From the IMG/VR virus record IMGVR_UViG_3300009497_000020, positions 1 to 32,983 of that record: a stretch of DNA of 32,983 nt; one strand, given 5' to 3'. Position numbers and translations under genes: made by a program. This DNA is from a virus. How positions within the stretch are numbered: position 1 is the stretch's first letter; each line of letters begins with the position of its first letter. The notes beneath the pieces are model-generated. The model was given only the letters and a program-made list of their open reading frames with translations, did no database searches and was not told where the DNA came from. Shown here one piece after another: positions 1 through 32,983 of this stretch.

Positions 1-735
1 CAAGGATCTCTTGTTCTTAATGAGTTAACCGACGTTAATACTGCGGGGTTAGAGCACGGAGACTCTTTAGTCTATAGTTTTATTTTAGATAAATGGATAC
101 CTCAACAGACTGGAACTTCAAATGTATTTATACTTGATGATTTAACAGATGTAGACCTGCAACTGACTGCGCCCTTAGATAATGATGTTTTAGTTTATAA
201 TCTTGCGGAGGATAAGTGGTTTCCAGGTGCGGTATCTAGGGTTGCTTCGCTAGATGATTTAACAGATGTAGATTTACAAACCCAGGCCCCAACTGAGGCC
301 GATGTAATAGCTTATAACTCTATTACAAGTAAGTGGGAACCTCAACTCATTGCGAACATTACAGTAACAAGTTTAGACGGTTTAGATGAGGTAGACATTA
401 CCAGTCTTGGCAATAATCCTTTAGAGGGTGAAACACTAGTATGGAATGCTATTGACTCCGTCTTTAGACCTGGGTCCCCCAGTCTTGATACAATTAGTTT
501 AGGCTCTTTAGGAGATGTAGATACAAGTACGGGAGGAAATGTACCAGCATCCGGAGAAAGCTTATTTTGGGATGGAATTAAATGGGTTCCTGGACCTACT
601 GGTACTGCTGTCGCAGCTTTCATTGGCGATTTAGTAGATGTCAATGTTATTTCTTACCCTCCTAAAGAGTTACAAGTACTTACCTGGGATTCCTCCATTA
701 ATAGATGGTACCCTAGAAACGGGCACTCAGGAGGC
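1..735 (+). repeat. LTDVD repeat block 1 (six units)
   Basis: Six protein-level repeats lie here, with heads LNELTDVNT, LDDLTDVDL (twice), LDGLDEVDI, LGSLGDVDT and IGDLVDVNV. Each is followed after about 25 residues by a tryptophan-containing tail such as KWIPQ or KWFPG. The DNA copies of the head (gatgatttaacagatgtaga) are nearly identical at 139 and 256, which points to recent duplication. The block continues off the left edge. Confidence 0.85.
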
Positions 736-3700
736 ATTGAAGACTTTATAGCCGAAGGAGACATTTTACAGGGAGAGGTAGTTTCTATCAATTTGAATGG
801 CTCTGTTAGTAGAACAGGCCAGTCTCCTTTTCAGCCGGCCTGGTACAAAGAAAATCCAACTCCTTTTGGTACTGCTTCAAATGACTTTTTTGCATACAGT
901 ATGGCAGCAAGTACTGATAAGCTGCTCGTATCGGCGGATAGAGAAGATGAGACAGGGGAACTGGACTCGGGTAAAGTATATGTATATAATGCGCTTGGAT
1001 TTCTAGAAGCAACTATTAATAATAATAATATAAATGCCTCCCCAGCAAATGATAGATTTGGATTTAGCCTAGCAATATATGGCAACTTATTTGCGATTAG
1101 TGCACCTTTCGAAGATTCAGGAGCAAACTATAATACTGGAGCAGTATATCTTTATAATCGTACTACTAATGCTATAACTAGCCAAGTAGTACACCCCGGC
1201 CTAGCAACATTTGGGTCCGTACAGTCTTATAGCCCCAATAACAGTCAATTTGGACACTCAATATCTCTTGGAGGTGAAAGATTAGCAGTCGGAGCTCCCT
1301 TTGATTCTGGTAACATAGCTATCAGTAGCGGAGTAGTATACATAGTTAATCCGTCTCCTGCTGTTGGCGAGGCTCAATTTCCTCATATTATAACAAATCC
1401 TAATGAGACCGGCGGCTCATATAATGACCAGTTTGGTACGAAAGTAGCTTTAAATAGTACTGGACAATACCTTGCAGTTGCGAGCAAGAACGAAGGGCCA
1501 AGTTCTACCAAAGGTGGCGTATATATATTTGATATTTCTGACGAGGAAATCGATCCTGTACAAGTAGCCTATATAGCAAATCCTGGATTAGGTGGCGGCT
1601 TTAGTTATAATTTCGCAAGTGCTTTAAAGTGGGATCAAGTTTATCCAAATCTTTTAGCTATCGGATCTTATGATTCGGATACAGATTACCCTGAGGGGTA
1701 TGACCAGGGTAGAGTATTTATATGGGATCTGAATACACTAGATTTCCGAACTGTAATTACTAATCCTAATAGTTATAATAACCCTACAAACGGAGATCGA
1801 TTTGGTTGGTCCGTAGATATGAAAGAGGGCAAGCTCTTAGCTGGAGCAACTTATGAAGAGCAGGGCTATGTTGGCGGGAAGTATACTAATGCTGGTAAAG
1901 CTTATTTACTGGATGCTACTTCAGGTCAATTAGAAGCTATCTTCTCTAATCCTAATATATATGGGGACTCTACTAATGAGCAGTTCGGTTACTCAGTAGC
2001 TATTGGAGGTCAGGGCTTTAATGACTTATACCATGTAGGTACTCCCTATGTTAGAAATACAATTAGTAGTGATTTTAATTCCGGCGCTGTTGTAACTTTT
2101 GATTCTCAAATTACCACCAATGCTGACTCATGGATAGGTATAGCGTTTGAAGATATTGATGATGGAGAGGTTGGGAACGTTACTCTATTCGGAGGAGTAG
2201 CAAAAAATTTATTTGGATTGGAAGCAGGCAGTAATTATTATTTGCAAGTAGACGGAGGATATACCCTCACACTTTCTCCTTATGGAATTATAGGAAAGGC
2301 GCTTAGTCCAAATACACTACTTATAACAGGTGACGTAGAGTCTAATACTGCTGATCAAGTAAATGTACTTAATGATTTAAACGACGTAACAAGTGTTACC
2401 CCACAAGTTGGAGATGGATTAGTTTGGAATGGTTCAGGCTGGGTAACAGGCGCAGTTTCTGGCGGGGTCTCAAATATTGGAGAGCTGGATGATGTATTTT
2501 TACCAGTACCTAATTTACTTCAGTCAGGGCAAGTTCTAACTTGGAATGGAGTAGCCCAGTCATGGGTTAATGCAGCTACGGGGTCTAGTAATGTAGCTAT
2601 AATAAATGATTTAACAGACGTAGACTTAGATACTATCCCACCTTTAGAAGATCAAGTACTACAATTCGATGGGGCAACATGGAGACCAGCAGATTTACCT
2701 GAAGGACAGAGAATTACAGGAGTAGCTTCCGAAAATATAACTGAAGGAAGCATAGTACTATATGGAAATACAGGACAATTTAAAAATGTAGAAGTATCTA
2801 TTGGCGCATTCCTTGCAAGTATACCTGCACCTGTACCAAGTAACTATGCGTTATTTGGCTCAGTTATTACACATCAGGGTGATTATTACGCAGTCTCTGC
2901 TCCAGGAGTCTCAGCACAGGGTGTTGGAAGTTACTTCGGAGTTGTAACTGTATATGATGCAGTTACTAACTCTCCTGTTAGAACTTTCTATCCCCCGCGT
3001 GAGGGCTACCAAGTTATTGCAGATGTTTCCAATCAATACTTTGGAGAGTCTATAAGTATTTACGGAGATTACCTAGCAGTAGGTGCGCCTAAGGGAACAA
3101 TAAATGGAGCCGTGCAGACAGGAATAGTATATGTTTTTAGAATATCTACGGGTAGTTTAGTATACATAATACCTAGCCCCTTTAATCAAAATGCAAATGA
3201 CAACTTCGGAGCGTCTGTATCTATAGATGACACTGCCATTTTAATCGGGTCACCCGGCTACGATAGCCCTACTAGCTTTAATACGGGAAGAGCCTATTTA
3301 TATGATTTTAATGACCTTGATGGCTACCCTTATGACATAGAGGAAGAGGAATGGCCAATTGCTCCTCCTAGTAAAATATTTGAAAATTCTAACGATGAGG
3401 GTACCCCCGCTGGAGATGCTTTCGGTTCTGTAGTTAGTATCACGCCTTCGTCCGTAATTATTTCTGCTCCCTCCGAGGACACCGGAGGTACTCTAAGTAC
3501 TGGTAGAATCTATATAAGAAATCGTGTAACTACTGCTAGTATCGCAACTTTAGTAAATCCTAATATTGATTCAGAAGGCTTCGGAACAGTACTAGCTTAC
3601 TGGCCAGAAAAAATAATAGTCGGAGCACCTGGATACAATGCAAATCAAGGCATAGTTTATATCTTTTCAGCTACTACAGGGGCCCTACTACATACTATTC

Positions 3701-6700
3701 AAAGCCCAGAAGCAATAGGTGATAGGTTTGGCGTTTCCGTAGCTATTGGGGAGTACCAGATAGTAATAGGCTCAGAAACTGGCAAAGATGGTTATCCTGA
3801 TTCCGGAAAAATTCATGTATACTCTAATGCTACTCCCCCTGTTTATTATGGAGGTTTTGATAACCCTGGATACAATGTATCTCCTTCCGGAGAAAGAATG
3901 GGAGCGGCTGTTGCTATAACCCCCGCAGGAAAAGCTATAGCAGGCGCTCCTTATAGTGATCTCAGCGCTGGTAGTCAGCAAAATCCTGCAATTGATCGTG
4001 GAGCTGTACATCTATTCGATGTAAGTGAATCTGCTATTAGTTCTGATGCAGGTGAGTGGATAGGTATCGCAGCGGGTACTATGACTCAAGGAGAGACTGG
4101 GGAAGTTGTTATTCTTGGGGGGCTTACTCCATTCGTATACTCAGGATTAGTTCCTGCTACCTATTACTACGCGAACTTTGACGGTACACTAACGACAGAT
4201 ACAACTGATTATGGCTTAGTAGGTATTGCAACAAATAGTCAACAACTATTAATATTGGGCAGTATTTCTGGCGTATCTACTATGCCAGACCTTAGCGACG
4301 TAGATTTTTCTAGTGGTCTTACCCCCTCTCATGCTTTAACCTGGAATGGTCAATTCTGGGAAGGTAAGTTCGTATCTACTGTAACTAGTATAACTGAATT
4401 AGACGATGTATCTTTGATTGATACACCTCCAGAAGATACTCAAGCTCTGGTATTTAATTCTTTTAGTGGAAAATGGGAAGCTACCGATATTGGGTACTCT
4501 AATGTTTTTGCTTTTAATGACTTAAATGATGTTAGTATTTCTAATGTAGCTGTTGGGCAAAGTCTTTCTTGGAACGGCTCACAGTGGGTGCCTGAAACTT
4601 TTTCCCAAGTATCAACTCTCGATGAATTAACTGATGTAAATACAAATGTATTTAAAACTGATAGAGATATTCTTGAATGGGACGGTGAAGCGCTTGAGTG
4701 GACAGTAGCTAGAAATGTTTTCGGAAACTTTATAAATATAGAGGCTGAAGGCTCTATTGCTGCGGGCGAGCCCGTCTATATAACTAATAACTCTAAAGTG
4801 GCTCAAATACGGGGTACGGAGGAAATAACAGGGGCTGCAGTATTCGAAAATGACTTCTTTCCCGATATATCGCTTGCTGGCTACGGTAGATCAATTGATA
4901 TATATGAAGATTTAGTAGTAGCAGGTAATCCTGAATTTGACCTACCAGGAATTACAAATACAGGAAAAGCATTTATATATAGTGCTAGTTCTGGAGAATT
5001 GTTACAGGTACTATATCCTCCTACTAGCTATATCTACCAGCAGTTTGGTAATACTGTTGCCACAAACGGTGACTTAGTAGCTATTATAGCAGCTGAGAAC
5101 CCCTATGCTAATGGAAAAGGTAAGGTACACATATATAAAGGAACTACTGGAGAGTACTTAAGATCAATTGAGCACCCCGAACCCTCTAGAACTACTTCAA
5201 ATGGCTTTGGGTATCACCAAAAATCTATAGATTTTCAAGGAAACTTCCTCTTAGTAGGGGACAAAAACTATAGAGACCCTATTACTAATGCATCTCTAGG
5301 TAGGGCGTTCTTATTTAATGCGTATACAGGAGACTTAGTACATACTTTTGAACACCCTAATTCCTCTGCCGTAAATTCTAGAAGTTTTGGTACACAAGTA
5401 GCTATGCTTGATGACGGTAGTAAAATCCTTATATATGATGTCTTACAGGACGGGTTTAATTCTGCAACTGCTTATATATATGATTATGCCTATAATTTAG
5501 TAAGTACTATAGAAGTACCTCATACGAATGCAGATACTATCGCAATAAATAGTAATTACTTAATTGTAGCTAGTACTTATTCAGGCTACCTATACATTCA
5601 TAGCCTGCTGGAGGGCACACTTTTATATACTTCTGGGTCTGCTTACTTAGACTATGGGCAGAAGTCTCTTTCTGCCAATGAAAAAACTTTAGTTGTAACA
5701 TACGGGTCTAATAAGGGCTTCAGAGTTTTTGATATCGCATCGAGAATTCTACTAGCAAGTGAGACTACTTCAAGTGTAGGCAGCTGTGCATCCCTCTTTA
5801 AAACTAGATTAGTATACTCTACAGGATATCAGGCAATAACTTATAATTTGAATGATATATCTATTTCTAGCAAGGCCGCAGATTGGGTAGGTATTTCAGA
5901 GGGTGCTTACTTAGCTGGAGATACTACTACTATTATTACAGGTTCTGGTTTTGTTTCTGCACTATCAGGGCTTATACCCGGAGCTAATTACTACGTAGCT
6001 GTAGATGGAACCTTATTCCCTGGAGCTACAGGCTTCGGAAAGATAGGACGAGCTATATCTGAAACCGAGTTTTTAGTAAGTTCTAATACTAGTAATATTG
6101 ACCTTGACTCTGATAGCACTGCGTCACTTATTGCAGGTATCGGAGATTTAACAGATGTAGACACTTTTACATTATTTCCTACAGATGGACAATACCTACA
6201 GTATAATAGTGTTACTAGTACTTGGTCTCCTGGAGATGTGTCTCTTCCCAGCCTAACAGATATTAGTTTAGCTGACATTGAAAACAACGATCTTTTATTA
6301 TACTCTGAAGGAATATGGTCAAATGGGACTTTAGCAACTACTAATCTATCAGATATAGATACTACTGTAGCTCCTACAGCATCTCAAACTTTAATTTGGA
6401 ATGAGAGTACCTCTAAGTGGGAGGCGGGCATACCTGAACGAGCTCTTGATTCTTTAAGTAATATGGGTAGCAGTGTATCTACTCCAACTACAGGTCAGAT
6501 ACTAGTATACAATACTATTGGGGATCAATGGAGCGCAGTAGATAATGAGTTTAGTTTAGATGGCTTAACCGATGTAAATCTAGAGGGAGTTACTGATAAT
6601 CAATTCCTGCAGTATAATTCCACAAGTAGTGAGTGGGAGCCCGGAACCGTAGCAACAGCCGTATCAGAATTAACAGACGTAGATTTGACTGGAGTTACAG

Positions 6701-7428
6701 AAGGGCAGTACTTAGTATACAATGATCAAGATAAGTGGGTTCCTACAACTATAGAGTTCGCGGCTGCACTAACAGACTTAACAGATGTGAATGCTGTAGG
6801 AGCTACTCAAGGTCAAGGATTAATATACGATACTGGAACAAATAAATTTGAATTAGCAATAGTAGGTACATCTAATGTGGATACATTAGAAGACCTATCT
6901 AATGTTTCAATACCAACAACCCCCAATAATGGGGATGTATTAAAATATAACGGGAACACAGATACTTGGGAAGCTACGCCTACTCCTAGTCCTGCCGTTG
7001 TATATGCAACTAGAAACTCTTTTCCTGCAATAGGGAACTTAGGGGATTTATCTTTTGCACAAGACACAGGCGTTTTATATGTGTGGGAAGGAACTATATG
7101 GTATAACTTAAAGAGAACCAATGCGTTCTACTTGGTTAGAGCCGGACAGTTTACAGGACCACTAACTGGAACACAGTTATTTCAACCTCAACAAACGATA
7201 ACATTACATGAGATACGAGCACAAGTTGATCAACCTTCTGGTGCCTCTCTAATATTTTCTGTGGTGCGAAGTGGTGCTGAGGTTCAGCAATTTGTTATAC
7301 CCCCCGCGGCTCCCTTCATTGAAGCTGCTTTTACTGCGGGAGTTGTAGTGGGGCCTGCGGATGAAATAACTGTTGACATAATATCTGGGCCAGGTACTAA
7401 CCTGTCCATTAAGTTCATTTACTCATAA
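1..7428 (+). CDS. Giant modular tail fibre / adhesin (5' end missing)
   Basis: The frame is open from base 1 to TAA at 7426-7428, giving 2475 visible residues. The true start lies left of the window; the ATG at 793 is internal, because the repeats continue upstream of it without a break. The protein alternates two kinds of module. The first is a repeat of about 40 residues beginning LxDLTDVD and ending WN...WxP, seen about 21 times. The second is a block that opens with an AEGxIxxGxxV strand, runs through FG-GAP-like propeller blades, and closes with a W(I/V)GIx...GLxPGxxYY domain; there are three of these blocks. The C-terminus (about residues 2335-2475) has a GDLxFxQDTGxLYVWEGxxWY segment followed by a beta-rich domain. 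Such repeats are known from phage fibres, and FG-GAP propellers from integrins and bacterial adhesins. Receptor binding on the virion surface is inferred. No signal peptide or membrane segment is visible in the part seen. Structural class is fairly sure, the exact role is not. Confidence 0.85.
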   Translation, partial: QGSLVLNELTDVNTAGLEHGDSLVYSFILDKWIPQQTGTSNVFILDDLTDVDLQLTAPLDNDVLVYNLAEDKWFPGAVSRVASLDDLTDVDLQTQAPTEADVIAYNSITSKWEPQLIANITVTSLDGLDEVDITSLGNNPLEGETLVWNAIDSVFRPGSPSLDTISLGSLGDVDTSTGGNVPASGESLFWDGIKWVPGPTGTAVAAFIGDLVDVNVISYPPKELQVLTWDSSINRWYPRNGHSGGIEDFIAEGDILQGEVVSINLNGSVSRTGQSPFQPAWYKENPTPFGTASNDFFAYSMAASTDKLLVSADREDETGELDSGKVYVYNALGFLEATINNNNINASPANDRFGFSLAIYGNLFAISAPFEDSGANYNTGAVYLYNRTTNAITSQVVHPGLATFGSVQSYSPNNSQFGHSISLGGERLAVGAPFDSGNIAISSGVVYIVNPSPAVGEAQFPHIITNPNETGGSYNDQFGTKVALNSTGQYLAVASKNEGPSSTKGGVYIFDISDEEIDPVQVAYIANPGLGGGFSYNFASALKWDQVYPNLLAIGSYDSDTDYPEGYDQGRVFIWDLNTLDFRTVITNPNSYNNPTNGDRFGWSVDMKEGKLLAGATYEEQGYVGGKYTNAGKAYLLDATSGQLEAIFSNPNIYGDSTNEQFGYSVAIGGQGFNDLYHVGTPYVRNTISSDFNSGAVVTFDSQITTNADSWIGIAFEDIDDGEVGNVTLFGGVAKNLFGLEAGSNYYLQVDGGYTLTLSPYGIIGKALSPNTLLITGDVESNTADQVNVLNDLNDVTSVTPQVGDGLVWNGSGWVTGAVSGGVSNIGELDDVFLPVPNLLQSGQVLTWNGVAQSWVNAATGSSNVAIINDLTDVDLDTIPPLEDQVLQFDGATWRPADLPEGQRITGVASENITEGSIVLYGNTGQFKNVEVSIGAFLASIPAPVPSNYALFGSVITHQGDYYAVSAPGVSAQGVGSYFGVVTVYDAVTNSPVRTFYPPREGYQVIADVSNQYFGESISIYGDYLAVGAPKGTINGAVQTGIVYVFRISTGSLVYIIPSPFNQNANDNFGASVSIDDTAILIGSPGYDSPTSFNTGRAYLYDFNDLDGYPYDIEEEEWPIAPPSKIFENSNDEGTPAGDAFGSVVSITPSSVIISAPSEDTGGTLSTGRIYIRNRVTTASIATLVNPNIDSEGFGTVLAYWPEKIIVGAPGYNANQGIVYIFSATTGALLHTIQSPEAIGDRFGVSVAIGEYQIVIGSETGKDGYPDSGKIHVYSNATPPVYYGGFDNPGYNVSPSGERMGAAVAITPAGKAIAGAPYSDLSAGSQQNPAIDRGAVHLFDVSESAISSDAGEWIGIAAGTMTQGETGEVVILGGLTPFVYSGLVPATYYYANFDGTLTTDTTDYGLVGIATNSQQLLILGSISGVSTMPDLSDVDFSSGLTPSHALTWNGQFWEGKFVSTVTSITELDDVSLIDTPPEDTQALVFNSFSGKWEATDIGYSNVFAFNDLNDVSISNVAVGQSLSWNGSQWVPETFSQVSTLDELTDVNTNVFKTDRDILEWDGEALEWTVARNVFGNFINIEAEGSIAAGEPVYITNNSKVAQIRGTEEITGAAVFENDFFPDISLAGYGRSIDIYEDLVVAGNPEFDLPGITNTGKAFIYSASSGELLQVLYPPTSYIYQQFGNTVATNGDLVAIIAAENPYANGKGKVHIYKGTTGEYLRSIEHPEPSRTTSNGFGYHQKSIDFQGNFLLVGDKNYRDPITNASLGRAFLFNAYTGDLVHTFEHPNSSAVNSRSFGTQVAMLDDGSKILIYDVLQDGFNSATAYIYDYAYNLVSTIEVPHTNADTIAINSNYLIVASTYSGYLYIHSLLEGTLLYTSGSAYLDYGQKSLSANEKTLVVTYGSNKGFRVFDIASRILLASETTSSVGSCASLFKTRLVYSTGYQAITYNLNDISISSKAADWVGISEGAYLAGDTTTIITGSGFVSALSGLIPGANYYVAVDGTLFPGATGFGKIGRAISETEFLVSSNTSNIDLDSDSTASLIAGIGDLTDVDTFTLFPTDGQYLQYNSVTSTWSPGDVSLPSLTDISLADIENNDLLLYSEGIWSNGTLATTNLSDIDTTVAPTASQTLIWNESTSKWEAGIPERALDSLSNMGSSVSTPTTGQILVYNTIGDQWSAVDNEFSLDGLTDVNLEGVTDNQFLQYNSTSSEWEPGTVATAVSELTDVDLTGVTEGQYLVYNDQDKWVPTTIEFAAALTDLTDVNAVGATQGQGLIYDTGTNKFELAIVGTSNVDTLEDLSNVSIPTTPNNGDVLKYNGNTDTWEATPTPSPAVVYATRNSFPAIGNLGDLSFAQDTGVLYVWEGTIWYNLKRTNAFYLVRAGQFTGPLTGTQLFQPQQTITLHEIRAQVDQPSGASLIFSVVRSGAEVQQFVIPPAAPFIEAAFTAGVVVGPADEITVDIISGPGTNLSIKFIYS
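840..2330 (+). repeat. FG-GAP propeller 1 plus WIGIA closing domain
   Basis: About seven blade signatures can be read in order: FFAYSMAAS, FGFSLAIYG, FGHSISLGG, FGTKVALNS, FNFASALKW, FGWSVDMKE and FGYSVAIGG. Most are followed by a (V/I)(G/S)AP-like turn and a G-x-V-Y-(V/I/L)-Y/F-(N/D) strand. This matches the FG-GAP beta-propeller layout. No clear DxDxDG calcium loop is present. The closing domain starts at SWIGIAFED, near 2128. Seven blades are counted by eye; a fold prediction would settle the number. Confidence 0.75.
2359..2700 (+). repeat. LTDVD repeat block 2 (three units)
   Basis: Three units with heads LNDLNDVTS, IGELDDVFL and INDLTDVDL. Each ends with a tryptophan strand (SGWVTG, QSWVNA, ATWRPA). 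The block links the first and second propeller modules and probably forms a rod or trimeric stalk; that role is inferred. Confidence 0.8.
2715..4260 (+). repeat. FG-GAP propeller 2 plus WIGIA closing domain
   Basis: An opening strand (VASENITEGSIVLYG) is followed by about seven blades: FGSVITHQG, FGESISIYG, FGASVSIDD, FGSVVSITP, FGTVLAYWP, FGVSVAIGE and MGAAVAITP. Several carry the AVGAP or IVGAP turn. The closing domain starts at EWIGIAAGT near 4054 and includes GLVPATYYY. Blade number is counted by eye. Confidence 0.75.
4276..4716 (+). repeat. LTDVD repeat block 3 (four units)
   Basis: Four units with heads MPDLSDVDF, ITELDDVSL, FNDLNDVSI and LDELTDVNT. Their tryptophan-containing tails include QFWEGK, GKWEAT, SQWVPE and LEWTVA. 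The block sits between the second and third propeller modules. Confidence 0.8.
4730..6090 (+). repeat. FG-GAP propeller 3 (diverged) plus WVGIS closing domain
   Basis: The opening strand is INIEAEGSIAAGEPVYI. Blade signatures are YGRSIDIYE, FGNTVATNG, HQKSIDFQG, FGTQVAMLD, an IAINSNYLIVAST strand, YGQKSLSAN and a final LFKTRLVYS strand. The later blades have lost the FG-GAP consensus, so this copy is the most diverged. The closing domain starts at DWVGISEGA near 5881 and contains GLIPGANYYV. Confidence 0.65.
6133..6981 (+). repeat. LTDVD repeat block 4 (eight units)
   Basis: Eight shorter units have heads IGDLTDVDT, LPSLTDISL, TTNLSDIDT, LDSLSNMGS, LDGLTDVNL, VSELTDVDL, LTDLTDVNA and LEDLSNVSI. 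It is the longest block and leads into the C-terminal domain. Unit spacing is tighter than in block 1, near 35 residues. Confidence 0.8.
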
Positions 7429-7439
7429 GGAGATCAATT

Positions 7440-7778
7440 TTGAGCAATTATACTATAAGTTACCCTGTACCAGTCCTAGGAGAAGATGGACAAGTACAGA
7501 TATTAGAGGACGGCAGTATTGCTATAGAGCGTTGTACTCACGACCATTTAGCAACTGTAAGTTTAACCGAGGGTTTATGGGAGATACATTTTAGTCCTTT
7601 AACAGAGGCCGATGATGAAGAACACGAAGAGCATAACTGCCCTTTTGGTTCGATGCAAGGATTTGCGTACGATCCACGTAAAGGAGCAACCTATAAGAAT
7701 CCTATCACATCAAAAGAGCAAGGAGTAGAGATTTTTTTAGATCTTTTTCCAGATGCTGAATTAGAGGAGGTACAATAA
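7440..7778 (+). CDS. Small acidic protein of unknown function
   Basis: 112 residues, not recognised. The start is TTG at 7440, chosen because AAGGAG lies at 7427-7432, a good distance upstream, and the gene begins 11 bases after the adhesin stop. The N-terminal half has short beta-type strands (ISYPVPVLGEDG, VQILEDGSIAIE). A His/Glu/Asp cluster at about residues 57-69 (EADDEEHEEHNCPFG) includes a Cys and could bind a metal; this is speculation from composition. There is no membrane segment. It sits between two virion-type genes and shares their transcription direction. An adhesin accessory or chaperone role is possible but unsupported by homology I can recognise. Confidence 0.75.
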   Translation: MSNYTISYPVPVLGEDGQVQILEDGSIAIERCTHDHLATVSLTEGLWEIHFSPLTEADDEEHEEHNCPFGSMQGFAYDPRKGATYKNPITSKEQGVEIFLDLFPDAELEEVQ

Positions 7779-7779
7779 A

Positions 7780-9711
7780 ATGGCTAAAATTTATGATTAT
7801 AAAGGAAATACTAGTCAATTCGTAATCCTAGAAGACCCACGAGTTTCAAATGATGGTTTATATTTATTTGATTATAAGCATGACTTTTCTACTCTAAGCC
7901 CTATCTATAATAAAAAGTTTGCAACCACCACTGCGAATGCAAATGGTCTAGCAAGTAATACCAAGCAGAATTATAATAGGCCGGGCTACCAGATGGCTCT
8001 ATCAAAAGACTATGTGGGCTTTGATAACTATACCGTCACGACCCCCACGAGCTATACAAATTTGCATCAGCATAAGTTTTGGATGTCTATGGATAGAAAT
8101 TATAAAGCTAAAGCTGACGTATTTGTTATGAATAATGGGTCCTCTGATGCAGTTTTCGCCTGGACAGGCGCTGAGGCCGAGAGCGCCACGATAACCTTGA
8201 CGAGTCTGGGAGTATCTGAGTCTCAAGACTTAAGTGATATTGCTTTTTCCGGAGGCGTGAGTTATTCTCCCACTCTCACCAGCATCGTTCGACCGGGAAA
8301 TTCTTCTTATTGGTTATATTATCACAGTCCGGGTAATCAGATAGGGGGTCTATATAGGTACTATAATACCACTAATCAATGGTATACCGATAGGATAATG
8401 AGAGGGTACAGTATTAACTGGCCAGGCGTTCAAAACCTCACCTCAGGCTATGTTTTTGTTAACTATACCTCTACTTCTTTCCTAGGAATAAGCAGTGTTG
8501 ATGCTCAGCCTTTATTTGTCAACGTTTATAACTCTAATAGCCCCAGCGGCAGCCCAACCGTTGCCTATAAGTCGAGAGTATATAAGTGTACGGGCACGTC
8601 CCAGTCCACCGCGAATATCCTGATTAGTGGTGATTCTATGGCGAGTGCTTACCGACTAGCTGGAGGACTCGATGTAAATGATTTAACGAGTGATGGTACT
8701 ACAGCCGGAGGAAACTTTGCTAACATCACCTCATATCATGTGCCTACTAAACCTAGTAGAACTATGACTGACCCTAGAGATGGTACAGGAAACACAAAAC
8801 TTTGGTACGCCGTTTATATTGACGATAATAGTGACTATCACCCCGATCTATGGACGTGGGATACTACGGATGATTCCTTCACTGTACAAACTGATGTTAT
8901 AATGCAGGCAGGAGCAGGACAATCTGTAGGATTTACTGGTAAATCCAGCGGTGTTGATGCTTGGAATGCTACCATTGACAATAGTCTATATCCGGGGATG
9001 TTTAGGGAGAACAATTCTTCTAACAGCACTTCTATCGTTACTCATCATTTATTTGAATTTAATGGGGAAAGATATATTACGCTTATCTGGGTTGATGCTC
9101 CTAGGTATTATACCACTAATAATATAATAAAAACCCTATTAACTTGGAAAATTGATGCTGCAGATCCTCGGCTCTTTACATTTCATAGTAAGAAGGTATT
9201 ACCCTTTCCTTGGCAGTCGCATATATTTTTAAACGATGAAGAAACGCTTATAGGTCTTAATGACGATTATAGTTTTTTAATTATTGCTTTTAACTCAGCT
9301 ACTGGATGGGAAACAGCAAATACTTTATCCTATAAAATAACCAGTATTGGTAGAGATAGTACTGATAGAATTTGGTACACTAAAGATAGTACTTCTTTAG
9401 GGAACACAGTTTATCCAGAACTGCACTTGCTAACACCTAGTTTACCTCTTACTGTAACAGTAACTCCGGCTGCTACTAGCTACACGTACGCAGGAGCACA
9501 GATTGCGAGTACGGTAGCAGTTAGTGCGTACAATGCACAAGGGGCTAGAATTTCTACAGATGTTAAATTGCTAATTGAAGGAACTGGTATGACTTTCACT
9601 GGAGGTACTACTATTACTACTGTTACCACGAGTGCAGCTGACCCTATCGATGTTGATATATTTATTAATAGTGCAGGATTCTCTAACATTACTGCAAGTG
9701 TGGATATTTAA
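7780..9711 (+). CDS. Large unrecognised virion protein with C-terminal Ig-like domain
   Basis: 643 residues starting at the ATG at 7780, one base after the preceding stop. The ribosome site GAGGAGG (7764-7770) lies inside the upstream gene, so the two are coupled. The body is rich in Tyr, Trp, Asn, Ser and Thr with many short strand-turn patterns, as in beta-propeller or beta-solenoid receptor-binding proteins. I recognise no catalytic motif. The last 90 residues or so, from LTVTVTPAATSYTYAG, look like a bacterial Ig-like (invasin-type) domain with a GTGMTFTGG strand. Base composition is patchy, and the stretch about 8000-8720 is clearly more G+C-rich than its surroundings. Position next to the adhesin suggests a tail-fibre or host-recognition protein; this is inference. 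Confidence 0.7.
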   Translation: MAKIYDYKGNTSQFVILEDPRVSNDGLYLFDYKHDFSTLSPIYNKKFATTTANANGLASNTKQNYNRPGYQMALSKDYVGFDNYTVTTPTSYTNLHQHKFWMSMDRNYKAKADVFVMNNGSSDAVFAWTGAEAESATITLTSLGVSESQDLSDIAFSGGVSYSPTLTSIVRPGNSSYWLYYHSPGNQIGGLYRYYNTTNQWYTDRIMRGYSINWPGVQNLTSGYVFVNYTSTSFLGISSVDAQPLFVNVYNSNSPSGSPTVAYKSRVYKCTGTSQSTANILISGDSMASAYRLAGGLDVNDLTSDGTTAGGNFANITSYHVPTKPSRTMTDPRDGTGNTKLWYAVYIDDNSDYHPDLWTWDTTDDSFTVQTDVIMQAGAGQSVGFTGKSSGVDAWNATIDNSLYPGMFRENNSSNSTSIVTHHLFEFNGERYITLIWVDAPRYYTTNNIIKTLLTWKIDAADPRLFTFHSKKVLPFPWQSHIFLNDEETLIGLNDDYSFLIIAFNSATGWETANTLSYKITSIGRDSTDRIWYTKDSTSLGNTVYPELHLLTPSLPLTVTVTPAATSYTYAGAQIASTVAVSAYNAQGARISTDVKLLIEGTGMTFTGGTTITTVTTSAADPIDVDIFINSAGFSNITASVDI

Positions 9712-9714
9712 TAA

Positions 9715-12345
9715 ATGACTATTTCAGTAGCTACTTCTAAAGTAATAACTCAAATCGAAATTCTGACGGAGCAATACGCTCCGTCAGCTCTTGATCGCCC
9801 AAATACTTGGAATAATACGGAAACTACGATATTAGTAGTTCCAAGTCCCGAGGCGAGAGAATCAGTTCAGACAGAGTTTAGTAGTACAGAAGTAGTTACT
9901 GGAATAAGTTCTATTAGATTTATTAATTCTTATTCCACCACTGAAGCTCAGATTAATGTGCTTAGTTCCGCAAGTATTCAGACCCCAATTGAGGTAGAGT
10001 TCGACACTACCTCAATTGGCTCTGGCTATGCTCGTCACGGAGTATTTTCTCCTTATGTTTTTAAGTCAGGAGAGTCTTTAGTAAATGTAAGAGACGTTTT
10101 TGCAGATGTATCTTATACTGCTTGGAATAATCAGTACTCTGATATTATTACACAGAAGGATCCTACTAGATTTGTAAGTTTCTCGGTCTTAGATTTTACG
10201 TCCCCAGAAGCTATTCGAGGTTTAGCAACTATTCAGGTTATGGATGGAGAATTGATACCCCCTGATATTACGCAATCATTTCCCCCAAGTGTAAATATAT
10301 CTGTTTCTTATGACGCAACGTGGGCTCAAACAGCAAATCCACAGCCTTCAGGGTACGTACCAAGTGCAGCAGTAGGAACTACTACAGAGTATTATAGAAT
10401 AGTAGAATTGACTAATAATGCAGACATTTTTGGTACGACTTATCCTAATGGAGATTATTCGTGGCAGGATGGTCCTGTATCCCTTCTATATGATAATATT
10501 CAATTTGCAGTAGAGCCTTTACTTAGGCCTAGTAGTATTGTAGGAGGACTAGAGTACACTATGTCTCGTCAGAATCCAGGGGCGCGGCCTTCGAGACAAT
10601 ATCTTGGTACTGGGTACGGCTTTAATACAGAGGAATCTGGACAATATGGAGTACTTTTTATTGGTAATACTTCAACTTACCCTCAAGATCATGGTATGGG
10701 GGTAAAAATTCCTGGAGCTGCTATGAGGAGTAGGTACCTTAGAGTAGCTTTCGATCATTTGAAAACTACTAATACCTCATCCCACGAGGGAGACTATCCT
10801 TTTACATTCGATGCTATCATAGGTATGTCTACTACGTTTTCTGGAATTCCTATCCCTCGATTAGGGGATGTGCCTCAATCTTTCCCAGATTTAAATCATG
10901 ATGGGAGGGCTCAACTAAGGCGAAGAGTTAGAGATACTGGTCAGGTTGAGAGAGAAAGCTCTGCATGCCTCCTAAGTACAGGAGTACAGACTTCTGATAT
11001 AAGGGCTATAGAGGATAGTAATAACCCTTTTAATAATATGGCTGTCTTTGATGAGGCGACTGTATCAGATATAGATGATTTTTTCCCTCCTGTTACAAAC
11101 TCTAAAATAGCTAAGACTATCTATATTCTAGACCTTCAAACAGGCCTACATTATTTTTTCTCTAAGAATCTTGAGTTAAAGACTACTATGGAACAGATCT
11201 GTTCAGCAAATTCTGGAATAACTAACTATGATCAGAATAAAGATACTTATTTATCCTGGAATATAAGCCCTTTTGTTGAAGATCGTGAAGCAATGTGTCA
11301 GAACCTCTATATGAGTTTCTTTAAAATAACTATAGCGGATACTTGGGATACTTCTGATATATTGCTCGACCCAGAAGCAGAGCCTACAGGACAGTACCAG
11401 CAAATACTTAGAAGCTGGGAAAATAATGAAGATCAAAACACTAATATTTTAAGTGATAATCAGCAAGCAGGAATAGAGATATTCGGGCAGTTAGATCTTC
11501 CTACTACTCCCGCCGTCGATTATGACGTCTCTAAAGCTCCAGAACCAGATCTTGGAAAAGTTATAATGCTACAACCTGTTAAATTTGAGATAAAGGGACC
11601 TTGGCTTGGAGATCAATTAGGCTCAAACAAACTTAAATACGATTACTTACCAATAGCTAGTATTCCTGTGCCTATTGATATATCTCATCGAGCTACTCAT
11701 ATTGGAGAGCCTACCAGTATAGATTTTACAGTACTTCGTCCAATTATACCTATAGGAGAAAGCCCAGAGCTACAAAACTTAAGGGTAGCCGTGTCTTCAA
11801 GAGAATTTTTTAGCCCCTCTCCTCTACAGAGTAGAGTACTAATAGAGACTAAAGTTCAGCCTACATATGAAAGAAATTTTACAAATACTCTAGTTTCTGA
11901 CGAACTTCAAATTCAAATTGAAAACTCTAATACTTACTTAGGCGGGGAGTTTGGACAGGATATAATTAATAATAATGCAATATTAGATACTAGTAAAACT
12001 TCCATAACTACAGGATTCGATAGATATTTTTTCACAATACCAACTCAATTTAGCTCTATAGATATAACAATACTTATCGAAAATAATAATTTTGAAACTC
12101 TAACTCTAGGAACGGTAGATTTTGGTACTATAGATATAATTATAGGACTAGATAGAATATCGTATTTTACAACAATTACTCAACCAAGGGTGGCACAAAC
12201 ATTTATATTTACACAAGAGCTTTCAAATCTTGTATTCTTTCAAGACTCAAGTGGAAAGACTGAATTTGGTATTGAGAGCGATTTTGTTATATTCCCCATA
12301 TTTGGGGGCGGAATCGGCAGTTATGAATTGCTGATAAGTGAATAA
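9715..12345 (+). CDS. Large unrecognised virion protein
   Basis: 876 residues from the ATG at 9715, three bases after the preceding stop. No clear ribosome site is visible, so initiation probably depends on translation of the gene before it. The sequence is beta-rich, low in Cys, with no membrane segment or signal peptide. A central stretch (about residues 460-560) around DLQTGLHYFFSKNLELKTT and WNISPFVEDREAMCQNLYM is more mixed alpha/beta in character. The last 200 residues return to repetitive polar strands. No known family is recognised. Two long perfect inverted repeats lie within its first 310 bases. From position and composition it is probably a tail-fibre, baseplate or decoration component. 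Confidence 0.65.
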   Translation: MTISVATSKVITQIEILTEQYAPSALDRPNTWNNTETTILVVPSPEARESVQTEFSSTEVVTGISSIRFINSYSTTEAQINVLSSASIQTPIEVEFDTTSIGSGYARHGVFSPYVFKSGESLVNVRDVFADVSYTAWNNQYSDIITQKDPTRFVSFSVLDFTSPEAIRGLATIQVMDGELIPPDITQSFPPSVNISVSYDATWAQTANPQPSGYVPSAAVGTTTEYYRIVELTNNADIFGTTYPNGDYSWQDGPVSLLYDNIQFAVEPLLRPSSIVGGLEYTMSRQNPGARPSRQYLGTGYGFNTEESGQYGVLFIGNTSTYPQDHGMGVKIPGAAMRSRYLRVAFDHLKTTNTSSHEGDYPFTFDAIIGMSTTFSGIPIPRLGDVPQSFPDLNHDGRAQLRRRVRDTGQVERESSACLLSTGVQTSDIRAIEDSNNPFNNMAVFDEATVSDIDDFFPPVTNSKIAKTIYILDLQTGLHYFFSKNLELKTTMEQICSANSGITNYDQNKDTYLSWNISPFVEDREAMCQNLYMSFFKITIADTWDTSDILLDPEAEPTGQYQQILRSWENNEDQNTNILSDNQQAGIEIFGQLDLPTTPAVDYDVSKAPEPDLGKVIMLQPVKFEIKGPWLGDQLGSNKLKYDYLPIASIPVPIDISHRATHIGEPTSIDFTVLRPIIPIGESPELQNLRVAVSSREFFSPSPLQSRVLIETKVQPTYERNFTNTLVSDELQIQIENSNTYLGGEFGQDIINNNAILDTSKTSITTGFDRYFFTIPTQFSSIDITILIENNNFETLTLGTVDFGTIDIIIGLDRISYFTTITQPRVAQTFIFTQELSNLVFFQDSSGKTEFGIESDFVIFPIFGGGIGSYELLISE
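9763..9787 (+). other. Perfect 10-bp hairpin near a start codon
   Basis: CTGACGGAGC at 9763-9772 and its exact complement GCTCCGTCAG at 9778-9787 enclose the loop AATAC. The stem has six or seven G:C pairs in an A+T-rich region and lies 48 bases after the A of the ATG at 9715. No T-run follows, so it is not a standard terminator. Confidence 0.7.
9985..10019 (+). other. Perfect 13-bp inverted repeat in coding DNA
   Basis: CCAATTGAGGTAG at 9985-9997 pairs exactly with CTACCTCAATTGG at 10007-10019. Two more pairs (GT with AC) can form inside after one mismatch, leaving the loop TCG. No T-run follows the stem. Confidence 0.75.
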
Positions 12346-12355
12346 GGACTTTGAT

Positions 12356-12607
12356 ATGAAAAATATTCAAAAAATTAGAAATAGATGGCATGTATCAGAT
12401 GGTAAGGGCTCCACTGTATTTTTTAAGTCTGAAGAGGCTGCGAAAGAATATGCGGGGCATCCCACTGAGGAAGCCTTATGTGAAACGTGTGCTTGCGCAC
12501 CTTGTGAATGTTTTATAGAAAAAGCAAAGCCCAAAGCTGTTACTACTAGTGATGTTAATATTAATATCGGTAATAATATTGACTTTGGTAAAGGAAACAT
12601 TTTTTAA
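12356..12607 (+). CDS. Small cysteine-cluster protein, possible metal binder
   Basis: 83 residues. I chose the ATG at 12356 because AAGGA (12344-12348) lies seven bases upstream. An in-frame GTG at 12338 would overlap the previous gene and has no ribosome site. The N-terminal part (RNRWHVSDGKGSTVFFKSEEAAKEYA) looks like a small beta-beta-alpha unit. Residues 42-52 (CETCACAPCEC) place five cysteines in a C-x2-C-x-C-x2-C-x-C pattern, which could bind zinc or another metal. The tail is polar and Asn/Ile-rich (DVNINIGNNIDFG). The stop overlaps the next ATG by one base (TAATG). Function unknown. Confidence 0.75.
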   Translation: MKNIQKIRNRWHVSDGKGSTVFFKSEEAAKEYAGHPTEEALCETCACAPCECFIEKAKPKAVTTSDVNINIGNNIDFGKGNIF

Positions 12608-12687
12608 TGACCTTACTTAATAAATATCATAATGGAAAACCTTGTGGTAAAAAGAAAAAACGTAAAACTAAAAAAAGGAGAAAATAG
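12607..12687 (+). CDS. Lysine/arginine-rich micropeptide (26 aa)
   Basis: The ATG at 12607 overlaps the preceding stop as TAATG, and the frame ends with TAG at 12685-12687, immediately before the next ATG. Thirteen of the 26 residues are Lys or Arg (tail GKKKKRKTKKRRK). There is no ribosome site of its own, so expression would depend on re-initiation. Its DNA also carries the AGGAG (12676-12680) that serves the next gene, so it may be a leader rather than a functional protein. Two similarly basic small genes follow directly, which supports it being real. Confidence 0.5.
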   Translation: MTLLNKYHNGKPCGKKKKRKTKKRRK

Positions 12688-12849
12688 ATGGCTTCTCGGG
12701 GGTTGTACGCAAATATAAATCGTAGAAAAAAGAAAGGAATAAGTAGGTCTAAAAAGAAATCTACTATATCTGCTAAAGCCTACTCTTTTATGAAGGCGGG
12801 GTTTAAAAAAAGGAAAAAGAAAAATGGCAAGAAAAAAAAGAAGCGTTAA
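12688..12849 (+). CDS. Small basic phage protein (RGLYANINRRKK type, 53 aa)
   Basis: The ATG at 12688 follows AGGAG (12676-12680) at a spacing of seven bases. The protein begins MASRGLYANINRRKKKG and continues SRSKKKSTISAKAYSFMKAGF before a poly-lysine tail; 24 of 53 residues are Lys or Arg. From memory, short proteins with this RGLYANIN...KAY..MKAGF pattern recur in marine phage genomes with no known function. The last 26 bases overlap the next gene in a different frame and include an eight-A run (12832-12839). DNA binding or head-interior packing would fit the charge but is not shown. Confidence 0.75.
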   Translation: MASRGLYANINRRKKKGISRSKKKSTISAKAYSFMKAGFKKRKKKNGKKKKKR

Positions 12850-13129
12850 AAAGAAACACCCAGCATTAAAAAGAGCCGGAGTAAGTAAATTTAATAAAGC
12901 AAAAAGAACTCCAAAACACCCTAAAAAGTCTCATGTAGTTGTTGCTAAAGTAGGTACCAAAGTTAAAACAATACGCTTTGGTCAGCAAGGAGTTAGTGGT
13001 TCCCCTAAAAAGAAAGGGGAAAGTGCTTCTTACGCGGCTAGGCGAAGATCTTTTAAGGCTCGTCATGCTCGTAATATAGCAAAGGGTAAACTCTCCGCAG
13101 CTTACTGGGCTAATAAGGTCAAATGGTAA
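12824..13129 (+). CDS. Small basic conserved phage protein (101 aa)
   Basis: 101 very basic residues from the ATG at 12824, with AAGGA about nine bases upstream (12810-12814). The pattern is ALKRAGVSKFNKAKRTPKHPKK, then HVVVAKVGTKVKTIRFGQQGVSGS, then a Lys/Arg/Ala helix ending SAAYWANKVKW. I recognise the KxIRFGxxG...KARHAKNI.KGK.SAAYWANKVKW layout as a recurring phage hypothetical family. The charge suggests nucleic-acid contact. It precedes the terminase gene, separated by 104 bases, and is the last gene before a hairpin. It is also a candidate packaging accessory, but no helix-turn-helix is evident. Confidence 0.8.
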   Translation: MARKKRSVKKKHPALKRAGVSKFNKAKRTPKHPKKSHVVVAKVGTKVKTIRFGQQGVSGSPKKKGESASYAARRRSFKARHARNIAKGKLSAAYWANKVKW

Positions 13130-13154
13130 ACACCTAGGTATGCCTAAAGGTGTT
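13129..13154 (+). terminator. Hairpin after the 101-residue gene, weak terminator candidate
   Basis: AACACCT (13129-13135) pairs with AGGTGTT (13148-13154). The inner AGG and CCT can also pair, leaving a small bulge. No T-run follows (tcaaaaatat), so this is a poor intrinsic terminator. It may instead protect the 3' end of the upstream message. Confidence 0.35.
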
Positions 13155-13166
13155 CAAAAATATATA

Positions 13167-13195
13167 TTGACAATTATGTCAATAAGTGATAGCAT
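13167..13195 (+). promoter_or_regulatory. Promoter candidate P1 with inverted repeat over the -35
   Basis: TTGACA (13167-13172), a 17-base spacer and TAGCAT (13190-13195, four of six matches) precede the terminase gene. The -35 is one arm of TTGACA-ATTA-TGTCAA (13167-13182). A second imperfect dyad, ATAGCTATATAACTAT, lies at 13194-13209. Another reading puts the -10 at TATAAA (13209-13214). The placing is plausible; exact elements are uncertain. Confidence 0.5.
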
Positions 13196-13233
13196 AGCTA
13201 TATAACTATATAAAATAAAAAGAGATAACTAAA

Positions 13234-14538
13234 ATGACAGTACAGGTCAGTAGACAGGATGTAATAACAGACTCAATAGTTGAACTCGAAAAAACAACTA
13301 GGTTTCTAAAACTGCCAATAGATCCTTATTTAGAGATGTTGGGGGTGTCCGCATTACCCTCACAAATGGCAATTATTAATGCTATAAATAATCCTAAGTA
13401 TCGATTTGTTTGCGCAGCTGTTTCTAGGCGTCAGGGTAAAACTTATATAGCTAATATTATTGGGCAATTAGTTTCTTTAGTCCCTAGCTCTAATATATTA
13501 ATTATGTCTCCTAACTATGCTCTATCTCAAATTTCTTTTGATTTACAGAGAAACCTTATAAAACACTTTGATCTCGAGGTTACAAAAGACAACGCAAAAG
13601 ACAAAGTTATAGAGCTATCAAACGGCTCTACTATTAGAATGGGGTCTGTAAATCAAGTTGATTCATGCGTGGGTCGAAGTTACGACCTTATTATATTTGA
13701 CGAAGCAGCGTTAGCAGATGGCAGGGATGCCTTTAATGTCGCACTTCGGCCCACTCTTGATAAAGACAACTCTAAAGCTTTGTTTATTTCTACCCCTCGG
13801 GGTCGTAACAATTGGTTCGCAGAATTTTTTGATAGAGGGTACAATGATGAGTTCTTAGAGTGGGCCTCCGTAAAGGCTACCTATCTAGATAACCCCAGAA
13901 TGACAGAGAGTGATATTAACGAAGCTCGAAAAAGTATGTCTGATGCAGAATTTAGACAGGAGTATGAGGCAGACTTTAATACTTACGAGGGTCAGGTTTG
14001 GAAATTCGATTATGAAAACTGTACAGTAAATCTAGAGGGAATTAATACTAGATATATGGATGTTTTTGCTGGATTAGACGTAGGGTACAGGGATCCTACT
14101 GCTTTTTGCGTTATAGGATATGATTGGGACGAAGAGAAATATTACCTACTAGACGAATATATGGACGCTGAAAAAACTACAGAGCAGCATGCTATTGAAA
14201 TTCAGCAATTAATTCAAAAGTGGGATATTGATTATATTTATATAGATTCAGCTGCTCAGCAAACTAGATTTGATTTTGCACAGAATTATGATATTAGTAC
14301 TATTAATGCAAAAAAATCATTATTAGATGGTATATCACATGTAGCAGCTATAGTAGATAATGATAACTTATTAGTATCTCAAAAATGTTTAGAGTCCTTA
14401 GCTGCTTTAGACCAGTACCAGTGGGACCCTAACCCTAATTTACTTAGAGAAAAACCTAAGCATAATAGGGCTTCTCATATGTCGGATGCTATAAGGTATG
14501 CTCTCTATTCATTCGAAACTAGCAATTCGGGGTTTTAA
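13234..14538 (+). CDS. terL: Terminase large subunit (DNA packaging motor)
   Basis: 434 residues, near the usual length. The protein pumps DNA into the procapsid using ATP and cuts concatemers. The N-terminal ATPase shows Walker A SRRQGKT (64-70), Walker B LIIFDEAA (152-159) with the catalytic acid pair DE, and a coupling motif STPRG (186-190). The C-terminal RNase H-like nuclease shows LDVGYRDPTA (D282), YIDSAA (D338) and HMSDAIRYAL (D418) as the likely acidic triad. The ATG at 13234 has only a weak AGAG site upstream. A promoter candidate precedes it, and a strong promoter follows within 30 bases of the stop. No small terminase is recognised next to it. Confidence 0.96.
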   Translation: MTVQVSRQDVITDSIVELEKTTRFLKLPIDPYLEMLGVSALPSQMAIINAINNPKYRFVCAAVSRRQGKTYIANIIGQLVSLVPSSNILIMSPNYALSQISFDLQRNLIKHFDLEVTKDNAKDKVIELSNGSTIRMGSVNQVDSCVGRSYDLIIFDEAALADGRDAFNVALRPTLDKDNSKALFISTPRGRNNWFAEFFDRGYNDEFLEWASVKATYLDNPRMTESDINEARKSMSDAEFRQEYEADFNTYEGQVWKFDYENCTVNLEGINTRYMDVFAGLDVGYRDPTAFCVIGYDWDEEKYYLLDEYMDAEKTTEQHAIEIQQLIQKWDIDYIYIDSAAQQTRFDFAQNYDISTINAKKSLLDGISHVAAIVDNDNLLVSQKCLESLAALDQYQWDPNPNLLREKPKHNRASHMSDAIRYALYSFETSNSGF

Positions 14539-14562
14539 TGAGCACCTGCTTAAAAATAGTAG

Positions 14563-14591
14563 TTGACAATGTACCTGGTACACGTTATAAT
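14563..14591 (+). promoter_or_regulatory. Perfect-consensus sigma-70 promoter P2 with operator-like palindrome
   Basis: TTGACA (14563-14568), exactly 17 bases, then TATAAT (14586-14591). The spacer contains the 13-base palindrome TGTACC-T-GGTACA (14570-14582). Transcription would begin near 14598 and serve the HNH, portal and capsid genes. A promoter this strong, overlapped by a dyad, is the usual design of a repressible promoter. The CCTGGTA core recurs at the same spacer position in the promoter at 22180-22208. Confidence 0.88.
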
Positions 14592-14620
14592 TTCGGAAGT
14601 AAAAATTGGTATTTTATAAA

Positions 14621-14986
14621 ATGGAGAAATTAAAAAGAGACCCGATAAAATATATTCGAGATAAAGCCAAAGCTAGATATGATAAAGGCTCGGAGTGTTA
14701 TATTTGCGGGGATACTGTAAAATTAGATTTTCATCATTTTTACAGCCTTAGCCCTCTATTACAAGGTTGGATGAAGGAAAAAGGGTACTTCGAAGAAGAT
14801 ATAAGAGAGTTTAGAGATGAGTTTATTAATGAACACATTGAAGAATTATACGATTATACTGTAACTATTTGCCACATGCACCATTTAAAGTTACATAGTA
14901 TATACGGTAGAAATCCCCCTCTGCACACGGCAAAAAAGCAGCAGAGATGGGTAGAGATTCAAAGAGAAAAAAATGGCTTGGTATAA
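14621..14986 (+). CDS. HNH homing-type / packaging-associated endonuclease
   Basis: 121 residues from the ATG at 14621. A TTG at 14606 is in frame, but it would sit only about eight bases after the predicted transcription start, so I prefer the ATG. Zinc-type Cys pair CYIC (C26, C29), catalytic-type DFHHF (H38, H39) and a final CHMHHLKLH (C84-H92) make an HNH (beta-beta-alpha metal) nuclease. HNH proteins encoded beside terminases are known to assist packaging-site cleavage in several HK97-like phages, and the position between terminase and portal fits that. A selfish homing enzyme is the alternative. The C-terminal helix is basic (AKKQQRWVEIQREK). Its last 14 bases overlap the portal gene. 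Confidence 0.88.
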   Translation: MEKLKRDPIKYIRDKAKARYDKGSECYICGDTVKLDFHHFYSLSPLLQGWMKEKGYFEEDIREFRDEFINEHIEELYDYTVTICHMHHLKLHSIYGRNPPLHTAKKQQRWVEIQREKNGLV

Positions 14987-16166
14987 TAAAATTCTTGGTC
15001 GGGAAGAGGTTGAAGAAAAACTTAATCCTGCTCAGCCATACTACGATCATAAAATAGAATCCTCACGTGAAATGACATATTCCTATGAGCTCGCCTATGA
15101 GCAATTAGAAATTGTCAATAGAGGAGTAAATATGATAGTTGATGATGTGTCTGAGATTACTACCAAGGTTGGCCCGCCCATCCCTATTAATAATCCTTAT
15201 AAGGGAGTAAAAAGAGCCAAGCTGACTTTGCTGTTGAATAAAGAACCCAACCTTTTTCAGGATATTAGCTCCTTTAAGAGAAATCTAGTTACAGACTTTT
15301 TATTAGACGGCAATATATTTATTTATTTTGATGGCGTACACATGTATCATCTACCCGCTAGCAAAATGATTATACACTCTAGTGAGACTACTTATGTAGA
15401 CCACTACACATTCAACGAAAATGTTCGCTATAACCCAAATGAAATTATTCACATTAAAGACAATTCTTTCTATTCTATCTATAGAGGTATTTCTAGACTG
15501 AAGCCTGCTTTACGTACTATGGTATTAACTAAGTCTATGCGGGACTTTCAAGATAATTTTTTTAAAAATGGAGCAGTACCAGGATTAGTATTAAAAAGCC
15601 CTAACACTCTATCGGAGAAAATTAAAGAGAGAATGTTAGCCTCTTGGCAGCAAAGGTACAGACCTGATGCAGGAGGCCGACGTCCCTTAATTTTAGATGG
15701 AGGAATTGAGATTGATGCAATTTCAAATGTAAACTTTAAAGAATTAGATTTTCAGTCTGCTATTTCTGAAAATGAAAAAATTATTTTAAAGGCTTTAGGT
15801 GTACCCCCTATTTTACTAGATTCTGGCAACAATGCTAATCTTCGTCCAAATATGCGACTATACTATCTAGAAACTATACTTCCTATAGTTCGCAAAATTA
15901 ACTTTGCTTTTGAAAGATTTTTTGGATTCGAAATAACAGAAGATGCAACTAATATACCTGCATTACAACCAGAGCTGCGTGATTCAGCTCAATATTATTC
16001 TTCCTTAGTCAATACTGGCATTATCTCTCCTAATGAGGCACGAGAACATCTAGGATTTGAAAAAGTAGAAGGATATGATGATCTAAGAGTACCCGCAAAC
16101 ATTGCGGGAAGTGCAGTAGACCCGTCAGAAGGCGGAAGACCTGTAACACAAGACGAGGAAAATTAA
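14973..16166 (+). CDS. Portal protein (HK97 family)
   Basis: 397 residues, typical for the family. It forms the dodecameric ring at one capsid vertex through which DNA enters and leaves. Diagnostic stretches are the N-terminal EIVNRGVNMIVDDVSEI helix, the FFKNGAVPGLVL segment with the following KIKERM helix, a GGxxPLILDGG loop, the ALGVPPILLDSGNN motif, and the C-terminal TGIISPNEAREHLGFEKVEG followed by LRVPANIAGS. These match HK97-type portals. The ATG at 14973 lies within the end of the HNH gene, with a weak AGAG site ahead of it. The next gene starts three bases after the stop. Confidence 0.95.
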   Translation: MAWYNKILGREEVEEKLNPAQPYYDHKIESSREMTYSYELAYEQLEIVNRGVNMIVDDVSEITTKVGPPIPINNPYKGVKRAKLTLLLNKEPNLFQDISSFKRNLVTDFLLDGNIFIYFDGVHMYHLPASKMIIHSSETTYVDHYTFNENVRYNPNEIIHIKDNSFYSIYRGISRLKPALRTMVLTKSMRDFQDNFFKNGAVPGLVLKSPNTLSEKIKERMLASWQQRYRPDAGGRRPLILDGGIEIDAISNVNFKELDFQSAISENEKIILKALGVPPILLDSGNNANLRPNMRLYYLETILPIVRKINFAFERFFGFEITEDATNIPALQPELRDSAQYYSSLVNTGIISPNEAREHLGFEKVEGYDDLRVPANIAGSAVDPSEGGRPVTQDEEN

Positions 16167-16168
16167 TA

Positions 16169-16504
16169 ATGGCTACTAGACGACAAACAACTGCGTCCTT
16201 AGACAAACTCTATGCTCATTTTATTCAGCATGGTGTAACAAAACCTATTACATATGACGAGTATCTAGCCCTAGGGACTAGTGGTCCTATGACACGAAGA
16301 GAATTAGCTCAAATTTTTAATGGTAGGTGGGCAAGAGTATTAACTGCTCTTATTAGGAGACACCCTTTGGTATATGATCAAGCTAGCATTGCTCATACTC
16401 CTGCGGAGACTCCAGCTAAGCCTGCTCCTAAAAAAGCTCCAGCTAAGCCTGCTCCTACTAAGCGATTTACTGCTAGTAAGAAGGTGGAGAAAGATGATGA
16501 ATAA
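16169..16504 (+). CDS. Small protein with winged-helix-like region and Pro-Ala-Lys tail
   Basis: 111 residues, not assigned to a named family. GAGGA (16154-16158) precedes the ATG at 16169. Residues 8-70 are helical, with TRRELAQIFNGRWARVLTAL resembling the helical part of a small DNA-binding fold. Residues 80-100 are a Pro/Ala/Lys linker built from a duplicated nine-residue unit (PAKPAPKKA, PAKPAPTKR). The last 11 bases overlap the start of the protease-capsid gene. Placement between portal and protease is common for head accessory proteins. It is also one possible place for a small terminase-like DNA binder, but I see no firm evidence. Confidence 0.8.
   Translation: MATRRQTTASLDKLYAHFIQHGVTKPITYDEYLALGTSGPMTRRELAQIFNGRWARVLTALIRRHPLVYDQASIAHTPAETPAKPAPKKAPAKPAPTKRFTASKKVEKDDE
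16411..16457 (+). repeat. 20-bp perfect tandem-type direct repeat, 27-bp period
   Basis: TCCAGCTAAGCCTGCTCCTA occurs at 16411-16430 and again at 16438-16457. The 27-base period encodes the nine-residue Pro-Ala-Lys unit in the tail of the 111-residue protein. It reads as a recent in-frame duplication. Confidence 0.9.
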
Positions 16505-18530
16505 GATTTTTAATTTTACATCTACGTTTAAATCTTTAAGCGAAGATGACGACGGCGTTCACATTTGTGGAATGGCAAGTACAAATGATACTGATCGTGC
16601 AAATGATATAATTGATGCGAGCGCTTGGACTAAAGGGGGCCTTCATAATTTTGAGAAAAACCCTATAATTTTGTTTAATCACGACTACAATAAACCGATC
16701 GGGCGTGCTACTGGTCTTAAAGTTACAGACAATGGTTTGGAACTTAAAGCGAAAATAAGTAAGTCTGCTCCTGATAATGTAGCTATGTTGATTAAGGAAG
16801 GCATTCTTGGAGCTTTTTCTGTTGGTTTCCGAGTCAAGGATGCGGATTACCTAGAAGAAACCGATGGATTACAGATTAAGGACGCTGAGTTGTTCGAGGT
16901 ATCGGTAGTTTCCGTACCTTGCAATCAGGCAGCTACTTTTTCGCTAGCGAAATCATTTGATTCTATTGATGAATATGATGAATTCAAAAAAACTTTTTTT
17001 AAAAATAGTGTGGATCTAGCCGGTCAGTCTCTGGCTAAAGACGAAGTTAATACTTCTAGCGTAGCTAGTGACACACCGGAACCCGCGCAAAGCGCACAAA
17101 AGGAGATAGAAATGTCTGACGTTAAAAACTCAGAAATTGACTTGGAAGCTTTTGCTAAAAAGGTAGCGGAAGAAACCGCTGCTAAAATTGCAATGAAGCA
17201 AGCCGAGGTTAAAGCTGTTGAACAAGAAGCAGCACAAGAAGCTGCAGAAAAAGCAGCACAAGAAGCAGATGCTAAAGCAGCACAAGAAGAGCAAGTTAAA
17301 TCTGCTATTACTTCCGGTGTAGAGTCTGGTGCTGAACGATTGATGGCTGATTTTGAAGCAAAAATGGCTTCTTCAGAGGCTAACCAAGCTGAAGTTATTG
17401 CTAAGTTTCAAAAAGAACTCTTAGAAAAAGAAGAAGAAATCACTAAAATGCGTGAATCAAAAGGCGTTTTTGCTGATCGTTCTTCTAAGCAAGGTCTTGA
17501 GCCGCATGCTAAAGAATTGATGCAAGCTCATCTTGTTGGTGTTATCACTGGCAAAGGCTTTAACACCGACTATGGTAAGTCTGTTCTTGAAAAAGCTGGT
17601 GTTACTTACACAGCTACGGGCGGACAAAATGATCCAGGTATCGATGTAGTAGTTTCTACTCAAATCGAAAAGGAAATCATGTTAGAGCTACGTACTGCTT
17701 CTTTATTTAAAGAAATGCAGGTCGAAAGTCAATCTACAGTATTGCCGCTTCAGACTGATACTAATTTGGCTAAGTGGGGCAATGCACGTGATGCTGCTGA
17801 CAATGGTACTGGTAGTGATATCGCTAACCGTGATAACTCTAACAATACTTACGAAGCAAAGCAAAAGGTTGTTCAAGTAGATCGTTTGATCTCTACTTCT
17901 TTCCTCGATAACTATATCGATGAGAAAGTACTGATTAACATTATGCCTATGTTGACTGCTGGTATCGCACGTTCACATGCTCGTTCTGTTGATAGTGCCA
18001 TTATTGGCGGTAACGGCGGAAATATCAGTGGTTTGAAAGCTATGGCTGCTGCCGGCGCGAGCTGGGGTGCACAAGTTGCTGCTAACCTTACTTTCAGCGC
18101 TGATGTGCTTGTTAAGTGCCGTCGAAATATGGGTGTTTATGGCTTAAACCCTCAAGATGTAGTTTATATTGTTTCTCAAGATAAATACTATGACCTCTTA
18201 GAAGATCCTGACTTCCAAACTGTTGATGAAGTCGGTTCTGATTTGGCTGTGCGTTTGACTGGTCAAGTTGGTCGTGTGTATGGTTCTCCTGTTGTACTTT
18301 CTGACAACATGGGCGCTGATGTTGAAGATACTTTTGGGGGTGCACTTTGTGTTAACACCTCTAACTTCATTATTCCACGTCTTCGTGGAATCACTGTTGA
18401 GCAAGACTATGAAGTCTCTGCACAGCGTCGAGTGCTTGTTGCTACGCAACACTTGGGCTTTGATGAGTTGTTTGCCTCAACTGGTGGTAAAGCTGCTGTT
18501 ACTAAAGCAATTTTTAACGCTTCAGCTTAA
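16494..18530 (+). CDS. HK97-type prohead protease fused in frame to major capsid protein
   Basis: 678 residues. The start is ATGATG at 16494/16497 behind AAGGTGGAG (16480-16488). Upstream in-frame sequence back to 16374 is only the alternative frame of the preceding gene. Residues 1-160 are an HK97 (U35-type) prohead protease, with the active-site-type FNHD (H63), AFSVGF (S109) and the LFEVSVVSVPCN strand. Residues about 161-206 are a linker. Residues 207-325 form an Ala/Glu/Gln-rich coiled coil like the scaffolding delta domain. Residues about 324-678 are the HK97-fold capsid protein, with IDVVVSTQIEKEIM, SLFKEMQVE and a C-terminal HLGFDELF. The protease would cut the delta region and itself during maturation. 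A strong internal ribosome site suggests two products. Protease-capsid fusions are known but uncommon. Confidence 0.93.
   Translation: MMNKIFNFTSTFKSLSEDDDGVHICGMASTNDTDRANDIIDASAWTKGGLHNFEKNPIILFNHDYNKPIGRATGLKVTDNGLELKAKISKSAPDNVAMLIKEGILGAFSVGFRVKDADYLEETDGLQIKDAELFEVSVVSVPCNQAATFSLAKSFDSIDEYDEFKKTFFKNSVDLAGQSLAKDEVNTSSVASDTPEPAQSAQKEIEMSDVKNSEIDLEAFAKKVAEETAAKIAMKQAEVKAVEQEAAQEAAEKAAQEADAKAAQEEQVKSAITSGVESGAERLMADFEAKMASSEANQAEVIAKFQKELLEKEEEITKMRESKGVFADRSSKQGLEPHAKELMQAHLVGVITGKGFNTDYGKSVLEKAGVTYTATGGQNDPGIDVVVSTQIEKEIMLELRTASLFKEMQVESQSTVLPLQTDTNLAKWGNARDAADNGTGSDIANRDNSNNTYEAKQKVVQVDRLISTSFLDNYIDEKVLINIMPMLTAGIARSHARSVDSAIIGGNGGNISGLKAMAAAGASWGAQVAANLTFSADVLVKCRRNMGVYGLNPQDVVYIVSQDKYYDLLEDPDFQTVDEVGSDLAVRLTGQVGRVYGSPVVLSDNMGADVEDTFGGALCVNTSNFIIPRLRGITVEQDYEVSAQRRVLVATQHLGFDELFASTGGKAAVTKAIFNASA
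17100..17114 (+). promoter_or_regulatory. Internal ribosome binding site and in-frame start
   Basis: AAGGAG (17100-17105), six bases, then ATG (17112-17114). This is as good as any start signal in the window and lies exactly at the junction between the protease linker and the delta domain, in the reading frame of the fusion gene. It decides the start of a separate capsid protein. Confidence 0.85.
17112..18530 (+). CDS. Major capsid protein from the internal start (delta domain plus HK97 fold)
   Basis: 472 residues translated from the internal ATG at 17112, nested in the protease-capsid gene. Residues 1-117 are a charged coiled coil, the size expected for an HK97 delta (scaffold) domain of about 100 residues. 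A plausible maturation cut lies near RESK/GVFADR (residue 117/118), leaving a mature capsid subunit of about 355 residues. The coding stretch looks adapted for high expression (regular GCT, GGT, GAA and CGT use) compared with the protease part. A capsid needs hundreds of copies, and this start would supply them with few protease copies. The two-product scheme is inferred from the ribosome site; the cut site is inferred by analogy. Confidence 0.8.
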   Translation: MSDVKNSEIDLEAFAKKVAEETAAKIAMKQAEVKAVEQEAAQEAAEKAAQEADAKAAQEEQVKSAITSGVESGAERLMADFEAKMASSEANQAEVIAKFQKELLEKEEEITKMRESKGVFADRSSKQGLEPHAKELMQAHLVGVITGKGFNTDYGKSVLEKAGVTYTATGGQNDPGIDVVVSTQIEKEIMLELRTASLFKEMQVESQSTVLPLQTDTNLAKWGNARDAADNGTGSDIANRDNSNNTYEAKQKVVQVDRLISTSFLDNYIDEKVLINIMPMLTAGIARSHARSVDSAIIGGNGGNISGLKAMAAAGASWGAQVAANLTFSADVLVKCRRNMGVYGLNPQDVVYIVSQDKYYDLLEDPDFQTVDEVGSDLAVRLTGQVGRVYGSPVVLSDNMGADVEDTFGGALCVNTSNFIIPRLRGITVEQDYEVSAQRRVLVATQHLGFDELFASTGGKAAVTKAIFNASA

Positions 18531-18540
18531 AACTAAAATT

Positions 18541-18583
18541 AACTTTTTACTTCGGGGGACAACTATTGTCCCCCCAAGTTTTT
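18541..18583 (+). terminator. Strong rho-independent terminator after the capsid gene
   Basis: GGGGGACAA (18554-18562) pairs with TTGTCCCCC (18566-18574) around the three-base loop CTA. A run of five Ts follows at 18579-18583. Flanking AACTT and AAGTT can extend the stem. It begins about ten bases after the capsid stop codon. Confidence 0.92.
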
Positions 18584-18601
18584 ACTAATTGACTATATAT
18601 T

Positions 18602-19180
18602 ATGACTGATTTAATTACTATAGATAAATATAAAGAAATTGAAGGCATATCATCAACGAAAGAAGATGTAAAGCTGGAAATTTTCATTCCTTCTGTGAGT
18701 CAATTAGTAAAAACTTACTGTGGTAACTCTATTCTTGACTATTTTACAGTGAACAAAGTAGAAGACTTTTCTTTAACATGGGATTCTACTTTTCTTCAAC
18801 TTACTGAAAGTCCTGTTAACACAATAGTTGAAATTCAAGAAAGGAGGCGTCCTACAGAAAATTACTCTATTTTAGACTCTAACGAATATTATTTAGATAC
18901 TAAAACAGATAGTGTTATACGTATTCCTACGAAGTACCAATACTGGCCCCAAGGTCCAGGATCCGTACTAGTCACTTATAGTGCTGGATATGCAGCTACT
19001 CCTGCTGATTTACTATTAGCAGTAGCAGATTTAGTTACATACTACTTGAAAGATGAACATAAGCAACGACAAACATTGCAAGGGGCTAGTATTGAAAATG
19101 CTCGCTCTGGGGGGAATGCAAACAACCCAGCATTTCCAGATCATATAAAAAGAGTCTTAGACCTATATAAGAATTTTTAA
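18602..19180 (+). CDS. Head-tail connector / adaptor protein (HK97 gp6-like)
   Basis: 192 residues from the ATG at 18602, without a visible ribosome site. It starts TIDKYKEIEGISSTKEDVKLEIFIPSVSQLVKTYCG, the usual N-terminal helical signature of gp6-like connectors. A beta-hairpin region then holds LTESPVNTIVEIQ and GPGSVLVTYSAGYAATPADLLLAVADLVTYYL, again characteristic. Connectors form a ring under the portal and receive the neck proteins. The gene lies just behind the capsid terminator, so it depends on read-through or a promoter I cannot see; a TTGACT at 18589 is too close to the ATG. Its stop overlaps the next start as TAATG. Confidence 0.85.
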   Translation: MTDLITIDKYKEIEGISSTKEDVKLEIFIPSVSQLVKTYCGNSILDYFTVNKVEDFSLTWDSTFLQLTESPVNTIVEIQERRRPTENYSILDSNEYYLDTKTDSVIRIPTKYQYWPQGPGSVLVTYSAGYAATPADLLLAVADLVTYYLKDEHKQRQTLQGASIENARSGGNANNPAFPDHIKRVLDLYKNF

Positions 19181-20424
19181 TGGCTACGCAAACTTTAAAT
19201 CAGCTAGTTGCCCAAATGATAGGGGGTCGCTATATTAGAGCTAAATACTGGCGAAGAGCTATTGACCAAAATAAGCTGATAAGACAAAAATTCGAATTAC
19301 AAGAAGAATTTGTAAAGAGATTTAAAGAATTTACACTTGCGGCTAATAAAGCGCATAAGGCGGGTGCTAATACTTTTAAATTTGAAGGTCAAACGTTCCA
19401 ACCTAGAAGCGCCCTTAGAACGGCAGCCTCTGTTAACAATAGATCTCACTCAGAATTTGGTAGAGCTAATTTTAAACAACAAGCATATACTTTAAAAAAA
19501 TTATTTCCTGAAATAGCGGAAGGTCAGGAGTTGGGGCATAAAAATATAAGTGTTCTTAGAGCTTCTTTATCTGCTACATTAAGCGCTATGGATAAGGGCG
19601 ACCCAAGAAGGGACTCTGTAAAAGCTCTATATTTTGTAGCAAAAGAAATTGATAGTTTAACAGAAAAAGGTGAGGATGCGTGGGATACTATACTTGATAA
19701 ATTAGAGAACTCTATTAACTCAGGGTATAATGTAAAATCACAATACACTAAAGACGTACATTTACTAACAGGGATTAAAGGCACTTTAGAGCTAGAGTTT
19801 GAGCCAAAAGATATAAACCAATTTAAAGGTAGACTAGCCGGTATGGTAGGGGATTTATTTAGAAAAGTAGTTACAGACGCTTCTTTTGATCTTACGTCTA
19901 GCCCAGGCTTTGAGAATATAGCAAATTTGAAAGGTTCTCCTAGTATTATCGAAGAACTCACAGAACAGAGTTTAGCTATGATTGACCCTAAAAAGAAAAT
20001 AAAAGGCAGGGTGAGAACTAAAGCAAAATCTTCCGTTAAACAAATGACAGGCGGAAGAACTAAAATTAAAAGAGTTAAAAAGTCTAAAGCGAAGGCTCCC
20101 GTCGCTGGCAGAACAAAAGGAGTTTCTAGTAGTCCTTTGGAGATGTTAGGTATTTTAAATCAGCAACTTCCAAAAGTAGTTGCAAATAATATGGGATCCC
20201 CTAGACTAAACTACGTTTCGGGTAGATTCGCCAGTAGTGTTAATGTAACAGATATTACACAAACTGCAAAAGGCTTCCCCAGTATAGGATATAGCTACAG
20301 AAGAAATCCTTACGAAGTTTTTGAACAGGACCCCGATAGAGACCCGCGAAAGATTATTGATCTTTCAATTAGAGAGATTGCGGCACAATTTGCCATAGGC
20401 AGATTTTACACTAGGAGGGTATAA
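19180..20424 (+). CDS. Probable neck / tail-completion protein with long helical insert
   Basis: 414 residues from the ATG at 19180 (one-base overlap with the preceding gene). The N-terminal 260 residues are mainly charged helices (RQKFELQEEFVKRFKEFTLA, LRASLSATLSAMD). A very basic linker follows at about 268-305 (KKKIKGRVRTKAK, KIKRVKKSKAKA). The C-terminal 90 residues (VVANNMGSPRLNYVSGRFASSV, GFPSIGYSYRRNPYEVFE, then IIDLSIREIAAQFAIGRF) form a compact domain that I associate, from memory, with neck or head-completion proteins of marine phages. The position between connector and tail terminator supports this. The length is well above that of HK97 gp10-type proteins, and the extra N-terminal part is unexplained. 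Confidence 0.65.
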   Translation: MATQTLNQLVAQMIGGRYIRAKYWRRAIDQNKLIRQKFELQEEFVKRFKEFTLAANKAHKAGANTFKFEGQTFQPRSALRTAASVNNRSHSEFGRANFKQQAYTLKKLFPEIAEGQELGHKNISVLRASLSATLSAMDKGDPRRDSVKALYFVAKEIDSLTEKGEDAWDTILDKLENSINSGYNVKSQYTKDVHLLTGIKGTLELEFEPKDINQFKGRLAGMVGDLFRKVVTDASFDLTSSPGFENIANLKGSPSIIEELTEQSLAMIDPKKKIKGRVRTKAKSSVKQMTGGRTKIKRVKKSKAKAPVAGRTKGVSSSPLEMLGILNQQLPKVVANNMGSPRLNYVSGRFASSVNVTDITQTAKGFPSIGYSYRRNPYEVFEQDPDRDPRKIIDLSIREIAAQFAIGRFYTRRV

Positions 20425-20879
20425 TGGCATACCCACGCCAATACGCAACGAGAAGACAGTCTATTGTAGAAGCATTAGTGATTGCACTTAAAACTATAGA
20501 TGGTACAGGAGAGTTTTATACTAACGTATATAATAATGTTAGTCCTAGATTGAAATTTTGGGACGAAGTTGAAGACTTCCCCGCTATTCATTTAAATGCA
20601 GGATCTGAACGACGAGAGTATCAAGGTGGAGGATATAGAGATAGGTACTTAGCTGTTATTGTACGATGCTATGTTAGAGAAGAAGATGCTGTATCTGCAT
20701 TAGATAAACTTCTCGAAGACGTAGAGACAGTTATAGAAACTAACTCTAGATTAGAATACCTTGATAAACTGGGGTCTATACAATATACTCATCAAATCTC
20801 AGTCATCAGTATAGATACTGATGAAGGAGTATTAGAGCCTTACGGAGTTGGAGAACTGCTCATTGAGGTTCGTTATTAG
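20424..20879 (+). CDS. Tail terminator protein (lambda gpU-like position)
   Basis: 151 residues. AGGAGG (20413-20418) precedes the ATG at 20424, which overlaps the previous stop as TAATG. The fold pattern is helix (RRQSIVEALVIALKTI), strand (FPAIHLNAG), strand with aromatic end (RYLAVIVRCYVRE), helix (AVSALDKLLEDVETVIE) and strands (YTHQISVISIDTDEGVLEPYGVGELLIEVRY). This is the beta-alpha pattern of tail terminator and completion proteins, which cap the growing tail tube and join it to the head. It lies directly before the tail tube gene, as in many siphoviruses. The assignment comes from pattern and synteny. Confidence 0.78.
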   Translation: MAYPRQYATRRQSIVEALVIALKTIDGTGEFYTNVYNNVSPRLKFWDEVEDFPAIHLNAGSERREYQGGGYRDRYLAVIVRCYVREEDAVSALDKLLEDVETVIETNSRLEYLDKLGSIQYTHQISVISIDTDEGVLEPYGVGELLIEVRY

Positions 20880-20943
20880 AAAATGCTGACACGAATAAAT
20901 ATTCAAGTTCAAGCCTTTTCAAGTTTCATAGGAGATTACAACT
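20880..20943 (+). other. Leader of the tail tube gene with three TTCAAG repeats
   Basis: TTCAAG occurs at 20902, 20908 and 20918, followed by the ribosome site GGAG at 20931-20934. No promoter is evident. Confidence 0.4.
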
Positions 20944-22101
20944 ATGGCATCAGTATTACAATTTAGTAGAAATACTAAAGCATACTTACAGATGGGCAAT
21001 GACGTTTGGGAGTTACCAATCCTTGATGGATTTTCTTTCTCTCAAGCAACTAACGCATCTGAAATTACACTAAACGAGGCGGCCAATGCTGCGGGTATCT
21101 CAAGACGCGCTAGACAAATGTTTACTGACTCTTATGCTCCCGCAGAATGGAGCTTTACTACGTATATTCGACCTAACGGTGGAGCAGATGGAGCTGGGGG
21201 TTTAGGAGCAATCGAAGAGGCTCTTTGGGCTAACATGATTTCTGGCAATCAAGCGTACACGGATACTACGGGTGCTTTTACAGAGGGGGTTTCTAAAGCT
21301 ACTGCAAACACTACTGTATTTGACTTCACGAGCTCTAACAAAACCACTTTAGGTACTTTTACTTTATGGATGGTTCTTGGGGCGTGCGCTACTGATCCTG
21401 CAAGTGCGTCTTTTTCGGAGGCTTCAGGTCAAACGGTATATAAAATTAGTAATGCTGTTACTAACTCTGCCTCCATCGATTTTGATATTGAAGGTATTGC
21501 TCAAATTACCTGGGCAGGCTTTGGTTCCCTAGTAGAAGATAAAACAGATGTAGCAGAAGGCTCGGGCGGCTGGCCAGACGTAACTGGCGGCGGGTCTAAT
21601 AATCTTATTACTACTGGCATTGATAGTAATGGAAACTTCATTAGAAATCGACTAACTAGTTTGGCAGTAGTTGGTGACCTAGGCGGCGGGAATACAACTT
21701 ATAGTTTGGTTCTTACAGGCGGTAGTTTAACGATTGAGAATAACTTAACATTTTTAACTCCGGAAACTTTATGCTCTATTAATCAGCCCCTTGGCCACAT
21801 TACAGGGTCTAGAGCTATCTCTGGTAGTTTTACTTGTTACTTAGATGCAGAAGGAGATTCTAGTGCTCAGCTGTTCCAAGACGTTCTTGCAGCAAATACT
21901 GTGGTTACTAATGAAATGAGTGTTACTTTTGGCATTGGTGGGGCAGGAGCTCCTTCATGCACTATAGGCATGCCTAGGTGTCACTTAGAAGTGCCCGCAC
22001 ATAGTATTGAGGATGTTATTTCAGTAGAAACTACGTTCCATGCGTTACCTAGTAGCTTAGACTCAGCAGATGAAATTACTATTACATACCTTGGGGAGTA
22101 A
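20944..22101 (+). CDS. Major tail (tube) protein
   Basis: 385 residues from the ATG at 20944, behind GGAG (20931-20934). It forms stacked rings of the tail tube. Visible signatures are the N-terminal KAYLQMGNDVWELPILDGFSFSQ strand pair, an EITLNEAANAAG segment, a PAEWSFTTYIRP strand, and a C-terminal half with strand-rich repeats (GSRAISGSFTCYLD, HLEVPAHSIEDVISVETTFHALP). These are typical of long tube proteins. A Gly-rich segment in the middle (GGWPDVTGGGSNN) may mark a surface domain. It stands between the tail terminator gene and the assembly chaperones, and a strong terminator directly follows, as expected for a highly expressed product. Confidence 0.9.
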   Translation: MASVLQFSRNTKAYLQMGNDVWELPILDGFSFSQATNASEITLNEAANAAGISRRARQMFTDSYAPAEWSFTTYIRPNGGADGAGGLGAIEEALWANMISGNQAYTDTTGAFTEGVSKATANTTVFDFTSSNKTTLGTFTLWMVLGACATDPASASFSEASGQTVYKISNAVTNSASIDFDIEGIAQITWAGFGSLVEDKTDVAEGSGGWPDVTGGGSNNLITTGIDSNGNFIRNRLTSLAVVGDLGGGNTTYSLVLTGGSLTIENNLTFLTPETLCSINQPLGHITGSRAISGSFTCYLDAEGDSSAQLFQDVLAANTVVTNEMSVTFGIGGAGAPSCTIGMPRCHLEVPAHSIEDVISVETTFHALPSSLDSADEITITYLGE

Positions 22102-22121
22102 TAGTTAATACTTTATAAAAT

Positions 22122-22160
22122 AAGTAAGTAAAAGGGGCGTTCAGCCCCTTTTATTTACTT
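22122..22160 (+). terminator. Strong rho-independent terminator after the tail tube gene
   Basis: A 17-base stem, continuous except for one G.U pair in RNA: AAGTAAGTAAAAGGGGC (22122-22138) with GCCCCTTTTATTTACTT (22144-22160), loop GTTCA. The G+C core is followed by a T-rich 3' arm. The A-rich 5' arm means it could also work on the minus strand. Confidence 0.93.
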
Positions 22161-22179
22161 CACCCTCCAAAAATTTTTC

Positions 22180-22208
22180 TTGACTTTTCTCCTGGTATAC
22201 TTTATACT
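22180..22208 (+). promoter_or_regulatory. Promoter P3 before the tail chaperone and tape measure genes
   Basis: TTGACT (22180-22185), 17 bases, TATACT (22203-22208), five of six matches in each element. The spacer holds CCTGGTA at bases 6-12, exactly where the promoter at 14563 holds the same seven bases. It directly follows the tail-tube terminator. Transcription would start near 22215. Confidence 0.8.
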
Positions 22209-22258
22209 ATGTGATAAGAAAAATCAATTTACTTTCTACTTATACAAGGAACTATTTA

Positions 22259-22690
22259 ATGACAGATAATGTTAAAGCGCCAATTTCTCTTGCTAGTTTA
22301 ATGACCCCTAGTAAGACCGTATCTATTGAATTTCCTGGGTGTCCAGGAATGACAGTAGACTTATGCTACTTAGCCCGAGAAGAGCTATTAAAGCTTAGGA
22401 AAAAATGTCTAACTACAAAATTTGATAAAAGAACCCGGCAACCAGAAGAAATCCTAGATGATGATAGGTTTCTACATGAGTATGTTAAAGCTGTAATTAA
22501 AAACTGGAAAGGATTTAAGTACTCATATTTAGAAGAATTACTACTAGTAGATATCAGTCAGCAAGATCCTAACGCGGACTTAGACTTTACTCAAGAAAAC
22601 GCAGAATTATTAATGAAGAATTCCGGAACATTTGATACTTGGGTTACTGAAACAGTGGGTGATTTGGAAAATTTTACTCAGAACAAGTAA
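22259..22690 (+). CDS. Tail assembly chaperone, short form (gpG-like)
   Basis: 143 residues from the ATG at 22259, behind AAGGA (22246-22250). A GTG at 22211 is in frame but lies at or before the predicted transcription start. The sequence has a strand (KTVSIEFPGCPGMTVDLCYL), then helices (REELLKLRKKCL, FLHEYVKAVIKNWKGF, YLEELLLV). Context identifies it: between tail tube and tape measure, with a second frame reached by frameshift. Such chaperones bind the tape measure and recruit tube protein, and are not part of the finished virion. The last codons carry the slippery site, and its stop lies in the downstream hairpin. Confidence 0.88.
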   Translation: MTDNVKAPISLASLMTPSKTVSIEFPGCPGMTVDLCYLAREELLKLRKKCLTTKFDKRTRQPEEILDDDRFLHEYVKAVIKNWKGFKYSYLEELLLVDISQQDPNADLDFTQENAELLMKNSGTFDTWVTETVGDLENFTQNK

Positions 22691-23115
22691 CAAGAATAGT
22701 CTCGTTACTTGAAAGATATACGAGAGAAGCAGACAGTGTAATAGATATAGATAAATATTATGCTGTTTGTGAACAGCTAGGACAAGAACCCGATCCAGAT
22801 AAGTTACCTATAGAGATAAGTGCATTTCCTGTAGAGGTACAATCGGCTCTATATATTTATAATCTATTATCTGATAGGTGGGATGGAATGTCAGGATCTT
22901 ATTTAGGTAAAGAATGGTCCTCGGTTAATTTCTTGCTTGACACTTACGATGTAGTAGACGAGCGTAAAGAGATAGTATACTTTTGTAAGGTATATGAAAA
23001 TATAAAAGTACGGTATACAGCTGAAAAAGCTGAAAGAAGACGAAAAGCCGAAGAACGAAAAAGTCAAGCGGCAGGAGGCGGAGGTAAGAATTTCGCCCAT
23101 AATGTAACCGGATAA
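22663..23115 (+). CDS. Tail assembly chaperone C-terminal frame (gpT-like, via -1 frameshift)
   Basis: This frame is open from 22663 to TAA at 23113-23115 and has no good start of its own; the first ATG is at 22888. After a -1 slip on AAATTTT at 22669-22675, translation continues from 22675 and adds 146 residues to the first 139 of the upstream protein, for 285 in total. The added part is helical (RIVSLLERYTREADSVIDIDKYY, EVQSALYIYNLL) with an Arg/Lys/Glu tail (AEKAERRRKAEERKSQ) and GGGG. This is the gpG-GT arrangement of lambda and most long-tailed phages. The stop overlaps the tape measure ATG (TAATG). Confidence 0.88.
   Translation, partial: FGKFYSEQVTRIVSLLERYTREADSVIDIDKYYAVCEQLGQEPDPDKLPIEISAFPVEVQSALYIYNLLSDRWDGMSGSYLGKEWSSVNFLLDTYDVVDERKEIVYFCKVYENIKVRYTAEKAERRRKAEERKSQAAGGGGKNFAHNVTG
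22669..22711 (+). promoter_or_regulatory. Programmed -1 frameshift signal (slippery heptamer and hairpin)
   Basis: The heptamer A-AAT-TTT (22669-22675), read in the chaperone frame, fits X-XXY-YYZ exactly. After eight bases comes a perfect 8-bp stem, CAAGTAAC (22684-22691) with GTTACTTG (22704-22711), with a 12-base loop. The zero-frame stop TAA (22688-22690) lies inside the stem. All three elements needed for -1 frameshifting are present. Confidence 0.9.
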
Positions 23116-26100
23116 TGGCTAAACGAAATAAGATATATATTGATGTTGTTATTGACGACAAAGGTACTACTAAAAAAGTAGCACTTAGTCAGAAACAACT
23201 CGCAGATGCTGCACAAGCTGCGGGTGTGCAAGTAGGTACGGTTGATCGTAGACTAAAAGGTGCAGCACAAGCTTCTTCTAATAGCACTAAAAACTTTTCT
23301 AAAATGGCACAGGGGATCTCGGGGGGTCTTGTGCCTGCCTATGCTACTTTAGCTGCTCAATTATTCGCTATATCTGCTGCATTCCAATTTTTAAAAGATG
23401 CAGGTAATCTACAAACTCTCCAGGCTGGTCAAATTGCCTATGCCGGTTCAACTGGTATAGCAATGAGAACTCTTACTAATGATATCATTGCTGCTACAGA
23501 TGCTCAGATTTCCTTTCAGGATGCTTCAAGTGCCTCTGCAATAGGGGTTGCTGCAGGACTAAGTGCAGACCAATTAACTCGTTTAGGTGCCGCAGCAAAG
23601 TCTACTTCTATTATTCTTGGAAGAGACGTCACAGATTCTTTTAACCGCTTAGTTCGCGGTGTAACTAAAGCCGAGCCAGAACTCTTGGATGAACTTGGTA
23701 TTATTCTTAGGCTTGAGACTGCATTCGATAACTATAAAAAGCAGATGAATATTACTAGTGGAGAGTTGAATAGTTTTCAAAGATCTCAAGCTGTAACAAA
23801 CGAAGTGTTAACTCAGGCTGAGGATAAGTTCGGCAGAATACTAGAAATCACACAAGTAGCTCCGAATAACTTCAATAAACTTGGAAAAGCTTTTGATGAT
23901 ATTTTAATTACGGTAAAAGGATTTGCTGCAGCCGTAGCGGGGCCTTTTGCAAACGTACTTATTGAAAGCCCTAAACTTGCAGGCGCCGCGCTTGCTTTAT
24001 TGGTATCAGGCCCTTTAAAGGCCGCTATTCCTGGGCTACAAAATCTAACTGAAAAGACAAAAGATCTAGCAACTGCCTCCAAAGAGTCTTTTAGATCTGC
24101 AAAGATGGAACTTGAACAGTATTCAAAAGCAGCAAAAACTGCTAAACTATTGAGTAGGGATGAGGCTGGAGAATATAAAAATCTTGCAGCCGGAGATGCA
24201 AGAGGAGCTCTAGCCTCAAAGAATATTAGTATGAGAGGAAAGAATAACCCTTTCAAGGCTTTAAGCAAAGATTCTAAAGACATAACGAATCAAATGGTTG
24301 ATGATATGCAAATTGCTGCTACTAAGCATAAGCAAATAATGAAGCGTATGACCCAAGAAGAGCGCATGGCCTTTCGTATGATGCTTGACGATATTAAAAT
24401 AGCAAATAATGTAGCTACAGGCCAAGTTAGTGCTAGATGGGTACAGACAGGTAAGACAATGTCACTAACTTTTAAATACATCGAAGTTCAGTGGAAAGCT
24501 GCAATGTCGACAATTAGAGTTGCAGCATCCGTGACTGCAATTTTTGTAAGCAAAGCTTTCTCAGTTTTAGGCTGGGTAGGAATAATATACACACTCTATG
24601 AAGTAGCTAAAAGCTTTTTTACAGTTGAGGAGGAAGTAAAAAAAGTAAGTGGTGAGCTACAGCTCCAGGAGAAAAGACTAGCTAGTCTTGTAGAGGATTA
24701 TAAAGATTTTGCAGCAGTACAGAAGATACTATCTGAGGAAGGAGGAAGCCTTCTTAGCACTTATCAAAATTTTGGACAGTTTATAGGCTCCACAGGTAAG
24801 AAGGAGCTTGAAACTTATGGAGCAGCTGTTACAAGTTCTGTTGCAAAATTCGCTGAGGAGCTGCCAAAGGCAAAGAAAGAGCTGGAAGATATAAAAGCCA
24901 CAATAGATCAAGGCGTAGGCTTCAAGGACTTCGCACTTATATTGGTTCCTGGGGTCCTCGGGGTAAGTAACTTGAGCCGAAAGCTAGTCAAGCTCAGCAT
25001 GGCTTATTACAATCAGAAAGAGGCTACTAAAAAAGCAGGAGAAAGCTTAGCCGACTATGTTGAGCGCACAGGAGATAAGGGACTCTCAGATTATATAAAG
25101 CTTCTTCGCATGCAGAAAGCGGCTTGGGAGGGGCAAACTGATTCTATAATTACAGCCTCTGATGCTGGTAAGACGTATATGGGGTTTGTTAACCAGCTGC
25201 TAGATGGGAAATTTGATCCAGCAAATAAAGAAGCTATGGAAACTGCTAGAAAGAGCTTCGTAGAGGTAGGACAAGCGGCTGCACAAGCTCGAAAATTAAT
25301 AGATGATTCAAACGATAAGTTTACAGGTTTAAAAAATAAGCTCGCTCCTACTACAGAAGCGGACGCATTTCTAGCTACAATTGAAGAAACGCAGGCTGCC
25401 CTGGAAGTTATTAAGAACGATAATGCAGCCGGCTATGAAAAACTGACCGCCCAGACAGCTGAGCTGACCCGCCAGAAAGATATTGTAGAGAAAATTATAA
25501 CAAGAGAGTCCGCAGCTGCTGTGGTGGCGGCGACACGGCAAACTACCTATACCCAGAATCTTGTAAATGCAAGCGCTTTTGAAAAAAGTATATTAGATAT
25601 TAATCTTAAGAAGGCCAACATACAAGATAAAATTAGTGAAAAACTGGCCGAAAATAATGATCTTATAGCTCTTACGGGTGAGAAAGCTGAAGACTTGAAA
25701 GGCTCACAAAGAGAATCCTACCTAATACGTGTATCTGAGACTGAAGAACTTAAAGCACAGTTAGCACTGGAAGATATTAAAGAAAAGAAAATAAGACAAC
25801 AGAATAGACTTCGACTTTTGGGTGTGGATTATAATCTTCAACAGTTAATAGCACAAGAAGAATTTTTAACCCTTACTAAAGATATGGACCAAAGTCAGAG
25901 AAGCATTGCAAATATAGAAGAACAAAGAAGAAAAAATATTGATGAGATACTTAACAAATCAGCAACACTTAACAAAATACTTGAAGATGACAACGGAGAA
26001 CTGAGACAGCTAACTCAGTTAGAGCAGGATCGCGTAAATGAACTTAGAGCAGAAATAGCTATAATAAGGGCTAAGAATATTCAATTAGAGAATACGGAAG

Positions 26101-27551
26101 CTATATTAATAAGGAATAATAACTTACAAAAGATATCTCATAGGCAAGCTGTTGAAGAGATACTTCTTTCTACTCGAAGCAAAAAAATTCAGGCAGGGCT
26201 TACTGACGGACAGCAACGAAGAGTCGGTATACTACTTCAACAAGAAAAGCTTCAGATGTCTATACGTAATTACGAGTTAGAGATTCGAGAACTTAGTACA
26301 GCCATAGATGCTAACAACACAAATAGTTTGACTACTGATCTCCAGGCTCTTGAAATTGCTAGACTTAAAAGACAGGAAGCAGAAGCAGAACTAGGAATTA
26401 TATTACGAACGCAGGAGGCCTTTGAGCAGTATAGGCAGGCTATTGCTCAAGGTTTTGAATCAGGACTTCAAGAAGCAATAAATAATCTAATAATCGGAGC
26501 TGAGTCTAGTTTTAAAGACTCTTTATTAGGGCTAATAGACGGCATACTTAAAAGTCTTGCTAGGAAAGTATCAGAAACAATTGCAGACAATATCATTGAT
26601 GCAATAGCAAGAACTACAATTGGCTCTAAAATTTTCAAGGGAATGACCCTTACAGATGATATTGCCAAAGGACATAAGAAAGGGGCAGAGGTAGCAAAGA
26701 AAAAAATAGAGGATGCTGGAGTTTCTGTAGCAGATAGGTTAGATAATTCATTTCGAAACGGTGCAATAACTCTTGCAGAGGCTATATCAGCCGCATGCCA
26801 AGCTTGTAAGAAAGATGAAGTCCCCGGAGGCGGCGAGGGCAGCCCAGAAGAGAAGCTTATTAGGTCTTTATTTGAAAAAGGTAATGGAGGTAATGCAGGT
26901 AATGGAGCTCCATTACCGGAGGATCAGGGGTCGATTGTCATTCCAACCAAGGGTTACACCAAACAGGAAAAACAAATGCATAGGGCCTCTGATGCGATGA
27001 ATGATTTTGCAACAACTGTTTCAAATATGATAAACAAACTTGTGGGGGCGGTTAAGAGTTTTGGTTCCATGTTATTTAAATTTGTTTCATCAATTGGTAG
27101 TATTTTTCAAAAGTTCATAACTATTTTAGTCAGCGCAGTCTCAACGATTGGCTCTGCTGGAGGTAGTGCGCTTAGTTCAGTTATAAGTGCAGGGATGAGT
27201 CTCTTTACTGGAGGAGGTCCAGTACCAATGGCAAATGGAGGAATAGTAAGTAAACCTACGTATGCTTTAATAGGGGAGGGAAGATATAGTGAAGCTGTTA
27301 TTCCAATGCCAAACGGTAAAAGTGTCCCAGTTGACCTAGGGAATTCAAGAGTAGGATCTAATCAAAATAATAATGTTACTGTTAATGTAAGTATGGGAGA
27401 CGGAGACTCAAGAGGACAATCTTCCTCTAGTAGTACTGCTAGTGGCCAGGATAGTGCAACTCTTGGTAATGCTATAGCGAAGGCAGTACAAGAAGAGCTA
27501 CAAAATCAGAAGCGCTCTGGAGGGATACTTAATCCTTATGGAGTAGCCTAA
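23115..27551 (+). CDS. Tail tape measure protein
   Basis: 1478 residues from the ATG at 23115 (overlapping the chaperone stop). It sets tail length and crosses the host envelope at DNA entry. The N-terminus (KIYIDVVIDDKGTTKKVALS) is the usual start of the family. Hydrophobic segments lie at about residues 69-95, 468-500 (VAASVTAIFVSKAFSVLGW...IIYTLYEVAKSFF) and 1305-1360. A long coiled coil spans about 800-1150. The C-terminus has the typical GGPVPMANGGIVSKPTYALIGE motif with EAVIPM. A Gly/Pro linker near 1240-1280 contains a perfect palindrome in the DNA, and a CQACK pair is present near residue 1230. No peptidase motif was seen. A tail of very roughly 220 nm is predicted. Confidence 0.96.
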   Translation: MAKRNKIYIDVVIDDKGTTKKVALSQKQLADAAQAAGVQVGTVDRRLKGAAQASSNSTKNFSKMAQGISGGLVPAYATLAAQLFAISAAFQFLKDAGNLQTLQAGQIAYAGSTGIAMRTLTNDIIAATDAQISFQDASSASAIGVAAGLSADQLTRLGAAAKSTSIILGRDVTDSFNRLVRGVTKAEPELLDELGIILRLETAFDNYKKQMNITSGELNSFQRSQAVTNEVLTQAEDKFGRILEITQVAPNNFNKLGKAFDDILITVKGFAAAVAGPFANVLIESPKLAGAALALLVSGPLKAAIPGLQNLTEKTKDLATASKESFRSAKMELEQYSKAAKTAKLLSRDEAGEYKNLAAGDARGALASKNISMRGKNNPFKALSKDSKDITNQMVDDMQIAATKHKQIMKRMTQEERMAFRMMLDDIKIANNVATGQVSARWVQTGKTMSLTFKYIEVQWKAAMSTIRVAASVTAIFVSKAFSVLGWVGIIYTLYEVAKSFFTVEEEVKKVSGELQLQEKRLASLVEDYKDFAAVQKILSEEGGSLLSTYQNFGQFIGSTGKKELETYGAAVTSSVAKFAEELPKAKKELEDIKATIDQGVGFKDFALILVPGVLGVSNLSRKLVKLSMAYYNQKEATKKAGESLADYVERTGDKGLSDYIKLLRMQKAAWEGQTDSIITASDAGKTYMGFVNQLLDGKFDPANKEAMETARKSFVEVGQAAAQARKLIDDSNDKFTGLKNKLAPTTEADAFLATIEETQAALEVIKNDNAAGYEKLTAQTAELTRQKDIVEKIITRESAAAVVAATRQTTYTQNLVNASAFEKSILDINLKKANIQDKISEKLAENNDLIALTGEKAEDLKGSQRESYLIRVSETEELKAQLALEDIKEKKIRQQNRLRLLGVDYNLQQLIAQEEFLTLTKDMDQSQRSIANIEEQRRKNIDEILNKSATLNKILEDDNGELRQLTQLEQDRVNELRAEIAIIRAKNIQLENTEAILIRNNNLQKISHRQAVEEILLSTRSKKIQAGLTDGQQRRVGILLQQEKLQMSIRNYELEIRELSTAIDANNTNSLTTDLQALEIARLKRQEAEAELGIILRTQEAFEQYRQAIAQGFESGLQEAINNLIIGAESSFKDSLLGLIDGILKSLARKVSETIADNIIDAIARTTIGSKIFKGMTLTDDIAKGHKKGAEVAKKKIEDAGVSVADRLDNSFRNGAITLAEAISAACQACKKDEVPGGGEGSPEEKLIRSLFEKGNGGNAGNGAPLPEDQGSIVIPTKGYTKQEKQMHRASDAMNDFATTVSNMINKLVGAVKSFGSMLFKFVSSIGSIFQKFITILVSAVSTIGSAGGSALSSVISAGMSLFTGGGPVPMANGGIVSKPTYALIGEGRYSEAVIPMPNGKSVPVDLGNSRVGSNQNNNVTVNVSMGDGDSRGQSSSSSTASGQDSATLGNAIAKAVQEELQNQKRSGGILNPYGVA
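24674..24689 (+). repeat. Perfect 16-bp palindrome in the tape measure gene
   Basis: AAGACTAG followed directly by its complement CTAGTCTT. It is preceded at 24655-24666 by a shorter dyad, GAGCT-AC-AGCTC. Random sequence of this size would hold about half of one such site, so it may be chance. Confidence 0.6.
26898..26917 (+). repeat. Perfect 20-bp palindrome in the tape measure linker
   Basis: GGTAATGGAG followed directly by CTCCATTACC. Two further GGTAATG copies precede it (near 26880 and 26889) in the Gly/Asn-rich linker coding stretch. About 0.03 such sites are expected by chance in a window of this size. Confidence 0.8.
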
Positions 27552-28198
27552 TGGCTGTAGGATTTGATATTGGGTTTCTAAAAGTTGTCAGTGATATATC
27601 TTTTACTAGAATATCAAACACACTAAATGGGACTATAGATGCAGAAACAACGGATTTAAGTGTTTTTAAAATTGGAAATGTGGTAACTATTCTTAATAGT
27701 GATTCTTTAGAGGAAGGCTATACTAATGATGGCACGTTTTTAGTTACGAGTTCGCAGAGTAATAGTTTATCTGTTACTAGATTGACGCCTGCTGATAACG
27801 AAGGTGTTTCAGTGCCTGTTGTTCCGATGACAAAAGAAGCCAGTCCTAATATTAATATAAGCTTTGAGGATATAGTATGTCCTGATAGAAACGTTAGAAA
27901 GATAATAACCCCACAAGTTCTGACAGCAGAGTTTGGAGATGGATATGAGGGCAGAATTAAACAAGGAGCCTTTACTAGGCAAGAGGAATATTCGGTAAAA
28001 TTTATTAATAGACCCCCCGAAATTATAGAAAGTATAATAGAATTTTTTGAAAGAACTGAAGGAGTTAAATCATTTACGTTTGTAGTTAGAGAAGACCCTT
28101 ATTATGCAGTACCCGTAATATGTCAACAGTACTCAATATCGTACGACAGTGATTTTCATGCAGGCTGCGAAGCTAAATTTAAAAGAGTAAAACAATAA
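27551..28198 (+). CDS. Minor tail protein, gpM-like, with extra N-terminal domain (copy 1)
   Basis: 215 residues from the ATG at 27551 behind GGAG (27540-27543), overlapping the tape measure stop. Residues about 105-213 fit the lambda gpM-like tail-tip domain (DIVCPDRNVRK, LTAEFGDGYEGRIKQG, VKFINRPPEIIESIIEFFER, VKSFTFVV, PVICQQYSISYDS). Residues 1-95 are a separate beta-rich piece (FKIGNVVTILNSD, DGTFLVTSSQSNSLSVTRL), perhaps a small barrel. The gpM domain joins tape measure and tail tube to the tip. It is the first of three such domains in this stretch. Confidence 0.85.
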   Translation: MAVGFDIGFLKVVSDISFTRISNTLNGTIDAETTDLSVFKIGNVVTILNSDSLEEGYTNDGTFLVTSSQSNSLSVTRLTPADNEGVSVPVVPMTKEASPNINISFEDIVCPDRNVRKIITPQVLTAEFGDGYEGRIKQGAFTRQEEYSVKFINRPPEIIESIIEFFERTEGVKSFTFVVREDPYYAVPVICQQYSISYDSDFHAGCEAKFKRVKQ

Positions 28199-28225
28199 TC
28201 CTTATAGGATAAGCACACGACGTGC

Positions 28226-28393
28226 ATGGAGAACCTTGTGACAGCTTTAGAAGTAGTAAATACGGGATGGCCCATAGCCGTAGGGTTTATAACCTTAGTT
28301 ATTGTGCTAGCAAAAATGCATGCTGATATTGAGCAAATTAAGGAAAAAGTTAAAGTACTTTTTGAACTTTGGAATAAAAGAAGCAATGACTGA
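28226..28393 (+). CDS. Small one-pass membrane protein (holin-like), copy A
   Basis: 55 residues from the ATG at 28226, or 51 from the GTG at 28238, which has the better ribosome site (GGAG 28228-28231, six-base spacing). One membrane segment (WPIAVGFITLVIVLA, residues 15-29) is followed by a charged helix ending LFELWNKRSND. Size and layout suit a small holin or a membrane anchor. Two nearby starts recall the dual-start holin/antiholin design, although the added MENL is acidic rather than basic. The gene is inserted between two tail-tip genes, and its stop overlaps the next start by eight bases. Confidence 0.65.
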   Translation: MENLVTALEVVNTGWPIAVGFITLVIVLAKMHADIEQIKEKVKVLFELWNKRSND

Positions 28394-28787
28394 GATAAAT
28401 GAAAATACTACTCTAGAGATACCTGTACGAAATCTTATCGGGTTAGGTGTAAGTTTAGTTATGGTTACTGCCGCCTATCTTACCTTAGAGACTAGAATTA
28501 CTACTATTGAGCATGATATTAAAATGCAAATGAAAACTATAGAAGCAAATGAAAGTTTTGTAAGAGAGTGGCCCTTAGGGCTTCGAGGCGCTCTACCCGA
28601 CGATTTAATGCAAAATGCACAAATTAAAATGCAATCAGAAGAACTGGAAAAAGTTACTGATATTGCCAGGCAAATCAATAACTTAGAAATAAAATTAGGT
28701 AAGTTAGAGGGTCAGGTATCTGAACAAGATAAGAAGCTAGAAACTCTTTTTCAATTATGGAATACTGCCCAGAAGAGAGATAACTAA
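28386..28787 (+). CDS. One-pass membrane protein with coiled coil, copy B
   Basis: 133 residues from the ATG at 28386. An upstream in-frame ATG at 28320 would overlap the previous gene by 74 bases and is less likely. A membrane segment (NLIGLGVSLVMVTAAYLTL, residues 16-34) is followed by coiled coil (TRITTIEHDIKMQMKTIE), a WPLGLRGALPDD hinge, and a second coiled coil (INNLEIKLGKLEGQVSEQDKKLE) ending LFQLWNTAQKRDN. The C-terminal LFxLWN motif is shared with the small protein just upstream. Similar membrane-anchored coiled coils occur in marine phage structural regions, from memory. The job could be lysis, spanin-like bridging or virion assembly. The stop overlaps the next ATG (TAATG). Confidence 0.75.
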   Translation: MTEINENTTLEIPVRNLIGLGVSLVMVTAAYLTLETRITTIEHDIKMQMKTIEANESFVREWPLGLRGALPDDLMQNAQIKMQSEELEKVTDIARQINNLEIKLGKLEGQVSEQDKKLETLFQLWNTAQKRDN

Positions 28788-29233
28788 TGCCTATAGGTAT
28801 TAATGTTCAAACTGTTACTAGCCCTAAATATATTTGCCCAGATCGAGGGTACACTAGAGCTGCTGGATTTAGTGTGTTTAATGCTGATTTTGGGGACGGC
28901 TATACACAAAAGTTTAAGCAAGGTATAAATAATAGATCTGAAATACTCAATTTAAAGTTTGAAAATAGACCTGCTACAGAGATTAATACTCTTTTTAGAT
29001 TTTTTAGGAGATATAAAGGGATTGATCCTTTTCCTTATAGGGTTCCAATCTCTGAAACAAGTGAAAAAGTCATATCATGTATATGTAAGGACTATTCAAT
29101 AGAGTGGACTACGAATACAATAGGGACTTTAACTGCACAATTAATACAAGTAGATGAATTACCATTATTTATAGATATACAACCTTACGTAGCCGAAACG
29201 TATATCACAGACTCATATGTAGGACTAGGATAA
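28787..29233 (+). CDS. Minor tail protein, gpM-like (copy 2)
   Basis: 148 residues from the ATG at 28787. The gpM-like domain fills nearly the whole protein: PKYICPDRGYTRAAGF, FNADFGDGYTQKFKQGINNRSE, LKFENRPATEINTLFRFFRR, GIDPFPYRV, then ISCICKDYSIEW. It is clearly related to the domain at the end of the 215-residue protein upstream, with the same CPDR and DFGDGY landmarks. The last 25 residues (PLFIDIQPYVAETYITDSYVG) are a short extension. The following gene begins two bases after the stop. Confidence 0.88.
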   Translation: MPIGINVQTVTSPKYICPDRGYTRAAGFSVFNADFGDGYTQKFKQGINNRSEILNLKFENRPATEINTLFRFFRRYKGIDPFPYRVPISETSEKVISCICKDYSIEWTTNTIGTLTAQLIQVDELPLFIDIQPYVAETYITDSYVGLG

Positions 29234-29234
29234 G

Positions 29235-32225
29235 ATGGCCCAAGAACTTGGTATAAATATAGGAGAAGCACAGGGTACTACCAGATATGTGCGATATGAC
29301 AGAGGCATTAGAGCTGCTGTCAAGCAGCGCGTACGTAGTGTTAGCTATGGAGGCACATATGAAGAACGAGTTCCTGATGGTATAAATATTATAGAAGAGA
29401 TCTATACTGCTACTTTTTCAAATAGAAGCTACGCCGAAATTTCAGATTTAATAGACTTTTTTGACTCTAAAAATGGGGTGGAATCTTTTCTTCTTTATGT
29501 AAAAGATACTAGTAATACTGAAGGAGCTAGAGGTGTTCCTGTAGTATGCGAAAAGTATAATGTTACCTATGTAAATAAAAAGGTTGCAAGTTTGGCATGT
29601 ACATTTCAAAAAATAGTAACTACACAATTTAATGATGACGAAATATATCAAGACCTCACAGAATTTTCTCAAGGACAGTATACTCTATTATCCAATAAAG
29701 CTGAGGCTGTGGCGGGAGAAGCTATTACTTTTACATTACTATCCTTGAATGTTCCTGATGGGTCTTATGTAGCATTTGATATTTCAGGAGTTACTGAATA
29801 CACGGTAGAAGGAGATTACACAGATTTTGTAATAGTAGGCAACCAAGGCTCTATTACTATAACTATTGATGATCCCTTGATTGTAGCACTTCCAGCAGTA
29901 TTAACTTTTACACTTACAGATTTTCCGAGTGCAAGTATTGATATTGATATATTTGCTCTTGAGCTTACCGCGCCTACATTAACTTTTTCAACGCAATCTC
30001 CAACCAATCAATCTGTAGTATTTCACTTAAAATCTGATGGAACTTATGGGCTTAGTGATAGTTTAGTAGGTGACTTCATCTATAATCAGGAAGGAACTTG
30101 GATTAATAATAATTTGGGGCTAAACAGTAGTGAATTTGAGGTTTATTTTGAGTCGACTATTGATGATCCTTCTATAACTGTAGTTTCTGATCCTGTAACA
30201 GCTATTAGCCAATATGTTGACTTTAATCAAGATATTACTGTTACGTTTACATCAAGCTTAGCGGATAATGTTGGACCAAATTCCGAAGCCTTTAATTTAA
30301 ATATCAGAGAAAAGGCAGATGTTTTGAATATTGATACGGGAGTAATAACAGCACAGTTAGAAGGAGCCTCAGTTCCTGCCCCTACTTACGCTCTTTCACT
30401 TAGAAATATAATAGAAGGTACTTCAAACAGCTTATATGAAGGCGAAACGGCAGTATTAGATTTTATTTCTAATCAAGCTGATACTAGTTTCGCCTGGTCT
30501 CTTGTCCAGGGAACTGCTACCACTAATGACTATAATATTGCTGCTACAGAAGGAACTTTTACAACTAATGAGAGCGGGGATGCAGTAATTACAGGACCAA
30601 CTCTTCGTGACGATGTGGATTCGACGGACCAGACCTTTACTTTAAATGTTACTCTATCTGGCAGTATTGTTGCTTCTCAAGTTATAACAATTACACCTCT
30701 ACCTGAAGTAAATCTACCTACCCCTGCTCCCGAAAAGCTTTACTATGTTGATTTCGTATTTACTAATTACAACCCTATTACTACAATTCCGGGTACCTCT
30801 ACTAATGGATATGTTTCTAGCTTTAAGGACGGAGAAGTAGTCTACCCTTTCAGACAGGCGCTTCCGATTAATGCAGCTTTAGATCTGAAGTACAAAGATA
30901 TACCTGCAGGCACTTCATTAAGACTAGGTCTAAAGGCTGTCGGGGATGACTCTATACTTACTACTATATTTGGAGGGGGGTGTCCTACTTACGACTCACC
31001 CGCTACCATAGTAGTAGGAACTGAAAGAAACGAGCAAGTTTTTTATTTTAATAACAGTACAAATCCATATAATTTAAGTATTTTAAATGCCCCTAGTGAA
31101 GATCAATCTATATCCGTAAAAATATGGGATCCGCTGAATCCAGCAGCTGCTTATATGGTTAAGTCATTTATTATTACTAAAACTCCTGCAGTGCCCTCTG
31201 TTATTGGTACTTTTTTACCTGTTAGTGAAGTGAACTCTTTTGGAACCACTATTCTAAATGAAGAAATCAATTTAGGGTTTCAAGTGTTCATTAGAAATCC
31301 TCCGAATGAAGTAGGAAAAACTGTGGATGTACACCGGTATGAGAATGGTAAAATGGTAGGAAGTACTGCCATTGCACGAACTCTTGGCGGTGCTGATAAA
31401 GATTGGTTAATAGAATTTAATAATACTACTAATGTACCTACTACTTACAATCAATCCCCCAATAGTGTAGCAGAGGGTACTCAGTATCCTTTAAATTTTA
31501 ACAGAAAATTTGTATATAGTTTTAGCGCACCCGGCCTTGCCATAGACAATTTAGGTGGTACTATTAAATTATATCATACGTCCGATTTAATAACTCCTCA
31601 AAAATCTATAACTACCTTAATGTCGGGAACTTCAGCCCCTAGTGCTAGAAAATTAGTAAATTTAAATTTATCGTATAATTTGCCAGCGGACTCTAATTAT
31701 GGAAATTTATTTTTAAAAATTTGGTTTTTGACAAATGGATATGCTGTATGTAGTCTAATGCAGCAGACTGGCACTGCTGGAGGTTTTCCAATATATGAAA
31801 CACTCGGCGGTAAGAATGTTAGATGGGACTCAGAGGGAGCTAGTTCTTTAGACCTTACTAGCTTAATATCTAGTGGCGGCAATGCATTTAGGCAAATAAG
31901 TAAAAGCCCCGAAGTAATTACGGATATATCTAGGTCTAAATCTGCTGCTTCCGCTTCTTTAATAACTAAATCAACTGGCTATACAGTCAATATAACTAAT
32001 ACAAATAATCAGGTAGAGTACACATGGCCCTTAGAACCCTATGCAGGGACTGCAAGTCGTAGTATAAAATTTAGTGATAGTGTAGTGTTTGATTCTGCAA
32101 TATGGGTTGAAAATATACTAAGTATTATTGGAACAATTAGTATTGCCCCACCTAAAGTTACAACTACAAGTTCCGGAGGTGGTGGTACGTTTGATAACGT
32201 CCCCGGTTCTACTGATTTAAAATAA
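29235..32225 (+). CDS. Tail-tip protein: gpM-like domain (copy 3) fused to long beta-rich extension
   Basis: 996 residues from the ATG at 29235, behind AGGA (29227-29230). Residues 1-135 are a third gpM-like domain (VRYDRGIRAA, VSYGGTYEERVPDGIN, ATFSNRSYAEISDLIDFFDS, GVESFLLYV, GVPVVCEKYNVTY). It has lost the CPDR cysteine and has SYGGTY in place of DFGDGY. Residues about 140-500 hold Ig-like or Calx-beta-like strands (EAVAGEAITFTLLS, IIEGTSNSLYEGETAVLDF, DYTDFVI and NDYNIAATEGTF type loops). Residues 500-980 are unrecognised, with Tyr/Asn-rich strands. The end is Gly-rich (TTSSGGGGTFDNVPGS). The extension probably projects from the tip and may touch the host surface. Fusion of gpM to a domain set this long is unusual as far as I know. 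Confidence 0.8.
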   Translation: MAQELGINIGEAQGTTRYVRYDRGIRAAVKQRVRSVSYGGTYEERVPDGINIIEEIYTATFSNRSYAEISDLIDFFDSKNGVESFLLYVKDTSNTEGARGVPVVCEKYNVTYVNKKVASLACTFQKIVTTQFNDDEIYQDLTEFSQGQYTLLSNKAEAVAGEAITFTLLSLNVPDGSYVAFDISGVTEYTVEGDYTDFVIVGNQGSITITIDDPLIVALPAVLTFTLTDFPSASIDIDIFALELTAPTLTFSTQSPTNQSVVFHLKSDGTYGLSDSLVGDFIYNQEGTWINNNLGLNSSEFEVYFESTIDDPSITVVSDPVTAISQYVDFNQDITVTFTSSLADNVGPNSEAFNLNIREKADVLNIDTGVITAQLEGASVPAPTYALSLRNIIEGTSNSLYEGETAVLDFISNQADTSFAWSLVQGTATTNDYNIAATEGTFTTNESGDAVITGPTLRDDVDSTDQTFTLNVTLSGSIVASQVITITPLPEVNLPTPAPEKLYYVDFVFTNYNPITTIPGTSTNGYVSSFKDGEVVYPFRQALPINAALDLKYKDIPAGTSLRLGLKAVGDDSILTTIFGGGCPTYDSPATIVVGTERNEQVFYFNNSTNPYNLSILNAPSEDQSISVKIWDPLNPAAAYMVKSFIITKTPAVPSVIGTFLPVSEVNSFGTTILNEEINLGFQVFIRNPPNEVGKTVDVHRYENGKMVGSTAIARTLGGADKDWLIEFNNTTNVPTTYNQSPNSVAEGTQYPLNFNRKFVYSFSAPGLAIDNLGGTIKLYHTSDLITPQKSITTLMSGTSAPSARKLVNLNLSYNLPADSNYGNLFLKIWFLTNGYAVCSLMQQTGTAGGFPIYETLGGKNVRWDSEGASSLDLTSLISSGGNAFRQISKSPEVITDISRSKSAASASLITKSTGYTVNITNTNNQVEYTWPLEPYAGTASRSIKFSDSVVFDSAIWVENILSIIGTISIAPPKVTTTSSGGGGTFDNVPGSTDLK

Positions 32226-32235
32226 AAGGAATAGT

Positions 32236-32983
32236 ATGTCAAATATAATAGCAACAGACGCTCAAAGTACAGAAATCAATACAGGTATAGTTGATTTGTA
32301 TGAGCTCTACTTAGACCCTAATGATCCTGAGGACCCTTTCTGTTTTCATCCAGGAGTAGACTACTCTCTGCTGGAACTTCAGTTTTATAATGAAAGCAAC
32401 CCTAGAATAGTTAATACTTATAGTGCAATTCCTGTAGAAATGGATGGACTAAGTGTTACCAGCGATGGAGCCTCAAACAGGCCAGTGTTAACTATTGCTA
32501 ATGTTGAGCACGTCTTCACAAATGGTATTGAGCAAGAAACGGGCAGATACTTAAAATTCAAAGATTTAGTAGGGTTAAAATTAGTTAAGAGGCAAACACT
32601 AGAAAAGTATTTAATAGGACAGCCAGGTACAAGTAATGTAGAATTACCTAGACAGAGCTACTATATAGATAGGATAGCGGAAGAGAATAATAAATATATA
32701 AAATTTGAGCTAGCAACTCCTTATGACTTAGAAAATATTCAGATACCTGCAAGAGTAGTTATAGGAAAGTTTTGTCCTTGGGTATACCAAGGCCAATCAA
32801 GGGCTAAGAAGGGTGGGTGTACTTGGAGAATAGATAATAAGACTGTGGGTGAGGCAGGTGCAATTGAAATATACTTTAATATTTATGATGAGCCTCTAGT
32901 ATCAAAATCATATGTAACAAGAGTAGCTAGTGGGTTTAGTGGTTCCGGTAACTATGGAGTCGATCAAGTCGTTCAAAAGGATG
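32236..32983 (+). CDS. Minor tail protein, gpL-like (3' end missing)
   Basis: 249 residues are visible from the ATG at 32236 (AAGGA at 32226-32230); the gene runs off the right edge. The N-terminal part (TGIVDLYELYLDP, LLELQFYNESNPRIVNTYSAIPVEMDGL, PVLTIANVEHVF) and the following KLVKRQTLEKYLIGQP fit lambda gpL-like tail-tip proteins. The FCPWVYQGQSRAKKGGCTW stretch (C180, C195) matches the first cysteine pair of the iron-sulphur site known in lambda gpL; the second pair would lie beyond the edge. Synteny after gpM-like genes agrees. Genes for gpK, gpI and gpJ equivalents would be expected next, outside the window. Confidence 0.88.
   Translation, partial: MSNIIATDAQSTEINTGIVDLYELYLDPNDPEDPFCFHPGVDYSLLELQFYNESNPRIVNTYSAIPVEMDGLSVTSDGASNRPVLTIANVEHVFTNGIEQETGRYLKFKDLVGLKLVKRQTLEKYLIGQPGTSNVELPRQSYYIDRIAEENNKYIKFELATPYDLENIQIPARVVIGKFCPWVYQGQSRAKKGGCTWRIDNKTVGEAGAIEIYFNIYDEPLVSKSYVTRVASGFSGSGNYGVDQVVQKD

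Follow-up and report, generated by a model that had tools for sequence, protein, structure and literature searches.

What is a pair of small membrane-protein genes doing inside the tail-gene operon of a marine phage? The window analysed here, a virus record of 32,983 bases taken at its full length, carries such a pair, G1 and G2, on the + strand. A sequence-only reading had described them as overlapping genes that interrupt a run of gpM-like genes, each encoding a single membrane segment, a charged coil and an LFxLWN motif at the C-terminus. It suggested that they descend from one duplicated gene or bind the same partner, and it remarked that a lysis function would be unusual in a tail-tip module. 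We examined the two genes, their relatives and their neighbours.

The gene pair and its reading frames

The overlapping pair and its architecture of membrane segment, helical coil and LFxLWN end were confirmed. The genes on both sides match the gpM family (PF05939) in Pfam whereas G1 and G2 do not, so that the pair does interrupt a gpM run. The features are as follows.

27551..28198, + strand: gpM-like minor tail protein (PF05939, Pfam match), before the pair
28226..28228, + strand: disfavoured upstream ATG, which would add four residues to G1; lost in loci L003 and L006
28228..28231, + strand: GGAG ribosome-binding-like site, with a 6-base spacer to the GTG at 28238; present in the six relatives shown
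28238..28393, + strand: G1, a 51-aa single-membrane-segment protein with C-terminal LFELWN; GTG start, stop at 28393
28253..28309, + strand: G1 membrane segment (residues 6-24), with a K/R excess on its C-side
28301..28375, + strand: G1 C-terminal coil ending LFELWN (residues 22-46), the part common to G2
28386..28787, + strand: G2, a 133-aa single-membrane-segment protein; ATG start, 8-base overlap with G1
28431..28487, + strand: G2 membrane segment (residues 16-34); charge does not decide its orientation
28569..28595, + strand: G2 linker WPLGLRGAL (residues 62-70) between two predicted long helices (AlphaFold2 model)
28689..28763, + strand: G2 C-terminal coil ending LFQLWN (residues 102-126), matching the G1 tail
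28787..29233, + strand: second gpM-like protein (PF05939, Pfam match), directly after the pair
29235..32225, + strand: third gpM-like domain (PF05939 at the gene start, Pfam match) with a long C-terminal extension

Two starts had been proposed for G1. The GTG at 28238, with its GGAG, is favoured over the ATG at 28226 because the ATG reads AGG in L003 and GCG in L006, the GTG is present in 6/6 relatives shown, and distant homologues start at the equivalent point (M-D/T-A-L). A longer mechanical reading frame for G2, from 28320 (155 aa), was rejected as unsupported, homologues starting at 28386. Compared with its relative in L015, G1 has a dN/dS of about 0.04 (30 of 153 bases differ, changing only 6 residues), and G2 has one of about 0.22 compared with L006. 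These low values show that G1 and G2 are both real genes under purifying selection.

The window's terminase shares ~50% identity, and part of its tape-measure protein ~40% identity, with the counterparts in Vibrio phages such as vB_VpS_PG07, which we take to be T5-like. Three further features of the window were noted. The gpM-like genes at 27551-32225 are three in tandem, the third being fused to ~850 extra residues, and a 95.8-kb relative (genome G001) keeps this tandem arrangement by order and similarity. An open-ended frame of at least 2475 aa at 1-7428 carries many 'LxDLxDVD' repeats and has a counterpart of 4647 aa in G001. Two small ORFs at 22211-22690 and 22888-23115, a possible frameshift pair, precede the tape measure; tail-assembly chaperones are expected in the slot just before that gene.

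Conservation and database matches of G1

Our scan of viral contigs found 116 relatives of G1, the best 80 of which were taken as loci. Seventeen distinct forms align with no internal gaps, and 20 of the 51 positions never vary, among them WP, LAKMH, F and LWN. Judged by these sequences, G1 is an unnamed, strongly conserved and widespread family of marine phages. The window protein matched no Pfam family at E up to 10; Pfam and NCBIfam gave no above-threshold match, and 17 family members together gave only DUF948 (E 0.032). The best PHROGs match was phrog_4955, of unknown function (E 0.0015). Neither G1 nor G2 matched a named holin family significantly (PF11351 or other), the best holin-labelled PHROGs matches being at E 0.017 for G2 and E 0.15 for one G1 member.

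Among 50,697 phage records we found one weak, plausible distant relative, an 82-aa protein of Roseobacter phage CRP-811; two other G1 forms used as queries in these records found none. Profile comparison of the CRP-811 protein with G1 gave 95.1%, as against 1.2% and 0.2% for two other membrane-coil proteins. Matches in Acinetobacter phages (E 0.4-2) were judged to be chance, the context in phage TaPaz consisting of nucleotide-metabolism genes. A literature search by title or abstract start found no description of the G1/G2 family; words rarely retrieve sequence families. In locus L105, a divergent 51-aa membrane protein without LFELWN (3846-4001) occupies the G1 slot before a tail-less G2.

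Predicted topology and structure

The positive-inside rule predicts that G1 crosses the membrane once, N-out/C-in: K/R residues on the C-side outnumber those on the N-side in 42/42 distinct proteins (means 3.95 vs 0.02). For G2, the flanking K/R tie in 60/85. An AlphaFold2 model of G2 consists of two long helices (14-61 and 71-132) joined by a short linker (mean pLDDT 79.2, pTM 0.34). A fold search with this model gave no PDB match at E up to 10 and five BFVD matches, all at E 3.8 or worse, which is uninformative for a two-helix protein. If G2 were N-in/C-out, its tail and that of G1 would lie on opposite sides of the membrane and could not meet.

A C-terminal tail shared by G1 and G2

The last 25-29 residues of G1 match the C-terminal end of G2, with a best blastp E of 3e-8. 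An hhalign comparison gave 95.1% for homology of the two tails, while two membrane-coil controls gave 1.2% and 0.2%, and for the window pair only 2 of 20,000 shuffles of the post-membrane part of G2 matched the G1 tail as well. In 170 loci with 8008 distinct ORFs (30 aa or longer), LF[DEQ]LWN occurs within the last 32 residues of 40 G1 and 15 G2 ORFs and of no others; since these loci were gathered by G1 and G2 searches, the survey speaks for the specificity of the motif and not for its frequency.

Descent from one duplicated gene does not fit these data. The match is confined to the C-terminal 25-29 residues and the tail is absent from most G2 relatives, which argues against duplication of the whole of G1 into G2. 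The sequence-only reading had listed lack of conservation of the motif among homologues as part of what would count against its proposal. Such a lack is what we found in the wider G2 family, where only 16 of the 80 G2 rows carry the tail (among the matches listed); the G1 family, however, keeps [LIM]F[DE]LWN in 42/48 distinct ORFs (among the matches listed), where three of the six exceptions have LFELFN, two are divergent forms of the L105 type and one is the relative in CRP-811.

In a tree of the N-terminal part of G2 (80 rows), the 16 tail-bearing rows form one clade with 100/100 support, in a midpoint-rooted tree of few columns whose bootstrap had not settled and which does not formally exclude tail losses. 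The clade lies in a group of 27 rows, 24 of which have G1 adjacent, and the 11 tail-less rows beside the clade have a G1-family gene upstream in 11/11 cases. Over the whole sample G1 adjoins 13 of the 16 distinct tail-bearing G2 forms and 14 of the 65 tail-less ones (incomplete rows included). Because the tail-bearing G2s are one clade and their nearest relatives already adjoin G1, we consider it most likely that G2 captured the G1 coil once, when it was already the neighbour of G1. The rarity of the tail makes a gain simpler than losses.

The other suggestion, that G1 and G2 bind the same partner through the shared tail, is compatible with these results, and we favour it as a putative interaction. 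Strict co-variation of the two tails within a genome was rejected, L027 having LFELWN in G1 and IFEIYN in G2 (read by eye).

G1 is found near lysis genes in many phages

We took a census of the genes around G1. Of 83 loci, the window itself (L001) and L011 and L012, which are second cuts of the contigs behind L002 and L004, were left out, giving 80 distinct contigs. Many of these are near-copies (the 80 contigs amount to 61 distinct 2.5-kb gene strings), so the counts are not independent, and because only the best 80 of 116 G1 relatives and the best 80 of 204 G2 relatives were kept, both samples are weighted towards close relatives.

On the strand of G1 and no more than 4 kb away from it, 50/80 distinct contigs carry an endolysin gene, and an endolysin or holin-like gene is near G1 in 53/80 (both among the matches listed), where the cluster 4 and 'SWKDEW' proteins are holin-like by layout and position only and have no Pfam holin match. 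Representatives confirmed by Pfam near G1 are Phage_lysozyme, Peptidase_M15_3, GTA_holin_3TM and Glyco_hydro_19. The tail-tip position of the window is found in only 9/80 contigs (among the matches listed), all of the window's own lineage. Gene context across many phages thus favours the predicted lysis-type function, and bears out the remark that such a function would be unusual in the tip module. G2 was not found in 40/80 of the G1 contigs (among the matches listed).

The clearest cassette, in L089, opens with a holin-like gene of 160 aa, followed by G1, by a GH19-domain lysin gene (PF00182) that overlaps the G1 stop by 4 bases, and by a likely Rz with an embedded Rz1, the Rz/Rz1 call resting on layout and a sub-threshold LysC match; here G1 is neither spanin nor lysin. 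In L017 and L018 the order is M15 endopeptidase, PF11351-type holin, then G1, the PF08291 and PF11351 matches coming from further proteins of the clusters to which these two genes belong. In L027 a PF11351-type holin and an M15 gene lie downstream of G1-G2. In L091 an M15 endopeptidase gene (PF08291) directly precedes G1. The G1 relative of CRP-811 is placed between a gene annotated as muramidase and an amidase gene (PF01510).

These neighbours bear on whether G1 could be a releasin that frees a SAR endolysin, as Mu gp25 does. Its place near endolysins is similar, as is its predicted N-out/C-in, single-segment layout (in the part of PMC9239132 available). However, the endolysins adjoining G1 in L017, L018, L023, L027 and L091 start without a hydrophobic segment (translations read by eye; the endolysin of the window phage itself lies outside the window), no DUF2730 match was obtained for G1 even at E 10, and there are also holin-like genes. 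We therefore find a releasin hardly credible; endolysins without an N-terminal membrane segment, together with holin-like genes, favour a lysis-timing partner instead.

Other proteins, too, occur around G1. A 31-aa ORF, apparently a lone membrane peptide, lies between the first gpM gene and G1 in L013-L016, all four of which lack G2. A basic 101-aa protein of the window (12824-13129, KRAGVSKFNKAKRTPKHPKKSH...) has relatives that adjoin G1 in L017 and lie near it in L031, L043 and L055. Proteins of ~150 aa with a C-terminal membrane segment (clusters 12 and 27; L041:2936-3376 and L079:5530-5985) repeatedly neighbour G1 and have no Pfam match.

G1 can stand apart from the core lysis cassette

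In a further 9/80 contigs (among the matches listed) G1 lies among head genes, between portal/scaffold-like and capsid-like genes, names that were read from the sequences by eye. The remaining 9/80 have G1 elsewhere; L049, L053, L062 and L077 end less than 1 kb past G1 and L050 ends 1.1 kb past it, and L044, L079, L080 and L081 have no lysis gene in the 4-6 kb downstream of G1.

Genome G001 has the same gpM/G1/gpM order as the window, without G2, and its lysozyme gene (77,980-78,372) lies next to a holin-like gene on the opposite strand, some 37 kb away from G1. In G004 and G005, which represent the head-gene lineages, an M15 lysin gene is about 27 kb from G1, and in one of the two lineages it adjoins its own holin-like gene, with G1 not there. 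These separations suggest that G1 is an accessory element able to exist away from the core lysis cassette. A search for PF11351 in G000-G003 gave no match and its control was silent as well, so that this result does not show absence.

Positions between gpM-like genes and between head genes could also mean that the pair are membrane-anchored helpers of the virion or its assembly (tail or head assembly, or genome entry), and hence belong in late operons. We regard this as quite unlikely: lysis genes are nearby in far more of the contigs, G1 and G2 have no similarity to tail families in Pfam or PHROGs, and the module position varies while the protein stays nearly unchanged. Small, membrane-anchored proteins that are mobile between module positions might otherwise form a moron for superinfection exclusion or host-membrane modulation, moving between late operons and blocking later phages. 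The recurrent neighbours, however, are endolysin and holin-like genes, and we consider a moron very improbable.

Relatives and neighbours of G2

The G2 sample holds the best 80 of 204 relatives from a scan of viral contigs. Among the PHROGs matches of G2, that to phrog_20984, of unknown function, is by far the strongest (E 5.9e-9, residues 3-113), and the matched stretch ends before the LFQLWN tail. The match to XhlA-type PF10779 (E 0.044, 14.4 bits) is below the curated cut-off of 34.7. Weak relatives of G2 occur in Pelagibacter phages, including HTVC019P, where the gene lies between a holin-like gene and maturase/lysozyme genes, and HTVC027P, where it lies two genes before a peptidase M15.

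A holin-like or endolysin relative lies within 4 kb of G2 on the same strand for 64/80 distinct proteins, with labels assigned by blastp at E up to 1e-3 against 12 chosen proteins and not by Pfam for each match; an endolysin lies within 4 kb for 43/80 (both counts among the matches listed). Of the 16 without a lysis neighbour, 11 are in incomplete loci and the other five are flanked on each side by 3.5 kb or more of available sequence. Where both genes occur, G2 starts on the last base of the G1 stop in 33/60 loci, and the overlap seen in the window occurs in 11/60 (near-copies included in both counts); most remaining loci have the G2 start within a few bases of the G1 stop.

Its lysis-cassette position raises the question of whether G2 is an i-spanin of the Rz type, N-in/C-out, with two periplasmic coils and a linker bridging to an outer-membrane lipoprotein, G1 being a separate small holin-like protein. 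Several features would agree: the two long helices and short linker of the AlphaFold2 model, as described for lambda Rz in the available part of PMC6139136; a weak PHROGs match to the 'Rz-like spanin' phrog_739 (E 0.005); and a conserved R/K just before the membrane segment. On the other hand, a lipobox ORF was near G2 in 8/80 loci, compared with 23/432 random stretches, and none was found in the window at 27400-29800; both the first and a looser version of the scan missed the Rz1-like gene of L089, their positive control, and so do not show absence of an o-spanin. A tail shared with N-out/C-in G1 would, moreover, have no common compartment. We judge an i-spanin unlikely.

A possible role in lysis timing

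A conserved, unusually placed gene pair and a single transfer of the tail are well supported by the sequence comparisons. The function of the pair is probably in lysis, as inferred from gene context. On balance we lean to the view that G1 and G2 form a pair of membrane proteins from lysis cassettes that act in lysis timing; in this lineage the pair sits inside the tail-tip operon. G1, inserted N-out/C-in, would oligomerise through its coil on the inner side of the host membrane. G2, with its copied coil, would join the G1 assembly or dock on the same partner and act as a regulatory or co-holin subunit, and the pair would help to set when a separate holin and endolysin act. Placed in the tail operon, the pair would be expressed along with the tail proteins, and readiness for lysis would then follow tail synthesis.

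Several observations stand against this picture. The window and head-gene lineages have the pair far from the endolysin, and holin-like and lysin genes occur together there with no G1 or G2 beside them; G1 often occurs without G2 and G2 without G1; and 3 of the 16 tail-bearing G2 forms have no adjacent G1.

The full form of the proposal, a lysis timer of two single-segment subunits in which the regulator, G2, originated when the oligomerisation tail of G1 was copied, and whose place in the tail operon of one phage lineage ties readiness for lysis to tail synthesis, is conceivable but doubtful. Were it true, an antiholin or co-holin would have been born by tail capture and not by a dual start or duplication. 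A single capture would directly predict which two proteins touch, and G1, if a lysis timer, would provide a handle on burst timing in marine phages without cultured relatives.

Comparison with known systems

Three described systems come closest; what follows reflects the available parts of their papers. Lambda Rz (PMC6139136) has the layout predicted for G2: a single membrane segment at the N-terminal end, then a pair of long helices connected by a linker. G2 differs in that no lipoprotein partner was found, by a scan that missed its control, and in that its C-terminus is shared with G1.

The Mu releasin gp25 (PMC9239132) is like G1 in having one membrane segment, an N-out/C-in orientation, few outside residues and a gene near that of the endolysin. 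It is longer (99 aa), belongs to DUF2730, which G1 does not match, and is tied to SAR endolysins, which the G1-neighbour endolysins that were read do not resemble.

LysF1b is needed for efficient lysis by two mycobacteriophages, Girr and NormanBulbieJr (PMC13056207). Unlike G1 it has 124 aa (vs 51), a Gram-positive host and a place in PF10874 (DUF2746), a Pfam model that window G1 did not match at E up to 10; its partner, unlike G2, is a two-segment protein, for which the available part of PMC13056207 does not mention a shared tail. Like G1, LysF1b has one N-terminal membrane segment, a predicted N-out/C-in orientation and a charged helical C-terminus, and its gene overlaps a second membrane-protein gene in the lysis cassette. 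By analogy of layout, G1 would resemble a very short protein of the LysF1b/releasin type.
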